A stretch of 64,000 nt of DNA from Prochlorococcus sp. AG-335-A05 (GTDB taxonomy: Bacteria; Cyanobacteriota; Cyanobacteriia; PCC-6307; Cyanobiaceae). The stretch covers positions 57,450 through 121,449 of the forward strand of contig QBZF01000001.1 in the NCBI GenBank assembly GCA_003282425.1. Direction: 5' to 3'. The notes under the pieces were generated by a model. The model saw nothing but the letters and a program-made list of their open reading frames with translations, had not been told where the DNA came from and made no database searches. The translations under genes were made by a program, and so were the position numbers. Every line of letters starts with the position of its first letter. Within the stretch, counting starts at the first letter, position 1. Positions 1-64,000 of this stretch are shown piece after piece.

Positions 1-120
1 TGCTCTAGATGAAGAGTAACTAGAAACAGCTTTGAAATTAGTTTCATTTGCTGTGACAGATAAAGGAGCTAATAAAACTAATGTCGCAGGAGCTATCAAT
101 AATCTTTTGAAAAGTTTCAT
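1..120 (-). CDS. Outer-membrane porin, 5' end only (iron-uptake porin / Som type)
   Basis: Forty N-terminal residues are in the window and the gene continues past its left edge. The peptide starts MKLFKRLLIAPATLVLLAPL and ends its hydrophobic stretch at VTANET, a typical secretory signal with an A-x-A-like cleavage site near residue 25. GAGGAAA at 130-124 is a good ribosome binding site, five bases before the ATG. The start of the mature protein (ETNFKAVSSYSSS) resembles the N-termini of the major cyanobacterial porins, which carry an SLH domain followed by a beta barrel. The SLH domain itself is outside the window, so the family call rests on the signal peptide and first residues. Confidence 0.7.
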   Translation of the reverse strand, partial: MKLFKRLLIAPATLVLLAPLSVTANETNFKAVSSYSSSRA

Positions 121-321
121 TAATTTCCTCACACGAAATTTTATTGTTATCCAAATTAGCACTTATTTTTCTATTAATCTAGTCCACTCTTTTATACAGA
201 ATTTTGAAAGAAATTTGATATTTTACTCATCCGCTTTTGACATCCGACTGTTGCGTTAGTGGATAACTGGGATATAAGAAAGGGAATGGGTTTTAATCCA
301 ATTCCTGTATAGGTGCATTAT

Positions 322-372
322 TTTTACGCCCGCTCCTTAGACGTGCGCGTCTACCAATTCCGCCACGTCCGC
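322..372 (-). pseudogene. tRNA-Leu 5' half (remnant, no 3' half)
   Basis: Read on the minus strand from 372, the sequence begins GCGGACG TG GCG and continues with a tRNA-Leu D arm (GAATTGGTAGA CGC). An anticodon-arm-like segment around CTAAGGA follows, with imperfect stem pairing (CACGT against GCGGG). No variable arm, TTC loop or matching CGTCCGC 3' acceptor follows within 120 bases. A hairpin at about 300-278 (GGAATTGG/CCATTCC, minus) takes their place. It therefore looks like a 5' tRNA fragment of the kind left when an element inserts into or leaves a tRNA gene. The anticodon is uncertain: AAG as it stands, perhaps a mutated TAG. Confidence 0.55.
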
Positions 373-677
373 AAAGGGTTTTCGAGCACAAAGGTGTTCT
401 TAAATCACTAAGTTATCATACATTAATCGCATTAATTTGCGGTAATATTTTATTAATCTGCTCGGTTTAAATTCTTAAAAGATTTATTTTATATAACTTA
501 GTTTTCAATACTTAAAATGACTGATTTTTTCTATTGCATAAATAAATAATTATCCACATATAACGTTTTAGGTTGTATTGTTAATCAATGCATTCTTGAA
601 ATTCAAAAATTTTATTGAATACTCTTTAAAGTAATTTCAATTTAAATTAATTTTTATTTCTTCAATTTAATTCTGAA
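373..677. other. Intergenic region upstream of accC
   Basis: This is 305 bases of AT-rich sequence between the tRNA-Leu fragment and accC. I see no ORF or RNA gene. It must hold the accC promoter, but no clear -35/-10 pair stands out; several TATA-like runs (for example near 492 and 558) are possible. One DnaA-box-like 9-mer, TTATCCACA, lies at 550-558 and is probably chance. No strong Shine-Dalgarno precedes the accC ATG. Confidence 0.4.
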
Positions 678-2027
678 ATGGTTGAAAAAGTTTTAATTGC
701 TAATCGTGGAGAAATAGCTTTACGAATTATCAGAAGTTGTAGAGAGCTTGATATTGCAACTGTTGCTGTTTATAGCACTGTAGATAAAAAGGCATTGCAT
801 GTGCAATTAGCAGATGAAGCAGTTTGCGTTGGAGACTCACTAAGTAACAAGAGTTATTTAAATATTCCTAATATCTTAGCTGCTGCTACATCAAGAGGAG
901 TTGATGCTATACATCCAGGTTATGGTTTTCTTGCTGAGAACGATAAATTTGCAGAAATGTGTAACGATCATGGCATAACTTTTATTGGTCCATCTCCCAA
1001 TGCTATTAGATCAATGGGAGACAAATCTACTGCTAAAGAGACAATGGAGAGAGTCGGAGTACCCACTGTCCCGGGAAGCAAAGGTTTATTATCGAGTGTT
1101 GAGGAGGCCTACGAAATGGCAGAAGACATTGGATATCCCGTCATAATAAAAGCCACAGCTGGAGGAGGAGGTAGAGGAATGAGATTGGTTGAAAATAAGG
1201 CTAACTTAGAAAAAATGTTTAAAGCAGCCCAAGGAGAAGCAGAAGCGGCATTTGGAAATGATGGTTTATATATGGAGAAATTTATAAAAAAGCCAAGACA
1301 TGTAGAAATTCAAATCCTTGCTGATAGGTCAGGTAATGTGGTTCATCTAGGAGAGAGAGATTGTTCTGTACAAAGGAGACACCAAAAATTATTAGAAGAG
1401 TCTCCCAGTCCAGCTATAAACCATTCTCTTAGAAAAAAAATGGGTAATGCAGCTATTGCTGCTGCAAAAAGTATTAGTTATGAAGGGGCGGGAACTGTAG
1501 AATTTTTAGTAGATGATAATAATAATTTTTACTTTATGGAGATGAATACCAGGATTCAAGTGGAACACCCAGTAACTGAAATGGTTACTGGTGTTGATCT
1601 AATCGCTGAACAAATCAAAATAGCTGGAGGTGACAATTTAGAATTTACTCAAGACGATATTCAATTAAACGGTCATGCTATTGAATGCAGAATTAATGCT
1701 GAAGACCCTTCGCATAACTTTCGCCCATCGCCTGGAAAAATAACTGGATGGTTGCCTCCAGGAGGTCCTGGAGTAAGGGTTGATAGTCATGTTTATACTG
1801 GTTATGAAATACCTCCATTTTATGATTCACTTATAGGGAAATTAATAGTCTGGGGTAAAGATCGTAATACTGCTATTAAAAGAATGAATAGAGCTTTAAA
1901 TGAATGCGCTGTAACAGGAATTCCAACAACAATTAACTTTCATTTATCTCTTCTCAATAAAAGAAAATTTATGGAAGGCAAAATTCATACAAAATACGTT
2001 GAGGAAGAATTATTACCCAACTATTAA
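678..2027 (+). CDS. accC: Acetyl-CoA carboxylase, biotin carboxylase subunit
   Basis: Carboxylates biotin on the biotin carboxyl carrier protein using ATP and bicarbonate, the first half-reaction of acetyl-CoA carboxylase in cytosolic fatty-acid synthesis. The 449 residues match the family length. The N-terminal domain begins [18 protein letters not shown]. The ATP-grasp glycine-rich loop [13 protein letters not shown] lies near residue 165. The catalytic segment [15 protein letters not shown] lies near 295. The C-terminal domain has [17 protein letters not shown]. It stands alone, with converging YggT downstream. The other carboxylase subunits are not in the window. Nothing looks damaged. 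Confidence 0.97.
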
Positions 2028-2044
2028 TGCAATATGATACATTC

Positions 2045-2350
2045 TTAACTAATACTCTTTTGGATGGCTAATTTGATTAAACCTTGTTGACCAACTAATA
2101 TTTCTCTTAGAAAACTTATTATACCTATCCAAATTACTGGGCCAACATCGACGCCACCAATTGGAGGAATCAATTTTCTAGTAAAGTTTAAAATAGAACT
2201 TGTTGGGATTGCAATTAATAACCAAAAACCTTTATTTAAATCAACTTTTGGGTACCAAGTTAATATTAATCTTATTAAAAAGACTAGGGTTAGAAATGAT
2301 AAAAGAATTCCTAGGGTAAGATCTAAAGCATGTAAATAGTTTTGAGACAA
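2045..2350 (-). CDS. YggT/Ycf19 family membrane protein
   Basis: A 101-residue integral membrane protein with two to three hydrophobic segments (about 10-30, 42-60 and 68-85). It has the family pattern RLILTWYP...P...RKLIPPIGGVDVGPVIWI. YggT/Ycf19 proteins are small inner- or thylakoid-membrane proteins. In cyanobacteria and plastids, relatives affect thylakoid or nucleoid organisation, but no enzymatic role is known. It converges on accC across a 17-bp gap and is read away from psbX. Confidence 0.85.
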   Translation of the reverse strand: MSQNYLHALDLTLGILLSFLTLVFLIRLILTWYPKVDLNKGFWLLIAIPTSSILNFTRKLIPPIGGVDVGPVIWIGIISFLREILVGQQGLIKLAIQKSIS

Positions 2351-2440
2351 TGAAATAACAATTGTTTAATCCATCTTAATAAATATCCCATAAGTTATGA
2401 TTTAATTCGTATTATAAATTCAGAATTAAATTTTAAAAAA

Positions 2441-2629
2441 GTGATTCAAATTTCAAATCTGATATTAGCGGCTGATGTTTCTCCAGAAGTGGCTGGTAGT
2501 TCTGGTTTTAATATGATAGCGAGTTTCTTCGCAGCTGCATTACTTATAGTTATTCCAGCAGGAGCTTTTTTGATCTTTGTTAGCCAAAAAGATTCACTTG
2601 AACGTACTTCAGCTACACGTAGACGCTAG
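2441..2629 (+). CDS. psbX: Photosystem II protein PsbX
   Basis: A 62-residue single-span protein with a short N-terminus, [21 protein letters not shown]. One transmembrane helix runs from about residue 25 to 46 ([23 protein letters not shown]), followed by [10 protein letters not shown] and a basic end, TRRR. This matches the picocyanobacterial PsbX form, longer than the roughly 39-residue PsbX of other cyanobacteria. PsbX sits at the edge of the PSII core near cytochrome b559 and influences plastoquinone exchange. Translation probably starts at the GTG at 2441; no upstream in-frame ATG is present. A hairpin and then ycf66 follow on the same strand. Confidence 0.88.
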
Positions 2630-2660
2630 TTTTTATAAAAGTTTTAAGTAAACTATATAT

Positions 2661-2682
2661 AAAGGTGTTTTATTGCACCTTT
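2661..2682 (+). other. Stem-loop between psbX and ycf66
   Basis: AAAGGTG (2661-2667) pairs with CACCTTT (2676-2682) around an 8-base loop. An A-run, not a T-run, follows on this strand, so it is a poor Rho-independent terminator. It could stabilise the psbX mRNA 3' end or partly separate psbX from ycf66. Confidence 0.4.
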
Positions 2683-2708
2683 AAAAAAATAAGTTTTGGA
2701 GAAAAAAA

Positions 2709-3641
2709 GTGGTCAATGCTAGTCTAAATTGGGCGAGTATTGTAGGCATCGTACTAGCTGTATGTGGAGGTGGCCTATATTTTTTGAGGTCATTTAAACC
2801 CGCGCTGGCAAGAGATTATGATGTTTTCTTTGCGGCAATAGGTCTTTTATGCGGGGGGATATTGTTTTTTCAAGGATGGAGATTAGATCCTATTTTGCAA
2901 TTTGGGCAGTTTTTATTAGCAGGAACTACAGTTTTCTTTGCATATGAAAGTGTTCGATTAAGAGGTGTTGCTACTGACCAAGCAAGAAGATCTTCTTATT
3001 TTGAAGATGATCAGATTCCAGATATGCCTAGAAATTCTTCTAGAAATAGATTTAGTGATGATTATGATCAATTTGAAGATTCTGATAGACCTTCTAGAAG
3101 ATTCAAACCTCAAGATGATGACCTAGAAGATGATTATATGCAAGGTAGATCGCAAAGGAGAAATATATCAAGAGCTATTCCTGAGTCTGCAGTAAGCAGA
3201 AGACGTCCTTCTTTAAGAGAGTCTAATCAATTTGAGAATGACGAACCTAAGAGAAGAAGAAATCGGTCTGAAGATAATAGGATGAGTAATGAAGATAGAA
3301 GAGGAAGTTTTGGAGAAAGAAGATCATCAAGAAGTGAAATAAAAAGAGGTTCTCGGCCATTATCTAATCAAGAAGTTTCTAGAAAATCAAATACTTCCTC
3401 TTTTAAGGATTCTTCTCCCTCCTCTAACAAACCAACAAGATCATCCATAAGATCTCAGACTTCAAGAGAAAAAGTAGAAGATGCATCATTTTCTACAAAT
3501 ATAAATGAAGTAAAAAAGCCTCGTCAAACAAGAAGCACAGCAGCTAGTGCAAGATCAACCTCTAAAAATAAAACTGGAAGATATACTGTAGGAACAAAAA
3601 AAAATAAACCCAGAGATAACAGCTCTAGATTTGATGACTAA
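2709..3641 (+). CDS. ycf66: Ycf66 family protein with long disordered tail
   Basis: Residues 1-90 contain three hydrophobic segments with the Ycf66 pattern NWASIVGIVLAVCGGGLYFLRSFKPALARDYDVFFAAIGLLCGGILFFQGWRLDPI (key residues at about 7-62). From about residue 95 to the end (310) the chain is a highly charged, Arg/Ser/Asp-rich low-complexity region with runs such as RRRPSLRES and RRSSRSE and no predicted fold. The start is the GTG at 2709, eight bases after GGAG (2698-2701). Ycf66 proteins are conserved in cyanobacteria and some plastids and have no assigned function. It follows psbX on the same strand and converges with an HLIP gene with no gap. Confidence 0.82.
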   Translation: MVNASLNWASIVGIVLAVCGGGLYFLRSFKPALARDYDVFFAAIGLLCGGILFFQGWRLDPILQFGQFLLAGTTVFFAYESVRLRGVATDQARRSSYFEDDQIPDMPRNSSRNRFSDDYDQFEDSDRPSRRFKPQDDDLEDDYMQGRSQRRNISRAIPESAVSRRRPSLRESNQFENDEPKRRRNRSEDNRMSNEDRRGSFGERRSSRSEIKRGSRPLSNQEVSRKSNTSSFKDSSPSSNKPTRSSIRSQTSREKVEDASFSTNINEVKKPRQTRSTAASARSTSKNKTGRYTVGTKKNKPRDNSSRFDD

Positions 3642-3875
3642 TTAAAATATCCCAGTCCAATTTAGAAATGATTTTTGACTTATTAATTCAATTAAAATAA
3701 TTGCTAAAAATCCTAGCATTGCGAATCTTCCATTTGTTATTTCTGAATAATTGCTCCATCCAAACTTATATTTATCTTCAATTTCAATTGTTTGCTCATC
3801 AATTTGCATTTCTTCCGAATTTGTTTTATCTACATCCATAGTATCCTCATTATTTTGTTCTTGATTTGAATTCAT
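3642..3875 (-). CDS. hli: High-light-inducible protein (HLIP / SCP)
   Basis: A 77-residue one-helix member of the Lhc/HLIP superfamily. The chlorophyll-binding helix carries the signature EITNGRFAMLGFLAIILIELI (about residues 45-65). An acidic N-terminal extension of about 40 residues precedes it (NNEDTMDVDKTNSEEMQIDE). HLIPs bind chlorophyll and carotenoid in the thylakoid and protect PSII under high light or nutrient stress. Its stop codon abuts the stop of ycf66. Together with the shorter copy at 32.0 kb it represents two HLIP types in this window. Induction by light is expected from the family; no operator is obvious. Confidence 0.88.
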   Translation of the reverse strand: MNSNQEQNNEDTMDVDKTNSEEMQIDEQTIEIEDKYKFGWSNYSEITNGRFAMLGFLAIILIELISQKSFLNWTGIF

Positions 3876-3884
3876 GATTGTAAT

Positions 3885-5924
3885 CTAATTTTTAAAATTA
3901 TACTTATCGGTAGTAAATAATTTCCAGTCTCCTTTCCCATTTAATTCTAAAATATTCTCATGAAAATCCTTTAAACTTGGCCTATGACCAACGCTTATCA
4001 ACGATAATTCCCTATCTCTTAAGAGATTATATAGTTTTTTTTCAGTTTTAATATCGAGTGCACTAGTTGCTTCATCTAGCACAGCAAATCTCGGAGAATT
4101 CAGTAGTAATCTAGCAAAGGCTAATCTTTGCTGTTCTCCTAATGAAAGTATTCTTGGCCAATCTTGTTTGATGTCAAGGTTAGGATATCTATCAACAATA
4201 GAATTTAAATTTACTTCATTAAGAACAGAAATTAAGTGGTCATCACTAAATTTCTCAACTTCTGTTGGATAACATAATTGTTCCCTTAAAGAACCTAATA
4301 GCATATATGGTTTTTGAGGTATAAATAGCAAATCACCTGTTTTTGGCTTTTTAATTGATCCTTGATTGGGTTCCCATAATCCACTGATCATTCTTAATAA
4401 AGATGTTTTGCCACAACCAGATGGGCCTACTACTAATAATGATTGATTTGTTTCGATACTCAGATTTAAATTTTTGATGATAGCTTTATCAGATCCAGGT
4501 GGGTAAAGATCAGCATCGTTGATAAGGATAGAAGAATAATCTAAAATTATATTTTGATTGTCTATCGGTTTGTTTTGACTGATACTTTCAACTTTTGACT
4601 GAAAACCCTCTAATCTTCCAATTCCAGCTGTGAACTTTGCTAGTTCCTCTATTTGATTAACTATAAAAAACAGCGAACCTTCTACCATTCCAAATGCAAA
4701 GCTTGCCTGAATAAATCGACCATAATCAATATCTCCTCTAAAATAAGGAATTGCCATTATTAGATATGGAAAGAAGTTGCCCGCATAATTAATAGAACGT
4801 CTCATTACATCAATAATTACCCTCCAAATTATTAGTAAGTTAAAGTTTCTTACCACTTCTCCTAATCTTCTCTCTGTTTCACTTTTTTCTGGTTTTTCAC
4901 CTGAATAAAAAGCTATGGATTCAGCATTATCTCTAATATGCACTAATCCATATCTGAAATCTGCCTCATACCTAAGTTGATCGAAATCAATTTTTACAAG
5001 ATTTTTTCCAGCAATTAAAAGGATAGCAGTAGCAAATGCTGCGTATCCAAATAATGAAAAGGTTAATGTCGTACTAATACTCCATAAAATGAGAATGTTC
5101 AGAGAAAAAGTAAGAAGTGCATCAAAAACTCCCAGAGTAAAGGATAAGCTTTGACCAGTAAAAGCTCTTGTATCATCTGTTATTCGTTGGTCAGGATTAT
5201 CTACATCAGTTTGCTCTTCATCATTAGGATTTAGTTGGTAGTATGCCTTATTCGTCATATAGTCTTTAACTAAGCTTTTTGAAAGCCAATCTCTCCAAAT
5301 TATTCCTAATTTATAGGTAAAAAATATTTGAGAAACCCTAATTGGGAGTGCTATAGCAAAGCAACAAGCATAGATTCCTAAAATTCTATAAAATCCATCT
5401 TCTTGTTTTTCTACTAAAGCATTTGTTAAGTCTCTTGCAATAAATCCTATTCCTGCATTAATTCCATTTACTGCCAAAAGCATTAATACTATGACTGCCA
5501 GAAATAACCAATGAACCCATCTGCGATTCTTGAGTTGACGCCTTAAACTAAAAAAACTTCCTGAACCAATAAGAAATAATCCTGAAAACAATAATCCCCA
5601 CCAGCCAGACCATATTGTATTAACAGTATTAACTACTCCTCCAAAGTATTTATCAAGAAAAATAGGTTGAATGCTTTCAAAAAAACTAATTATGCCTGTA
5701 AGGACTACAAGAACAATACCTCCCACACAAAATAAAAGAGAGATTAAAAGCCATATAAATTGAAAGCCATTACATTGATCAATAGGTAAAAAAAATGGTT
5801 GGGCTAACCTTCTTAACTTTTGTAATTGATAAAATATTCTAGATTTATTTTGTACTACATTATTCATATTTTTTCTATATCTTTTTATTAAATAGATTAT
5901 ATCTTTATTATGATTATTGCCCAA
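3885..5924 (-). CDS. ABC transporter, fused membrane and ATPase domains (SbmA/BacA-like, COG4178)
   Basis: The 679-residue half-transporter has six or so membrane helices in residues 1-420 and one nucleotide-binding domain in residues 470-679. It shows Walker A GPSGCGKTSLLRM, signature LSLGEQQRLAFARLLL, Walker B FAVLDEATSALD and the H-loop SVGHR. The membrane region (ARDLTNALVEKQEDGFYRILGIYA, RWRVIIDVMRRS-type segments) is of the ABC_membrane_2 type shared by SbmA/BacA and peroxisomal fatty-acyl transporters. Substrates for the cyanobacterial members are not established; very-long-chain lipids, peptides or vitamins are possible. Its ATG at 5924 overlaps the upstream 92-residue gene by 11 bases, and Met20 at 5867 is an alternative start. 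Confidence 0.85.
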   Translation of the reverse strand: MGNNHNKDIIYLIKRYRKNMNNVVQNKSRIFYQLQKLRRLAQPFFLPIDQCNGFQFIWLLISLLFCVGGIVLVVLTGIISFFESIQPIFLDKYFGGVVNTVNTIWSGWWGLLFSGLFLIGSGSFFSLRRQLKNRRWVHWLFLAVIVLMLLAVNGINAGIGFIARDLTNALVEKQEDGFYRILGIYACCFAIALPIRVSQIFFTYKLGIIWRDWLSKSLVKDYMTNKAYYQLNPNDEEQTDVDNPDQRITDDTRAFTGQSLSFTLGVFDALLTFSLNILILWSISTTLTFSLFGYAAFATAILLIAGKNLVKIDFDQLRYEADFRYGLVHIRDNAESIAFYSGEKPEKSETERRLGEVVRNFNLLIIWRVIIDVMRRSINYAGNFFPYLIMAIPYFRGDIDYGRFIQASFAFGMVEGSLFFIVNQIEELAKFTAGIGRLEGFQSKVESISQNKPIDNQNIILDYSSILINDADLYPPGSDKAIIKNLNLSIETNQSLLVVGPSGCGKTSLLRMISGLWEPNQGSIKKPKTGDLLFIPQKPYMLLGSLREQLCYPTEVEKFSDDHLISVLNEVNLNSIVDRYPNLDIKQDWPRILSLGEQQRLAFARLLLNSPRFAVLDEATSALDIKTEKKLYNLLRDRELSLISVGHRPSLKDFHENILELNGKGDWKLFTTDKYNFKN

Positions 5925-6192
5925 ATCCTATTAGTGAAAGTGCCCAATCAGGAAGATTTAGATACGTTAATAGTTTTAAATCAAATTCATGAACTTTTAT
6001 AATCGACACATCCATAAGCCACCATATTAGAAAAGGTAAATTAAATAAAATCTGTAGTTGCCATTTGTAAGTTAATACTTTCCAAATTTTAGTTAAAATT
6101 GACTTCTGTGATTCATCTAAACTCTCCCAATTTGTAGTTATTATTTCAAATAAATTTTTAGATTTAGTATTGAGAGATTCTGGAGAATTCAT
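5914..6192 (-). CDS. Small membrane-associated protein of unknown function
   Basis: I do not recognise this 92-residue protein. Its N-terminal half is soluble and helical (SKNLFEIITTNWESLDESQKSILTKIWK). One or two hydrophobic segments follow (LQILFNLPFLIWWLMD; LPDWALSLIGFG). Its 3' end overlaps the start of the fused ABC transporter by 11 bases, so the two are probably co-translated and the small protein may work with the transporter. It is preceded by a terminator-like hairpin after the HIT gene. Confidence 0.65.
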   Translation of the reverse strand: MNSPESLNTKSKNLFEIITTNWESLDESQKSILTKIWKVLTYKWQLQILFNLPFLIWWLMDVSIIKVHEFDLKLLTYLNLPDWALSLIGFGQ

Positions 6193-6215
6193 GTTTAATT
6201 TTTTCTTATTTATAG

Positions 6216-6241
6216 CTAAAAAGAAACTCTTTTGAGAGTTT
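6216..6241 (-). terminator. Rho-independent terminator after the def-HIT pair
   Basis: On the minus strand AAACTCT pairs with AGAGTTT (6241-6235 with 6230-6224) around CAAA. CTTTTTA follows. The stem begins inside the HIT stop codon. Confidence 0.5.
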
Positions 6242-6582
6242 TAGCCAGGAGGCCAACTCATTTTTCTACCAGCTAAAAAATGTATATGCAAATGAAAAAC
6301 TGTTTGTCCAGATTCTTCACCGGTATTAATAACTGTTCTCCAATTTTTTAATTTCTTAGATTTGGCAATATTTTTTCCTATTAAAAGTAGATGTCCTAAT
6401 AAATTTTTATCTTCCTCCAAACACTCGCATAAACTAACTAATGGTTTTTTAGGAATTACTAAAAAATGAACTGGAGCTTGTGAGGCAATATCATTAAATG
6501 CTATACAAAGCTCATCTTCATGAAGTTTTTCGCAGGGAATCTCACCATTTATTATTTTGCTAAAGATTGTAGTTTCAGCCAT
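6241..6582 (-). CDS. HIT family nucleotide-binding protein
   Basis: A 113-residue histidine-triad protein of the HINT (Hint1/HinT) branch. It shows IFSKIINGEIPCEKLHEDE at the N-terminus, the strand HFLVIPKKPL in the middle and the triad FHLHIHFLAGRKMSWPPG at the C-terminus, with the nucleophilic His between L and I. Family members hydrolyse phosphoramidates such as AMP-lysine. It is downstream of peptide deformylase on the same strand across 20 bases and ends in a terminator-like hairpin. Confidence 0.92.
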   Translation of the reverse strand: MAETTIFSKIINGEIPCEKLHEDELCIAFNDIASQAPVHFLVIPKKPLVSLCECLEEDKNLLGHLLLIGKNIAKSKKLKNWRTVINTGEESGQTVFHLHIHFLAGRKMSWPPG

Positions 6583-6602
6583 TGCTTTATTAAATAATTA
6601 AA

Positions 6603-7208
6603 TCAGTTGATTGGTATTACATCTTTCTGATGAAATCCTTCTTTGATGAGTTCTTTATTCAAATCTTCTTTTGAAGTAACTCTATCAACAAATAAAACCC
6701 CACTGAGATGATCCATTTCATGTTGAATGCATCTTGCTAAGAGTCCATCAGCTTTCATTTTTCTTGGCCTACCCATCTCATCTCTAAATCTTAGTTTAAT
6801 TGTTGATGGTCTTACAACGTTTAAATAAACTCCTGGGATACTTAGACACCCCTCTTCATATGAATTTAAAGTTGTTCCATAATCGGTAATTTCTGGATTT
6901 ATTAAAATTAATGGATCAGCAGCAGCATCTTCAAAATTTACATCAATTACCAGTAGCTCCTTCTTAATTCCTATTTGCGGAGCGGCAAGTCCAATTCCTT
7001 TGGCTGCATACATACTTTGAAGCATTTCTTTAGCCAAATTTCTTATGGAATTATCAACTTTACTTATTCTTTTAGCATTTTCTCTCAAAACATCATCACC
7101 AAGTTTATATATTTCTAGTGATGGAGTCCCTGTTTGTTCTTTAGAAACCTTTTCCGCAGGACTGTTTGCTTTTGACTTTCTTGCGAGTTGTGAAAAATTG
7201 TTTGCCAC
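6603..7208 (-). CDS. def: Peptide deformylase
   Basis: Removes the formyl group from the initiator methionine of nascent proteins. All three family motifs are present: GIGLAAPQIGI (about 73-83), EEGCLSIPGV (about 118-127, metal-binding Cys) and QHEMDHLSGVLFVDR (about 162-176, two metal-binding His and the catalytic Glu). At 201 residues it has an N-terminal extension of about 30 residues (FSQLARKSKANSPAEKVS), usual for cyanobacterial enzymes. The HIT gene follows on the same strand. Confidence 0.96.
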   Translation of the reverse strand: MANNFSQLARKSKANSPAEKVSKEQTGTPSLEIYKLGDDVLRENAKRISKVDNSIRNLAKEMLQSMYAAKGIGLAAPQIGIKKELLVIDVNFEDAAADPLILINPEITDYGTTLNSYEEGCLSIPGVYLNVVRPSTIKLRFRDEMGRPRKMKADGLLARCIQHEMDHLSGVLFVDRVTSKEDLNKELIKEGFHQKDVIPIN

Positions 7209-7287
7209 GGTAAAAAAAAATATTTACTCAACAGTTAAGCTATAAAAATACTAGCACTTTAAATTCATCTTTAAAAAAACTTCTTAA

Positions 7288-9216
7288 ATGAGTAATGCTA
7301 AGAATTTAAAAATTAATCAAATCCATAAAAAAAATATATCTTTTAAAGAGTTATCTCTTATCAAGAATATGATTTTCTGGGTTGATATTATTCCTGATGA
7401 CCAAACTAAAAAAAATGCTATTTTTGCTGAGCCATTTAATGATAAAAATGCAATTCCACAAAAATTAACAGGCGATAATTTTTATATTAAAAGCAATTTT
7501 CATGGTTATGGTGGAAAATCATATCAATGTATAGAGGTAAATGATCAAATTTATTTGATATGGGTCGATCAGCTCTCAAAAGCAATGTGGTTACAAATTT
7601 TAAGAGTCCAAGAAAAAGTACCTAAAAATGACAATGAATATCTGCTATGCGATATGGAACCAATACAACTTACTGAGTCAATAAAAATTAATTTTGATAC
7701 TTCATTTATTATTTCTAAAAACAATCTTTTATACGGTTTATGTGAGATAAAACATAGAGATTATTTATTCTCATTAAATTTAAAAAAAACTAAACAAGAG
7801 ATTCGTATAATAAAAAGATTTGATAATTTTGCTGGGAATTTATCTTCTAATATCTCAGCTGATTTATTTTCGTGGACAGAGTGGAGTTCTGATTCCATGC
7901 CTTGGGAAAGAAATGAGCTCTTTTTTGCAATTATTGATAATGATGGAGAGATACAAAAAATAAAAAAATTTTCTAATAAATTGGTTAATGAGGAGAAAAA
8001 TGTTTCTTTCTTTCAACCTTACTGGGTGAGTGATAATATTTTAATCTGTTCTGAAGATAGTACGGGCTGGTGGAATTTATTATTTCTCGATGTAACTGAT
8101 ATTGAAAATGTTATTCTCAAAAAACGAATAATGAAACCTTTGACTGAGTATGGATCCCCTCAGTGGGTTTCTGGAATTTCATTTTTTTCTGGAAATATTA
8201 AAAATTTATTTTGTATTGCGAAAAAAGATAACAGTTGGGTACTAGAACATTATCAGAACTGTAAATGTATTAAAGAACTTAAATTACCATTTTGTTCAAT
8301 AAGTGATTTAGATGTTTGTGATCGAAAATTAGTTATTAGAGGTGGTAGTTTTGATTGTTTCGACGAATTATTTAAGTATGATTTTGAAGAGAAAAGCCAT
8401 ACTAAATTATTAAATGAGATTTCTTTCGAGTCTATAAATGAATATGCAAGACCAGAATCTTTTTGGTTTAAAGGTTTTAATAATCAACCCACACATTCTT
8501 TTATTTATAAGCCTCTTTTTGAAAGGTTTATTAAGTCGCCATTAATTGTTAAGGCACATAGTGGACCTACTGCTTGCTTTTATGGGTCTTTAAATTCGGA
8601 AGTGCAGTATTGGACTTCGAAGGGATTTACAGTTGCGGAAGTGAATTATGGTGGTTCCTCTGGTTTTGGAAGAGAGTATAGGGAGAGATTAAATTTTAAA
8701 TGGGGCATTCTAGATTCATACGATTGTAAAGCATTAGCACTTGATTTAATTAGGTTAAATTTAGTAGATAAAACCAAAGTCGCAATTTTAGGAAATAGTG
8801 CTGGTGGTTTAACCGCAATTAATGCTTTATGTGAAGGTGATTTGTTTAAAGTGGCGATTTGTAAATATCCTGTTCTCGATTTAAAAGATATGCATCAACA
8901 AACTCATAGATTTGAGAAAGGATATTTAAATTCCCTCATAGGTACATATTCAAAATTTCACAATGAGTATCATCTTCGATCACCAATTAATAAAATTAAT
9001 CAATTAAAAAAACCAGTTTTATTATTTCATGGAAAAAAAGATTTAGTTATTTCATACAAAAAAACCCTACAAATCAAAGACAAACTACTGAAAAATAATA
9101 AAAATTCAGAAGTCATAATTTTTGAAAATGAAGGGCATGGCTTTAAAAATATTAATATTAAAAAACAAGTTCTTATTAAAACTCAGGAGTTTTTAGAGAA
9201 AACTTTAAATATTTAA
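7288..9216 (+). CDS. S9 family peptidase (acylaminoacyl/dipeptidyl peptidase type)
   Basis: A 642-residue prolyl-oligopeptidase-clan enzyme. Residues 1-380 form a propeller-like, repeat-poor N-terminal region. Residues 400-642 form the alpha/beta hydrolase domain. The catalytic Ser is in GNSAGGLTA (near 507), the Asp is expected in FHGKKDLVI and the His in NEGHGFKN near the C-terminus. The oxyanion-side motif KAHSGPTACFYGS precedes the Ser. No signal peptide is seen, so it is probably cytoplasmic and degrades peptides. Its 3' end overlaps the end of sufS by four bases (convergent). Confidence 0.9.
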   Translation: MSNAKNLKINQIHKKNISFKELSLIKNMIFWVDIIPDDQTKKNAIFAEPFNDKNAIPQKLTGDNFYIKSNFHGYGGKSYQCIEVNDQIYLIWVDQLSKAMWLQILRVQEKVPKNDNEYLLCDMEPIQLTESIKINFDTSFIISKNNLLYGLCEIKHRDYLFSLNLKKTKQEIRIIKRFDNFAGNLSSNISADLFSWTEWSSDSMPWERNELFFAIIDNDGEIQKIKKFSNKLVNEEKNVSFFQPYWVSDNILICSEDSTGWWNLLFLDVTDIENVILKKRIMKPLTEYGSPQWVSGISFFSGNIKNLFCIAKKDNSWVLEHYQNCKCIKELKLPFCSISDLDVCDRKLVIRGGSFDCFDELFKYDFEEKSHTKLLNEISFESINEYARPESFWFKGFNNQPTHSFIYKPLFERFIKSPLIVKAHSGPTACFYGSLNSEVQYWTSKGFTVAEVNYGGSSGFGREYRERLNFKWGILDSYDCKALALDLIRLNLVDKTKVAILGNSAGGLTAINALCEGDLFKVAICKYPVLDLKDMHQQTHRFEKGYLNSLIGTYSKFHNEYHLRSPINKINQLKKPVLLFHGKKDLVISYKKTLQIKDKLLKNNKNSEVIIFENEGHGFKNINIKKQVLIKTQEFLEKTLNI

Positions 9217-10490
9217 GAATTTAGTTTTAAAAAACTAATAGTTTCATTAAGTTTTTCGATAAAAGTATTGATATCTTCTTTGGTAGTTGTGAAGTTCATA
9301 CTAACTCTAGCCGTTGAATTTATTCCGATATGTCTATGCAGAGGTTGACAACAGTGATGTCCACTTCTTATGCAAATACCTTTAGAATCAAGAATTTCAG
9401 CGATATCGTTTGAATGTATTTCTTTAACATAAAATGTTGCCAATGAAGCTCTGTTAGGATCTATTCTCGGTGAAGGACCTATTATTTCAAGATCTTCAAT
9501 TTGATTTAATTTTTCAAATAAATATTTTGTAATCTCTTTTTCATATTCACTAATATGATCTAACCCGATATTGTTAATGTAATTAATCGCTGCAGCTAAT
9601 CCTATTGCTTCTGCAATAGCTGGAGTACCAGCTTCAAATTTATGAGGTAGTTCAGCCCAAGTACTTTTTTCTTCAAAAACATCTTGAATCATTTCCCCAC
9701 CACCAAAAAAAGGAGGAATCTTTTCTAAAATTTCTTGTTTGGACCATAAGAAACCTATGCCTGTTGGACCACATAATTTATGTCCTGAACCGGCTAAAAA
9801 ATCTATACCTAATTCATGAATATCTAACTTTTGATGGGCTAAACTTTGACAAGCATCAAGTAGAACTAAAGAACCCTTATCCTTAGCTAATTTAGTTATT
9901 TCTTTTATTGGATTACAGCACCCTAAAGTGTTGCTTATATGTAATAAGCTAACTAGTTTTGTTTTCGTTGTTAATTTTGATTTGAAATCATTTATATCTA
10001 ATCTTCCGTCTTGATCTATGCCCACAAATTTCAGTTTACATTTGTTTTTTGCAGATATCATTTGCCAAGGAACAATATTACTATGATGCTCCATTATTGA
10101 TAGAAGAATTTCATCATTCTCTTTTAAAGTAAATTCCCCCCATGATCTGGCAACCAAATTTATAGCTTCAGTTGCATTTCTTGTAAAAATTATTTCTTTT
10201 GTTGAATTAGCATTAACGTATTTTGCAATTAAAGATCTTGAATTCTCAAATTCTTCTGTTGCTTTTGCACTTAATTGATGAGCACCTCTATGTACATTTG
10301 CATTGAAATTCTTATAGTATTCATCAATTTTTTCAAGAACTTGGATCGGTTTTTGGGTTGTTGCAGCGTGATCTAAATAAATAATTTTATTATTGCTTTT
10401 AAAATTATTTTCTAATAAAGGAAAATCTTTTTTACTTATTAGAGGAAAGTTTTTTTTATCAATTTTAGGGAAATTATTAATTGTTTCCAT
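9213..10490 (-). CDS. sufS: Cysteine desulfurase SufS
   Basis: A PLP enzyme that takes sulfur from cysteine as an enzyme-bound persulfide for Fe-S cluster assembly. The PLP lysine is in LAGSGHKLCGPTGIGFLW (near 235). The persulfide cysteine lies in ICIRSGHHCCQPLHRH (near 380). The N-terminus has the class V aminotransferase start YLDHAATTQKPIQVLE. At 425 residues it has family length. It is the last gene of sufB-sufC-sufD-sufS; the ATG overlaps the sufD stop by one base. No sufE is adjacent. Confidence 0.96.
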   Translation of the reverse strand: METINNFPKIDKKNFPLISKKDFPLLENNFKSNNKIIYLDHAATTQKPIQVLEKIDEYYKNFNANVHRGAHQLSAKATEEFENSRSLIAKYVNANSTKEIIFTRNATEAINLVARSWGEFTLKENDEILLSIMEHHSNIVPWQMISAKNKCKLKFVGIDQDGRLDINDFKSKLTTKTKLVSLLHISNTLGCCNPIKEITKLAKDKGSLVLLDACQSLAHQKLDIHELGIDFLAGSGHKLCGPTGIGFLWSKQEILEKIPPFFGGGEMIQDVFEEKSTWAELPHKFEAGTPAIAEAIGLAAAINYINNIGLDHISEYEKEITKYLFEKLNQIEDLEIIGPSPRIDPNRASLATFYVKEIHSNDIAEILDSKGICIRSGHHCCQPLHRHIGINSTARVSMNFTTTKEDINTFIEKLNETISFLKLNS

Positions 10491-11707
10491 TAATTTTCTT
10501 TTAAAATTTTATCAAGCAAATCCCATCTATCTTTTGTAATAGGAATACTTGAAATAATTTCTTGTATATAGGAACTTAATTGTAGTTTACTGGCTTCTGT
10601 TAACGTGAGTCCTCTTGATCTCATATAGAAAAGTTCTTCTTCATTTAATTGTGAAATAGTTGCACCATGTTTGCATTTTACATCATCAGCAATTATTTCT
10701 AATTGAGGTTTAGTATCTATTTTTGCATGTCTCGATAAAAGTAGATTCCTGCTTAATTGTGACGCATCGGTCTTTTGCGCAATTTTTGGAACAATGATGG
10801 AACCTTCAAAGACTGCATGTGATTTATCATCTGCCAAGGATTTATTAATTTGATCTAAAAATCCATTAGGACCGTTAAATTGCATTGTTGTATAAGTAGC
10901 TATTTGATCGTTATTTTTTGTTATTTGTATTCCTTTTATATTTGTTTTGGCATTTCCATCTAATTGATTAATACGTATTTCAAATCTTGCATAATTAAAC
11001 TTGAAATGTAGTGATCCTAGACTATATTCACTATTGGTCTTTTGAATTACATTTAAAGAATTTAATAAATTAGATTTCCTTTCTCCATAAGAAACTACAC
11101 CATGATTAACCAAAGTATTTTCTTCTAAACACAAATAGGTTGATTGAGATAGTGAAGAATTTTTGTTTCCGAGATTAATTTGTATTAAATCGACTTTAGA
11201 ATTCTTTTCAAAGAATAAAATAAGTGTTTTAGCATTAAAAGAGTCGGGTGAAGATGCACTAAATATCTCAAGAGGAGGAATTTTATTACCAGAAATATTT
11301 AAACCTAAGATGTTTTCTTTAGAACTTAAACAATGATTTAGTAGGTCACTCCAATGATCATTCTGATCAGAATTAGATATATTTTTTTTTATATAGTCTA
11401 CTATTTCTATATCTTTTAATTTTTTTATTGAATAGTTTTCTTTTTCTAAATTGATTGAGTTATTCTCTCCGATGATCAATCTAATTATATTTTGAGAGGC
11501 TTTTTTATATGGGAGATTAACTTTAGATTCTTTATTCTTATTTGAATGGTCTAAAAAACTTGAAAATTTAGATTTATTTGAAAGTCTCCAGTATTCACTT
11601 TTGATATTTGGTAACGGATTTAATTTTAATTTATCAAGACAAATTTTTTGTATCTCAGATGGATTACTAATTAATTCATTCTTTTTGATTTCTTCAATGA
11701 TTTGCAT
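10490..11707 (-). CDS. sufD: Fe-S cluster assembly scaffold subunit SufD
   Basis: A 405-residue SufB/SufD-family protein, part of the SufBC2D scaffold on which Fe-S clusters form. The C-terminal half has the beta-helix signature IKGIQITKNNDQIATYTTMQFNGPNG (key part 240-265), HGATISQLNEEELFYMRSRGLT (about 345-366) and the conserved DVKCKHGA. The N-terminal half is diverged, as is usual for SufD. It lies between sufC (4-base gap) and sufS (1-base overlap). Confidence 0.93.
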   Translation of the reverse strand: MQIIEEIKKNELISNPSEIQKICLDKLKLNPLPNIKSEYWRLSNKSKFSSFLDHSNKNKESKVNLPYKKASQNIIRLIIGENNSINLEKENYSIKKLKDIEIVDYIKKNISNSDQNDHWSDLLNHCLSSKENILGLNISGNKIPPLEIFSASSPDSFNAKTLILFFEKNSKVDLIQINLGNKNSSLSQSTYLCLEENTLVNHGVVSYGERKSNLLNSLNVIQKTNSEYSLGSLHFKFNYARFEIRINQLDGNAKTNIKGIQITKNNDQIATYTTMQFNGPNGFLDQINKSLADDKSHAVFEGSIIVPKIAQKTDASQLSRNLLLSRHAKIDTKPQLEIIADDVKCKHGATISQLNEEELFYMRSRGLTLTEASKLQLSSYIQEIISSIPITKDRWDLLDKILKEN

Positions 11708-11711
11708 TGAT

Positions 11712-12500
11712 TTATTGCTCTTTTATAAAATTATCAGTCCATTCATATCCATTTTTCTCAAGTTCTAGGGCAAGATCACTTTCTCCAGTTTTTATTATTT
11801 GACCGTCTGCCATTACATGAACATAATCGGGCTGTATTTCATCTAATAACCTTTGATAGTGTGTGATTAAGATGATTCCTGTTTGTTCATTAGATATCTT
11901 CTTTATACCTGAGGCAACTACTCTCAGTGCATCAATATCTAAACCTGAGTCGGTTTCATCCAAAATTGCAATTTTTGGTTCTAATAATGCCATTTGTAAT
12001 ATTTCATTCCTTTTCTTTTCCCCACCTGAAAATCCTTGATTAATACTCCTCGATAAAAAAGCAGAATCCATTTTGACTAAGTCAAGTTTTTCTTTTACTA
12101 AGTCTTCAAAATCAAAAGTATCAAGTTCTTCTTTATTAAGAAATTTTCTTCTTGCATTTGTAGCAACTCTAAGAAATTCTAGATTACTTACTCCAGGAAT
12201 TTCGATTGGATATTGAAAACCAAGGAAAATTCCAGATTGAGCTCTCTCCTCTGGTTCTAAAGACTGAATATCATTCCCCGTAAATTTTATTTCGCCTTTA
12301 GTTATTTTGTATGATGGATGACCCGCAATAATCTTGGAAAGAGTACTTTTGCCACATCCATTTCTTCCCATGATTGCGTGAATTTCGCCAGGATTAACTG
12401 AAATGGTTACCCCTTTTAAAATAGGAAGATTTTCGATAGATGCAAAAAGATTATTTACTTCTAATATTGGATCTAATTCTTTCGTTTTGCTTTGCATCAC
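11712..12500 (-). CDS. sufC: Fe-S cluster assembly ATPase SufC
   Basis: An ABC-type ATPase of 262 residues that drives the SufBCD scaffold and is not a transporter. It shows Walker [13 protein letters not shown] (near 47), Q-loop [10 protein letters not shown], signature [17 protein letters not shown] (near 158), Walker [13 protein letters not shown] (near 183) and switch His ITHYQRL. All are typical of SufC. It sits 18 bases after sufB and four before sufD. Confidence 0.96.
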
Positions 12501-12518
12501 ACTTTAGAAAATAATTGA

Positions 12519-13961
12519 TTATCCTACTGAACCTTCTAATTTGAGGGCAAGCAGTTTATCAGCTTCAGCCGCAAATTCCATTGGCAGTTGATTAAATACA
12601 TCTCTACAAAAGCCACTAACCATCATTGATACAGCCTCTTCAAATTCAATTCCTCTACTTTGCAAATAAAAGAGTTGATCTTCAGAAATTCTGCATGTAC
12701 TTGCTTCATGCTCAATTTCTGAATTTGGTTGTTGAGATTGAATATAAGGAAATGTATTCGCAGCAGCTTGATCACCTATTAACATTGAATCACATTGACT
12801 ATAATTTCTTGATCCAGAAGCTTTCGAACCCATTTTTACAAGACCTCTGTAACTATTAATTGAATTGCCAGCACTAATTCCTTTACTAACTATTGTTGAT
12901 TTAGTTCTAGGACCGATGTGAATCATTTTTGTACCTGTATCGGCTTGTTGAAGGTTATTAGTAAGAGCTACAGAATAAAATTCTCCTACCGATTCTTCTC
13001 CTAAAAGAATACAGCTAGGATATTTCCATGTAATCGCAGAGCCTGTTTCAACTTGGGACCAGCTTATTTTACTTCTCTTACCTAAACATTTCCCCCTTTT
13101 GGTGACAAAATTAAAGATTCCTCCAACGCCTTCTTCATTCCCAGCATACCAATTTTGCACTGTTGAATATTTAATTGAGGCGTCGTCTAAGGCAATAAGT
13201 TCAACCACCGCTGCGTGAAGAGTATTCGTATCAAACATTGGAGCTGTACATCCTTCAAGGTAGCTAACGGAGCTGGATTCTTCTGCGATAATTAAAGTTC
13301 TTTCAAACTGACCAGAATCCCCACTATTGATTCTAAAATATGATGAGAGATCCATCGGACATTTAACTCCTTTTGGAATGTAAACGAATGAACCATCACT
13401 AAAAACAGCAGAGTTTAATGCAGCAAAGTAGTTATCATTAGACGGAACAACAGAACCTAAATATTTTTCTATTAAATTCGAGTAATCTTTGACTGCTTCA
13501 CTTATAGAGCAAAATATTACTCCATGCTCCGCAAGTTCTTTTCGGAAGGTTGTTGCAATAGATACGCTGTCGAATACTGCATCAACAGCAACATTTGTAA
13601 GTTTTTTTTGTTCAGTAAGAGGAATTCCTAATTTATCAAAAGTTTCTAGTAGCTTGGGATCAACTTCATCTAAGCTAGAAATCTTTTCTTTTTGTTTGGG
13701 TGCAGAATAGTAAATTATATCTTGATAATCAATCTTTTTGTAACCTAGGTCTGCCCAGTTTGGCTCCTCCATTTTTTGCCATTTCCGAAAGGCATTAATT
13801 CTGAAATTAAGAAGATATTGAGGCTCTTCTTTTTTTTCTGAAATTAATCGAATTGTATCTTCATTTAGACCTTTGGAAATCTTTTCAGTTTCGATATCGG
13901 TAACGAAACCATATTTGTATGGTTCAGTTACGACATCTTTAACTAAATTTTCACTTACCAT
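12519..13961 (-). CDS. sufB: Fe-S cluster assembly scaffold subunit SufB
   Basis: The core 480-residue scaffold protein. Typical segments are [19 protein letters not shown] (about 195-213), [22 protein letters not shown] (about 235-256) and the C-terminal [24 protein letters not shown]. These hold the conserved Cys and acidic residues used for cluster assembly. It is the first gene of the suf operon, so the promoter must lie in 13962-14058, shared with a divergent 120-residue gene. In many cyanobacteria the repressor gene sufR sits divergent to sufB; it does not here. Confidence 0.97.
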
Positions 13962-14058
13962 AATTTCTATAAATTAATTTATTACAATTAGTTTTCTATA
14001 CTTTAGCTAAATATATGCTTAATATTGAGTTTTTATCTTTAATTAAATTAAAAAATTA

Positions 14059-14421
14059 ATGTCTAATCAAACAAATTCTTTTCCAAGTCCGTTAAGCGAT
14101 GAGATCGTTAAAAATATAGATCAACTGAATTTGCCAATAATTAAAAAGCATCATGTTAGATTGCTCGCCCATTGTCTTGAAATCTTCAAGGAAATTGGTA
14201 AAGATGAAAAATCTTTCTTTGAAGAAGATGAACTTCTTAAGAAATGGTGTGCAAAAAAATCCCAGAAGTTTAATGACAAAAATTTTAATCAACTTTTTTA
14301 TGAACAAATGTCTTCTGCTGCAAAAAAAATAAACTTTTTTTCTAAGAGTATTGAAAAAAATTTCAAAGAATTGGATCTTGAGGATTTAATCACTTTAGTT
14401 GAACAAAATCAGGAGAATTAA
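14059..14421 (+). CDS. Conserved-looking hypothetical protein divergent from sufB
   Basis: Unrecognised 120-residue soluble protein, Lys/Glu-rich and predicted helical (HVRLLAHCLEIFKEIGKDEKSFFEEDELLKKWC). It has two cysteines and no HTH motif I can identify. It occupies the position where sufR often lies in other cyanobacteria but is too short to be SufR and lacks SufR's C-terminal cluster-binding cysteines. It shares a 97-bp divergent promoter region with sufB. An additional shadow reading frame on the other strand is not considered real. Confidence 0.7.
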   Translation: MSNQTNSFPSPLSDEIVKNIDQLNLPIIKKHHVRLLAHCLEIFKEIGKDEKSFFEEDELLKKWCAKKSQKFNDKNFNQLFYEQMSSAAKKINFFSKSIEKNFKELDLEDLITLVEQNQEN

Positions 14422-14586
14422 TATGAAGCGATCCCGAAGAAAAAATATATTTTTGTTGAGTTCTTAACAATTCAAGGTAATAAAATTTAAAAAAACAGAA
14501 AATTAATTTACAAGTTATAGATTTCTAGATTTCATTAAAATACACTTATACCAGTTACTTATAAGAAAATTGTAAAATTTAAAAAC

Positions 14587-14624
14587 TTGAAAGTAGTCAG
14601 AAGATCCTGACGACTGCCTATAAT
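14587..14624 (+). promoter_or_regulatory. Likely promoter and dyad upstream of the DUF4912 gene
   Basis: A perfect TATAAT lies at 14619-14624, 62 bases before the GTG of the next gene. Just upstream, GTCAG (14596-14600) and CTGAC (14607-14611) form an inverted repeat across six bases, where a -35 element or an operator would be. TTGAAA at 14587 is too far (26 bases) to be a normal -35. No protein-coding frame of note lies in 14422-14685. Confidence 0.4.
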
Positions 14625-14685
14625 GTCACCCAAACTGCAAAAAAAAAGAACATACTAATCCCATGCAATTTATGGAGTTTTAAAA

Positions 14686-15783
14686 GTGGTTGATGGGATC
14701 AGGAATAAAGAATATCTACTTAGTCTAACCCTCAGACAACTGCGTCAAGAAGCTAGTAAATTATCTGTCCCACTATACAGTAGAAAGACAAAAGCTGTAC
14801 TTATTGATCTCATTGATAAATATCAAAAAAATGCTAATCAAATCTTAACTAAAAATACTTCTCCAAAAATTTCTAAACTTATAACTCAACCAGTAAAAGA
14901 AGAAGTTAATACAAAATTAGTATTTTTGCCCAGAGATCCAGAATGGGCATATGTATTTTGGCAAATCTCAGAAAGTGATAGAGATAAAGCTCAGTCTTTA
15001 GGTGCTAATAAATTATGTCTACGTTTATATGATGCCTCAGGTATTGGTGAAGGAAATCTAAATCAGGGTACTTTAAGAGAAATTGCTGTAGATAGTTATA
15101 GTACTGAATGGTATTTGCCCATTCCTCTAGCTGATAGGGACTATAAAGTTGAATTGGGTTACAAATACGGCTTTAAATGGATGTCATTAGCTTTTTCCTC
15201 TGTAAGCCATGTACCAGGTACTCAGCCTTCAGAGCAGATTCTAGATAAATTTGTTCCTTTTAATTTAGACACTCCTGTATCATCTGAGACTCCTTCAATT
15301 ATGCAAAAAACCTCACAGGTACAAGAAAATAATGATTTGCATGAGCGCTTATACCATGCAGCAACTAGTTTTCCTACAAAAAGAAAAGTAGGTTCTGAAG
15401 AATTTATGGAAAATATGAATTCAACAAAATTTAACTCAAATCTCACCGATTCTGGTGCAGGGCAATGGTCTTCAGGCTTGAATGAATCTGGTAGTGGAGT
15501 AGTTAAAAATAAATCTTTTTGGTTAGTTGCCGATTCGGAATTAATTGTTTACGGAGCAACAGATCCATCTGCCAAATTAACTATTGGTGAAGAAGAAGTT
15601 CCTTTGGCTGCCGACGGTACTTTTAGACTTCAAGTTCCTTTTAGGGATGGTTCTCAGAAATATGAAATTAAAGCCGTTGATGCTTCTGGTGATCAAGAAA
15701 AAAGTATAACAATGAAATTTGATAGAGTTACTCCTCTTGATGATACAAATGAGAAAAATAATGCTGAGACAGAATGGTTTTGA
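14686..15783 (+). CDS. DUF4912 domain protein with N-terminal SAP/Rho-N-like motif
   Basis: A 365-residue protein. Residues 8-45 (YLLSLTLRQLRQEASKLSVPLYSRKTK and following) resemble a Rho N-terminal/SAP-type helical motif. Residues 80-180 match DUF4912 (FLPRDPEWAYVFWQISESDRD, then LCLRLYDASG). Residues 190-270 are a Ser/Thr-rich linker. Residues 275-355 (KSFWLVADSELIVYGATDPSAKLTIGEEEVPLAADGTFRLQVPF) form an Ig-like tail with family-typical YGATDP. The family is common in cyanobacteria and its function is unknown. Translation starts at GTG 14686, behind GGAG at 14672. Confidence 0.8.
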   Translation: MVDGIRNKEYLLSLTLRQLRQEASKLSVPLYSRKTKAVLIDLIDKYQKNANQILTKNTSPKISKLITQPVKEEVNTKLVFLPRDPEWAYVFWQISESDRDKAQSLGANKLCLRLYDASGIGEGNLNQGTLREIAVDSYSTEWYLPIPLADRDYKVELGYKYGFKWMSLAFSSVSHVPGTQPSEQILDKFVPFNLDTPVSSETPSIMQKTSQVQENNDLHERLYHAATSFPTKRKVGSEEFMENMNSTKFNSNLTDSGAGQWSSGLNESGSGVVKNKSFWLVADSELIVYGATDPSAKLTIGEEEVPLAADGTFRLQVPFRDGSQKYEIKAVDASGDQEKSITMKFDRVTPLDDTNEKNNAETEWF

Positions 15784-15795
15784 ATAAATAAATTA

Positions 15796-15966
15796 ATGCT
15801 AAAAAAAATTGTTGCTCTTACCCCTTTATTTGGAGCTTTAAGTTTCCCATTAATAGTTCCTATTACTATTTCTAAATTTGGAATCAATTATGGAATTCTA
15901 AGTGCATTAGTTATTTCCTCCTTATGGTTTATCGCTATGTTAAGAACATCCGAAATGCCGCATTAA
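15796..15966 (+). CDS. Small two-helix membrane protein, unknown function
   Basis: A 56-residue ORF: MLKKIVALTPLFGALSFPLI, then VPITISKFGINYGILSALVI and SSLWFIAMLRTSEMPH. It would form two membrane helices. It starts 13 bases after the DUF4912 gene and ends 34 before pgm, so co-transcription is likely. I do not recognise a family. Confidence 0.55.
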   Translation: MLKKIVALTPLFGALSFPLIVPITISKFGINYGILSALVISSLWFIAMLRTSEMPH

Positions 15967-15999
15967 TTTAGTTAGATTTTTTTAAGCTTTATAGAAATC

Positions 16000-17637
16000 A
16001 TGTCTGAAGTTAATGTTATTAATATAAAAAATCCTTTTGTAGATCAGAAACCAGGCACTTCGGGTTTGAGAAAAAGTACTTTAAGGTTTCAAGAAGAGCA
16101 TTACTTAGAAATATTTATAGAGGCAATTTTTAAATCAATTAATAATTTGAGAGGATCAACTTTGGTTGTTGGTGGGGATGGTAGATATGGGAATATTGAA
16201 GCAATCAAGAAGATTATCCAAATATGCGTAGCTCATAAAGTTGGAAAAGTTATTATTCCAAAAAATGGTTTATTATCTACACCTGCGACATCTCACTTGA
16301 TTAGAAAAGAGGGAGCTATTGGAGGAATTATTCTTTCAGCGAGTCATAATCCTGGTGGTATTGAAGGGGATTTCGGAGTTAAATTAAATACTGCTAATGG
16401 TGGACCTGCTGCCGAGTCAATTACAAATCAAATATTTCAATGTTCTCAATCACTTAAGAGTTACAAAATTAGAAATGTTAACATTCCAGACTTAGATAAG
16501 TTAGGTATATACTCGTTTGGTGAAACTTCAATAGAAATAATTGATGGATTAAAGGATTATTCAGATTTAATGGAGAATATTTTTGATTTAGATCAAATAA
16601 GTGATTTTCTGAAAAAGGATTTCTCTTTAATTTTTGATGCAATGAATGCAGTTACTGGTCCATATGCAAAAAATATTTTTGTTGAAAAAATGGGTCTTGT
16701 AGATGACTGTGTCATGAATGGCATACCTCTAGAGGATTTTGGAGGTTTACATCCTGATCCAAATCTGACTTATGCGTCTAAATTGGCAGACTTGTTATTA
16801 GTTCAAAAAGCCTATAGTTTTGGAGCTGCATGTGATGGTGATGGCGACAGAAATATGATCTTAGGTAAGGGATGTTTTGTAAATCCGAGTGATAGTCTGG
16901 CAGTTATTACCGCTAATACAAATTGTGTACCAGGATATAAAGATGGTATTGCTGGTGTTGCACGATCCATGCCTACGAGTTCAGCAGTAGACTTTGTTGC
17001 TCGTGCTTTAAATATTTCTTGTTTTGAAACACCAACTGGATGGAAATTTTTTGGAAATCTTTTAGATTCTAATTTAATTACAATTTGTGGAGAGGAAAGT
17101 TTCGGAACTGGTAGTAATCATGTCAGAGAAAAAGATGGCTTATGGGCGGTTTTATATTGGTTACAAATTTTAGCTGTGAAAAATTGTTCAGTTAGTGAAT
17201 TAATTCAAAACCACTGGAAACAATACGGAAGAAATTATTATTCAAGGCATGATTATGAGGCTATTCCTTCGGCTATTGCAAATCAAATATTTAATAATTT
17301 ATCTTCTATGCTTCCAAGTTTAAAAGACAATAAGTTTGCTGGAAATCTTGTAAAACACGCAGATAACTTTTCATATTTAGATCCAGTAGATAATACAATT
17401 AGTAAAAATCAGGGGTTAAGAATTATACTTGAGGACAGTAGCAGAGTAATTTTACGTTTATCAGGTACTGGTACAAAAGGTTCAACTTTAAGACTATATT
17501 TTGAAAAATTTGCAAGTTCTCAACATAATTTAAGTTTAAATCCTCAAATAGCTTTGAAAGATTTAATTTATAATTTAGATCATTTATTAAACATTTCAAA
17601 ACTTACCAAAATGGAAAAACCTACTGTTATTACATAA
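16000..17637 (+). CDS. pgm: Phosphoglucomutase (alpha-D-glucose phosphate-specific)
   Basis: Interconverts glucose 1-phosphate and glucose 6-phosphate, linking the Calvin cycle pool to glycogen. The 545 residues are typical. The phosphoserine loop is ILSASHNPGG (near 114-123). The metal loop is ACDGDGDRNMI (near 282). Substrate-binding segments are GEESFGTGSNHVREKDG (near 368) and RLSGTGTKGSTLR near the C-terminus. All four domains are represented. The rarA gene follows after 34 bases. Confidence 0.96.
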   Translation: MSEVNVINIKNPFVDQKPGTSGLRKSTLRFQEEHYLEIFIEAIFKSINNLRGSTLVVGGDGRYGNIEAIKKIIQICVAHKVGKVIIPKNGLLSTPATSHLIRKEGAIGGIILSASHNPGGIEGDFGVKLNTANGGPAAESITNQIFQCSQSLKSYKIRNVNIPDLDKLGIYSFGETSIEIIDGLKDYSDLMENIFDLDQISDFLKKDFSLIFDAMNAVTGPYAKNIFVEKMGLVDDCVMNGIPLEDFGGLHPDPNLTYASKLADLLLVQKAYSFGAACDGDGDRNMILGKGCFVNPSDSLAVITANTNCVPGYKDGIAGVARSMPTSSAVDFVARALNISCFETPTGWKFFGNLLDSNLITICGEESFGTGSNHVREKDGLWAVLYWLQILAVKNCSVSELIQNHWKQYGRNYYSRHDYEAIPSAIANQIFNNLSSMLPSLKDNKFAGNLVKHADNFSYLDPVDNTISKNQGLRIILEDSSRVILRLSGTGTKGSTLRLYFEKFASSQHNLSLNPQIALKDLIYNLDHLLNISKLTKMEKPTVIT

Positions 17638-17671
17638 TTTTCAAAAATGATTTATTCGTTAGATTAAAAAA

Positions 17672-18961
17672 ATGGAGTCAGATAATTTATTTAGCAATAC
17701 TTATCGAATACAAAGTAACGCTCCATTAGCGGATATATTAAGACCAAAAACTTTAGATGATTTTTTCGGTCAAGAATCCATCTTAGGACATAATTCTTTA
17801 TTAAGAAATGCAATTTTGAATGATAAGTTAGGGAATATAATTTTTTCTGGGCCGCCTGGTGTAGGTAAAACAACTTTAATTGAGATTATATCTTCTAATA
17901 CTCGTTCCTCATTAATAAAGTTGAATGCTGTTTTGTCTAATATCAAGGAGTTAAGAACTGAGATTATTAATGCGAAGGAAAGGTTACTTAGTTCAAATAG
18001 GAAAACAATTTTATTTATTGATGAGGTACATAGATTCACCTCAGTCCAACAAGATGCTTTATTGCCCTCAATTGAAAATGGCACCATTACTTTTATTGGT
18101 GCTACAACAGAAAATCCTTTCTTTGCCGTTAATAAAGCTCTAATTAGTAGAGCTCGTATTTTCTCATTACTTCCTTTAAATAAAAATGATTTGAGGAAAA
18201 TAATTGATAAAGTAATAAAGTATTACTCGTGCCTTAAAGATTCCAGAGTTATTGAAATAAAAGAAGAGGCAATAAATCATTTAATAAAATTTTCTGGAGG
18301 GGATGCGAGGAATCTTATAAACGCTTTAGAGTTGAGTATAAGTATTACAAAAGAAAATAAAGAAAACATAGTTGTTATTGATCTTCCAATTGCTGAAGAT
18401 TCAATCCAAAAGAAAAATATTGTATATGACAAAAATGGACAAAACCATTTTGATGTTATTAGTGCATTTATAAAATCTATTAGAGGTTCAAACCCAGATG
18501 CGACTTTATATTGGCTTGCCTATATGGTTGAGGCTGGTGAAGATCCAAATTTTATCTTTCGAAGACTTTTAATTTCTGCTTCTGAGGATATAGGTCTTGC
18601 AGACCCCAATGCAATAGTTGTAGTGCAGTCTTGTTGTGATGCTTTTGATCGAGTTGGTTTCCCTGAAGGATTATTTTTTCTTTCTCAAGCTTCTTTATAC
18701 TTAGCAATTTCTCAAAAGAGTAATAGCACTAAATCAATTTTTAAAGCCGTAGAAGCCATCAAGGCTACTAATGTATCGTTAGTTCCCAATCACCTGAAAA
18801 ATAATGCTAGTAATTACTTAAATCCACATAATTATCAAGGGAACTGGTTGCAACAAGAATATCTGCCAAAAGATTTAAAAGGAATGAAGTTTTGGAAACC
18901 AAAAAATTCTGGATGGGAAAAAAATAGATATGAAGATTTACATAAAAAACAAAAAAGTTAG
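17672..18961 (+). CDS. rarA: Replication-associated recombination protein A (RarA/MgsA-type AAA+ ATPase)
   Basis: AAA+ ATPase of 429 residues in the clamp-loader-like RarA/MgsA/WRNIP1 family that acts at stalled replication forks. It begins APLADILRPKTLDDFFGQESILG. Walker A is FSGPPGVGKTTLIEI (near 63), Walker B FIDEVHRFT (near 117), sensor 1 GATTENPFF and sensor 2 GGDARNLINALEL. The C-terminal tetramerisation region has GSNPDATLYWLAYMVEAGEDP. In many cyanobacteria this gene is longer through a fusion; here it is single. It converges with the transferase gene, with a four-base overlap. Confidence 0.94.
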   Translation: MESDNLFSNTYRIQSNAPLADILRPKTLDDFFGQESILGHNSLLRNAILNDKLGNIIFSGPPGVGKTTLIEIISSNTRSSLIKLNAVLSNIKELRTEIINAKERLLSSNRKTILFIDEVHRFTSVQQDALLPSIENGTITFIGATTENPFFAVNKALISRARIFSLLPLNKNDLRKIIDKVIKYYSCLKDSRVIEIKEEAINHLIKFSGGDARNLINALELSISITKENKENIVVIDLPIAEDSIQKKNIVYDKNGQNHFDVISAFIKSIRGSNPDATLYWLAYMVEAGEDPNFIFRRLLISASEDIGLADPNAIVVVQSCCDAFDRVGFPEGLFFLSQASLYLAISQKSNSTKSIFKAVEAIKATNVSLVPNHLKNNASNYLNPHNYQGNWLQQEYLPKDLKGMKFWKPKNSGWEKNRYEDLHKKQKS

Positions 18962-19614
18962 ACCATTTTTGAGCTGCAAATAATCTTAGGTATAAAGCGA
19001 GAGGTATCTTTATAAGCTAAAGAGATAGTCCATTTATATAAATTAATTTGAGTAAATTTTAACTTCAGTTTCTTCTTTTTATGAAGTAAGATTTTGTCAT
19101 TTTCAGAATATTGCCATTCCTTTATGTCTTCAGCTAACTTGCCATTATCCCATTTTATGGCGGCCTCAACTGCACACCATTGATTCAAAATGGTGTTTTT
19201 ACATGCTTCGCTAGTAGTATTTGAAATATTTGATTTGAAGAAATATTTTTTCGCTAATTTTGCATAATTGAAATCTCTATCAAGCCTCTCAATATCAATC
19301 CCAATTTTTTTTTCATGCCAAACTAATATAATTGCATCCTTGCAATGACTTAAACTACAATACCCCATCCCTTTTGGTAATTCAGGAGGTTCTCCTGGAT
19401 TTGCAATTAAGGGCACCTCTAATGGATTTAAATTGAAAAGATTTCCCAAACATTGTCTTGTATAAGCTCTGCTTTCTAAAAAAATATTTGCTCTAGGTCT
19501 AGAAAGCTTTTTTGCGATTTCAAGTTCTTTCTTAGTTGCGACATCTTGTACACCTTTTATCTCATGAAACCAAATTTTTGGTATTTTATATTCATAGTTA
19601 TTTAATAATGTCAA
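18958..19614 (-). CDS. 4'-phosphopantetheinyl transferase (Sfp/HetI type)
   Basis: A 218-residue enzyme that transfers phosphopantetheine from CoA to acyl carrier protein. The Mg-binding motif IGIDIERLDRDFNY (near 115) is intact. The second motif, normally WxxKEA, reads NQWCAVEAAIKWDNGKL (near 160), with Val where Lys is usual. GYCSLSHCKDAIIL is the expected upstream histidine segment. The start is a TTG at 19614; there is no in-frame ATG until residue 82. The 5' end overlaps the bcp start by seven bases on the other strand, so the two genes share a divergent, overlapping start region. Confidence 0.88.
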   Translation of the reverse strand: MTLLNNYEYKIPKIWFHEIKGVQDVATKKELEIAKKLSRPRANIFLESRAYTRQCLGNLFNLNPLEVPLIANPGEPPELPKGMGYCSLSHCKDAIILVWHEKKIGIDIERLDRDFNYAKLAKKYFFKSNISNTTSEACKNTILNQWCAVEAAIKWDNGKLAEDIKEWQYSENDKILLHKKKKLKLKFTQINLYKWTISLAYKDTSRFIPKIICSSKMV

Positions 19615-20081
19615 TGGCTCTTAAGGTTGGCGATAAAGCACCAGAATTTATTTTAAAAGACTCTTTTGAAAAAGATGTATCTTTAAAAGATTTTAAAGGT
19701 AAAAGAATAATACTATATTTTTATCCAAAAGATAATACTCCAGGATGTACTAAAGAGGCTTGCAATTTTAAAGAAAATTGGGATTTACTTAAGAAAAATA
19801 ACTTTGTAGTTCTTGGAATTAGTAAAGATAGTGCTTCTTCACATCAGAAATTCATAGAAAAATTTAACTTACCTTTTGTTCTCTTGACTGACCCTGAACC
19901 TTATAAAACCTCTTCTGATTATGATAGTTATGGCCTTAAAAAATTTATGGGAAAGGAATATATGGGAATGATGAGAAATACTTTTTTAATTGATGTTGAT
20001 GGTAAAGTTGAAAAAATCTACTTTAAGGTTAAAGCAGCTATTATGGCAGACCATATTATTTCAGATTTAGGATTAAGGTAA
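19608..20081 (+). CDS. bcp: Peroxiredoxin Q / Bcp
   Basis: A thiol peroxidase of 157 residues reducing H2O2 and organic peroxides with thioredoxin. The peroxidatic and resolving cysteines are in the PrxQ spacing TPGCTKEACNFKENW (near residue 45). N-terminal LKVGDKAPEFILKDSF and mid-protein ILYFYPKDNTPGC are family hallmarks. I place the start at ATG 19608 (MSMALKVG); ATG 19614 is equally possible. The longer upstream reading frame runs through the opposite gene and is not used. Confidence 0.93.
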   Translation: MSMALKVGDKAPEFILKDSFEKDVSLKDFKGKRIILYFYPKDNTPGCTKEACNFKENWDLLKKNNFVVLGISKDSASSHQKFIEKFNLPFVLLTDPEPYKTSSDYDSYGLKKFMGKEYMGMMRNTFLIDVDGKVEKIYFKVKAAIMADHIISDLGLR

Positions 20082-20086
20082 ATATT

Positions 20087-20767
20087 CTAATGATTGTAGT
20101 GTGTGATCATACCTTGCATAACTAAATTTGGGGCTATAATTATTTCTTCTTTCTTTTGCTTTAATAGACTACCAATTAATTCAGAGTCGCCTCCGCACAT
20201 AATCAAAATATCCTTAGTAGGGTTAAATGATAAATTAATAACACCCATTAGAGAGTTAGATACGCCTTTTAGCATTGAATCTTCTGTATTAATTAAAAAA
20301 TCTTGAAGAGGAATAACATACTTTTTAGGAGCTTTGAGATTCTTGGTGTATTTCTCCATAGATCTTAGCTGTGTCAGAAAACCAGGTGTTATTTGCCCAC
20401 CGATAATAGAGCCTTGTGCAGTTAACTTCGTCAGAGACAAAGTTGTTCCGCAATCTGCTATTAATAGTTCTTTTCTGAATGGGTTCTCTATTATTTTTAA
20501 AGCTTCCAAGCAACCAAGAGCTCTATCAACCCCAAAATGATTCGGAAGGTTTTTTAATTTAATATCTTCAGTTGAGATTCTATTTTCTTGCTTAAGAGAC
20601 AAATTTGGTAATTTCCCTACTGATGCCCAAATTAAATTATTTAAATTGATATTTTGAGGCACATTATTATTTTTTTGTGTGTGAAAAAACTTATACTTTG
20701 TTTGTAAATTTTCTGCCCAGTGAAGCCTGCTATTGCCAACTAAAAGGAAATTAATATCAGCGATCAT
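20087..20767 (-). CDS. coaX: Type III pantothenate kinase
   Basis: Phosphorylates pantothenate, the first step of CoA synthesis. The 226-residue protein has LLVGNSRLHWA (phosphate-binding NS motif, near 8), FGVDRALGCLEAL (near 78), the central LIADCGTTLSLTKL (near 104, catalytic Asp) and GGQITPGFLTQLR (near 122). Type III kinases need a monovalent cation and resist feedback by CoA. It precedes and is probably separate from cysH, which lies upstream on the same strand with a 17-base gap. Confidence 0.92.
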   Translation of the reverse strand: MIADINFLLVGNSRLHWAENLQTKYKFFHTQKNNNVPQNINLNNLIWASVGKLPNLSLKQENRISTEDIKLKNLPNHFGVDRALGCLEALKIIENPFRKELLIADCGTTLSLTKLTAQGSIIGGQITPGFLTQLRSMEKYTKNLKAPKKYVIPLQDFLINTEDSMLKGVSNSLMGVINLSFNPTKDILIMCGGDSELIGSLLKQKKEEIIIAPNLVMQGMITHYNH

Positions 20768-20784
20768 AGTCCTGAAAGAAAAAT

Positions 20785-21507
20785 TTAATTTTCAGTATGA
20801 ATTCCACATTCTTGCTTCATTCCGCCAAATCTTGTTGTCCTGCCTTCGTTATCAATACTTTCAGGAGAACTGGAATGCCAATCTCCAACAGTTGAATAAC
20901 CTTTTGAGAAAAGTGGATGTGACGGTAATTGATTTTCTTTCATGTAATAAAAAATATCTTTGTTTTTCCAGTTGAGTAAGGGCCTTAAAGCAAGTCGTTT
21001 GCGTATTACGTCAACAAAATTCATTTTATTCCTATTATTCGTTTGCTCCGATCTCACACCGCTAGCCCAGCAGATTATGTCGTGTTTATCTAAAGCATTT
21101 TCTAAAGGTTTAATTTTTCTTATGTCATGGTATTTATCTAAATCACTAGATTCATTAGTTTCCCAAAGTTTTCCATAAAGGGATTCCATTCTTGCTGGAG
21201 ATAGTTCACTTTGTAAAACCTCTACTTCTAAAGAAAAATCATTAATTAGTCTCTCTGCATACTTATATGTCTCTGAGGGTAAGTAACCTGTATCTATCCA
21301 AAAAATTTTAATTTTTTTTTCTAGTGAGTATTGATGCACCATATGTAAAATAACTGATGACTGTATCCCAAAGCTTGTTGTAATAGCAAAGTGGTTATCA
21401 AAATTTTTATAACCCCATAATATTATTTCTTTGGGAGTCATATCTTTCAATTTTTTATTATGTCCTTCTAAATTAAGTTGAATACTTTCTAGCGATTTCT
21501 TAATCAT
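20785..21507 (-). CDS. cysH: Phosphoadenylyl-sulfate (PAPS) reductase
   Basis: Reduces PAPS to sulfite with thioredoxin in assimilatory sulfate reduction. The 240 residues show the PP-loop-like SFGIQSSVILHMVHQYS (near 45), FWIDTGYLPSETY, SGVRSEQTNNR and the C-terminal active site GGMKQECGIH. The cysteine pairs that bind the 4Fe-4S cluster of APS reductases are absent, so this is the PAPS-type enzyme. CoaX follows on the same strand. Confidence 0.94.
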   Translation of the reverse strand: MIKKSLESIQLNLEGHNKKLKDMTPKEIILWGYKNFDNHFAITTSFGIQSSVILHMVHQYSLEKKIKIFWIDTGYLPSETYKYAERLINDFSLEVEVLQSELSPARMESLYGKLWETNESSDLDKYHDIRKIKPLENALDKHDIICWASGVRSEQTNNRNKMNFVDVIRKRLALRPLLNWKNKDIFYYMKENQLPSHPLFSKGYSTVGDWHSSSPESIDNEGRTTRFGGMKQECGIHTEN

Positions 21508-21602
21508 TATAAAAGGTAGTTAGGGATTAGAGGTTATTTCGCTCAGTTTGAATATTATTCGTTTAATTTAATAATACATTTAGGTTTAACAATATATCCT
21601 TC

Positions 21603-22787
21603 ATGAAATCAATAAAAAAACCAATAGTAATAGTTGGCGCAGGTTTTGGAGGTATGACTGTCGCTTCAAACTTAAAAAGACTTAATCCTTCTTTGCCAAT
21701 CTTAGTCGTTGATTCTGAAGCAAAGTTTATCTTTAAACCTTTAATGTATGAAGTTTTAAGCGAAGAATTATCAATGTGGGAGACTGCTCCTGAATTTTTA
21801 AATATATTTTCAAATTTAGGTATTACTTTTCTAAGAAATTGTTTAACTAAAATTAGATTTGATGAAAAGATTCTCGAATTTAGCGATGATTTAAATATAG
21901 GTTATGAATGTTTGATTATTTGTACCGGATCCTTATCTAATAATTTTTCAGTTAAAGGTGTGGATGAAAATTGTTATTTTTTTAATAATTTAAATGACCT
22001 TAAAAAATTAAAGTCGTTTTTACAAAAATTTCAGAATGATAAAATAAAGAAAAACCTATTTGTAATTGGAGCTGGTCCCTCTGGTGTAGAGATCGCATGC
22101 AAAATTAATGATATATATAAAAATAAATTTGATATAAGTATTGTTGAAAGGTCTAATGAAATTTTAGGTCGAAATAAGATTTTTAATCGAGAAGAAGCGG
22201 AGAAAGCTTTAGAAAGAAGAAAAATAAATGTTCTTTTAAATTCAACTGTGCAAGAAATTTCTGATCAAAAAATTAGTATTTTGGATGATTCTGAGATTAA
22301 AGACTTAGATCAAGATGTTGTGATCTGGACTGCTGGGGTTAAACCTAACCTTCCATACATTGACGAACAAGTCATACAAAAAGACGGAAGAATTCTCGTA
22401 AATGAAAATTTTCAGATAGATAATTGTGTAAACTCTTTTGCTATTGGAGATATTTCAATCATTAAAGGTATGGAGGATTTGCCTTTGACCGCTCAAGTTG
22501 CAATGCAACAAGGAAATCATCTTGCTAAAAATATCGAATTACTCTTTCAAGAAAAAGAGCTTTTACCTTTTAATTTTGAGGACAATGGTGAAATGATTAG
22601 TTTAGGAATTGGCGAAGCATCCATATCTGCTTTAGGTGTAACTTTATCGGGTAAATTAGCATTTGATGTAAGAAGATTGATTTATGCTTCAAAAATGCCT
22701 GATACTAGTAAACGCTTAAAATCTACGGCTTCTTGGTTATTTCAAAAAAAATCTACTATAAATAACTTTATTAATAAAAAACCATAA
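21603..22787 (+). CDS. Type II NAD(P)H dehydrogenase
   Basis: A 394-residue single-subunit flavoenzyme that passes electrons from NAD(P)H to quinone without proton pumping. It has the FAD dinucleotide fold IVIVGAGFGGMTVASNLKR (near 8), the NAD fold LFVIGAGPSGVEIACKI (near 157) and the FAD-binding VWTAGVKPNLPYID and SFAIGDISII. It belongs to the Ndb group of cyanobacteria (NdbA/B/C not resolved here). The following SLC13 gene lies 59 bases downstream on the same strand. Confidence 0.9.
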   Translation: MKSIKKPIVIVGAGFGGMTVASNLKRLNPSLPILVVDSEAKFIFKPLMYEVLSEELSMWETAPEFLNIFSNLGITFLRNCLTKIRFDEKILEFSDDLNIGYECLIICTGSLSNNFSVKGVDENCYFFNNLNDLKKLKSFLQKFQNDKIKKNLFVIGAGPSGVEIACKINDIYKNKFDISIVERSNEILGRNKIFNREEAEKALERRKINVLLNSTVQEISDQKISILDDSEIKDLDQDVVIWTAGVKPNLPYIDEQVIQKDGRILVNENFQIDNCVNSFAIGDISIIKGMEDLPLTAQVAMQQGNHLAKNIELLFQEKELLPFNFEDNGEMISLGIGEASISALGVTLSGKLAFDVRRLIYASKMPDTSKRLKSTASWLFQKKSTINNFINKKP

Positions 22788-22846
22788 ACAAGTTTAAACT
22801 TTTGTGGCCTTTTGTTTATAGGTATATTGAGTTAAATAAGTTTGAT

Positions 22847-24655
22847 ATGAATCTGATTTCTTTTTTTAGTAATAATTTAGATGCACTAATTACAGTATTA
22901 GTTTTATTTCTGTCATTGATTTTATTTATAAGAAATACTATAGCCCCTGAATTAACTGGTATATTATGCGTTGGAATATTTATTGTCACTGGAGTTCTAA
23001 CCCCTGAAAAAGCCTTATCTGGATTTGGAAGCCCATCTTTAATCACTTTGATGGGTTTATTTGCAGTCTCATCTGCATTATTTAAAAGTGGTGCGTTAGA
23101 CAGAGTAAGGGAACTTATATCTTCTGAAAATATTAAAACGCCTAGAAAATTAATTTTACTTATAACTTTTTTAATAGCTCCAATATCAGGAATAGTTCCT
23201 AATACGCCAGTTGTAGCATCCCTTTTGCCTTTAATTGAAGGCTGGTGTGAACGACGAAATATTTCACCTTCCAAAGTCCTTTTACCTTTATCTTTTGCAA
23301 CTCTATTAGGAGGAACACTTACATTATTAGGTAGCTCAGTAAATCTGCTAGTAAGTGATATTAGTCAGCAATTAGGCTATGGATCTCTTGAATTATTTAG
23401 CTTGACTTCAATAGGGATTCCAGTTTGGTTAATAGGCACAACATATATGATCTTAGTCTCTGACGTTCTTTTGCCTGATAGAGGAAGAAATAAAGATTTT
23501 ATTAAAAATGGTAATATGAACATCTATTTTACAGAAGTTACGATTCCTTCTTCCTCTGAATTAGTTGGCCAATCAGTAAGAAATAGTAGATTGCAAAGAA
23601 GATTTGATGTTGATGTTCTTGAGTTGCAAAGAAACGGAAAAGTAATATTACCTCCTCTTGCAGATCGCAAATTTGAGCCTGAAGATAGATTGATAGTACG
23701 TGTTACGAGGGCGGATTTATTGCGATTACAACAAGAACATACAATTTTGTTAGCTGAAAATAAGAGATCTATTGTCGGCACAAATCTTCTATCCACTGAA
23801 GAAGGTACCAAAACTTTCGAGGCTTTGCTCCCTTCAGGATCAACTTTAGCAGGAGCAAGCTTGAGAGAACTTAGATTTAGGCAACGCCATAATGCGACAG
23901 TTTTAGCCCTTAGAAGAGGACAACAAACTGTTCAGGAAAGATTAGGTCAAGCCGTTTTAAGAGCAGGAGATGTTTTGTTACTTCAGGCACCTTTAGACTC
24001 AATAAGAGGTCTTCAAGCAAGTAATGACTTATTAATTTTGGATCAATTTGAAGATGATTTACCATTTTTAATTAGAAAACCAATTGCAATTGCAATTGCA
24101 ATTGGTATGGTTATCTTGCCTTCTCTAACTAATATTCCATTAGTAGGGTCAGTTCTTTTAGCAGTTATAGCGATGGTAGCTTTTGGATGTTTGCGTCCTG
24201 CAGAAATACAAAGGTCAATTAGGTTAGATATTATTTTATTATTAGGTTCACTATCAAGCTTCAGTGTGGCTATGCAAGTCACTGGATTGGCAGATCTAAT
24301 AGCCATAAATTTGGATTTTGTCCTAAGTGGAATGCCACTCTATTTTGCTTTAATAGTAATTTTTATATCTACTGTAATACTTACTCAATTTATAAGTAAC
24401 GCTGCTTCTGTCGCGCTGATATTGCCCGTAGCTATTCAGTTTTCAAGCGTTCTAGGGATCTCGCCAAATGCCCTGATAATGCTTGTATTGTTCGGTGCAA
24501 GTCAATCATTCTTAACTCCAATGGGTTATCAAACAAATTTAATGGTTTATGGACCTGGAAGATATAGATTTTTTGATATTGCAAAATATGGAGCGGGTTT
24601 AACATTTATAATGTCTTTGATTGTTCCAGCTTTGATAATTTTAAATTTTAAATAA
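22847..24655 (+). CDS. SLC13/DASS-type anion carrier with two TrkA-C domains
   Basis: About 602 residues. Membrane helices fill residues 1-210 (NTIAPELTGILCVGIFIVTGVLTPEKALSGFGSPSL; PNTPVVASLLPLI). Two regulatory TrkA-C (RCK-C) domains follow: residues 225-310 (ELVGQSVRNSRLQRRF; DRLIVRV) and 320-400 (GSTLAGASLRELRFR; GDVLLLQAP). More helices run to the C-terminus with TQFISNAASVALILPVA. Family members carry sulfate, di- or tricarboxylates with Na+, and a sulfate role is proposed for some cyanobacterial relatives. The ATG at 22847 fits homologues better than the upstream TTG at 22802. KtrB follows after nine bases. Confidence 0.87.
   Translation: MNLISFFSNNLDALITVLVLFLSLILFIRNTIAPELTGILCVGIFIVTGVLTPEKALSGFGSPSLITLMGLFAVSSALFKSGALDRVRELISSENIKTPRKLILLITFLIAPISGIVPNTPVVASLLPLIEGWCERRNISPSKVLLPLSFATLLGGTLTLLGSSVNLLVSDISQQLGYGSLELFSLTSIGIPVWLIGTTYMILVSDVLLPDRGRNKDFIKNGNMNIYFTEVTIPSSSELVGQSVRNSRLQRRFDVDVLELQRNGKVILPPLADRKFEPEDRLIVRVTRADLLRLQQEHTILLAENKRSIVGTNLLSTEEGTKTFEALLPSGSTLAGASLRELRFRQRHNATVLALRRGQQTVQERLGQAVLRAGDVLLLQAPLDSIRGLQASNDLLILDQFEDDLPFLIRKPIAIAIAIGMVILPSLTNIPLVGSVLLAVIAMVAFGCLRPAEIQRSIRLDIILLLGSLSSFSVAMQVTGLADLIAINLDFVLSGMPLYFALIVIFISTVILTQFISNAASVALILPVAIQFSSVLGISPNALIMLVLFGASQSFLTPMGYQTNLMVYGPGRYRFFDIAKYGAGLTFIMSLIVPALIILNFK
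24079..24106. repeat. 28-bp perfect palindrome of four CAATTG-type units
   Basis: Tandem CAATTG units (24081-24104) flanked by AC and GT form a perfect 28-bp palindrome within the carrier gene. In frame it encodes IAIAIAIG in a membrane helix. It is likely a short slippage-derived repeat. Confidence 0.8.
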
Positions 24656-24664
24656 ATAAATAAA

Positions 24665-26068
24665 GTGAAAATAAAGAACGTTGTCTATAAATTAAAAGAA
24701 ATATACAGAAAGTTATCTGTACCTCAATTCACAATTGTCACAGGTTTAATTATTATTATTTTTGGAACCTTTATTTTAAGTTCCCCATTATGTTCTTCAT
24801 CGGATGTGGGTCTTTGGGAGGCATTCTTTACGTCTACTTCTGCAATAACCGTTACTGGATTAACTATCATTGATGTAGGGGTTGATTTGAATATTTTTGG
24901 GCAAATTTTCTTGGCTTTAATGCTTTTATCAGGTGGTTTAGGCTTAATGGCTATTACAACTTTCTTACAGGGATTTGTTGTGAAAGGGACTCAGCTTAGA
25001 ACTAGATTGGATAAAGGCAAGACTCTTGACGAATTTGGGGTTGGTGGAATTGGTAGAACTTTTCAAAGCATCGCTATTACTGCCACTTCTATTATTTCTT
25101 TTGGAGCGATAGTATTATATTTTTTCGGGTTTTTAGAAATTCAAAATAATTGGCAAAGATTATGGTCTGCAATTTTTCATAGCATCTCTGCATATAACAA
25201 TGCAGGTTTTTCTTTATGGTCTAACAGCCTCCAAGATTATCGATCTAATTTTGTTGTTAATGTTGTATTTATTTTTTTAATTGTGATGGGAGGACTTGGT
25301 TGGAGAGTTATTGACGATATATGGAGTAATAGAAAAAATCTTTCATATAAAAAATTAAGTCTTCATTCTAGATTAGTAATTAGGACAAGTTTTTCCTTAA
25401 TAATTTTTGGATCATTAGGTTTTTTCGTAACAGAGACATTATTAAATAGTCAATTTTTTAGTGATCTAAATTTCTTTGAGAAAATTTTATCATCTATTTT
25501 CGAGACTGTGAGTGCAAGAACAGCGGGATTTACAAATTTTCCAATATCTTTAAACTCAATATCAGATACTGGTCTCTTACTATTAATGACTTTGATGTTT
25601 ATTGGAGCTAGCACCGGTGGTACTGGTGGGGGAATCAAAACTACAACATTTATTGCCTTAATGGCAGCAACTAGATCAACGTTAAGGGGACAAAAAGATG
25701 TAATTATTAGTAATAGATTAATTTCAGATAAGGTTATTTTGAAAGCAGTTGGAATAACTGTTGGCTCTTTACTTTTTGTTCTCTTGATGGCTATGTTATT
25801 AAGTACTACGAATACTTTTATTAAAAAAGAATCATTTACATTTCTAGAAATTCTTTTCACATGTATTTCTGCATTTGCAACTGTAGGTTTTGATATCGGT
25901 TTAACAGCAAAATTAAATCATTTTGGTCAATTTATTTTAGTTATTGGTATGTTTGTGGGAAGACTTGGGATTCTTTTGCTTTTAAGTGCTCTGTGGCAGG
26001 CTCTATATAAGAGTAGAATAGAAAAACAAAAAAGAATTGGCTATCCAAAAGCTGATCTTTATGTTTAG
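24665..26068 (+). CDS. ktrB: K+/Na+ transport membrane subunit KtrB/TrkH family
   Basis: A 467-residue, eight-helix cation channel with four M1-P-M2 repeats. Pore-loop segments include SAITVTGLTIIDVG (near 60), SISAYNNAGFSLW (near 175), TVSARTAGFTNFPI (near 285) and ISAFATVGFDIGL (near 405). Conserved glycines occur in each, as expected for K+-selective Ktr/Trk systems. A GTG start is used. It lies between the SLC13-like gene and ktrA on one strand, so the three are likely one operon. Confidence 0.92.
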   Translation: MKIKNVVYKLKEIYRKLSVPQFTIVTGLIIIIFGTFILSSPLCSSSDVGLWEAFFTSTSAITVTGLTIIDVGVDLNIFGQIFLALMLLSGGLGLMAITTFLQGFVVKGTQLRTRLDKGKTLDEFGVGGIGRTFQSIAITATSIISFGAIVLYFFGFLEIQNNWQRLWSAIFHSISAYNNAGFSLWSNSLQDYRSNFVVNVVFIFLIVMGGLGWRVIDDIWSNRKNLSYKKLSLHSRLVIRTSFSLIIFGSLGFFVTETLLNSQFFSDLNFFEKILSSIFETVSARTAGFTNFPISLNSISDTGLLLLMTLMFIGASTGGTGGGIKTTTFIALMAATRSTLRGQKDVIISNRLISDKVILKAVGITVGSLLFVLLMAMLLSTTNTFIKKESFTFLEILFTCISAFATVGFDIGLTAKLNHFGQFILVIGMFVGRLGILLLLSALWQALYKSRIEKQKRIGYPKADLYV

Positions 26069-26086
26069 CCTTTACTAATATTTATT

Positions 26087-26791
26087 ATGGCTGATTGGTG
26101 GCAATGGTCTCAACAAAAAGAAGAGCAAGCTCTAACTTTCGCAGTTGTAGGAGTTGGTAGATTTGGAACAGCTGTTTGTAGAGAACTTATAAGTAATGGC
26201 GTAGATGTTTTAGCTGCAGACGCTTCTGAGAAGGCAATTGATGATTTAAGACAATTAGAACCTTCTATTGAAGCGAGAGTAATAGATTGTACTGATGAGG
26301 AATCAATGAAGGAATCAGGTATCTTAGAGATGAATACAGTTGTGGTAGGTATTAGTGAGCCTATTGAAGCAAGTATTACCACTACTCTTATTGCTAAGGA
26401 TAGTGAAGGAACAAAAGTAAAAAGAGTAATTGCAAGAGCCACGAGTGATTTGCATGAAAAAATGTTAAAAAGAGTAGGTGCTGATAAGGTCGTTTTCCCT
26501 TCTAGAATGCAAGGTGAAAGGTTAGGTTTAGAACTTGTTAGACCAAATCTAATTGAAAGATTGGAATTGGATAATCAAACTGGAATAGATGAATTAACAG
26601 TTCCAGAAGAATTTATTGGTAGATCTTTGAGGGATTTAAATTTAAGAAAAAACTATTTAGTTAATGTTCTTGCTGCTGGTCCTCCAGAACAATTAACAGT
26701 AAATCCTCCTGCAAAATATATTCTTGAGAGAGGAAATATTTTGGTAGTTATGGGGAAAACTTTAGATTTACAAAAATTACCTCAAAATTAA
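26087..26791 (+). CDS. ktrA: Ktr/Trk K+ transport regulatory subunit (RCK domain)
   Basis: A 234-residue cytoplasmic gating subunit. The N-terminal RCK/TrkA-N Rossmann domain has VVGVGRFGTAVCRELISNGVDVLAADAS (glycine-rich loop and ribose-binding Asp, near 22). A TrkA-C domain follows from about 150 (TGIDELTVPEEFIGRSLRDLNLRKNYLVNVLA). It should form an octameric ring binding nucleotides under KtrB. It starts 18 bases after ktrB. Confidence 0.93.
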   Translation: MADWWQWSQQKEEQALTFAVVGVGRFGTAVCRELISNGVDVLAADASEKAIDDLRQLEPSIEARVIDCTDEESMKESGILEMNTVVVGISEPIEASITTTLIAKDSEGTKVKRVIARATSDLHEKMLKRVGADKVVFPSRMQGERLGLELVRPNLIERLELDNQTGIDELTVPEEFIGRSLRDLNLRKNYLVNVLAAGPPEQLTVNPPAKYILERGNILVVMGKTLDLQKLPQN

Positions 26792-27100
26792 TTATTTATT
26801 CTCGGATTTTTTGGTATATCTAATCCTTTGAGGAGCCCCTTTTAATCTTTTTATACTTTGTCTTTCTAATGTATCCCGGAAATTCTCGGTATTAATTGTA
26901 GTATCTGATGTTTGTGATTTTGATTCTCTTTTGAGATGATTTTTAATTCCTTGCTGAATTAATACCTTGGCCATATTGCTGACAGTTCTTGATTCGTTCT
27001 CAGCTAAAATATTTAGTTGTTCACAAATCAATTCTGGAAGAACTACTTGTATTCTAGGGGATTTTGGCTTTCCATTAGTTGAGTTTTGGCGGGTTGCCAT
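26792..27100 (-). CDS. Ribbon-helix-helix (CopG/MetJ-like) DNA-binding protein
   Basis: A 102-residue basic protein. Residues 14-55 fit the RHH fold: beta strand PRIQVVLPELICEQL, helix NILAENESRTVSNMAK and helix VLIQQGIKNHLKRES. RHH proteins bind DNA as dimers and often repress their own gene. A near-dyad sequence lies 16 bases upstream of the start (27116-27142) and is a plausible target. No toxin gene is next to it on the same strand, so a toxin-antitoxin role has no support. Its stop codon abuts the end of ktrA. Confidence 0.72.
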   Translation of the reverse strand: MATRQNSTNGKPKSPRIQVVLPELICEQLNILAENESRTVSNMAKVLIQQGIKNHLKRESKSQTSDTTINTENFRDTLERQSIKRLKGAPQRIRYTKKSENK

Positions 27101-27115
27101 TAGTCAAACTGAATA

Positions 27116-27142
27116 ACTGTTACTTATAAGTATACACAGTTA
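27116..27142. promoter_or_regulatory. Dyad-symmetric candidate operator upstream of the RHH gene
   Basis: TACTTATAAGTA (27122-27133) is a perfect 12-bp palindrome, flanked by AACTGT (27116-27121) and ACAGTT (27137-27142). It lies between two divergent genes, 16 bases upstream of the RHH start codon. Dyads of this size are typical of autoregulated RHH genes. Binding is inferred. Confidence 0.5.
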
Positions 27143-27216
27143 GTCAAGGGTAGTATCTTTGTGTATATTAATAGAAAGGATATAAGCCTTTGATTAATTT
27201 GTTCCTTGTGTAAATT

Positions 27217-27555
27217 ATGAAAAATTCAAGAAATCTTGATTCTTCTCAAAGATCAACAATTGATAAAAAGAAAAAAAAATTAATACAGTCTGAGTCTTTA
27301 AGTAACGAGAATTGTGATGTATTAGTATCAGCAGTGATCAGTCCGTATTTGTTGACACATCTGCATCAAATTTTGCAACGTTCTGAATATTATGCTCAGA
27401 AAGATGGAAGGATATCTCATGCTGCTAATTTTGCAAAGCTTAGGAAAGTTCTATGTTTAGATGCAAGAAGTATGGCAGATGCCTCAGCCAAAGAAATAAA
27501 AGATACTGATCATGATTTTTCTATAAATAAAAATAATGAACAAAATGTAGCTTAA
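27217..27555 (+). CDS. Hypothetical protein, divergent from the RHH gene
   Basis: Unrecognised, 112 residues. The N-terminus is basic and low-complexity (RNLDSSQRSTIDKKKKKLIQ). The centre (DVLVSAVISPYLLTHLHQILQRSEYYAQKDGRISHAANFAKLR) is probably helical and ordered. The tail is charged. No membrane segment or signal is seen. It starts 116 bases from the RHH gene and could share its operator. The next gene follows after 35 bases. Confidence 0.65.
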   Translation: MKNSRNLDSSQRSTIDKKKKKLIQSESLSNENCDVLVSAVISPYLLTHLHQILQRSEYYAQKDGRISHAANFAKLRKVLCLDARSMADASAKEIKDTDHDFSINKNNEQNVA

Positions 27556-27590
27556 GGGAATAGTCTATAGATATCAATTAATAGAAACTG

Positions 27591-27821
27591 ATGACTAGTA
27601 ATGTTGAAAAACTCTACAATTTAATAGCTGATGATTCAAGAAAAAAACAAAATTTATTTTTGATGGCTCTTAACAATCCAAAATCAGCTCTTGAAAAAAT
27701 TTGCGAGATTGGTAGAGAAGTAGATATTCAGGTTACTAAAGAAGAGGTAATAGAGTATTTGTCGACTGTTGATGACGAAGCAACTAAATTATGGTTGATC
27801 AAGGCTCGAGGAGGTCTTTAG
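27591..27821 (+). CDS. Nif11-like small protein
   Basis: A 76-residue helical protein whose layout resembles Nif11/leader-peptide-like domains: KLYNLIADDSRKKQNLFLMA, then LNNPKSALEKICEIG, then VDIQVTKEEVIEYLSTV. In that family the NPxxALxxIAxExG-type helix is followed by an 'FDITxEEL'-like turn. It ends LIKARGGL, but no downstream core peptide exists, since the stop follows at once and no lanthionine synthetase is nearby. It is more likely a free-standing Nif11-domain protein than a prochlorosin precursor. The 3' end overlaps a converging small gene by 33 bases. Confidence 0.6.
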   Translation: MTSNVEKLYNLIADDSRKKQNLFLMALNNPKSALEKICEIGREVDIQVTKEEVIEYLSTVDDEATKLWLIKARGGL

Positions 27822-27971
27822 CAAAAGATTTTGCGTAGTTTCTTCTTTTAATGTTGGAGTTTTTCTTCTGTTATAACCTCCACCACCAGCCAATGTCCAA
27901 AAAAACCAGTAACTTGGAATTGCCAATGCTGCAGCTATGAAAATTACCACGATTTGTTCTATTCTTTTCAT
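27789..27971 (-). CDS. Small single-span membrane protein
   Basis: A 60-residue protein. One transmembrane helix near the N-terminus (RIEQIVVIFIAAALAIPSYWFFWTLAG) is followed by GGGYNRRKTPTLKEE and a polar tail. I do not recognise a named family. It ends within the Nif11-like gene on the other strand. Confidence 0.55.
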   Translation of the reverse strand: MKRIEQIVVIFIAAALAIPSYWFFWTLAGGGGYNRRKTPTLKEETTQNLLLKTSSSLDQP

Positions 27972-28041
27972 ATAACAATTTTATTCCACAAAAATTTTTT
28001 TAGTAAAAAGTCTCTAGGTTTGTAAATTCAATTTTTTTAAA

Positions 28042-29664
28042 GTGATTAGATTTGATAATGTAAGTAAAATTTACTCTACTGATGTTGTTCTAAAAAATAT
28101 TAATTGGGAAATTAAAAAGGGAGAAAAGATTGGCTTAGTTGGTTCTAATGGAGCAGGTAAATCTACTCAGTTTAAGATCTTAATTGGAGAGGAGGATCAA
28201 ACAAGTGGACTTGTTCTTAAAGAAGGAAGTCCCAAAATTTCTCACTTAAAACAGGAATTAGATTGTAATTTAAATCAAACAGTCAGAGAAGAATTAGAAA
28301 GTTCTTTTAAAGATATTCAAGTAGTTTCAAATAAACTTCTAGAGATTGAAAATGAAATGAAATTTTTAGAAACTAGTAAAGACTCTGAAAAACTTGATCA
28401 TCTTGTAAATCAACTAGCCAAATTTCAAGAAAAGTTTGAAGTTTTAGGTGGCTACCAAATGAAGGCAGAAGTAGAGAAGATACTGCCAAAACTAGGTTTT
28501 TCTCAGGATGATGCAAACAAATTGGTAGGTAATTTTTCTGGGGGTTGGCAAATGAAAGTTGCTCTTGGAAAAATTATTTTGCAAAAACCTGATTTACTTT
28601 TACTCGATGAGCCAACTAATCATTTAGATTTGGAAACAATTTTTTGGCTAGAAGAATATTTAATATCTCTAAAAATATCAATCATATTAATTAGTCATGA
28701 TCGATATTTTTTAGATAAACTATGTAAAAAGATTATTTTTATTGAAAGAGGAATTTCTGAAACATATAATGGTAATTATTCTTTTTTTATTGAACAAAAG
28801 TCTTTAAATGAAGCAACTCAAAGTAAAGCTTTTGAGTTGCAGCAAAAAGAGATCGAAACACAAAAAAAGTATATTGAAAGATTTCGAGCTAGTGCGACAA
28901 GGAGTACACAGGCTAAAAGTAGGGAGAAGCAATTAAAAAAGATTGTAAAAATTGATGCACCTATTTCAAGACTAAAAGGTCCTTCTTTTAATTTTCCTGA
29001 ATGTCCGCGTTCTGGTAAATTAGTTCTTCAAATTAAGAATTTATCTCATAGTTTTGAAGAAAAAATACTATTATTTGATGTCAATTTAAAGGTTTCTGCG
29101 GGAGAAAAAATAGCAATTTTAGGTCCTAATGGATGTGGTAAATCTACTTTGTTAAAGTTGATTATGAAAAAAATAGAACCTGAAATAGGAGAAGTTAATT
29201 TAGGTAAACATAATATAATTACAAGTTATTATGAGCAAAATCAGGCTGCAGCACTTGCTATTGACAAACAGGTTATTGATTTAATATATTCAAAAGCACC
29301 AGATTGGTCTCAACAAAAAGTAAGGACATTCTTAGGAAGTTTTGGCTTTCATAATGATGCTGTTTTTAAACATGTTCAACAACTTAGTGGTGGCGAAAAA
29401 GCTAGATTAGCATTTGCTTTGATGATAATGAATCCAAGCAATTTTTTACTACTTGATGAACCTACAAATCATTTAGATTTACAATCGAAGGAGAATTTGG
29501 AACTAGCAATAAATAATTATAAGGGAACAGTATTTATTATTTCGCATGATAGATATTTTATTTCTAAAGTTGCGAATAGAATTATTGAAATTAAAGACTC
29601 TAAATTATTATCTTTTAATGGCAATTATGAATATTTTTTAGAGAAGAAAAGAAGTACAAAATAA
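28042..29664 (+). CDS. ABC-F family ATPase
   Basis: A 540-residue soluble protein with two ABC domains and no membrane region. Domain 1 has GSNGAGKSTQFK (near 38), NFSGGWQMKVALGK (near 168) and LLLLDEPTNHLD. Domain 2 has [12 protein letters not shown] (near 365), QLSGGEKARLAFALM (near 450) and LLLDEPTNHLD. The linker of about 60 residues includes ETQKKYIERFRASATRSTQAKSREKQL, the P-site tRNA interaction motif type. ABC-F proteins act on the ribosome, for example Uup/EttA, to relieve stalling. It starts with GTG. Confidence 0.93.
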   Translation: MIRFDNVSKIYSTDVVLKNINWEIKKGEKIGLVGSNGAGKSTQFKILIGEEDQTSGLVLKEGSPKISHLKQELDCNLNQTVREELESSFKDIQVVSNKLLEIENEMKFLETSKDSEKLDHLVNQLAKFQEKFEVLGGYQMKAEVEKILPKLGFSQDDANKLVGNFSGGWQMKVALGKIILQKPDLLLLDEPTNHLDLETIFWLEEYLISLKISIILISHDRYFLDKLCKKIIFIERGISETYNGNYSFFIEQKSLNEATQSKAFELQQKEIETQKKYIERFRASATRSTQAKSREKQLKKIVKIDAPISRLKGPSFNFPECPRSGKLVLQIKNLSHSFEEKILLFDVNLKVSAGEKIAILGPNGCGKSTLLKLIMKKIEPEIGEVNLGKHNIITSYYEQNQAAALAIDKQVIDLIYSKAPDWSQQKVRTFLGSFGFHNDAVFKHVQQLSGGEKARLAFALMIMNPSNFLLLDEPTNHLDLQSKENLELAINNYKGTVFIISHDRYFISKVANRIIEIKDSKLLSFNGNYEYFLEKKRSTK

Positions 29665-29830
29665 CTGTTTATGTTTATCTTTTTAATATTTTATTCTTGT
29701 TTTTTTTTGTTTTGAGGATTAGCTTTTAGAAAACTTTACAATCCTATAGGCAAGATCACTTATTTTTCTTTACAGACTTCATAACTTTGATTAATGTAAT
29801 AATTACGAATTTGTTTTATTGAGAATACTT

Positions 29831-29974
29831 ATGAAAAAGTATGATTTAAAAGAAAGTAAATATGTTACTTCTGATCCGGTGGAAAGTTATTTTGAGTGTA
29901 TTTCTAGTTGTGATATTTCTGATGGTATTTGTATTTCTCAATGTGTAGAAATACTCAGAGACGATAAAAGTTAA
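29831..29974 (+). CDS. 47-residue cysteine-containing small protein
   Basis: A short ORF of 48 codons between the ABC-F gene and the converging htrA. It has an N-terminal basic start, MKKYDLKESK, and four cysteines spaced C-x3-C-x6-C-x3-C in ECISSCDISDGICISQCVEI. Such pairs could bind a metal or form disulfides. It lies in a 317-bp gap. No clear Shine-Dalgarno is seen. Whether it is translated is unproven, but the regular cysteine spacing argues against chance. Confidence 0.5.
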   Translation: MKKYDLKESKYVTSDPVESYFECISSCDISDGICISQCVEILRDDKS

Positions 29975-29981
29975 AAAATTT

Positions 29982-31130
29982 TTATTTTGTTAAATTAGTA
30001 ATATCTATAGGTTTAACTTTTAATTTAATAATTTTATTTTTTCTTTTTAAGGTTATATTTATAAATTTATTAATTCCGTTGTTACTTATTTCATTGATAA
30101 CATCTGAAGAATTATTAATATTTGTTTTTCCCACTTTTAGGATTATGTCATTAATAAAGATTCCGCTCTTCGCAGCAGGGCTATTTGGGACAACGTATCC
30201 TACTTTCACAATACTGTCATTCGTCTCAAAATAATTTTCGTCTATTAAGTTTATTCCAATCATGGGATGTATTACTTTTCCATTTTTTATTAGTTGCGAA
30301 GCGATATCTTTAGCTTTATTTATGGGGATCGCAAAACTTAAGCCTGCCCCAGGGCCTGATCTTATAAGAGTATTAATTCCAATCACTTCTCCCTTACTAT
30401 TTAATAATGGACCCCCAGAATTGCCAGGGTTTATTGCTGCATCTGTCTGAATTAATTCAAACTTTTTATCATATATTCCTAGTTGTGAGACATTTCTATT
30501 TAAATTACTAATTATTCCTAGGGTTACTGTATTTTCTAGTCCAAAAGGATTACCAACAGCTATTGCCCAATCACCAACTTCAATTTTTGTTGAATCACCT
30601 AATTTTGCTTTTGGCCAGGGTCCTTTCCCTTCAAGCTTGATAACAGCTAAATCAGTAAGTAAATCTTGTCCTATTAACTTCCCTTTATATTTTTTTCCAT
30701 TTGATAAACCAACTATTAACTTTTGTGATCTATTAATAACATGTGCATTAGTCATTACGAGACCATCTCCGAATATAAAGCCGCTTCCTTGGCTCTGTTC
30801 TATCCGTGGTTGATTTTCAGGAGGTAATTGTAAGCCGAAGAATCTTTCAAAATATGGATCTAAGAATATTCTTGAATCTCTAGAAAATTGTCTATTTTCA
30901 ACAAATCGTTGAGTGTCAATAGTTACTACTGAAGCCCCTGTTTTCTTTACTGCTTCTGTTATGAAAGATATATTTGAAATTTTAGATTCTTCATTAAGAT
31001 TTTGATTTACTATGGGCTGAGATATTACATTTGATTTATTAATTAGGCCAAGTGTTAAACAGGATAGGAAGAATAGTTTTTTAAAAGAGAATTTTATAAA
31101 TTTTCCTTTTGTGATTGTCTTTGAAAACAT
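29982..31130 (-). CDS. HtrA/DegP-type serine protease
   Basis: A trypsin-like periplasmic or thylakoid-lumenal protease of 382 residues with a signal or anchor sequence at residues 15-36 (FKKLFFLSCLTLGLINKS). The catalytic triad is His in VMTNAHVINRS (near 130), Asp in LTDLAVIKLEG (near 160) and Ser in DAAINPGNSGGPLLNS (near 240). One C-terminal PDZ domain (GYVVPNSPAAKSGIFINDIILKVG) is present. Members degrade damaged proteins under light and heat stress. Confidence 0.93.
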   Translation of the reverse strand: MFSKTITKGKFIKFSFKKLFFLSCLTLGLINKSNVISQPIVNQNLNEESKISNISFITEAVKKTGASVVTIDTQRFVENRQFSRDSRIFLDPYFERFFGLQLPPENQPRIEQSQGSGFIFGDGLVMTNAHVINRSQKLIVGLSNGKKYKGKLIGQDLLTDLAVIKLEGKGPWPKAKLGDSTKIEVGDWAIAVGNPFGLENTVTLGIISNLNRNVSQLGIYDKKFELIQTDAAINPGNSGGPLLNSKGEVIGINTLIRSGPGAGLSFAIPINKAKDIASQLIKNGKVIHPMIGINLIDENYFETNDSIVKVGYVVPNSPAAKSGIFINDIILKVGKTNINNSSDVINEISNNGINKFINITLKRKNKIIKLKVKPIDITNLTK

Positions 31131-31278
31131 TCGTTTATAATTTATTATTTATGTTAGTGATAATTACATAAATCGCTAAAATTATTTGGCAAATAGAAAA
31201 ATATGTTTCTTTAAATTAGCTAAATTTATTTTTTTCGAGCTATTATAGAACATAAGTAATAATAGATTAATACACTAA

Positions 31279-31542
31279 ATGTCTTTCTTATTTCCAATAG
31301 TTTATTCAGCTGCTCTAACCTATTTAGTTTGGAAAGCCTTTAAAGTTATGTCAAATGGTTGGGGGGCACTTGATAAACAACCAAATAGATCTTACAAAAC
31401 AAATATCAAACAAAAGAAATATACTATACATCCTGAACTTCTTGATAAATCTGGAAATATAACTCAAGAAGAATTACTTACAGTAAGGTTTTCTAATGAT
31501 ACAGATTCAACTCTGGAAGAAAAGGGAACTACAACTGATTAA
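31279..31542 (+). CDS. DUF2973-type small protein
   Basis: An 87-residue protein with one N-terminal membrane helix (FLFPIVYSAALTYLVWKAFKVM) and a soluble tail with HPELLDKSGNITQEELLTVRF, the pattern seen in cyanobacterial DUF2973 proteins. Function unknown. It is followed by another conserved small protein 31 bases downstream on the same strand. Confidence 0.72.
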   Translation: MSFLFPIVYSAALTYLVWKAFKVMSNGWGALDKQPNRSYKTNIKQKKYTIHPELLDKSGNITQEELLTVRFSNDTDSTLEEKGTTTD

Positions 31543-31573
31543 ATTCATTTAGAACATTTATAAGGATAAAAAT

Positions 31574-31957
31574 TTGGAATTAAGAACAAAGATTGTCGCT
31601 GGAGTTATTAGATCACTTAAGTTACCGCCTAGGTTCCGTCTTAAAATGGTTAAAGAAGATCCTGTCCGACTTGAATTGAGTCTAACTCCTTCTTATGGAA
31701 AAAATCCTGTAATAGTCGGAATAGTGGAGTCTTTGGATTTAGTTGCTAGGCGAGATAGAGAGGGAAAAATGCCAAGAGATCTACAAGGAACTTGGGATTG
31801 GACTGTTAGACATGGAAAAGTAAGCACTGGAGGTTGGAACCCAATGCTTAAAGAAGCGCTCCAAACTATGTTTGAAACAGGTTTGCCATCGATAATATAT
31901 GAAGAATTAACTGGAGATGAGTACAAGCCAGTTGATGGAATAAGACATGTTAGATAA
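31574..31957 (+). CDS. Hypothetical cyanobacterial protein
   Basis: A 127-residue soluble protein that I do not recognise as a named domain. It has an ordered centre: LSLTPSYGKNPVIVGIVESLD, then QGTWDWTVRHGKVSTGGWNPML. The start is TTG at 31574, preceded by AAGGA (31561-31565). It shares strand with the DUF2973 gene and an HLIP gene. Confidence 0.68.
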   Translation: MELRTKIVAGVIRSLKLPPRFRLKMVKEDPVRLELSLTPSYGKNPVIVGIVESLDLVARRDREGKMPRDLQGTWDWTVRHGKVSTGGWNPMLKEALQTMFETGLPSIIYEELTGDEYKPVDGIRHVR

Positions 31958-32025
31958 ATCATGAATTTTTACATAAATTCAACCTTCAAACGCTAAAATG
32001 TAATTACTTTCTCGAATAAATCATT

Positions 32026-32172
32026 ATGAATGAGAATAATCAACCAAGATTTGGTTTTGTTAACTTTGCAGAAACTTGGAACGGAAGGATGGCAATGATG
32101 GGAATATTGATAGGTTTAGGTACAGAATTGATTACAGGTCAAAGTATTCTAAGACAAATTGGAATTGGTTAA
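32026..32172 (+). CDS. hli: High-light-inducible protein, short form
   Basis: A 48-residue HLIP. The sequence RFGFVNFAETWNGRMAMMGI is followed by GLGTELITGQS. The chlorophyll-binding motif ExxNGRxAMxG is intact. It is much shorter than the 77-residue copy at 3.6 kb, lacking its acidic tail. The role is photoprotection in the thylakoid, and it probably pairs with another one-helix protein. ATG 32026 (or 32030 out of frame) is the start; there is no clear Shine-Dalgarno. Confidence 0.9.
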   Translation: MNENNQPRFGFVNFAETWNGRMAMMGILIGLGTELITGQSILRQIGIG

Positions 32173-32199
32173 ATTTTTTCAAGAAATATTTAAGGACAA

Positions 32200-32526
32200 T
32201 CATTTGATTTCTTCTGCCTTTACTTCAATTGTAGTTTCGCTGGGTTTTTTCAAAATTTCAGAGCTTTTTGAATTTGTATTTTCTAAATCTGCCCCACAAT
32301 TCATGCAGGTATTATCAATTCCTAAAGTCACAGTACCACATTGATTACAAGTATTTACTTTTGACTTTAAGGAATTAAAACTTATCAAGAAAACAGCAAG
32401 TATTAAAAGAGGAATTAAAAATATAAGAAATAAAAGATTTCCGATAAGATTTAAAAAAAAGTTAAATCCAAAAAGGGAAGTTAATATTAAAAAAATTAAA
32501 GAGTAGGTGAATAAACTTTTGTTCAT
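32200..32526 (-). CDS. Membrane protein with zinc-ribbon
   Basis: A 108-residue protein with two membrane helices in residues 5-50 (SLFTYSLIFLILTSLFGFNFF; IGNLLFLIFLIPLLILAVFL). A small zinc ribbon follows, CNQC ... CMNC (near 60-77), ahead of a polar tail. Four cysteines of two CxxC pairs suit zinc binding. The function is unknown. Confidence 0.65.
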   Translation of the reverse strand: MNKSLFTYSLIFLILTSLFGFNFFLNLIGNLLFLIFLIPLLILAVFLISFNSLKSKVNTCNQCGTVTLGIDNTCMNCGADLENTNSKSSEILKKPSETTIEVKAEEIK

Positions 32527-32558
32527 TTTAGAAAAGGTAACATGTGATTCTTTTAGAA

Positions 32559-33518
32559 TTAATTTTTTCTTCTCCTGCTTGTTAAAGACATACTAGCTAT
32601 AACCACACTCCAACATTGTCCAAAATATAAAACAACGCCTAATAGCCAAACCCATAAAGTTAGTACTAAAAAACCTCCAATAAAACCATATGCTTGAAAC
32701 CTTGTCCCAAGGGAAAGAATACTTTTACTAACTGCTAGATTAAGAGTAGTTAGCCCAATTCCAATCAGAATTGAACCAGGGATTAGTGGTTTTAAAGGAA
32801 CTTTTCTACTTGGCAATAGTGCTTGAAGTAATAAAGCCATTAATGAAAATCCTACCAGTGGCAAAGCAAATTGACCAACTTGTAAGAGTGGTAATTTTAT
32901 AATGAATTCAGATATGAAATTACTAGAATTTGATATTTTTTCTAAAACAGTAGTTGGAATCATTCTAAGGTTTGCACTGATTTGATCTAATACCATTAAA
33001 AACCCTATAAAAAATACTACTAAGAAAGCTTCAATTCTGTTCCTAAGAAATCTTGATGCTTGCTCTTTCCAGGCAGAGTTTATTCTTCTTGAAGGCAGCT
33101 CGTCTTCCCAAAGCCTATCTGAACCTCTTTGAAGTGATAAGTAAGCGTTGCCAGCAGTAAATAGTAAAAACATAGCTCCTAAAATACCTGCTCCAAAGCC
33201 TTGGTCAATTAATTTAAATAATGTTGTTTCAACTAATTCAACAACCGATGGAGGTAAAATTTGAGCGGCAACAGATATTATTTGTTGATCTAAACCATCT
33301 TGTTTACCTAGAAACCAAGAAGCTATTGAAAGAGAAATAAGGAGTATTGGAAAGAATGACTGAAGGGTGTAATAAGCAAAAGCAGCGCTTAAATCAATGC
33401 AATCCGATTTACTCCATCTTTCACAAGCTCCCCATAAACTTTTAATAATCCATGTTGTACTGCGCTGCATATTAATTCTCTTCAAATACTTATCCCAAAT
33501 CTTTTTTATTGTATCCAA
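32559..33518 (-). CDS. YihY/virulence factor BrkB family membrane protein
   Basis: A 319-residue inner-membrane protein with about six helices. Family landmarks are DCIDLSAAFAYYTLQSFFPILLI (near 40), ISVAAQILPPSVVELVETT and the C-terminal GTRFQAYGFIGGFLVLTLWVWLLGVVLYFG. These proteins were once annotated as RNase BN but carry no nuclease domain. Their role, perhaps in lipid or envelope transport, is unresolved. The IMPase-like gene is upstream on the same strand. Confidence 0.88.
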   Translation of the reverse strand: MDTIKKIWDKYLKRINMQRSTTWIIKSLWGACERWSKSDCIDLSAAFAYYTLQSFFPILLISLSIASWFLGKQDGLDQQIISVAAQILPPSVVELVETTLFKLIDQGFGAGILGAMFLLFTAGNAYLSLQRGSDRLWEDELPSRRINSAWKEQASRFLRNRIEAFLVVFFIGFLMVLDQISANLRMIPTTVLEKISNSSNFISEFIIKLPLLQVGQFALPLVGFSLMALLLQALLPSRKVPLKPLIPGSILIGIGLTTLNLAVSKSILSLGTRFQAYGFIGGFLVLTLWVWLLGVVLYFGQCWSVVIASMSLTSRRRKN

Positions 33519-33558
33519 TAGGGATATTTTTCAAGTCTTTTATATATTTATGATGCAA

Positions 33559-34356
33559 CTAATTTTCCAATAATAAATTACCCCATGGTCTTAATACTTT
33601 CATTTTTTCTTTTGTTCTTGAGGCAATTAAGGGAAAATTAGTATCTTGTAAATCTTGTTTTGCAGTTAAATGCATAGGGTTTATTTCTAACCACTCAATT
33701 GAACAATTTAGCTCCTCAAGTAATAGCCATGCTGCTGCAATGTCCCATATTTTAGGAGTTGATTCTATTGCTCCAAAAGTTTGTCCCATTGCAACGCTTG
33801 TTAAATTTAAACTGGATACACCAAGAAGTCTTATTTTTCCAGGAAATATAGAACTAGGATTTTTTTGTAAAATTTTAATAGATCTACTGCATAAAGATAC
33901 GCATTCACTTTTTTGATTATTATTAACCTCAATTTTCTTGTTGTTAAGCCAAACACCTTCTCCTTTGATTGCTACAAATGTTTTCTTTAGTGTAGGAATG
34001 ATTAAAAAAGAAGATTGAGGGGCGCCATCCACAAATCTTGCTACCGAAATAGACCAATAAGGAATTCCTGCAGCAAAATTTGTCGTCCCATCAAGAGGAT
34101 CTACTATCCAATAAGCATTTGTATTAGGAACTAACTTTCCTCCCTCTTCACTTAGAACCCCTTCATTTGGAGCAATTTTAGATAGAGCCTCTACTATCGT
34201 TTTATCGCTCCATAAATCACAACTTGTGATTAAGGAACCATCTGACTTGTTGCTAGCACTGATGTTTCCAAAATCTTTTAATTGGCGATCACTAACCAAT
34301 TCAAATAAAGACTCTAAATCTTTTAACTGTTGACTGGTTAAAATATTTTTATTCAT
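33559..34356 (-). CDS. Inositol monophosphatase family phosphatase
   Basis: A 265-residue Mg-dependent phosphatase. Metal-binding motifs are EEGGKLV (near 70), WIVDPLDGTTNFAAG (near 85) and IWDIAAAWLLLEEL (near 205). The family in cyanobacteria covers inositol-1-phosphate, histidinol phosphate and PAP hydrolysis; the substrate cannot be set from sequence. It sits between tolC (two-base gap upstream) and the YihY-family gene. Confidence 0.85.
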   Translation of the reverse strand: MNKNILTSQQLKDLESLFELVSDRQLKDFGNISASNKSDGSLITSCDLWSDKTIVEALSKIAPNEGVLSEEGGKLVPNTNAYWIVDPLDGTTNFAAGIPYWSISVARFVDGAPQSSFLIIPTLKKTFVAIKGEGVWLNNKKIEVNNNQKSECVSLCSRSIKILQKNPSSIFPGKIRLLGVSSLNLTSVAMGQTFGAIESTPKIWDIAAAWLLLEELNCSIEWLEINPMHLTAKQDLQDTNFPLIASRTKEKMKVLRPWGNLLLEN

Positions 34357-34358
34357 GT

Positions 34359-35789
34359 TCAGATATTACAAATAGATTGAATTTCATTTTTGATAGGTTT
34401 GTTTTCCTCGTTACAAATATTACTTATTTCAAGGAAAGTCAATCTTACTAATTTATCTAAATTTAAATTGTAATTATAAATTGAATCAATTTTTTTTGAA
34501 TTAGCATTACTTAACTCTTTTTGTCTTACAAGAACATCTTTTAGTGTAGATATTCCTACGTCATATCTTAATCTTGCTAATCTTAAAGATTCTTCTGTAG
34601 AAGAGATTTCTTTTAGAGATGAAAGAATTTTTTCTTCATTTAATTTTAAATTCAAATAGGCTTTACTAATATTTGTCTTTAAAACATTTTCAAGATTTTT
34701 ATATGAGTAATCTTCCGATTTTGCATCAGCTTTGCTTGATTTATATAAATTTTTATTTTGCCCGCCGTCAAAAATATTCCAACCAAAGTTTAAGCTTACA
34801 GTATTTGTATATGAAGATCCAGATTTTTCAGGGTCTATTTTGACTGACAAAGAATCACCCTTAGAAAACGAACTACTAAACGTATTACTTATGTAAACAT
34901 TTGGCTTGTAAACATTCAAATAATTCTTAGCTTGATTTTCTTTGATTGATTTTTTTAGATTAATATTTTTGAGTGAGAGGCTATTTACTAAACCCTCAGT
35001 AATATTCTTGTTTAATTTATGGTTCCAGAAACCTATTAATTTTTGCTTTTGATTAATCTTGAAGTCCCCATTTATATTTAAGATTTCTTTTAGTGCAATT
35101 TTATTAATCTGATTCTGAATTTTTTTCTCATTCAGTGATTGCCTATCTCTAGATAATTGTGCTTCAGCTTCAAGAACCTCAAATTTTGTTCCTATTCCTG
35201 CATCAAATTTTGACTGAGCATCTTTCAAGCTAGTAATTGATAAATCAAGAGATAATTTTTTGTTTTTAATATCCTGATAAGACTTTTGTAATTTGTGATA
35301 TCTAGATTTTGCCTCTTTTATGAGATCTTTCTTTTTAATCTCATAATTATTTTTAGCTATTGCGTAATTATTTCTAGCGATTTTAATTTCAGATCCCCTT
35401 AGAGGGTCTATTAAGTCTAATTTAATATTAAGGGATGGATTTGCTGAAAATTGCGAAGTTTTTGTAGTTGATGAGCTACTGTTATAATTTTTGCCCGAAA
35501 CATATTTAGGTAATCCACTGGCCTGCAAATCTAATGAGGGATATCTTTTAGCGATTTTGCTCGAAAGAGTAAATGTTGTTGAATTGACTAAACTTTCTAA
35601 TGCTTTAAGTTCTTGATTATTCTTTAGAGTAATATTATCTATTTCTGAATAATTAAGGAATATTTGGTTTTCGTTTTCATGAAGGATTTCTTCAATATTA
35701 TTATTGGCCTTACTTAAAAGTGCTTCTTGAGAATTAATATACAAACAAAAAGGCAAAACTAACATTGGATGTATAAGTTTTCTAAGCAT
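34359..35789 (-). CDS. TolC-like outer membrane efflux protein
   Basis: A 476-residue protein with a short N-terminal signal (LIHPMLVLPFCLYINSQ). The repeats are typical of outer-membrane factors: LDLSITSLKDAQSKFDAGIGTKFEVLEAEAQLSRD and LRLARLRYDVGISTLKDVLVRQKELSNANSK (about 180-215 and 405-435). They form coiled coils of the periplasmic tunnel, with beta strands such as VSLNFGWNIFDGGQ. It exports proteins or small molecules with a partner transporter not in this cluster. Its start overlaps the DUF512 gene end by eight bases. Confidence 0.88.
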   Translation of the reverse strand: MLRKLIHPMLVLPFCLYINSQEALLSKANNNIEEILHENENQIFLNYSEIDNITLKNNQELKALESLVNSTTFTLSSKIAKRYPSLDLQASGLPKYVSGKNYNSSSSTTKTSQFSANPSLNIKLDLIDPLRGSEIKIARNNYAIAKNNYEIKKKDLIKEAKSRYHKLQKSYQDIKNKKLSLDLSITSLKDAQSKFDAGIGTKFEVLEAEAQLSRDRQSLNEKKIQNQINKIALKEILNINGDFKINQKQKLIGFWNHKLNKNITEGLVNSLSLKNINLKKSIKENQAKNYLNVYKPNVYISNTFSSSFSKGDSLSVKIDPEKSGSSYTNTVSLNFGWNIFDGGQNKNLYKSSKADAKSEDYSYKNLENVLKTNISKAYLNLKLNEEKILSSLKEISSTEESLRLARLRYDVGISTLKDVLVRQKELSNANSKKIDSIYNYNLNLDKLVRLTFLEISNICNEENKPIKNEIQSICNI

Positions 35790-37194
35790 AATTAGGTATT
35801 TCTTTTGTTTTAGATAAACCGATTAGATTACTAATAATATCATTTGTATCATCAAGAACGTGAATATTAGTTTTCAGTTTATCTGAAACTTCAGTTAAAT
35901 TTTTGTCATCCAAAAACAAATCACTATTAAGCTTTAACATTATTGATGGTATAAATATACTTTCTCCAAGATCCTTATTTTGTAGTCCAGCAATTAAATC
36001 TTCACCAGTTAAAAGCCCTGTTACAACTTGATCTTGCCCCCAGTAAACACTTGGCAAACCATATAGATTAATTCTGAGGCCATCAATTTTATTAAGTTTT
36101 TTCACTGTTGGAAGCAGTGCTTCGTAAACTAATTTCCCAACAATCCAACTGACTTTTCTTTGTTTATCTATTTTTTCAGGAAGAGATTTTGTTTTAGTCT
36201 CCAATGTTTTAAGAAAACTTCGTATTGAACCAACTCCATTAGATTCTTGGGGCATATTTTCATATGTTTTATAGCTTGGTAATTTGAGACCAGCTATTAA
36301 GTACCATTCGTCGGCAAGCCAACAAAAGCGAGTTCCAATACTTTTTTGTAGAGAGGTTTGAATTTTTTCCACTTGTTGAATAATTTTTCTTGCATATTCT
36401 TTGCTTATCGCTATTAAGCCATCGTTTTCAGGCCTAAACTTTGTTAGGCCTACTGGAACTATGGCTGTTGAAAGTACAGTTTTAAAACTTTTTTTATGAA
36501 ATTTTGCAAGATCGTAAATAGATTTTTCTAAGATTTTACCATCATTAATTTCGGGACATACAACTATTTGCGCGTGTATTTGGATTGAATTTTGTTCTAA
36601 CCATTCAATTTGTTCAAGAATTTGACTTGCTTTTTTATTTTTTAATAATTTTTCTCGGGTTTTTGGGTCAGTGGCATGTACTGAAATAAAAAGCGGTGAG
36701 AGTTTTTGAGTAGATATTCTATTCCAGTCATCTTTATTTAAATTGGTTAGGGTTAGATATGAACCATATAGAAAACTTAATCTATAGTCATCATCTTTTA
36801 CGTAAAGACTTTTTCTTTTGCCATTTGGTTGTTGATCTATAAAGCAAAAAGGGCACTTATTATTACATTGTTTGATTGAGTCAAATAATGCATCTTTAAA
36901 ATTAATTCCTAAATTGTCATCTTGATCTTTTTCAATACTAATGTTGTGAATCTTCTTGTTTTTATCCAATACCGATATATCTAAAATTTCTTCACTAATA
37001 AGGATCTGATAATCAATTAAGTCTCTAGGTTTCTTACCATTAATACTAATAATTGAATCACCTGATTCAAAGCCTATTTCTTCAGCAATAGATTTATTTT
37101 CAATACTTTCAATTTCTGCTGGATTAATTTGGTAGTTAATATTCGGAATCAAAAGATCATTAGAATCCTCTTTATAATTAATTTCTTTCCACAC
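35782..37194 (-). CDS. DUF512 radical-SAM-like protein with N-terminal PDZ
   Basis: About 470 residues. It has a PDZ domain at about 20-70 (INPAEIESIENKSIAEEIGFESGDSIISING), then an Fe-S cluster motif CNNKCPFCFIDQQPNGKRKSLYVKDDDYRLSF (CxxxCxxC near 115). The DUF512 core follows, with TGLLTGEDLIAGLQNKDLGE in the C-terminus. Members are conserved in cyanobacteria and some bacteria; no reaction is established. I prefer the GTG at 37194 (WKEINYKED) over the TTG at 37242, on the usual N-terminus of homologues. It overlaps tolC downstream by eight bases. Confidence 0.85.
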   Translation of the reverse strand: MWKEINYKEDSNDLLIPNINYQINPAEIESIENKSIAEEIGFESGDSIISINGKKPRDLIDYQILISEEILDISVLDKNKKIHNISIEKDQDDNLGINFKDALFDSIKQCNNKCPFCFIDQQPNGKRKSLYVKDDDYRLSFLYGSYLTLTNLNKDDWNRISTQKLSPLFISVHATDPKTREKLLKNKKASQILEQIEWLEQNSIQIHAQIVVCPEINDGKILEKSIYDLAKFHKKSFKTVLSTAIVPVGLTKFRPENDGLIAISKEYARKIIQQVEKIQTSLQKSIGTRFCWLADEWYLIAGLKLPSYKTYENMPQESNGVGSIRSFLKTLETKTKSLPEKIDKQRKVSWIVGKLVYEALLPTVKKLNKIDGLRINLYGLPSVYWGQDQVVTGLLTGEDLIAGLQNKDLGESIFIPSIMLKLNSDLFLDDKNLTEVSDKLKTNIHVLDDTNDIISNLIGLSKTKEIPNYA

Positions 37195-37380
37195 AATTAA
37201 AGACCAATCTTTTATCTTTATATTTATTGTAAACTCATACAAGACTCAAAGTATAATAAATACTCTTAAAATACTAAATATGATTAATTTATTTCAACTA
37301 TTAAATTAATAAAATATGTGATCTGCATTTTTATTAAACTAGATCTAAATTAATTCATAAATTTTTAAAGCCTTAATGCA

Positions 37381-38148
37381 TTGGAAGAATTAATTACTAA
37401 AAAATTAGAAGTGAATGATAATTTGAAACCTAGATTTCATAATGGATTCGATATTGTTAATACTACTTTTTTAGCTAGACCAATTGCTTTACGACTATGG
37501 TCCTCTTTTTTTGTAATTTTGCCAATTTTTGTACAGGCACCATGGGTTAGATTTGCTCCTATTAGTGCTCTTTGCGCAACTTTTTTTATCCTTGCGGCTG
37601 CTTTTTTATTGTCTAGAGAAGAGGGGGATAAATGGTTTATTGTAGGCTCGTTATTATTAGGAGTCTCGGGAAGTTGGCTTGGAGGTTGTTTATTTTGGGG
37701 CTGGTTAAGTGCTTATCCTATTCTCCATATCCCAGTTGAAGCAGTTGCATTGCCTCTTGCGATTGTAGGACTTGGAACAAAATGGAAAATCGGCTCAAGT
37801 TTTTATATTTCGTCTTTATTTGGAACGGCGATTACAGATTTGACAATATTTTTGACAGGAATAATGGATCAATGGAAGGAGGTTATTATTGCGGATTCTG
37901 ATAATGCTCCATTAATACTTCAGAAAACTTCCGAAAATCTTATTCAGTTTAAATCTTTGTCTATTATTATTTTTGCGGCATTAGTACTCTGGTTCATATC
38001 AAAAGAAATTTTTAATTATGCTGTATCTAATTCGATAAATGGGAAGGCTCTTTTAGTATCAAGTTATGTAATTCAAACTACCTTAATTGTTGATGGTATT
38101 TTTATTGTGTTAGCAATTATTCAACCAACACTAAGTGGTTTGGTTTAA
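37381..38148 (+). CDS. DUF3120 membrane protein
   Basis: A 255-residue integral membrane protein with six or so helices: LRLWSSFFVILPIFVQAPWVRF, SALCATFFILAAAFLLS, VGSLLLGVSGSWLGGCLFWGW, and others to the end. The pattern matches a cyanobacteria-specific family with no known function. The start is a TTG. Its last base is the first base of nadB's ATG, so the two are translationally coupled. Confidence 0.8.
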   Translation: MEELITKKLEVNDNLKPRFHNGFDIVNTTFLARPIALRLWSSFFVILPIFVQAPWVRFAPISALCATFFILAAAFLLSREEGDKWFIVGSLLLGVSGSWLGGCLFWGWLSAYPILHIPVEAVALPLAIVGLGTKWKIGSSFYISSLFGTAITDLTIFLTGIMDQWKEVIIADSDNAPLILQKTSENLIQFKSLSIIIFAALVLWFISKEIFNYAVSNSINGKALLVSSYVIQTTLIVDGIFIVLAIIQPTLSGLV

Positions 38149-39815
38149 TGCTAAGACCGCCATTTTCGCAAGAATCAATATCTATTGATAAATGGGATGT
38201 GATTGTCATTGGTGCAGGAGCAGCTGGTTTAATGACTTGTTTGGAATTGCCAGAAAATTTAAATGTCCTTCTTTTAAATAGGAATACAAGTAAAAGATCA
38301 TCTAGCAGATGGGCCCAAGGAGGGATTGCATCAGTAGTTAGACCTGAAGATTCTTTTGCTCTTCATGTTGAAGATACCTTAAAAGCTGGAGATGATTTGT
38401 GTGACTTATCTGCTGTTGAAATGCTTGTGAAAGAGGCTCCTGGTTGCGTTGATAGGTTACAAAATTTAGGTATGATTTTTGATCAGAGCTCTGATCAACT
38501 ATCAACAACTTTAGAAGCGGCCCATTCTTGTAGAAGAGTTTTGCATGTTAAAGATAGAACAGGTAGGGCACTTGTAGAAGTTTTAGAGGATCATATCGAA
38601 AACAAGGAGAATATTTTGCATTGTAGAGGTGTGAGAGTAACAGAATTGCTTATTGAAAAGGAAGTATGTAGGGGGGTTCAGGTATTAGATGGATCTAATT
38701 TATATTGGATTACTTCTAAAGCTGTTGTTTTAGCCACAGGCGGAGGGGGACACTTATTTACTAATACTACAAATCCTGCCCAATCTTCTGGGGAAGGAAT
38801 TGCTCTTTCATGGAAAGCTGGAGCTGCAATAGAGGATTTAGAATTTATTCAATTTCATCCTACAGCATTAAAGTTTTATGGTTCTCCCTGCTTTCTAATC
38901 TCTGAAGCCCTTCGAGGTGAGGGAGCAGTTCTTGTTGATAAGAACGGTGAGAGCCCAGTAAAGCATTTGGAAAATGGTGATCTAGCTACAAGAGATCAAG
39001 TTAGTAGAGCAATTATGAATAATATGCAAGAAAACGATGTTGATCATGTTGGTCTGGATTTAAGATTTATTGATCCAGAAAAAATTGTAGAAAGATTTCC
39101 TACAATTATAAGTAGATGTCAAGATTATGGAGTTAATCCTTTAAATGAGGTGATTCCTGTTGCGCCAGCTGCTCACTATTGGATGGGAGGTGTTCATACC
39201 GATTTAAATGCATCTTCTACAATGAAAGGATTATATGCCGTGGGAGAAGTAGCCTCTACAGGAGTGCATGGTGCAAATAGACTAGCTAGTAATTCGCTTA
39301 TGGAATGCCTTGTATTTGCGAGAAAAATGTCTTGTATCGAGTTGAATGCTCCTTCCAAAATAAGAAGGTTAGATAGATATACTACGGAAATTTTTATGGA
39401 TAATCCAAAGGAAGATTTTATCTTAGGTGTTTCAGATAAGATTGATTGTTTAAGAAAATTATGTTGGTCTAATTTAGGTGTCTCTCGTAATAAAAAAAAT
39501 ATGACTGAACTTTTAAAAACTCTTCAAGATGAGATAGATAAACTACAAAAAAATCCTTTACTTGAATGTCTTAATAAAATAGAAATTGATCAAAAATTGA
39601 AACTAAGTGAGCCAAATAGGAGAGGACTTAATTTATTGCTTGATTTGCATAATAGACAAATTACAACATTGCTATTGTTAAAAGCTTGTCTTTTTCGAGA
39701 GGAAAGTAGAGGAGGCCATTATAGGGATGATTTTCCAATTAAAGAAACAACTTGGAAATGCCATACAAGGCAGCAACTAAATCATGAAATAATTAAAAGG
39801 TTCATTAAAAATTAG
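38148..39815 (+). CDS. nadB: L-aspartate oxidase
   Basis: FAD enzyme of 555 residues oxidising L-aspartate to iminoaspartate in NAD synthesis. It shows the FAD fold IVIGAGAAGLMTCLELPENL (near 20), SSRWAQGGIASVV (near 55), the active-site APAAHYWMGGVHTDL (near 345) and GEVASTGVHGANRLASNSLMECL. The C-terminal fumarate reductase-type domain has LRKLCWSNLGVSRN. It overlaps DUF3120 by one base upstream and the VKOR gene by 11 bases (convergent) downstream. Confidence 0.96.
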   Translation: MLRPPFSQESISIDKWDVIVIGAGAAGLMTCLELPENLNVLLLNRNTSKRSSSRWAQGGIASVVRPEDSFALHVEDTLKAGDDLCDLSAVEMLVKEAPGCVDRLQNLGMIFDQSSDQLSTTLEAAHSCRRVLHVKDRTGRALVEVLEDHIENKENILHCRGVRVTELLIEKEVCRGVQVLDGSNLYWITSKAVVLATGGGGHLFTNTTNPAQSSGEGIALSWKAGAAIEDLEFIQFHPTALKFYGSPCFLISEALRGEGAVLVDKNGESPVKHLENGDLATRDQVSRAIMNNMQENDVDHVGLDLRFIDPEKIVERFPTIISRCQDYGVNPLNEVIPVAPAAHYWMGGVHTDLNASSTMKGLYAVGEVASTGVHGANRLASNSLMECLVFARKMSCIELNAPSKIRRLDRYTTEIFMDNPKEDFILGVSDKIDCLRKLCWSNLGVSRNKKNMTELLKTLQDEIDKLQKNPLLECLNKIEIDQKLKLSEPNRRGLNLLLDLHNRQITTLLLLKACLFREESRGGHYRDDFPIKETTWKCHTRQQLNHEIIKRFIKN

Positions 39816-40740
39816 AATCGCCATCATATTCAGTCATTATTGCTAAATCATTTAAATCTTTGACTCCACTATATATTTCACCATTAATTTCCCATGATGG
39901 AAACCCTTCAATCTGTTTTTCTTTGCAAAGTTTATATTGATTATCTTTACCGTCTTGTGCGCATTCTATAATCGATAACTCTTTAACTGCTTTTTTGCCA
40001 AATAGTTGTTTTTGATCATGGCAGTGTGGGCACCAGTATGCGCTAAACATTTTAATATTATTATCACTTAAAAATTTTGCAAACTTAATTTTCTGGGGTG
40101 AGCTAGTTGTAGTGATTGCAGGAGATACTTTTTCTGTACTTTTAGAAATATCAATTGCATTAGAAGGGTCAACACTATTTGACCATATTAATCCCCCAAC
40201 AAGAACTGTTAAAACAACAATGAATCCTCTATAAAACATAGGCTCTCTACTTTCAAACTTTGCACCAATCATAGAGATAATAAAGATAGAAATAGATAAA
40301 ATTGCCGAAAGAATACAAAAAAAACAATAAGCCTTGATTTTAAAGAACATAATATTTAGCAAAAGGATGCTAAACACAGAAGAAGCACAAGAGATTAAAA
40401 ATATTGCCCACCATATAATCTTATTTAATTTTTCTTTAGGAGAAACTAAATTCAATAATAAAAATATTGAAAATCCTAGTATTGAACCATAAGTAATAAC
40501 TCCTGCTAATGAGAGAGGAATATTGAATTGACTATTCTCGAATAATGTACCCCAAGGGCTATTTAAAACTGTTTCGCAACCATTTTTGATTCCAGGACAT
40601 GAAAGAGAGTTAAATAATCCCCAATTTTTTAAGGTAATAGAGCCCGTATCAACTAATCCAATGGTGCTCAGAATAGCAATTATAATTTTTGGCCATTTCA
40701 GATCTTTGTTATTTTTACTTTTCAAAGTCTTAAGAGCCAT
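39805..40740 (-). CDS. Vitamin K epoxide reductase homologue fused to a thioredoxin-like domain
   Basis: About 311 residues. Four to five membrane helices form the VKOR domain. Its CPGIKNGCETVLNS motif carries the loop cysteines and AYCFFCILSA the active CxxC. The C-terminal thioredoxin-like domain has YWCPHCHDQKQLFGKKA (CxxC near 230) and ends GFPSWEINGEIYSGV. In cyanobacteria this fusion oxidises periplasmic or lumenal thiols to form disulfides and passes electrons to quinone. I place the start at ATG 40740 (MALKTLKSK), because the longer frame extends into rimO's start. Confidence 0.9.
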   Translation of the reverse strand: MALKTLKSKNNKDLKWPKIIIAILSTIGLVDTGSITLKNWGLFNSLSCPGIKNGCETVLNSPWGTLFENSQFNIPLSLAGVITYGSILGFSIFLLLNLVSPKEKLNKIIWWAIFLISCASSVFSILLLNIMFFKIKAYCFFCILSAILSISIFIISMIGAKFESREPMFYRGFIVVLTVLVGGLIWSNSVDPSNAIDISKSTEKVSPAITTTSSPQKIKFAKFLSDNNIKMFSAYWCPHCHDQKQLFGKKAVKELSIIECAQDGKDNQYKLCKEKQIEGFPSWEINGEIYSGVKDLNDLAIMTEYDGDSNF

Positions 40741-40844
40741 AGATCTTTTATCTTTGTAATTTGCATAATCTATCCTAATATTATCTTTGAATGACTTATT
40801 AAAAGTTTCTTTGTAAATTATTTTTTTTATAATATCTAAATTAC

Positions 40845-42209
40845 GTGAAGCAAAATAATCAAAATGTAAAGGATAAAAAAATTTCAAAGGTTGCTTTTAG
40901 TCATGTTGGTTGTGAGAAAAATCTTGTTGATACTGAACATATGCAAGGGTTATTAGATAAGGAGGGATATGAAGTAGGAAATGATATAGAAGATGCAAAT
41001 GTGGTTGTAGTCAATACTTGTAGTTTTATAGAAACAGCTAGAGAAGAATCTATAAGGAAGATAATTGAGTTTACTGATCAAGGTAAAGAGGTAATAGTTG
41101 CCGGTTGTATGGCTCAGCATTTTAAAGAAGAACTTTTAAAAGAAATGCCTGAAATAAAAGGTTTAGTAGGAACGGGTGATTATCAAAAAATAGCTAAGGT
41201 TATCAATCGAGTAGAGAAAGGGGAAATTGTTAATGAAGTTTCAAAAATACCTGAATTTATTGCAGATGAAAAAATTCCACGCTTTGTAGATAAAAATAAA
41301 TTTGTCGCTTATCTTCGTATCGCTGAAGGGTGTGATTATAAGTGTGCATTTTGTATTATTCCTAAGTTAAGAGGTCCTCAACGTAGTAGGGATATAGAAT
41401 CTATAGTTTCAGAAGCAAAAAATCATGCAGCTCAAGGGATTCAAGAAATAATACTAATTAGTCAAATTACAACAAATTATGGTCAAGATATTTATGGTAA
41501 ACCTTCTTTAGCAAGACTCTTGAAAGCACTGTCTAAAGTTTCAGTTCCTTGGATACGAATTCATTATGCCTATCCAACTGGTTTAACTGATGAAGTTATT
41601 AAAGTTTTTAAAGATTCAAATAATATAGTTCCCTATTTTGATTTGCCTTTGCAACACAGTCATCCAGATGTTCTAAAGAGTATGAATAGACCTTGGCAGG
41701 CTTCTTTAAATGAATCAATTTTGAGTCAAATAAAGGAGCAAATACCATCTGCTGTATTAAGAACAAGCTTAATTGTTGGGTTTCCTGGAGAAAATCAAAA
41801 ACATTTTCAACATCTTTTAGATTTTTTGTATAGGCATGAGTTTGATCATGTTGGTATTTTTATCTTTTCTCCGGAGGAAGGAACAAGTGCTTTCGATTTG
41901 CCAAATAGGGTACCCTCAGAAGTAGCTGATGCGAGAAAAGATAATATAATATCCATTCAACAAAATATTTCTAAGAAAAAAAATCAGTTATATGTTGGTA
42001 CTACGGTTAAAGTATTAGTAGAAAAAATATCAGAAAATAAAGAACTGATAGGACGTTCTTATAACTTCGCTCCTGAAATAGACGGCAATGTCATCTTATC
42101 TATTAAAAATAATGAAGATGAAAAAAATTATATCGGTAAATTTGTTGAAGCAAAAATTTGTTTTGCGGATGAATATGATTTATATGGAGAGGTTATAAAA
42201 ACCTTATGA
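40845..42209 (+). CDS. rimO: Ribosomal protein S12 methylthiotransferase RimO
   Basis: A radical-SAM enzyme of 454 residues that methylthiolates Asp of ribosomal protein S12. The N-terminal UPF0004 domain holds three cysteines that ligate a second cluster: [29 protein letters not shown] and [13 protein letters not shown]. The radical-SAM motif is [17 protein letters not shown] (near 160). A C-terminal TRAM domain follows from about 380. It is divergent from the VKOR gene across about 105 bases. The start is GTG. Confidence 0.96.
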
Positions 42210-42215
42210 ATTTTT

Positions 42216-42308
42216 TTAAATTAATTTAACTGCTCTTAAAAGTTTATCTAATAAGAAAGCAGCTCCAAAACCAAAACCTAGAAATGCAAAATAGAAAATG
42301 ATGTTCAT
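42216..42308 (-). CDS. petL: Cytochrome b6f subunit PetL-like
   Basis: A 30-residue single-span peptide, MNIIFYFAFLGFGFGAAFLL followed by DKLLRAVKLI. Length, one helix and the positively charged LRAVKLI end fit PetL, the small subunit that stabilises the cytochrome b6f dimer. PetM or PetN would have different C-termini. It sits in the gap downstream of rimO on the other strand, seven bases past its stop. Confidence 0.6.
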   Translation of the reverse strand: MNIIFYFAFLGFGFGAAFLLDKLLRAVKLI

Positions 42309-42378
42309 TTATCTTTTATATTTTTATTTAATTTAATTTAGCATCTCAATAAGAATTAGAATTCTTTCGTTTAATTTC

Positions 42379-42765
42379 TTAATCTTGAATGTAGGGTAAT
42401 TTTTTGTATAAGCATTCTTCTGCTTTTTGTAACTCTCGTCCTAAATATAAGGCATGATCAAATCTAGATATTAGATCATTACGCTTTTCTGTTATTGCTA
42501 TTCCAATCTCTTTAGCGCTAATTCCTGTGAAGGTCTCATTACAAGTTTTTATTTCTTTTGAGTCACATTTAATAGGCTCATTAGTTTTTGGATCTATTGC
42601 ATATCCTTCTTTATTGATAGTATTTAAATAATGTTCTAAAATAATTTTTTTTGTCTCCAAATCTATCTTTATAATAAAATATCCATTTGGGTCTAGATCA
42701 ATATATCTATTAGATAAATCATTATCTATATCTATTTTTTTTTCAAATATTTTAATAAAATCCAT
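42379..42765 (-). CDS. DUF4346 protein
   Basis: A 128-residue soluble protein with the motif LDPNGYFIIKIDLETKKIILEHY (near 25-47) and CNETFTGISAKEIGIAITE (near 75-93). Both are typical of a cyanobacterial DUF4346 domain, alone here, though it is sometimes fused to pterin-binding dihydropteroate synthase-like proteins. Pterin-related genes lie about 1.2 kb away, but a functional link is only a suggestion. No membrane segment is seen. Confidence 0.7.
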   Translation of the reverse strand: MDFIKIFEKKIDIDNDLSNRYIDLDPNGYFIIKIDLETKKIILEHYLNTINKEGYAIDPKTNEPIKCDSKEIKTCNETFTGISAKEIGIAITEKRNDLISRFDHALYLGRELQKAEECLYKKLPYIQD

Positions 42766-42829
42766 CTTCGAATTTTTAATAAAATTATATTATTAATATA
42801 AACAATTATTAGATCAATTAATTTCAATT

Positions 42830-43984
42830 TTATTTAAAAGGAATAGAATTATTTTCTAACTCAATTTCTTTCAAAGTTTGAAAATTTACTTCATTTAACC
42901 AAGGGGTAATTATATTTTCCATGTTTTTGTTAAACCATTTGTGAAAACTTTTAGCACCTTTTGCATAAAACCCTCTTCTTCTTTTATGTTTACCTCCTGC
43001 TCCAGGATCAAAACTTTCAATGTTATTTTTTATTGCCCACTCAATAGGTTGGTAATAGCATAATTCAAAATGTAAGTTAAGTACTTCTTCTTGACTACCC
43101 CAATATCTACCCCATATATATTTTTCATTTTTTATACACATTGACATTGCAATCGTTCTTTCAGAATCATTTCTTGATGCACTAAAAAACAATAGATTTC
43201 TTTTATTTTCAAGAATGTTTTCAAAAAATTCAGAGGTAAGATATTTGCTACCCCATACTCCCCATCTCAAACAATGCTGCTCGTAGAAATTATGCATTTT
43301 TTGAACCATTTCTAGATTTATATCCTCTTCTGTATGAATTTTGATCTCGAGATTTTGTTTTGAAATTGATTTTCTTTCTTTTTTAATGTTTTTTCTTTGA
43401 TTAGAGTTGAATCTGGATAAAAAATCATCAAATGTCTTTTCCCCATTATTCTTCCATTCACTACTTGTATTTATCCATTCCTGATATCCTAGGGATTTTA
43501 GATGTTTCCCCCAATCTTCGTTTACATATAAGAAATTGCAACTCAAGATATTATTTTTCAAAGCAAAGTCATCAATATGTTTTATTAATAAATTTGTAAT
43601 TTCTATTTTATTTTTATTTTCTTTATATAAAAATTCGTATCCATTAATAGGGCTGTAAGGGCTCATCCCAATGAGCTTAGGATAATAATTTAAATTTAAA
43701 TCTTGAGCTAATTTTGCAAAGGATTGATCAAAAATAAATTCTCCATAACTATGATTTTTAAGAAAAAGTGGAGCTATTCCGCATATTTCTTCATTTTCAT
43801 AAGCAATAAAATATAAAGGTTGCCATCCGGTTTTTCTTGAGACACTTTTCGATAATTCAAGGTTATAGAGCCATTCCCATTCATAAAATGGATTGTTGAT
43901 TTCTTTTCTTAATTCATTCCATGTTTCTTTATTTATTTCTTGAATTGATAGTTTAATTTCAATTTTGTGCTCAATATGATTCAT
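42830..43984 (-). CDS. GNAT-like family protein (DUF482, COG3146)
   Basis: A 384-residue protein of the peptidoglycan-related GNAT group. It has FYEWEWLYNLELSKSVSRKTGWQPLYFIA, FNSNQRKNIKKERKSI (near 190), YEQHCLRWGVWGSKYLTSEFFE and the C-terminal FDPGAGGKHKRRRGFYAKG, whose form is the DUF482 signature. Members are assigned to amino-acid transfer in envelope or peptidoglycan-like pathways, but no substrate is known. The pterin reductase gene is upstream on the same strand, 12 bases away. Confidence 0.83.
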   Translation of the reverse strand: MNHIEHKIEIKLSIQEINKETWNELRKEINNPFYEWEWLYNLELSKSVSRKTGWQPLYFIAYENEEICGIAPLFLKNHSYGEFIFDQSFAKLAQDLNLNYYPKLIGMSPYSPINGYEFLYKENKNKIEITNLLIKHIDDFALKNNILSCNFLYVNEDWGKHLKSLGYQEWINTSSEWKNNGEKTFDDFLSRFNSNQRKNIKKERKSISKQNLEIKIHTEEDINLEMVQKMHNFYEQHCLRWGVWGSKYLTSEFFENILENKRNLLFFSASRNDSERTIAMSMCIKNEKYIWGRYWGSQEEVLNLHFELCYYQPIEWAIKNNIESFDPGAGGKHKRRRGFYAKGAKSFHKWFNKNMENIITPWLNEVNFQTLKEIELENNSIPFK

Positions 43985-43996
43985 GTTTTTTTTACT

Positions 43997-44659
43997 TTAA
44001 TCATCTTTAGTTTTTCTTATGTAATGAATATATATTTCATTTCTATCTAATTCTTGAATCGATTTTATATTCCAAAATTGCTTTAAATTAAAAATTTTAT
44101 TTGTTTGTTCAGCAGGTATCCATGTAAATTTCCCTCCAATAATTCTTGGGGCTATTGTAATTTTGATTTCATCAATCAAATCTTCTTTTATAAAAGAATT
44201 TATAAGATTTGCTCCACCAAGAAGTGCTAGACGATTGATTCCAGCTTTTTTAATACTTAACAAGGTTTTACTCCAGGAATTTTTGTAGGAAATTTCTTTA
44301 TCAAAATCTATACTCTCTATTGCATCTTTTTTATTAGAGCTGATTAACCATCTTTTAATTGGTTGATTGAAATAATTCCAATCTTTTTTAAATTTTTTGC
44401 TATCGGAGGCGACTATAGAAATAGGTTGATTTTTTGAAATTTTTATTTCGCCATTTCTACAATGATTTTTTACTAAATATGTACTTTGATGAGCTTTTAG
44501 AGTTCCCAATCCAAAGATGGTAGCGTCAACTATTGATAAGTTTTCATCTAGCATTCTCCTATCTTCCTTACTACCAAGATGAGATTCACCTCCACTTGGG
44601 AAGGCAATCCTTCCATCTAAACTAGAAGCGATAATGATCGCTATGCTCGGAGTATTCAA
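43997..44659 (-). CDS. RibD-C / dihydrofolate reductase-like pterin or pyrimidine reductase
   Basis: A 220-residue protein of the bifunctional RibD C-terminal fold without the deaminase domain. It begins SIAIIIASSLDGRIAFPSGGESHLGSKEDRRMLD, has an NADPH-binding LALLGGANLINSFIKEDLIDEIKITIAPRIIGG (near 160) and a DHFR-like architecture. It overlaps the double-domain pterin synthase gene by four bases, so it probably reduces a pterin or pyrimidine in the same route. Its true substrate is unknown. Confidence 0.82.
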   Translation of the reverse strand: MNTPSIAIIIASSLDGRIAFPSGGESHLGSKEDRRMLDENLSIVDATIFGLGTLKAHQSTYLVKNHCRNGEIKISKNQPISIVASDSKKFKKDWNYFNQPIKRWLISSNKKDAIESIDFDKEISYKNSWSKTLLSIKKAGINRLALLGGANLINSFIKEDLIDEIKITIAPRIIGGKFTWIPAEQTNKIFNLKQFWNIKSIQELDRNEIYIHYIRKTKDD

Positions 44660-45582
44660 GCTTGAGCAACTAAAGAGTTAGTAAGATTTCTTTGCAAAGA
44701 ATTTGGTACGCTTTGTTCAACATAAATTTCCGCAGCATTATTTGGGCTCTCTTGAAGTTTTATCTTGTGCAGATTTGCTCCAATTTTTTTAATCGGAGAT
44801 GAGAGAATATCAGCAATGTGTAGTGCAATATTTTCACATGTTGGGACGCAAGTTTTAAAATATTCGATATCTTTGTTCAAGAAAGTATGATCAAACGGTT
44901 CAACTATAAGATTATCAATAATTGCTTGTAAAGAAGGTAAATCACATATCATCCCAGTTCTTGGATCAATTTTTCCTCGGACAGTTACATCGAGAAAATA
45001 ATTATGTCCATGTCCATTTACTCTGGCACATTTCCCATAAATCTTCTTGTTTTCATCAAGAGAAATCTCATCTTTTGCTAATCGGTGAGCAGCATTAAAA
45101 TGACTTTGAATTGTTAATAAAGCTTCCATGTTTTTTCCATAGTAATCTGCCCATAAAGTTGGGCTTTCATAAAGTCTTAAACTTGTAAGAGGTAGTTCAT
45201 CTTTTAAACGATTCCAGATAACTTTAACTAGAGCCTCAGTCGTTGGAAGAATGCCTTCTTGACTATGAATATTAAATTCAGGCCATACGTCATTTAAAAA
45301 ACGAAAATCTAATTGTCCAGTGACCTTACTCTTAATAGAATGTTTTACATCAGAAAGATTAAGGACCATTCCATCCGAGTCAAGTTTGCCCCCCATTGAT
45401 ACGATAAGTTCGTAATTATGGCCATGTCCTGGAGCTAAACTACATTTCCCAAAAAGAGAGAAATTATCTTCTGAGCTTTTTTCAGGAAGCCAATAACGAT
45501 GACTCGAACTAAAACAGGCACGTCGAGTTATGACGCATTCACGTCCCTGGCCATGTAATGGTTTGGTATGTGTGAAAGTCAT
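44656..45582 (-). CDS. Tandem 6-pyruvoyl/6-carboxy-tetrahydropterin synthase-like protein
   Basis: A 308-residue protein with two QueD/PTPS domains. Domain 2 (about 150-300) is complete: zinc ligands in FNAAHRL and NGHGHNYF, catalytic Cys in YGKCARV, the DH pair in PFDHTFLN, PTCEN and ESPNNAAEIY. Domain 1 (about 10-140) keeps GHGHNY and PTTEAL but has LDFRFLND where DH is expected, so it probably lost catalysis. The gene is first in a pair with the RibD-like reductase. PTPS-type chemistry makes tetrahydropterin for pteridines or preQ0; cyanopterin-like glycosides are a possible end product. Confidence 0.87.
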   Translation of the reverse strand: MTFTHTKPLHGQGRECVITRRACFSSSHRYWLPEKSSEDNFSLFGKCSLAPGHGHNYELIVSMGGKLDSDGMVLNLSDVKHSIKSKVTGQLDFRFLNDVWPEFNIHSQEGILPTTEALVKVIWNRLKDELPLTSLRLYESPTLWADYYGKNMEALLTIQSHFNAAHRLAKDEISLDENKKIYGKCARVNGHGHNYFLDVTVRGKIDPRTGMICDLPSLQAIIDNLIVEPFDHTFLNKDIEYFKTCVPTCENIALHIADILSSPIKKIGANLHKIKLQESPNNAAEIYVEQSVPNSLQRNLTNSLVAQA

Positions 45583-45632
45583 AAATGTCTGTAATAATAC
45601 TATCTTAAGGTTTTATATACTCTTTTGTCTGT

Positions 45633-46190
45633 ATGGAAAAATCTATTATTGAGAAAACAAACAAAATAATTAAAGGAAGAAGTATATATTTGATAGGTAT
45701 GATGGCTAGTGGTAAATCTAAAACTGGTCCAGTATTAGCCGAGTTATTGAGCTATAAGTATATTGATCTGGATAAATTAATAGAGAATATAGCAAAAAAA
45801 ACAATTAATGAAATGTTCCGGGAAGATGGAGAAAAAGCATTCCGAGAACTAGAAACAAATTGCTTAAAAGAAACAATTAAAATCCCTTCTTTAATCGTTT
45901 CTACTGGTGGAGGAATTATTTCTAAACCAGAAAACTGGGGTGTTTTAAGGCAAGGAATTATTATTTGGATTGACACAAAGCAAGAGATTGCTCTTGAGAG
46001 GTTGAAAAAAGATATTGAAAATAGACCTCTATTACAGGGAAAAGATTTAAGTGATTTATATAACCAAATTTTTCAATCTAGAAAAAATTTATATTCTCAG
46101 GCTGATTTAAGAGTTGAGGTTAATAACGAAGATGTTGAAGAAGTTGCAAAACAAATAGTTTATGGAATTTACAAAAAAATTATAAATTAA
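45633..46190 (+). CDS. aroK: Shikimate kinase
   Basis: Phosphorylates shikimate in aromatic amino-acid synthesis. The 185-residue enzyme has YLIGMMASGKSKTGPVLAELL (Walker A near 25), YIDLDKLIE (shikimate-binding DxD, near 46), VSTGGGIISKPENWG (near 90) and NRPLLQGKDLSDLY (lid, near 130). The length is normal. Its last four bases overlap the stop of a converging Crr7 gene. Confidence 0.95.
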   Translation: MEKSIIEKTNKIIKGRSIYLIGMMASGKSKTGPVLAELLSYKYIDLDKLIENIAKKTINEMFREDGEKAFRELETNCLKETIKIPSLIVSTGGGIISKPENWGVLRQGIIIWIDTKQEIALERLKKDIENRPLLQGKDLSDLYNQIFQSRKNLYSQADLRVEVNNEDVEEVAKQIVYGIYKKIIN

Positions 46191-46444
46191 TCAGGTTCCA
46201 CTCTCACAGCAAACCATTTAATAACGAATCCAAATTTTATTTCTAATTCATAAGTACTTTCTAATAATTCTTCGAGAAATTCCTCATTGGAATAATCTTT
46301 TTTTTGATATATAGTTGATGAATCAACCTTATGAAGCCAATTTCTTAACCATAATATTGCTTCTTTTTTAGTTACTATTTTTTCTTTTGAATCTGGCTCT
46401 AATAATACAAAATGGTCTTCAGATCTTATTAATGGATTAGACAT
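46187..46444 (-). CDS. Chlororespiratory reduction 7 (Crr7)-like protein
   Basis: An 85-residue protein with no membrane segment: DHFVLLEPDSKEKIVTKKEAILWLRNWL and LESTYELEIKFGFVIKWFAVRVEP. Size and the two conserved blocks fit the Crr7 family, needed for building or stabilising the NDH complex in plastids and cyanobacteria. An NDH subunit, ndhO, lies 8 kb away. The assignment is from pattern memory, not alignment. It overlaps both neighbours. Confidence 0.65.
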   Translation of the reverse strand: MSNPLIRSEDHFVLLEPDSKEKIVTKKEAILWLRNWLHKVDSSTIYQKKDYSNEEFLEELLESTYELEIKFGFVIKWFAVRVEPD

Positions 46445-47153
46445 GATTAAAAACTTTTTAGGATTAATTATTTTTCTAATTATTCAAGTAATTTCTTTGG
46501 ATAATTCATTTGCTTTAAATGATCATAATGTAAGAGAATTTTTAGATGAAAGAGAAAATTTATGGCCAGAACTATACTTACCAAATTTTAAATTTTCAAA
46601 TACTTCAAGAGATTTAATTTATCCTAATTGGTTTGAGGGTAATTGGCTTGTTACTTCTCAAGATTTAGAAGATGAGTCTCAAGCACCAGTGATTTACAAA
46701 GTAAATTTTTTCAAAAATAATTTAAATGAAGTTATTGGTAATCGATCGAAAAATTCTGAGTCAATTGGTAAAGCGATATTTGGTGATACTTTGATTAAAG
46801 TTGTAAATGATCCTAAATCAATTAACAAACAAATTACTTATTTAAAAGATGATCTATATATTGATTCAAGGATCACAGGAAGAAATCAAATTGAAGATGA
46901 TGATATGTTTTTTGCTGACGAATTAGTTATTCAAACTCTTCATAAACCAGGAGCATCTAGGGTTAATCAGGTCGAGACAATTAGTAAATTTCAAAAATGT
47001 AATCGTCATAATTCCAATACAGAGAATACTTTAAAACCTGACATCTGCGGTTTTCAATATATTGCTGCATACGGTTCTAAAGTAGGAGATCCCACAGTTC
47101 ATGCAATTAAAACTGGTAAATATAAATTATCGTTTAGATTTATTGAGAGTTAG
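46443..47153 (+). CDS. DUF6816-type secreted protein
   Basis: A 236-residue protein with a clear signal peptide (IKNFLGLIIFLIIQVISLDNSFALN, cleavage near residue 25). The mature part has WPELYLPNFKFSNTSRDLIYPNWFEGNW and the end YIAAYGSKVGDPTVHAIKTGKYKL. It matches a cyanobacterial family (DUF6816) of unknown function, probably lumenal or periplasmic. Its start codon overlaps the divergent Crr7-like start. It converges with the GST gene by 14 bases. Confidence 0.7.
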   Translation: MIKNFLGLIIFLIIQVISLDNSFALNDHNVREFLDERENLWPELYLPNFKFSNTSRDLIYPNWFEGNWLVTSQDLEDESQAPVIYKVNFFKNNLNEVIGNRSKNSESIGKAIFGDTLIKVVNDPKSINKQITYLKDDLYIDSRITGRNQIEDDDMFFADELVIQTLHKPGASRVNQVETISKFQKCNRHNSNTENTLKPDICGFQYIAAYGSKVGDPTVHAIKTGKYKLSFRFIES

Positions 47154-47865
47154 CACTAAAGAGATATTCTTCTATGTTGTTTCTCCAGATAAATATATTT
47201 TCTAAATAAGGATTATTTATGTATTCTTGACAACCTTCCCCAGAGAGAATTGGTCCCGATGATTTTGGAAATTTAAGAAGAGATAATTGCGCAGCAATTG
47301 CAATATCTGCTATTGATAAATTATCACCTATTAAATAATTTTTATTAATTAGGGCTTTTGATAAAGCCTCTAATATTTTTTGCAGTTCTAAATTATCTTT
47401 GGAAGATAAAACTACATTAGAAATTTTACTAAGATTTTTAAAAGGTAATTTATCAACTAATCCTTTTACTGAAGATGGTATTTCGTCTGGAAGTAAAGCA
47501 GTACGTAGTTGTGGATTCTCTATCGCAGATTTAATAAGAGCTTTTCTACAAGTTGAGGCCATAGTAGTGTCAGCCCAATCCTCTATTAATTTGCATTGTG
47601 CAAACAACAAAGGATCTTCTGGAAAAAGTGGATTATTATCATTTTTTTTATTTATATATTCGCAAATAATTGTAGAATCACTAATAATTTGATCATTATC
47701 ATCAACGATTATTGGGACTTGTTTTTGACCTGATATCTTAAAGATTTCAAATTGACCTAAGCCTGGTGTAACTTCTTCAACTCTATACTGCAATTTCTTA
47801 GCGTGAAGAGCCATTCTTGTCTTTAAGCAAAAAGCGCTATGTCTAAATTGATATAATGTAATCAT
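47140..47865 (-). CDS. Glutathione S-transferase-like protein
   Basis: A 241-residue protein. Residues 1-75 are a thioredoxin-fold GST N-domain with YQFRHSAFCLKTRMALHAKKL, KQVPIIVDDNDQIISDSTIICEYIN (cis-Pro and the Glu/Asp-Ser glutathione-binding pair). Residues 90-230 are the helical C-domain (NYLIGDNLSIADIAIAAQL). The catalytic residue in the first strand is Cys/Ser-like (SAFC). The reaction is unassigned: detoxification, tocopherol-related or DHAR-like activity are all possible. Confidence 0.88.
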   Translation of the reverse strand: MITLYQFRHSAFCLKTRMALHAKKLQYRVEEVTPGLGQFEIFKISGQKQVPIIVDDNDQIISDSTIICEYINKKNDNNPLFPEDPLLFAQCKLIEDWADTTMASTCRKALIKSAIENPQLRTALLPDEIPSSVKGLVDKLPFKNLSKISNVVLSSKDNLELQKILEALSKALINKNYLIGDNLSIADIAIAAQLSLLKFPKSSGPILSGEGCQEYINNPYLENIFIWRNNIEEYLFSANSQ

Positions 47866-47919
47866 GCTGTTAAATGTTTGTTAAAACTTAGCTAAAAAAG
47901 TAATCAAATTGTGGAGCTA

Positions 47920-48129
47920 ATGGGCCAATTTTTCTCTAATGTTGCAAGATATCCTAAGTATTTAATTTCTATTATTGCTGGAGGATTAGTTGCATTACTA
48001 GAACCTTTATTTAAAAATAGATCAAATCCATTAACTTTGGTCGGTTTAATTTCTTCAGTAATAAGTGCCTTTATAACATTTTATTTCGTACTAAAAGCAA
48101 TGACTAATCCAATCAACCTATTACTATAA
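47920..48129 (+). CDS. DUF751 (Ycf33-like) small membrane protein
   Basis: About 69 residues with two membrane helices. It begins MGQFFSNVARYPKYLISIIA, followed by GGLVALLEPLFKNRSNPLTL and a second helix GLISSVISAFITFYFVL. This is the DUF751 pattern seen upstream of rbfA in many cyanobacteria. The ATG at 47920 is preferred, with GGAG just upstream; a GTG at 47911 gives three extra residues. Stop TAA overlaps the rbfA ATG by one base (TAATG), so the two are coupled. Confidence 0.75.
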   Translation: MGQFFSNVARYPKYLISIIAGGLVALLEPLFKNRSNPLTLVGLISSVISAFITFYFVLKAMTNPINLLL

Positions 48130-48527
48130 TGCCTAATAATTATCGGATTGCAAAAGTTTCTTCTTTGTTGAAAAAGGAGATAACTCTTATTTTGCAGAAT
48201 GATTTGGATAATGATCTATTAAAGAGTAATTTCATTAATATTTCAAAAATAGATTTAACAGGAGATTTGCAATTTTGCAAGATTTATATAACTTCAACTG
48301 CTGAAGAAGCAATAAGAAAAGAAATTGTTGAAGAATTAAATCTTGCTAAGAGCTATATCAGGCATACTTTAGGTCAAAGAATAGAGATGAGAAGATTACC
48401 CGAAATGACTTTTAAAGACGATAAAGTATTAGAAAAAGGATTGTCAGTACTCAAGCTCCTTGAGGAATTAAAAAATCAAAATCACAATCAAGATTCAAAA
48501 GTTGAGGGAAATAATAACAATGGCTGA
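48129..48527 (+). CDS. rbfA: Ribosome-binding factor A
   Basis: A KH-fold protein of 132 residues that helps mature the 30S subunit's 16S rRNA 5' end. Family pattern: NYRIAKVSSLLKKEITLILQN, LQFCKIYITS, and RHTLGQRIEMRRLPEMTFKDD. The last 20 residues are an Asn-rich tail. It lies between the DUF751 gene (1-base overlap) and hemD (8-base overlap). Confidence 0.93.
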   Translation: MPNNYRIAKVSSLLKKEITLILQNDLDNDLLKSNFINISKIDLTGDLQFCKIYITSTAEEAIRKEIVEELNLAKSYIRHTLGQRIEMRRLPEMTFKDDKVLEKGLSVLKLLEELKNQNHNQDSKVEGNNNNG

Positions 48528-49311
48528 GGTCTCTTTGAATCAAAAAAATATAATTATAACTCGATCAAAAGATAAGATATCTGATATAAAAAAGTTATTC
48601 ACTAATAAAGGTGCTCAAATATTTGATTTTCCAGCAATTGATGTTGGATATCCCGATGATTTAAATCCTCTTGATGATGCCTTAAGCGAAATTAATGATT
48701 TTCACTGGATTATTTTTACCAGTAGTAATGGAATACAATTTGTAGATGAGAGATTAAGAAATTTAAATACTTCATTAAAAGAATGTTCAAAGAAAATAAA
48801 AATTGCTGTAGTAGGGGAGAAAACTTCTTTAACTCTAAGCGATTTAGGTATTGAGGCTGATTTCGTCCCCCCAGAATTTGTAGCAGAAAGTTTAATTGAA
48901 AATTTTCCGGTATCAGGATATGGACTCAGAGTTTTTTTGCCAAGAGTTCAAACAGGAGGAAGGAATTTCATAGCTAATGAATTCAGGAATTCTGGTTCAC
49001 GTGTTGTAGAGGTTCCTGCCTATGAAACAAGATGTCCAAATTCAATTCCTATAGAAACAATAAATGCTATCTCTAAAAGAAAAATTGATGCAATGGTTTT
49101 TTCAAGTGGTAAAACAGTATCAAACTCTTCTTTCTTGCTTGAAAAAGAATTTGGAGAAGAATGGTTAACATATCTAGAAAATGCAAAATTATTAACTATT
49201 GGACCTCAAACTTCAAAAATATGTGAGAAAACTTTTGGCAGAGTTGATAGAGAGGCGGTTAAGTACACTTTTGAAGGATTATTAGATGCTGCAATTGATA
49301 TTTTTAATTAG
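48520..49311 (+). CDS. hemD: Uroporphyrinogen-III synthase
   Basis: A 263-residue cytosolic enzyme that cyclises hydroxymethylbilane with inversion of ring D, for heme and chlorophyll synthesis. It has low conservation but recognisable pieces: IIITRSKDKISDIKKLFTNKGAQIFDFPAI at the N-terminus, FTSSNGIQFVDERL, IAVVGEKTSLTLSDLGIEADFVP, and FSSGKTVSNSSFLLE. Start ATG 48520 (MAEVSLNQK) overlaps rbfA by eight bases; the frame extends to a TTG at 48502 but I reject that. The downstream gene converges with eight bases of overlap. Confidence 0.87.
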   Translation: MAEVSLNQKNIIITRSKDKISDIKKLFTNKGAQIFDFPAIDVGYPDDLNPLDDALSEINDFHWIIFTSSNGIQFVDERLRNLNTSLKECSKKIKIAVVGEKTSLTLSDLGIEADFVPPEFVAESLIENFPVSGYGLRVFLPRVQTGGRNFIANEFRNSGSRVVEVPAYETRCPNSIPIETINAISKRKIDAMVFSSGKTVSNSSFLLEKEFGEEWLTYLENAKLLTIGPQTSKICEKTFGRVDREAVKYTFEGLLDAAIDIFN

Positions 49312-49774
49312 TTAATTCATTTTTGTAATTTTTTTCTACTAAATCTCGAAATCTATCAATATTTGCTTGTAATTCATTAGTTACCATTTTACCCAAAATT
49401 TTTTCTTCCATAAATCGAGCAATCATTTTAGGTAATTCATAAGTAACAGCTAAGTTTACTGATGTTAATTGGTCTCCTTTTGATTCAAAAATAACAGAGC
49501 CTTGAGTTGGTAATCCTCCTATAGATTTCCATTTTAATTTATTTTTTTCAATCCTTTCTGTTATTTGTGCCTTCCATTTAAATTTGAATCCATTAGCAGC
49601 TAAAGTCCATTCAGTCAGATCAGGTAAAGTTGATGTCTCTTGATCAATTGTTTTTACGGATTCAATCCAGCTCATCCACAGAGACATGGAATCCAAATCA
49701 CTCCAGGTGCTCCAAACGTTATCTAATGGCGCATTCACAATTGTAATTACGTCATGTTTAAGCCAAGTACCCAT
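49304..49774 (-). CDS. SRPBCC (START-like) family protein
   Basis: A 156-residue single-domain helix-grip protein: HDVITIVNAPLDNVWSTWSDLDSMSLWMSWIES, then FKWKAQITERIEKNKLKWKSIGGLPTQGSVIF. These are hallmarks of ligand-binding or cyclase-like SRPBCC proteins. It is immediately downstream of zds (2-base gap) on the same strand, so a role around carotenoid or other hydrophobic ligand handling is an inference from position. Confidence 0.85.
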   Translation of the reverse strand: MGTWLKHDVITIVNAPLDNVWSTWSDLDSMSLWMSWIESVKTIDQETSTLPDLTEWTLAANGFKFKWKAQITERIEKNKLKWKSIGGLPTQGSVIFESKGDQLTSVNLAVTYELPKMIARFMEEKILGKMVTNELQANIDRFRDLVEKNYKNELTN

Positions 49775-49776
49775 AG

Positions 49777-51231
49777 TTAGCTGACCGCAAGATTCTTTGC
49801 TAATTTGGCTTTCTTATCTAAAATTGCTGCTGCTGCTAGATGACCGCTCATTGTAGCCCCCTCCATTGAATCTATATAGTCTTGTTTTGTATAACTACCA
49901 GCCATAAAGAAATTTGATATTGAAGTCTTTTGATCAGGTCTATATGGGTCCATACCTGGCGATTCTCTATAAAGTGATTGTGGAACTTGTACAACATTAC
50001 TCCAAAGTAATTTTAGATTTTTTGAAGAAGGAAATAGACGACGCACTTCAGAGTCAATTTCTTTAGTGATTCTTTCTGTTGATCTACCCATCCAACGATC
50101 TCCAGGAGTCAAAACACATTGGAGTAAAGATCCCATTCCTTCCTTTCTATAATCAACGGGACTTGCTAAAGCTAAATCTGCGAAACAACTGAAAGATGCA
50201 TCTGCTGAATATAAAAGATTATCTAAACCTGTAGGGTTTTGGCTTTTGTTATCATTATTTAATTCAGTAACCCATCCATCATATCTTAATTGAATTGTTG
50301 CTACTGCAACAGCTCTGAGTTTTTTTAAACCCTCAAACTCCTTAAATTGATACCATTCTTTAGGAACTATTTTTTTAATTCCAGGAACATCACAAGCAGC
50401 AAGAAATGTATCAGCAAATATAGCCTTAGGGCCTTCAGGAGTGGATATTTTTAGTTGTGTGACCGAGTAGGAGGAAGATTCTTTTTCAAAAATAATTTCG
50501 TCCACCTTATGATTTAAGTGGATTTTGCATCCTTTTTTTGTAATGTAATCAACGATAGGTTTTGTTAGCCATTTATGAGGGGATCCTTTTAAAAGATTAA
50601 GTTTAGAGGCTTCAGTCTTAGATGCAAACATCATAAAAATAGTTAACATGCATCTTGCTGATATATCTTGACAATTTATGAAACCTAATGCGTATGCAAT
50701 TGGATCCCACATCTTTTCAAGACTTCTTAAGCTTCCGCCATGATTTAAAAACCATTCTTTAAAGCTTATTATATCTAATTCTCTTATTATCTTCATTGCA
50801 CCTTCGTAATCTACTAACCCTCTAACTATTGGACTGGTTCCCAAAGCTAATGCATTTCTTAGCTTATCTACCCAAGTCAATTGGTCTGTGGTGAAAAAGG
50901 CCTTTAGACCGTTAAAAGGAGCTCCTAAGGCAAACCTAAAATCCAAGGATTTTAAATCACCACCGTTATTTACAAATAAATGAGTATGTTCTTTCGGAAG
51001 CAAATTATCTAATGCTCCAACTTTTTTCATGAGTTTAAAAAGATTTGCATAGTTATAAAAAAATACATGTAAACCCATCTCGATGTGGTTACCATCTTTA
51101 TCTTCCCAACTTCCAACTTTTCCGCCCCAGAATGATCTGCTCTCGTAAATCTCTATTTCATGGCCTTCATCAACTAGATTAACTGCTGCTGTTAAACCCG
51201 CTAACCCGGAACCAACTATTGCTATTTTCAC
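49777..51231 (-). CDS. crtQ: Zeta-carotene desaturase (CrtQ/Zds)
   Basis: A FAD-dependent desaturase of 484 residues converting zeta-carotene toward lycopene. It starts [31 protein letters not shown], the dinucleotide fold. [38 protein letters not shown] near the C-terminus is the FAD-binding carotenoid-desaturase end. I place the start at GTG 51231, which gives the usual N-terminus; a longer frame begins at 51258. It is followed two bases later by the SRPBCC gene and diverges from the IscA-like gene. Confidence 0.93.
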
Positions 51232-51331
51232 TTTTTTTATTAAATTATAACAAATCAACTTTGTATATCGTTTGAAATATGCATGATGTGTCTATATTTT
51301 TTATAGTGTAGTTATACGTTTGTTTGTATTT

Positions 51332-51724
51332 ATGGAAAATGTAAAAATAGAAGAAAAAATAAAAACCTCAGATGACGGTAAGGGAATCTTAATAACCAAT
51401 GATGCCATAGAGCAAATATCTGCTTTATTGAAGAATCAGACTGATAAGAAAGCTCTGAGAGTTGGGGTAAGATCTGGAGGATGCAGTGGTATGAGTTATA
51501 CGATGGATTTTATTGGTGGAGATGAAATAAATTCAGATGATAAAGTATATGATTATTCATTAAGTTCCGAACAAACTTTTAAAGTAATATGTGACCCGAA
51601 AAGTCTTCTGTATATTTACGGCATGCAACTAGATTTCAGTAAAGATCTAATTGGTGGAGGTTTTAATTTCGTTAATCCTAATGCTTCACAAACTTGTGGC
51701 TGCGGAAGCTCCTTTGCAGTTTAG
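51332..51724 (+). CDS. A-type Fe-S carrier protein (IscA/SufA family)
   Basis: A 130-residue HesB/IscA-type protein that carries clusters to apo-proteins. The three cluster cysteines are visible: VRSGGCSGMSYTMDF (near 51) and TCGCGSSF at the C-terminus (TCGCG). The start is ATG 51332 (MENVKIEEK). It lies far from the suf operon. The TPR gene follows on the same strand. Confidence 0.92.
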   Translation: MENVKIEEKIKTSDDGKGILITNDAIEQISALLKNQTDKKALRVGVRSGGCSGMSYTMDFIGGDEINSDDKVYDYSLSSEQTFKVICDPKSLLYIYGMQLDFSKDLIGGGFNFVNPNASQTCGCGSSFAV

Positions 51725-51735
51725 AAAAAAAATAT

Positions 51736-52164
51736 ATGACAGATGACATTAATCCAATTGAATCCGATTTCAATGCTGCCTTATCTAGATATCAAGATGG
51801 CCAAGAGTTAATACCAATTGCACAAGATTTTCAAAAAATAATTCAACAAATACCCAACCACTTTGCTGCTTGGACTTGTCTATCTTGGTTGCAGCTTCTA
51901 TTGAAGAATAATCAAGAAGCATTAGCTGCGGCTAGACAGGCGGTTCGCTTAAATCAGCAAGACCCGCAAGCAAGAATGAATTTGTCCTTAGCTCTTTTGG
52001 CTACAAATAATAAAGGTGTTAGAGAACATGTTGAATTAATTAAAAAAATGGCAATGATGATGCCTGATGTAAAGACAGAGTTAAAAGAGTCAGTTGAAGA
52101 CGGATTTAATAGATATCCAAACTGGCCAGAATTAACCAAAATCAATAAATGGTTAAAATTTTAA
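51736..52164 (+). CDS. TPR-repeat protein
   Basis: A 142-residue helical protein. Residues 40-110 read as two TPR units (HFAAWTCLSWLQLLLKNNQEALAAARQAVRLNQQDPQARMNLSLALLATNN). It probably binds another protein. Start at ATG 51736 (MTDDINPIESDF), since the longer frame runs into the end of the IscA-like gene. It is tightly followed by the LpxB-like gene. Confidence 0.8.
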   Translation: MTDDINPIESDFNAALSRYQDGQELIPIAQDFQKIIQQIPNHFAAWTCLSWLQLLLKNNQEALAAARQAVRLNQQDPQARMNLSLALLATNNKGVREHVELIKKMAMMMPDVKTELKESVEDGFNRYPNWPELTKINKWLKF

Positions 52165-52165
52165 A

Positions 52166-53365
52166 TTGTCCAGAATTTTATTATTAAGTAACGGACATGG
52201 AGAAGATTTATCTGGAAGTTTATTAGCCAAATATTTTGTAAAGAAAGGTGATCTTGTAGATGCCTTACCTATTGTAGGTGATGGTGAAAATTATAAAAAA
52301 GTAAATATAAGAATTATTGGTAAAACCAAAAAATTTAGAACTGGTGGTATTGGTTATAATTCTTTTCGTGGAAGAATATTTGAAATATTTGGAGGACAAA
52401 TAATTTACTTTTTTAAAAAATTATATTTGTCTTATAAATTAAGAAATAAATATGATTTTTATTTAGTAATTGGAGATATAGTTCCTATTTTTTTTGCATG
52501 GTTTGCAAAAAAAGACTTTTTTACATATTTAGTAGCATATTCTAGTCACTATGAGGGAAATTTAAAATTACCTTGGCCCTGTAAGGTTTTTTTAATCTCA
52601 AAATATGCAAAAAAAATATATGCTAGGGATTTTCTAACAGCAGATGATTTAACTCAACAATTAAGAAAAAAAGTATCTTTTCTAGGTAATCCATTTATGG
52701 ATAAATTTTCTTTTTTTGAAAATAAATCGAAAACTGTTCCTTTTAATATTGGGTTATTTCCTGGAAGTAGATTTCCTGAACTTTTAGATAATTTGAAATT
52801 GATTTTAGACGTACTAGAGACAATGTCTAAGTTAAAATATTTTGAGAATATCGCATTCAAGTTTGCCATAGTAAAAGCTCTTTCTATGGAAAAAATTAGG
52901 CAGATACTTAATCAAAGAAAATGGATTTATATAGAAAAAAAAGAAAAAAATGATGGTCTAGAATTTACATATGGATTTATTACGATTAATTTGAACTGGA
53001 ATTTGTTTGAAGAAATATTATTTAAAAGTAATTTCGTAATAAGTATGGCTGGAACTGCATCAGAGCAGGCAATTGGTTTAGCAAAGCCAGTTATTCAAAT
53101 TGAAGGGAACGGTCCGCAATTTACAAAATCTTTTGCAGAAGCTCAAAGACGATTACTTGGTAGATATGTTTTTTGTTCTACTAATTATATAAATAAGAAA
53201 GATCAAATAAATCAGACAATAAATCTAATCCTTAAAGTCATTTATTTGATAAAGCTAGACAAAAATTTTTTGATTTCTTGTCTTGATAATGCAAATCTAA
53301 GAATCGGAGAGAGTAATTCATGCCTTAACATAATTAATGATATAAAAGGTTTTCATGAAAAATGA
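52166..53365 (+). CDS. Lipid-A-disaccharide synthase-related protein
   Basis: A 399-residue protein beginning RILLLSNGHGEDLSGSLLAKYF. It includes FFPGSRFPELLDNLKLILDVL and SMAGTASEQAIGLAKPVIQIEGNGPQF. Both blocks recall the GT-B glycosyltransferase fold of LpxB, but the family is a cyanobacterial 'related' group without known reaction. The start is TTG at 52166, one base after the TPR stop. It overlaps the next gene by four bases (ATGA). Confidence 0.83.
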   Translation: MSRILLLSNGHGEDLSGSLLAKYFVKKGDLVDALPIVGDGENYKKVNIRIIGKTKKFRTGGIGYNSFRGRIFEIFGGQIIYFFKKLYLSYKLRNKYDFYLVIGDIVPIFFAWFAKKDFFTYLVAYSSHYEGNLKLPWPCKVFLISKYAKKIYARDFLTADDLTQQLRKKVSFLGNPFMDKFSFFENKSKTVPFNIGLFPGSRFPELLDNLKLILDVLETMSKLKYFENIAFKFAIVKALSMEKIRQILNQRKWIYIEKKEKNDGLEFTYGFITINLNWNLFEEILFKSNFVISMAGTASEQAIGLAKPVIQIEGNGPQFTKSFAEAQRRLLGRYVFCSTNYINKKDQINQTINLILKVIYLIKLDKNFLISCLDNANLRIGESNSCLNIINDIKGFHEK

Positions 53366-53631
53366 CTAAGCAGAAATCTGGATCAAACTTGAAAGTGATT
53401 ATTGATAATTTTTTATTGATAAATTTATTCGTTGTTATTTTTTTTGCAATATTTTTTATTTTTGCAGTAATTATGCAAATTAATGGAGTATTTGTTTTCT
53501 TAAATATTTTTCAGAATCTTTGGAATCCGCTCATCACCCCTTTAATCACAATTTTAATTGTAAGTGCGGTGGTTAATGGAATTAATTCTTGGTGGAAGCG
53601 TAAATGGCTTTCTCAAGAAGAGGATATTTAA
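53362..53631 (+). CDS. Small membrane protein, unknown function
   Basis: An 89-residue protein with two membrane helices (NFLLINLFVVIFFAIFFIFAVIM; LWNPLITPLITILIVSAVV) and a basic C-terminus GINSWWKRKWLSQEED. Starts in the ATGA overlap with the LpxB-like gene, so is probably co-translated. It converges on the epimerase gene with 50 bases of overlap. Confidence 0.65.
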   Translation: MTKQKSGSNLKVIIDNFLLINLFVVIFFAIFFIFAVIMQINGVFVFLNIFQNLWNPLITPLITILIVSAVVNGINSWWKRKWLSQEEDI

Positions 53632-54514
53632 ATTTATATTTTTTTTCTTGTAATTTAATACTGATTACTTTTTGGCCCTCTAGTACTAATTTTGCTCCAT
53701 CACCTAATAATAATTTCAGTATTGTGCCTGGCACTGGGAGTAGATCTGGCCTTTTGAGGCATCTACCTAAAGTTTTGGAAAAATACTTCATTAATACTGG
53801 CTCCGGTGCAACAGCGTTATATACACCAGAAAATTGTTTATCTACTAATGATTTAATTATTAATCCACATAAATCACTTCTATGAATCCAACTCATCCAT
53901 TGATTACCATCTCCGATTGGACCTCCCAGTCCAATTTTAAATACTGGAAGCATTTTTCCTAGTGCTCCGCCTTCTGCTTCTAAGACTATTCCGATTCTGA
54001 AAATTACTAATCTTGAGAAAAATGGTTTTTCGTTCGCAACTTCCTCCCATTTATTACAAAGGTTAGCTAAAAAATCTGAACCACACTGACTATTTTCATT
54101 GAACTCTTGAGTTAAACTTGTTCCATAAAAACCTATTGCCGAACCATTTACTATGACTTTTGGATTAATTCTGGATTTTTTCAGGGTTTCCATCAAAAAC
54201 TTAGTTGAATTAATCCTGCTTTTTTCAATCTCTTCTTTTTGAATATCAGTCCATTTTTTATCTGCTATTGGTTCACCTATTAAATTAATTATCCCATCAG
54301 AATCTTTTAAATTATTTAATAGATTTTCATTGCTCCAATTATGTTTTTTTGAAAGATCTAATTTAAAAAATTTAAATTTATCTAGCGGAATATTTATCTT
54401 CAAATTATTAATATTTTTTCTACTGATAATGCAGAGTTCGTGGCCTTCTTTGAGTAAAGCTGGGACTAACTCTTTCCCCACAAAACCAGTACATCCAAGG
54501 AGTAGCAGACGCAT
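53582..54514 (-). CDS. TIGR01777-type NAD-dependent epimerase (YfcH family)
   Basis: A 310-residue SDR protein. It begins LLLGCTGFVGKELVPALLKEGHELCIISR (NAD-binding GxxGxxG). Middle: IINLIGEPIADKKWTDIQKEEIEKSR, VNGSAIGFYGTS, ENSQCGSDFLANLCNKWEEVA. C-terminal: GDGNQWMSWIHRSDLCGLI and the DUF1731 end. Family members are sugar-nucleotide-epimerase-like; role unknown, sometimes labelled SulA. Its tail overlaps the preceding convergent gene. Confidence 0.9.
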   Translation of the reverse strand: MRLLLLGCTGFVGKELVPALLKEGHELCIISRKNINNLKINIPLDKFKFFKLDLSKKHNWSNENLLNNLKDSDGIINLIGEPIADKKWTDIQKEEIEKSRINSTKFLMETLKKSRINPKVIVNGSAIGFYGTSLTQEFNENSQCGSDFLANLCNKWEEVANEKPFFSRLVIFRIGIVLEAEGGALGKMLPVFKIGLGGPIGDGNQWMSWIHRSDLCGLIIKSLVDKQFSGVYNAVAPEPVLMKYFSKTLGRCLKRPDLLPVPGTILKLLLGDGAKLVLEGQKVISIKLQEKKYKFKYPLLEKAIYASTKN

Positions 54515-54654
54515 ATTTTTAATTATGTAATAGATCTAGACTATTTAAATTTTGTATCGATTGAAATTATTATGGTGTAATCAATTTAAAAAAATTAATG
54601 AAAAAAGTTTTTGTATGATAAATTTAGAATCTAAATAAATTAATAAATCACATC

Positions 54655-54897
54655 ATGACTGAGTCGATACCCAAGAAGCCCCTTAAGAAAGGAAGCTTAG
54701 TCTTTATAGATAAAAGTATTTATGATGAAAGTGTAGAAGCATTAGCTAGTGATCAAGATTTACCTAGTTATATATTTGAAGGCCCTGGGGAAATTCTAAG
54801 TATTAAAGAAGAATATGCTCAAGTAAGGTGGTGTCGTCCAGTACCAGATGTTTGGTTTAAATTAGACCAAGTTAAAGAATACATAGTTTCAGAATAG
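54655..54897 (+). CDS. ndhO: NAD(P)H-quinone oxidoreductase subunit O
   Basis: An 80-residue NDH-1 subunit specific to cyanobacteria and plastids. Landmarks: KKPLKKGSLVFIDKSIYDESVEALASDQDLP, YIFEGPGEILSIKEEYAQVRWCRPVPDVWFKLDQV. It is found on the membrane-arm side of the photosynthetic NDH-1 complex. It stands alone and converges on the DnaJ gene across four bases. Confidence 0.94.
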   Translation: MTESIPKKPLKKGSLVFIDKSIYDESVEALASDQDLPSYIFEGPGEILSIKEEYAQVRWCRPVPDVWFKLDQVKEYIVSE

Positions 54898-54901
54898 TTA
54901 T

Positions 54902-55579
54902 TCAGGAAATTATAGATTTTTTATCATAAGCCATTTTTGTTTGGATTCTTTTTGCCTCTTTCATCATTTCTTTTCCATCAAATAAATAATCATCTACATA
55001 TCCTTGTGTGTACTTATCCAGTTCCGATAAAGCATCTTTAACTTGAGAAAAACAATGATAAAGATCTAAACCTAAAGAGGATATTGAATTGGGCACAGAT
55101 ATTGACTTATAAAGCTTATCAACTTTTTCAATTTTTCTTTGGGAAACAGAAATGTAACTGCAAAAATTATCCATCAATTCTTCATCATATGGATCAGCAG
55201 ATAGTTCTTTAATTTCTTTACTCAAAGGTTTGATTATTTGGGTAATAAATCTATTGGTAGGATTATAAATATTTTTAATCCAATTTTTAACTTCATTATC
55301 TTTTATTGTAGAACTATATTTTGTTGTATTAATTTTCTCTTCCCAATTTTCATTTCTGAAATTAGATGATTGTTTTAATGAAAATAGGGTTTTATCATAT
55401 TGTTCTTTTTTAAAAGGATCATTAAGAGTCTCCCATGCATCTTGTATTGCAAGAAACCTATCTTTTTCACCTCCTGCATCGGGGTGATGTTGTTTAACTA
55501 AGCGACGATAAGAAGATTTAATTTCACCTTGAGTTGCATTTTCCTTAACCTCTAATTCTTTATAAAGATTTTTGATCAT
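54902..55579 (-). CDS. DnaJ (J-domain) protein
   Basis: A 225-residue protein. N-terminal J domain, residues 4-66: NLYKELEVKENATQGEIKSSYRRLVKQHHPDAGGEKDRFLAIQDAWETLND, with HPD intact. The remaining 150 residues are a specific, partly helical region with no Gly/Phe or zinc-finger region, so it is a type III J protein that recruits an Hsp70 to unknown clients. It lies 16 bases after cysK. Confidence 0.88.
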   Translation of the reverse strand: MIKNLYKELEVKENATQGEIKSSYRRLVKQHHPDAGGEKDRFLAIQDAWETLNDPFKKEQYDKTLFSLKQSSNFRNENWEEKINTTKYSSTIKDNEVKNWIKNIYNPTNRFITQIIKPLSKEIKELSADPYDEELMDNFCSYISVSQRKIEKVDKLYKSISVPNSISSLGLDLYHCFSQVKDALSELDKYTQGYVDDYLFDGKEMMKEAKRIQTKMAYDKKSIIS

Positions 55580-55595
55580 ATCTAAATACCCTTGC

Positions 55596-56564
55596 CTATA
55601 GATAACCGTCTTCTCTAGCTGTAATCACAGTGTTTGATTCAAACATTGCTGTAGATAAGTATCTTTCACCAAAACTCGGAAGAATCACTATTAATCTTTG
55701 ATTAATAAGCTCTTCCCTTTGACCTATTTTGATTGTTGCTGCCAAGGCAGCTCCGCTACTAATTCCTGATAAAAGGCCCTCTAATCGAGCTAATAACCTC
55801 CCATAATAAAATGCTTCGTCATCATCTATCTTGAAAATTTCATCTATTAATTGAGTATCAAGTACCTTAGGAACGAAGCCTGCACCGATCCCCTGGATAG
55901 AATGAGAACCAGCTTTTTCTCCTGAAATTACAGCGCTTTTTGCGGGTTCTACTGCATATATTTTGCAATTTGGATTAACTTTTTTTAGAAATCGAGAACA
56001 TCCAGTTATGGTGCCTCCAGTACCAACTCCGGTAACTAATCCATCAATATTTTGATTAGATTGGTCCCAAATTTCTTTAGCTGTGGTTCTTTCATGAATT
56101 TCTGGATTTGCAAGATTTTCAAACTGATTAAACTGAAAGCTATTTGGAATACTTGAAGATAATTCACTTGCTAAATCTAGAGCACCTTTCATTCCCTCTT
56201 TGCCTGGAGTGAGTTGTAATTCTGCCCCATATGCTCTTAGCATTGCCCTTCTCTCAATACTCATAGTATCTGGCATAGTTAATATCAATCTATAACCTTT
56301 TGCTGCTGCAACCATTGCTAAAGCAATTCCAGTATTTCCACTTGTTGCCTCAATTAATGTTGTTTTCCCCGGTAAAATTAAACCATCTTTTTCGGCTGAA
56401 TTTAACATTGAATATGCAATACGATCTTTGACAGATGCTGATGGATTAAAACTTTCAAGTTTCGCTATTATTTCTGGATGACAATTACAGTATTTTTTTA
56501 TGCGATCTAATTTTACTAATGGTGTGTTGCCAACTAAAGAAGTAATATCACCTGCTATTTCCAT
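55596..56564 (-). CDS. cysK: Cysteine synthase A
   Basis: A PLP enzyme of 322 residues that makes cysteine from O-acetylserine and sulfide. PLP Lys in FNPSASVKDRIAYSM (near 46), substrate loop IEATSGNTGIALAMVAAA (near 75), GVGTGGTITGCSRFL (phosphate-binding, near 182) and GISSGAALAA (near 270). With cysH at 20.8 kb it covers two steps of sulfate assimilation. A J-domain gene follows. Confidence 0.96.
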   Translation of the reverse strand: MEIAGDITSLVGNTPLVKLDRIKKYCNCHPEIIAKLESFNPSASVKDRIAYSMLNSAEKDGLILPGKTTLIEATSGNTGIALAMVAAAKGYRLILTMPDTMSIERRAMLRAYGAELQLTPGKEGMKGALDLASELSSSIPNSFQFNQFENLANPEIHERTTAKEIWDQSNQNIDGLVTGVGTGGTITGCSRFLKKVNPNCKIYAVEPAKSAVISGEKAGSHSIQGIGAGFVPKVLDTQLIDEIFKIDDDEAFYYGRLLARLEGLLSGISSGAALAATIKIGQREELINQRLIVILPSFGERYLSTAMFESNTVITAREDGYL

Positions 56565-56721
56565 GGAAAAGTTTTTACAAAATTAAATTTGTTCACTATT
56601 AGTTTAAATGTATTTATATGTCTTTTATAAAAAAATTTTAAATTGAACTTAATTTCAAAACAACTTCTTAGAAAAGATTGTTCTATAGTTTGTTTATAAT
56701 ATAAAATTTTACAATTCTTTT

Positions 56722-56991
56722 ATGTATTCTCTTGAAATAAGTCTAAGATATTCCCCCTTTCCCCTTTCAATTCAGAAGAAAGAGTACGAGGAAGTTAAAA
56801 GAATCTATGATGAAATAAAAGATTCTATGAATAGTGATAACCAAAACTCCTCTTTAATCGAATTAAGTTGTGAAAAAGTTCAGGATAAATTGATAACTGT
56901 TCTTGCTAAAGAAGTTATTTCTGTTCAGATATATGAAAAGTCAGCAGTTGCTGGTGGATCAAAAAGACCTGGATTTTCCTTAGATATTTAA
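56722..56991 (+). CDS. Conserved small cyanobacterial protein (unnamed family)
   Basis: An 89-residue soluble protein: YSLEISLRYSPFPLSIQKKEYEEVKRIYDEIK and the end EKSAVAGGSKRPGFSLDI. From memory this resembles a conserved unnamed family of cyanobacteria; I can assign no function. The next ABC ATPase starts two bases later on the same strand, suggesting joint expression. Confidence 0.7.
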   Translation: MYSLEISLRYSPFPLSIQKKEYEEVKRIYDEIKDSMNSDNQNSSLIELSCEKVQDKLITVLAKEVISVQIYEKSAVAGGSKRPGFSLDI

Positions 56992-56992
56992 A

Positions 56993-57676
56993 ATGATCGA
57001 GATCGAGGATACTTTGCAAAATGGAGTACCTAATGTAACTTTCAAAAATGTGAGTTTTTCATGGCCAGGAAAAAATGAGTATGTAATAAATAATTGTAAT
57101 TTTTCTATTAATAAAACTGGGTTATGGATGATTGTTGGTAAAAATGGAAGCGGAAAGAGTACTTTGCTCAAGTTAATTAATGGAATTCTAAAACCAAGCA
57201 ATGGAGTCATAAATAAATTAGCAAATATTGGCATGGTTTTTCAGAATCCTGATCATCAAATATTAATGCCAAACTGTAGGAGTGAACTTCTTCTGAATAT
57301 TAATCAAAATTTAAGTAGAAAAGATATTTCTAATAAAATTGACATTGCTCTAAAGAAGGTTGGATTAGCTGGATTTGACAAAAGGTCGATTCATACATTA
57401 AGTGGCGGTCAAAAACAGCGTTTAACTATTGCATCTTCATTGATAAGTGATAAGAATTTCATTCTTATGGATGAGCCCACAGCGCTATTAGATAGTTCTA
57501 GTCAATTAGCAGTTTTAGAAATAATTAAGGGCCTTACAAAGAATAAAAGAAACCCATTCACTGCTTTATGGATTACTCATCGTTTAGAGGAATTAAGTTA
57601 TGCAGATGCAGTTGCAGAGATGAAGAATGGAAATTTATCAGATTGGCAGAAACCATTTAACTTTCAATATAATTAA
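56993..57676 (+). CDS. Energy-coupling-factor-like ABC ATPase (CbiO/EcfA type)
   Basis: A 227-residue nucleotide-binding protein. Walker A GKNGSGKSTLLKL (near 50), Q-loop GMVFQNPDHQILMPN (near 82), typical of EcfA/CbiO, signature LSGGQKQRLTIASSL (near 135) and Walker B NFILMDEPTALLD (near 155). No membrane or substrate-binding component is adjacent, as is common for scattered cyanobacterial ECF systems. It ends 49 bases before tRNA-Asn. Confidence 0.9.
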   Translation: MIEIEDTLQNGVPNVTFKNVSFSWPGKNEYVINNCNFSINKTGLWMIVGKNGSGKSTLLKLINGILKPSNGVINKLANIGMVFQNPDHQILMPNCRSELLLNINQNLSRKDISNKIDIALKKVGLAGFDKRSIHTLSGGQKQRLTIASSLISDKNFILMDEPTALLDSSSQLAVLEIIKGLTKNKRNPFTALWITHRLEELSYADAVAEMKNGNLSDWQKPFNFQYN

Positions 57677-57725
57677 GATTTACCCCTTGTCATAAGGTAC
57701 ATGTAAGAGTTAAATTTTTATATGT

Positions 57726-57797
<72 letters not shown>

Positions 57798-57822
57798 TTT
57801 AAAAGTCAAGAAAAGTCATACT

Positions 57823-57847
57823 AAGTCACCCTTAGGTGACTTTTTTT
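57823..57847 (+). terminator. Rho-independent terminator after tRNA-Asn
   Basis: AAGTCACC (57823-57830) pairs with GGTGACTT (57835-57842) around CTTA, followed by T7. It is inside the islet, so it may have been brought in to end the tRNA transcript. Confidence 0.85.
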
Positions 57848-57892
57848 ATGTCTGTGAAACAGTTATGAGAGAAAAATATCTAGACGAACAAT

Positions 57893-57960
57893 GACACTTT
57901 AATCTAATTGTGTTCGTCTATTATTCGTCTTTTTATTCATCTTTTGAAATCCTATTCGTC
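57893..57960. repeat. Cluster of TTCGTC motifs, left side
   Basis: TTCGTC occurs at 57913-57918, 57924-57929 and 57955-57960, with an inverted copy GACGAA at 57893-57898 and a degenerate ATTCATC at 57935. Two more copies lie near the right end (59401, 59413), in the same orientation. Such clusters near att repeats could be recombinase arm sites; this is inference. Confidence 0.5.
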
Positions 57961-57985
57961 CATTATTTTTATCACTTATAAGACA

Positions 57986-58090
57986 TAAAAAAAAGACCAC
58001 TATTTCTAGAGGTCTTTTCTAATTTTACCGAATCAAGTGTTTCCTTGTTTCCACTGTTTCAGTAAAAACTTTCCTTCACACACATAAACA
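57986..58090 (-). ncRNA. Predicted Yfr2-like small RNA
   Basis: Minus strand. A 10-bp stem TTTTACTGAA / TTCGGTAAAA (58067-58058 with 58032-58023, one G-U) encloses a loop with two GGAAACA motifs (58052-58046 and 58044-58038, one base apart). Tandem GGAAACA in a loop is the hallmark of the Yfr2-type sRNA family in marine cyanobacteria. A terminator, GACC / GGTC stem at 58014-57995 then T8, follows. Upstream is TTGTCC (58125-58120), a 17-base spacer and TATAAG (58102-58097), so transcription probably starts near 58090. The 5' leader contains TATGTGTGTGA (58086-58076), complementary to the loop of the next sRNA. Confidence 0.55.
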
Positions 58091-58096
58091 TTATGC

Positions 58097-58125
58097 CTTA
58101 TATTTCTTTTTCGTGGAAGGGACAA
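58097..58125 (-). promoter_or_regulatory. Predicted promoter of the Yfr2-like RNA
   Basis: TTGTCC (58125-58120), 17-bp spacer, TATAAG (58102-58097), on the minus strand. The 22-bp palindrome is centred about 60 bases upstream of the predicted start, where activator sites commonly lie. Confidence 0.5.
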
Positions 58126-58138
58126 AAGGAATGTTACT

Positions 58139-58160
58139 AAACTGTCACATGTGACAGTTT
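58139..58160. promoter_or_regulatory. 22-bp perfect palindrome, candidate operator
   Basis: AAACTGTCACA at 58139-58149 is followed directly by its exact reverse complement TGTGACAGTTT (58150-58160). It lies between the two predicted sRNAs. Its TGT-N8-ACA core resembles CRP/FNR-type sites in layout, but I cannot name a regulator. Confidence 0.7.
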
Positions 58161-58183
58161 CCTTTTTCTGGATATATGGCAAT

Positions 58184-58250
58184 AAAAAAACATCCTAATT
58201 TAAAGAAAAGGATGTTTACTTATCAGAAATATGTGTGTGAGGAGTTTCTG
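58184..58250 (-). ncRNA. Predicted Yfr1-motif small RNA
   Basis: Minus strand. ATCAGAAA / TTTCTGAT (58252-58245 with 58229-58222) makes an 8-bp stem with the loop CTCCTCACACACATA. ACTCCTCACAC is the core of the conserved Yfr1 RNA. Here most of it is displayed in a hairpin loop, unlike standard Yfr1 where it is unpaired between two hairpins. A terminator follows: AAACATCC / GGATGTTT (58217-58210 with 58195-58188), then T-run. Upstream TTGTTC, 16 bases, TATATA (58259-58254) fit a promoter, with the start near 58248. Standard yfr1 in Prochlorococcus lies by guaB-trxA, not here, so this would be an additional copy. Confidence 0.6.
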
Positions 58251-58300
58251 ATGTATATAACCTACTGGATAAAGGGAACAAATATCTACAGTATTAATTC

Positions 58301-58495
58301 CTATTTCTTTTTCCAAAATAAGTAAAGATTTGAAAATTGGTTTTTAGTGTCCACAATTGCGGTGCTTGTTGAGATCAATTTCCATCCAGAAGCATTCCTT
58401 TTATTGATAATTGATGCAATTTCATTCTCTTGTCTTTGAGTATTTGCATTTCCTGCTGCGTAATAGATATCAAGATCATTTTTTACATTTGACAT
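58301..58495 (-). CDS. Small DUF4177-like protein of the islet
   Basis: A 64-residue protein starting MSNVKNDLDIYYAAGNANTQ, with an end ASGWKLISTSTAIVDTKNQF then LYLFWKKK. The GWKLIS...LFWKK pattern resembles DUF4177-like proteins (unknown function). An upstream ATG at 58519 would add eight residues. It lies on the minus strand upstream of the Yfr1-motif RNA. Confidence 0.55.
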   Translation of the reverse strand: MSNVKNDLDIYYAAGNANTQRQENEIASIINKRNASGWKLISTSTAIVDTKNQFSNLYLFWKKK

Positions 58496-58588
58496 ATTTA
58501 AATGTGTTGGTTTATTCAAAGTTAATATTACTCAATCTTTCATCGATACTTGAGTGAATTCGATAAGGTTATTGGAAATAAGTATTGT

Positions 58589-58693
58589 ATGGTTTTACCT
58601 TCACCTCAAATTACAATTGGATTATTGCTTATAAGTATTGGAATAGTCGTAACTTTTGATATCAAAATTGATTTATTTAAAGGTAAAGAGTAA
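58589..58693 (+). CDS. Very small membrane peptide of the islet
   Basis: A 34-residue ORF: MVLPSPQITIGLLLISIGIV then VTFDIKIDLFKGKE, giving one membrane helix. It is followed by another small ORF and by a strong terminator. It is weak evidence for coding, but the hydrophobic pattern is regular. Confidence 0.4.
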   Translation: MVLPSPQITIGLLLISIGIVVTFDIKIDLFKGKE

Positions 58694-58710
58694 AAGATTT
58701 CTAATGCTTT

Positions 58711-58833
58711 ATGGAAAAGGAACCTAATTACGACAATGATGGATTAGATCCATCCGAAGAATATTTTAAAGGAAAAGGTAATGATGATGATACCTATTCC
58801 CCTCCAGAAGAATCAGAACCACCACACTATTGA
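58711..58833 (+). CDS. Very small acidic protein of the islet
   Basis: A 40-residue acidic ORF: MEKEPNYDNDGLDPSEEYFK then GKGNDDDTYSPPEESEPPHY. It is low-complexity with no recognised domain. A perfect terminator lies 35 bases downstream and supports a transcribed unit (58589-58890). Confidence 0.4.
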   Translation: MEKEPNYDNDGLDPSEEYFKGKGNDDDTYSPPEESEPPHY

Positions 58834-58867
58834 GCAAAAGGAAATTTATTGACAGTCAATTTACATT

Positions 58868-58893
58868 AGAGGGTATAACTACCCTCTTTTTTT
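58868..58893 (+). terminator. Rho-independent terminator within the islet
   Basis: AGAGGGTA (58868-58875) pairs perfectly with TACCCTCT (58880-58887) around TAAC, followed by a T-run. Confidence 0.9.
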
Positions 58894-58894
58894 A

Positions 58895-59023
58895 ATGTCC
58901 ATTAATACATTTCTTTTGCTGTTATTTGTAATTGCGAATTACATAAACTTATTTTTAAATATAAAAAATAAAAAAAATGATTGGAAGGGTTTTGTTTTGG
59001 GGTATAATCAAGAATTTTCATAA
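58895..59023 (+). CDS. Possible 42-residue membrane peptide
   Basis: ORF of 43 codons: MSINTFLLLLFVIANYINLF then LNIKNKKNDWKGFVLGYNQE. One helix. It begins just at the end of the preceding terminator and has no good Shine-Dalgarno, so it is doubtful. Confidence 0.3.
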   Translation: MSINTFLLLLFVIANYINLFLNIKNKKNDWKGFVLGYNQEFS

Positions 59024-59078
59024 AAAATAAACTATCATTTATAGAATCAATGAAAATAAAAATAATACCAAATATTTA

Positions 59079-59396
59079 ATGTTGCGACTTCTTCCACTAC
59101 CGATTTTTATTTGCATTTATCTATTCTCTTGGTGGAGATGTAAAAAAAATATTATCGCTAGTGATAAGCAACTAAAACCATGCATTGATTGGGCATATGT
59201 AAAAAATTTACCTCTCCCACCAAAACCTTCATTTATCGAGTTTTATATTGTTTATGTTTCTTCTTTTTTTAAATTTCCCTTTGGGATAATTGTTCAACAA
59301 CTACCTTTCTCAAAGAAAGTAAGATATTACGAAAGAGAAATGAAATTAATATTTGATAAATGGAATTTAGAAAAAATTAAAAAAATAAAAAACTAA
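59079..59396 (+). CDS. Membrane protein of the islet, unknown function
   Basis: A 105-residue protein with an N-terminal helix (LRLLPLPIFICIYLFSWWRC) and a second hydrophobic segment near 55-70 (FYIVYVSSFFKFPFGIIV). The tail is basic. I do not recognise it. It ends five bases before a TTCGTC pair and about 95 bases before the right att repeat. Confidence 0.55.
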   Translation: MLRLLPLPIFICIYLFSWWRCKKNIIASDKQLKPCIDWAYVKNLPLPPKPSFIEFYIVYVSSFFKFPFGIIVQQLPFSKKVRYYEREMKLIFDKWNLEKIKKIKN

Positions 59397-59400
59397 TTTA

Positions 59401-59418
59401 TTCGTCAAAATATTCGTC
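59401..59418. repeat. TTCGTC motif pair near the right end
   Basis: TTCGTC at 59401-59406 and 59413-59418, the second within TATTCGTCCATT, which is also present near the left end (57953-57964). Same orientation as the left cluster. Confidence 0.5.
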
Positions 59419-59491
59419 CATTTTCTTATTTCTTTCATATTTGTGATGACATATCGCTTCATATCAAGACATATTTTATTAAGTGCTCGAA

Positions 59492-59506
59492 CGCCCGGGG
59501 AGTTTA
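59492..59506. repeat. Right att-like direct repeat
   Basis: CGCCCGGGGAGTTTA, identical to the end of tRNA-Asn at 57787-57801. Upstream TCGAA is shared too, with three bases missing between. Confidence 0.8.
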
Positions 59507-59528
59507 TTTCTCCTAAATAAGAGGTATT

Positions 59529-59550
59529 GAGATCTTCGGGTCTCTTTTTT
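59529..59550 (+). terminator. Terminator just after the right repeat
   Basis: GAGATC / GGTCTC (59529-59534, 59539-59544) with a TTCG tetraloop, then T6. It is in the position of the original tRNA-Asn terminator before insertion. Confidence 0.75.
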
Positions 59551-59614
59551 ATTTAAAATACAACTAACCAAAAGGAAAAACTTAAAAAGCGCCTCATAAC
59601 CTACTTCTAAAGAG

Positions 59615-59974
59615 TTAATCATCCCACATGTCTTGTTTACTCTGTTCGATATTATTTTTTTCAAGCAATTCTAATCTATGCTCTTTTGAATCTTCTTCAA
59701 AATTTTGTAAGTTTTCTTTGTTTGCAAATTTTTGTTGAATCTCCAAAATTATAATCTCAAATTGATCGCCATAAAATTTAGACATTTCCATCCATGCTTC
59801 CATTTCCTCCTCTTTTCCAATTGTGTCATTTATCTGATGGCTAATTATTTCCAAAACAAATTCTTTTAACTCTTTATGGCTCATGCTTTCAACTTTTTTT
59901 TGAATATAAAATTCTTTTAGATGTTGTAACTGCTTTTTAGATAAATCGGTGTAAGTGATAGATTTCTTTTTCAT
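59615..59974 (-). CDS. Hypothetical protein next to the islet
   Basis: A 119-residue, helix-rich, charged protein: SKKQLQHLKEFYIQKKVESMSHKELKEFVLEIISHQINDTIGKEEEMEAWMEMSKFYGDQFEI. I know of no function. Residues 10-75 look well ordered, while the C-terminus is Glu/Lys-rich. It lies just outside the right repeat, on backbone DNA. Confidence 0.72.
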   Translation of the reverse strand: MKKKSITYTDLSKKQLQHLKEFYIQKKVESMSHKELKEFVLEIISHQINDTIGKEEEMEAWMEMSKFYGDQFEIIILEIQQKFANKENLQNFEEDSKEHRLELLEKNNIEQSKQDMWDD

Positions 59975-60399
59975 TAATATTCAGTTTATTTTTATAATAG
60001 AGTTAACCATTAGCATCTAAAAAAGATTTTCAATTACTAACAACTTACATTTTATTCTACGAAAAAACTTTAGTTTAAAAACAAAAGATTTAAATTTGTA
60101 TGATAACAATCACCTGAATTTATTACTTTCATAGATATTAATATTCATGTTTTGATTAAAATTTAACTGTCGTTACTTGCCGATTTATATTGAATTATTA
60201 AGTAATTATTAAGCAAATCGAAAGAATTTATAAAATTTATATTTTATTTTTAGTTGATATTTCCGTCTAATCCATTGAAGTAATTAGTTTTTTTATTGTA
60301 ATAACTTATATAAGTCTTTAAATTAGGTCTGCAATAAATGCAAAATGTTGAGAGAATCGTTATACAAAATCTTAATCTAAGTTTAATAATCGGTCAGAT
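59975..60399. other. Long AT-rich region upstream of rpaA
   Basis: A 425-base gap. I see no ORF or RNA gene I can support. It probably contains the promoter of rpaA (for example TATATA near 60308) and that of the divergent 119-residue gene. Stretches such as TTAAGTAATTATTAAG near 60198 are weak repeats only. Confidence 0.4.
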
Positions 60400-61155
60400 A
60401 TGAAAATTTCAATCCTATTAATAGAAGACGATCGTGATATGCGTGAATTAGTATCTGGTCATCTTGAGCATTCTGGTTTTGATGTTCAAAAAGCAGAAGA
60501 TGGTATTAAAGGTCAAGCTTTAGCCCTTCAATATTCTCCTGACTTAATTCTTCTAGATTTAATGTTACCTAGCGTTGATGGTTTGACATTATGCCAAAGA
60601 CTGCGTAGAGATGAAAGGACTTCAAATATTCCCATCTTAATGATCACAGCTTTGGGTGGACTTAAAGATAAAGTTACTGGATTTAATTCAGGTGCTGATG
60701 ATTACATCACAAAACCATTTGATTTAGAAGAATTATACGTTCGTATTAAAGCTTTATTAAGAAGAACTAATAGAGCACAATTGAATTCAACTAATCAACA
60801 AGAAATTTTAAATTATGGACCTCTTACTCTTGTTCCGGAAAGATTTGAAGCTATTTGGTTCGAATCTGCCGTGAGACTTACCCATTTAGAATTTGAGCTA
60901 CTTCACTGTTTACTGCAAAGACATGGTCAAACAGTCTCTCCAGCATTGATATTAAAGGAAGTATGGGGTTATGAACCTGACGATGATATTGAGACTATTA
61001 GAGTTCATGTAAGACACTTAAGAACAAAATTAGAACCTGACCCTCGCAAGCCAAAATATATAAAAACTGTTTATGGAGCGGGATATTGTCTTGAGTTACC
61101 TGCGGTAGCTAAGGTTGATAATGGTATGCAAGAGTTTGCCGAATCTACAAATTAA
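60400..61155 (+). CDS. rpaA: Response regulator RpaA (circadian output)
   Basis: An OmpR-type regulator of 251 residues. The receiver domain (1-120) has LLIEDDRDM, phospho-Asp in [18 protein letters not shown] (near 53) and [11 protein letters not shown]. The winged-helix domain (about 130-240) has [38 protein letters not shown] and [32 protein letters not shown]. The motifs [18 protein letters not shown] and [17 protein letters not shown] distinguish RpaA from RpaB. RpaA is phosphorylated by SasA and drives daily gene expression; the histidine kinase is not nearby. Confidence 0.94.
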
Positions 61156-61185
61156 AAACTTAATCATATGAGTAATTAAGTAACT

Positions 61186-62145
61186 TTACAAATCTTCAAT
61201 TGCTATTTTTAATAAAGTTACTTCCCATGCTAGTCGTGGTTGTATAAAACTTTTAAGATGTGCCTTCAAATCTTCTAGTTTTTTGACGATATTTTTATTT
61301 CTAGTTTTTGCCCAACATTTTTGTTGTACAAAATTTATTAAAAACATTTGTTGATCAATATCTAGTTCTTCAGATATTAATTTTGTTATTTTTAGTATTT
61401 CTAAATTATCACTTAATGGAAAGTCCAAGTTTTCTTTAATTGCATTTGGTAATTGGTTCCAAATTTTTATATCTTTCAGTATTTTTCCTGGAGAGCCATT
61501 TGCTGAATTAATAAAATATTCTAAATCTATTTCTTTATAAATATCAAAAACTGTAGAATCTAAATTATTTCTTATGAAAATCTCAATCTTTTTATATGAA
61601 AAAGCTTTAAATCTTATCAGTTGACATCTTGAGATAATAGTATCCAAAAGTAAATTTAACCTAGAAGTTAAAAGAATAAATATACCGTTAGAGGGCTCTT
61701 CTAGTGTTTTTAAAAGACAATTAGATGCTGCTTCATTCATAAGATGTGCATCATCAATTAATACAATTTTTCCACCTGATTCAATGGATTTTTGACCTAG
61801 AAAAGTCTTTAAATTTCTAATTTGCTCTATTCTTATTGTTTCTTTATTATTTTTTGAAGGTTCAGCTTCTGAAAGATTTATAAGATTACCTTTAAAAAAA
61901 TAGGTAGGCTCAATAAATAAGAAATCAGGGTGGTTTTTATCTAAGATTTTTTTTTCAATGTTTGAATTAGACGAATATTTATTAAAAATTTCCATAATAA
62001 ATTTCATGGCGGTTTGTTTTTTTCCTATACCTTCCGGACCATAAAATATATAACCGTTGGAAAATGCTTTTCTCTTGAGTATGTTTTCTAGATTTTCATT
62101 AGCTTCTTTATTAATTAAAAGATTCTCAGTTTTAAGATCAATCAT
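61186..62145 (-). CDS. holB: DNA polymerase III subunit delta'
   Basis: A clamp-loader AAA+ subunit of 319 residues. It has [21 protein letters not shown] (Walker-like, near 32), [38 protein letters not shown] (with SRC sensor, near 140). The loop reads GIGKKQT rather than GxxGxGKT, as expected for a non-ATP-binding delta'. It overlaps the tmk end by eight bases and is co-transcribed with it. Confidence 0.93.
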
Positions 62146-62782
62146 TGTTTACTTGAGAAAACTTTTTGAGTATGGTTTCTTTTATTTCATTAGTGATAGT
62201 ATTTATATCTTGTACAGCAGATATTGTTGTCCAATTTTTTTCTTTTGCAATCAACTTAAAACCTTCATTAACTTTTTCTAGGAATTTTATCCCTTCAGAT
62301 TCTATCCTATCTGGAATAAAATTTGCCCTTCGTAATACACTTTCTTCTGCTGAAATTTCTAGAAAAATAGTCAGGTCTGGGTATTCTTCTTGACAAACAA
62401 TAGATTCGATATTTTTGATAATCTCAAGATTTATATTTCTACCATAACCTTGATAAGCAAGTGTAGAGTCACAAAATCTATCGCTAAGTACCCAGTCTTG
62501 ATTTTCTAAAGCAGGTGATATGGTTTTGGAAATATGTTCTGCTCTATCAGCAGAATAAAGCAATAATTCAGCCAGAGAAGAAGGTTTATTATCTTCATGA
62601 TTTTCAAGTATTAAATTTCTAATTTTTTTACCTAATAAGCTTCCTCCAGGTTCTCTAGTTTTTACTAATTTTTGCTTTCCTCTTAAAAGACCACTAGTTG
62701 GGATCCATCTAGAAATTTCATCAATTTGGGTTGTTTTACCGCAACCATCAATTCCTTCAATAACAATAAATTTACCCCTCAT
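62138..62782 (-). CDS. tmk: Thymidylate kinase
   Basis: dTMP to dTDP kinase of 214 residues. P-loop [19 protein letters not shown] (near 12), DR motif [35 protein letters not shown] (near 100) and the LID region [19 protein letters not shown]. The length is normal. Its ATG immediately follows the P-ATPase stop codon. Confidence 0.95.
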
Positions 62783-64000
62783 TTATTCTAAAGATAAAGC
62801 ATTTATTACAACGGTTATTGAACTAGTTGCCATCAATAATGCTGCGATTGATGGTGTAAGAAGAATGCCATATTTTGGAAATAGAATACCTCCCGCTATG
62901 GGAATTGCAATCAAGTTGTATCCAAAAGCCCAGAATAGATTTTGTTTAATTTTTCCTATTGTTCTTTTTGCAAGATTAAGTGAATAAGGTAATCCAGATA
63001 ACTGATCTCCCATTAAAACAACATCTGCATTCGCTTTCGCAATCTGGGTACCTGAACCAACTGCTATTCCTAAATTTGAAGCTGCCAAAGCAGGTGCATC
63101 ATTTATTCCATCTCCAATCATTGCAACTTTATTGCTCTTCTTTAAATTTTCAATTATTTTTAATTTCATTTCTGGAAGAAGATCCCATTTTATTTCTGTT
63201 TCTGGACTATCCAATTTTTTTGCCAACTCGACTACAGTTTCTTTTCTATCTCCGCTTAAAATTTTTATATTATAATTATCATTTCTTAATTTTTGAACGG
63301 AACTAATAGAATCCTCTCTTAATAAATCACCTAATAAAATAAATCCTAGTAACTTTTTGTTTATACATACTCCAATCACAGAATGGGATTTGTTTTCTTC
63401 AGTTTCTAATTTTTCTTTTGATTTGCTGTCAATTATTACTCCTTTACTAGTCAACCATTCAACACTCCCAATATTGATTTCCCCATCAATTGAATCAAGT
63501 TCTCCTGATATACCTCTACCAGATTCTGTATGGATTTTTTTAATTGTCAACAAGCCAAGGTTTTGTTTTTTGGCTTCATTAACTAATGCACTAGCTATGG
63601 GATGTCGGCTTTGACTTTCTAAACTTGCAGATATTTTTAATAGAAACAATTTATCAGCAGTATTTAAATAATCGATTATGAAAGGTTTACCTTTGGTCAA
63701 TGTTCCTGTTTTATCAAAAATAATATAATTAATTTTTGATGCCATTTCTATTTTATCTCCTCCTTTAAATAAAACCCCTTTTTTTGCAGCTTTACCTGAA
63801 GCAACTGTTATTACAGTGGGAGTAGCAAGTCCTAAAGCGCAAGGACAAGCTATTACTAAAACAGCAATTGAGAGTTGAATGGCTAAAGTTAAAAAATTTT
63901 CAGCATTACTACCTAATGAATTATGTAAGGTATGGTTGGAGGTGGTTATCAAGTCATGATGATTTTTTATTAACAAATCGGGCCAAATTTGTTTTGCACC
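62783..64000 (-). CDS. Heavy-metal (copper-type) P-type ATPase, 3' part
   Basis: The gene runs past the right edge of the window; about 405 C-terminal residues are present. CPC metal-binding motif in VIACPCALGLATPTV, phosphorylated DKTGTLTKGKPF, HP motif SQSRHPIASALV, GDGINDAPALAASNLGIAVGSG, and the C-terminal MATSSITVVINALSLE, whose MxxSS copper-site residues are kept. This is the P1B-1 (CopA/CtaA/PacS) pattern; which one cannot be told without the N-terminus. Copper delivery to plastocyanin and oxidase is the known role of the cyanobacterial forms. In-frame codons reach base 64000. Confidence 0.92.
   Translation of the reverse strand, partial: GAKQIWPDLLIKNHHDLITTSNHTLHNSLGSNAENFLTLAIQLSIAVLVIACPCALGLATPTVITVASGKAAKKGVLFKGGDKIEMASKINYIIFDKTGTLTKGKPFIIDYLNTADKLFLLKISASLESQSRHPIASALVNEAKKQNLGLLTIKKIHTESGRGISGELDSIDGEINIGSVEWLTSKGVIIDSKSKEKLETEENKSHSVIGVCINKKLLGFILLGDLLREDSISSVQKLRNDNYNIKILSGDRKETVVELAKKLDSPETEIKWDLLPEMKLKIIENLKKSNKVAMIGDGINDAPALAASNLGIAVGSGTQIAKANADVVLMGDQLSGLPYSLNLAKRTIGKIKQNLFWAFGYNLIAIPIAGGILFPKYGILLTPSIAALLMATSSITVVINALSLE

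Follow-up and report, generated by a model that had tools for sequence, protein, structure and literature searches.

A new copy of the Yfr10-Yfr2 small RNA tandem in a tRNA-Asn-bounded islet of Prochlorococcus

The two neighboring small RNA genes that we analyzed in Prochlorococcus sp. AG-335-A05 are almost certainly a copy of the Yfr10-Yfr2 tandem known from this genus. They lie on contig QBZF01000001.1, in a stretch of 64,000 nucleotides that was analyzed as a whole and is called the window here. Both the tandem and the interaction of its two RNAs have been described in the literature, and the pair in the window is a new copy of that tandem; the novelty is its islet context beside a tRNA gene, which is a modest addition. 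Our survey adds that the tandem occurs widely across the genus, that the complementarity of its two RNAs is a property of the families rather than of each locus, and that at least the copy in the window sits in a tRNA-bounded insertion. The observation in the initial annotation, made from the sequence alone, was partly confirmed, and its interpretation was partly supported. For the pair, we computed the gene order, the motifs, the structures and the potential to base-pair, while binding, titration and RNase E effects in this strain would follow by analogy with strain MED4. The features are collected in Table 1.

The first gene of the pair gave a full-length match (1-78) to the Rfam covariance model of Yfr10 (RF02362), exceeding the gathering score. 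In the predicted fold, a 5' hairpin carries the Yfr1 motif in its loop and is followed by a terminator hairpin, which was absent from the pattern-scan terminator list of the window. The predicted loop is 15 nt long, with an unpaired probability of at least 0.98 throughout the motif CTCCTCACACACATA, and this motif contains the segment TCACACACATA noted earlier. The RNA had been described as a Yfr1-motif RNA. The motif does lie in the loop, but the RNA is Yfr10 by Rfam: RF02362 matched and RF01116 (Yfr1) did not. RF01116 had no match in this genome, whose assembly is 54% complete. Both RNAs have the CUCCUCACAC motif in common; in Yfr1, however, it lies between two hairpins, whereas in the Yfr10 studied here it lies in a loop atop a stem, and the Yfr1 gene is flanked by trxA and guaB in most genomes.

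Yfr2 follows Yfr10 on the same minus strand, with 89 nt separating the Rfam matches. Its match to RF01701 (Cyano-1) runs from 58085 to 58016 on the minus strand and covers the whole model (1-69 of 69) with 58.6 bits against a gathering score of 41; the first hairpin contains the GGAAACA repeat, and GGAAACAAGGAAACA is present. In MED4, the 5' end of Yfr2 was mapped at 346828 by RACE (PMC1242208), and the CATATT box of that strain lies 6 nt from this end. Transferred to the window, the MED4 end falls at 58083 when the -10 boxes are aligned and at 58081 when the downstream sequence is used. Therefore, the 11-base leader segment would have its first three to five bases (TAT or TATGT) outside mature Yfr2, although they would be present in a co-transcribed Yfr10-Yfr2 precursor. 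Within mature Yfr2, the 11-nt match is predicted to shrink to 8 (or 6) nt, plus GGA/TCC. The concern that the leader segment lies upstream of the true start thus applies, by MED4 homology, to its first three to five bases and not to the rest.

Table 1 Features of the Yfr10-Yfr2 pair and its islet (window coordinates)
Feature	Position	Strand	Remarks
tRNA-Asn (GTT), insertion target	57725..57798	+	
15-bp direct repeat CGCCCGGGGAGTTTA, proximal, att-like	57787..57801	+	overlaps tRNA-Asn 3' end
TATTCGTC repeats, proximal, arm-site-like	57922..57960 (57922, 57953)	+	
Yfr2-family sRNA gene	57989..58083	-	5' end by MED4 homology (possibly 58081), terminator to 57989
Segment TATGTGTGTGA	58076..58086	-	58083-58076 in predicted Yfr2 transcript; 58086-58084 upstream
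yfr2 putative -10 element CATAAT	58090..58095	-	position matches MED4 CATATT
Palindrome AACTGTCACATGTGACAGTT, perfect, 20 bp	58140..58159	.	between yfr10 and yfr2, upstream of yfr2
Yfr10 sRNA gene (RF02362)	58175..58252	-	92.8 bits in Rfam against a gathering score of 43; E 1.5e-13
Terminator hairpin of Yfr10, with the beginning of the T-run	58188..58217	-	predicted fold
Yfr1/Yfr10 loop motif CTCCTCACACACATA, conserved	58230..58244	-	predicted unpaired; motif per PMC2518516
ORF, 72 aa	58301..58519	-	upstream of yfr10; weak DUF4177-like, below cut-off
ORF, 105 aa	59079..59396	+	adjoins distal end; mobile between Prochlorococcus loci
TATTCGTC repeats, distal, arm-site-like	59399..59418 (59399, 59411)	+	
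15-bp direct repeat CGCCCGGGGAGTTTA, distal copy, att-like	59492..59506	+	

This arrangement is well described in MED4. There, Yfr2 lies immediately downstream of Yfr10 in genomic island 1, a 270-nt co-precursor was seen, the pairs Yfr10-Yfr2, Yfr12-Yfr4 and Yfr18-Yfr5 are adjacent and complementary, and in 2008 the 5' end of Yfr2 was proposed to pair with the Yfr1/Yfr10 motif (PMC2518516). The initial annotation had taken a linked complementary pair to be undescribed, which this publication contradicts. In 2019, pull-downs, GFP reporters and protection from RNase E demonstrated the pairing in MED4, with footprint data as well: Yfr2 pulled down Yfr1 and Yfr10 and vice versa, Yfr2 blocked the binding of ppa mRNA by Yfr1/Yfr10 and relieved the repression of a PMM1121 reporter by Yfr1 in E. 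coli, and Yfr2 was protected against RNase E by Yfr1 or Yfr10 (PMC6778093). The suggested sponge relation has therefore been demonstrated in MED4 by pull-down, ppa block and reporter rescue. Yfr10 homologues were also reported to be encoded upstream of Yfr2 homologues in HL strains (PMC6778093). The pairing of Yfr1/Yfr10 with Yfr2 forms the center of a published small RNA network in carbon and nitrogen metabolism.

We compared the window pair with the MED4 locus (346661-346921; Steglich 2008, Lambrecht 2019). In genome G015, our Yfr10 match at 346661-346738 reproduced the published MED4 coordinates, and a Yfr2 match came next, at 346826. Gene order, strand and spacing were the same in both loci, as were the loop motif, the complementary 5' leader, the terminators and the intergenic palindrome. 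The loci differ in their surroundings (island 1 in MED4, a tRNA-Asn islet in the window), in the leader (GUGUGUGAAGGAAAG in the window, GUGUGUAGGAG in MED4) and in the bulged base, which is on the Yfr2 side in the window and on the Yfr10 side in MED4. In the MED4 pairs Yfr18-Yfr5 and Yfr12-Yfr4, which occupy other loci, a Yfr2-family RNA likewise comes directly after a Yfr1-motif RNA; the interval is shorter in Yfr18-type pairs (about 60-69 nt between Rfam matches).

Rfam matches placed at least 113 same-strand Yfr10-Yfr2 pairs in at least 93 of the 151 genomes of the genus, with a spacing of 60-69 or 80-99 nt between matches in nearly all pairs listed. In most pairs of the class with the longer interval, the palindrome AACTGTCACATGTGACAGTT is conserved and stands upstream of yfr2 at a constant spacing; it is a candidate transcription-factor site, possibly a CGRE1/GntR site. 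Among 100 loci fetched, 97 had a Yfr1-type motif followed, 147-188 nt downstream, by a Yfr2 hairpin, counting L165, whose motif is doubtful; the three left out had a motif below the mismatch limit (L101), ran off the contig end (L164) or contained no detectable Yfr2 (L138). In named genomes, at least 118 stretches had the motif-plus-leader pattern, and those listed were almost all from Prochlorococcus. One metagenome-assembled genome (HNLC1, L242) had two such pairs of motif and leader, separated by about 850 bp.

Sequence checking agreed with the perfect complementarity noted initially: TATGTGTGTGA (58086-58076, minus) and TCACACACATA (58240-58230, minus) are exact reverse complements over 11 nt. 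One segment is in a loop and the other in a leader, as had been stated; both are predicted to be unpaired, and both lie within Rfam-scored RNA genes. Co-folding of Yfr10 with Yfr2 (from 58083) gave 11 intermolecular base pairs, arranged as 7, one bulged base and 4 in the minimum-energy form; an equivalent duplex has 8 bp, the bulge and UCC/GGA, and the extension past a one-base bulge was thereby recovered. Depending on which Yfr2 start was used, the energy of the duplex was -14.2 or -18.5 kcal/mol; that of the MED4 duplex was -16.4 kcal/mol, computed with a shorter segment of the leader. The window leader has GGAAAG in place of GGAG, which makes its CUCC-side pairing weaker than in MED4. In the proposed mechanism, Yfr10 would present CUCCUCACACAC in its hairpin loop and bind mRNAs through it, and Yfr2 would present GUGUGUGAAGGA, a single-stranded 5' tail complementary to that loop. 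A trans duplex of about 11 bp, interrupted by one bulged base (8 bp, bulge, UCC/GGA), would let each RNA titrate the other, and the pairing would shield Yfr2 against RNase E.

The 11-nt match might have been a functionless product of chance. The window contains 23 inverted 11-mer pairs 20-165 nt apart, and 20 first-order Markov shuffles of it gave 15.3 ± 4.5 such pairs, counts that rule out significance of the match by itself. Its weight comes from the family-wide conservation of the motifs and not from its rarity: both segments are conserved interaction motifs of two RNA families, kept in about 97 loci, and their pairing has been demonstrated in MED4 (PMC6778093), which makes a chance origin extremely improbable. 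Alternatively, the pairing may act chiefly in cis, with a long-range stem in the precursor hiding both motifs or directing processing. The predicted fold of the precursor (about 264 nt, -76.6 kcal/mol) joins both segments including TAT, a precursor of this kind is the one reported in MED4 (PMC2518516), and a perfect run of 11 nt, upstream bases counted, was present in only 2 of 96 loci; this copy is one of them, and its run needs bases beyond the predicted mature Yfr2. However, the extension upstream of the start is unconserved, and perfect runs in most relatives reach 6-7 nt with upstream bases included. Moreover, orphan Yfr2 genes, such as the second Yfr2 of this genome, which has no Yfr10 motif nearby, together with a distant Yfr1 locus, point to trans pairing as the general mode. 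We consider a chiefly cis role unlikely and favor pairing in trans.

The tight same-strand linkage and the strong complementarity would also suit a cognate pair that co-evolves at its own locus, such as the antitoxin-like pair proposed initially. Covariation was checked by swapping partners across 96 loci. Results showed that the Yfr10 loop paired with the leader of its own neighbor at a mean of -15.75 kcal/mol, with leaders of other genomes at -15.73 kcal/mol (permutation 0.34) and with shuffled leaders at -9.13 kcal/mol; own and swapped pairs did not differ inside either distance class. The longest perfect run with mature leaders was slightly longer for true neighbors than for swapped partners (5.99 vs 5.84, permutation 0.0024), but we discounted this as evidence of cognate matching because the genomes are related and shared ancestry can explain it. 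The motif is nearly constant, and leaders of either type, GUGUGUAGGAG or GUGUGAAGGAG, pair with it; the change of type is accommodated by a shift of the bulge from Yfr10 to Yfr2. Since neighbors pair no better than swapped partners, the Yfr10/Yfr2 complementarity is a family property that shows no locus-specific co-evolution. The swap test speaks against a co-evolving cognate pair, which we now hold to be barely credible, and leaves the antitoxin-like reading unsupported. No toxin reading frame was identified at the pair, where only short ORFs occur. Pairing in trans between members of two RNA families remains the preferred reading.

The placement of the pair on an islet was borne out. The insertion of 1.7 kb (57787-59506) extends from tRNA-Asn to a 15-bp duplicate of the tRNA 3' end, so that the same repeat stands at both ends; past the distal repeat, the sequence matches what follows the respective islets in MED4 and G008. 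TATTCGTC occurred six times in the window against 1.0 expected, and four of the six copies are near the inner ends of the islet. No recombinase-sized ORF was found inside the islet, and neither Pfam, above its cut-off, nor PHROGs gave a match for the 105-aa and 72-aa ORFs. Matches to the 105-aa ORF were present in 90 of 151 genomes, mostly at 85-100% identity and at differing chromosomal sites; in six genomes (this one, G000, and G015, G031, G089, G123 and G143) it lies near a Yfr10-Yfr2 type pair. We rejected the idea that phages carry the RNAs: viral contigs contained no exact match to the Yfr10 loop stretch or the Yfr2 hairpin and no relatives of the 105-aa ORF, and distant blastn searches of phage records returned, among the matches listed, tRNA-Asn-like ones only. 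The islet was most likely acquired by site-specific insertion. We only infer its mobility, because it lacks a recombinase and excision was not observed; if it is mobile, the excised circle would be joined at CGCCCGGGGAGTT.

The left 0.56 kb of the islet matched Yfr2-Yfr10 islets of G042, G077 and G143 at 76-80%, and the right 0.5 kb shared 95% identity with the end of a compact islet that is present in G057 and G143 and has the same 105-aa ORF and repeats. The two parts resemble different islet types, which makes the window copy look like a fusion of both. In G143 (L332, about 3442-5300 from the tRNA end), a compact islet with the 105-aa ORF is followed directly by a yfr2-yfr10 stretch. That genome has three tandem tRNA-end repeats, and such repeats separate tandem islets.

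Tycheposons and other tRNA-targeted islets of Prochlorococcus likewise have insertion at a tRNA, a duplicated tRNA 3' end, variable cargo and repeats near their ends. Tycheposons are reported to be 4-200 kb long and to occur with a tyrosine recombinase (PMC10872708), whereas the window islet, tRNA-targeted and with a partial tRNA repeat, has 1.7 kb and no recombinase gene, short of the 4 kb minimum. The att-like repeat, the arm-like TATTCGTC repeats at both ends and the 105-aa companion gene tentatively suggest that Yfr10-Yfr2 may travel as cargo of small recombinase-less integrative islets inserting at tRNA-Asn, a reading to which we give slightly less than even weight. If true, it would explain how a regulator-and-sponge pair spreads, multiplies and moves between Prochlorococcus genomes, and the tRNA-islet context suggests a way, open to testing, in which yfr2 genes could have come to vary in position and copy number, as noted previously.

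The tRNA-Asn site is a recurrent insertion hotspot. It is nearly empty in G105 and G132, where the conserved downstream ORF starts about 130 bp past the tRNA end, and it holds a 1.5-kb islet with a polysaccharide-lyase-like gene in MED4, a 1.0-kb islet with a pilin-like gene in G008 and islets of about 5 kb with one large gene each in G032 and G111. A Yfr10 match lies within about 5 kb of this tRNA-Asn in nine genomes. The large gene of G032 (L320 283-5118, minus) encodes a 1612-aa type ISP restriction-modification enzyme, and G111 has a similar ORF of 1623 aa; the site thus also carries defence genes.
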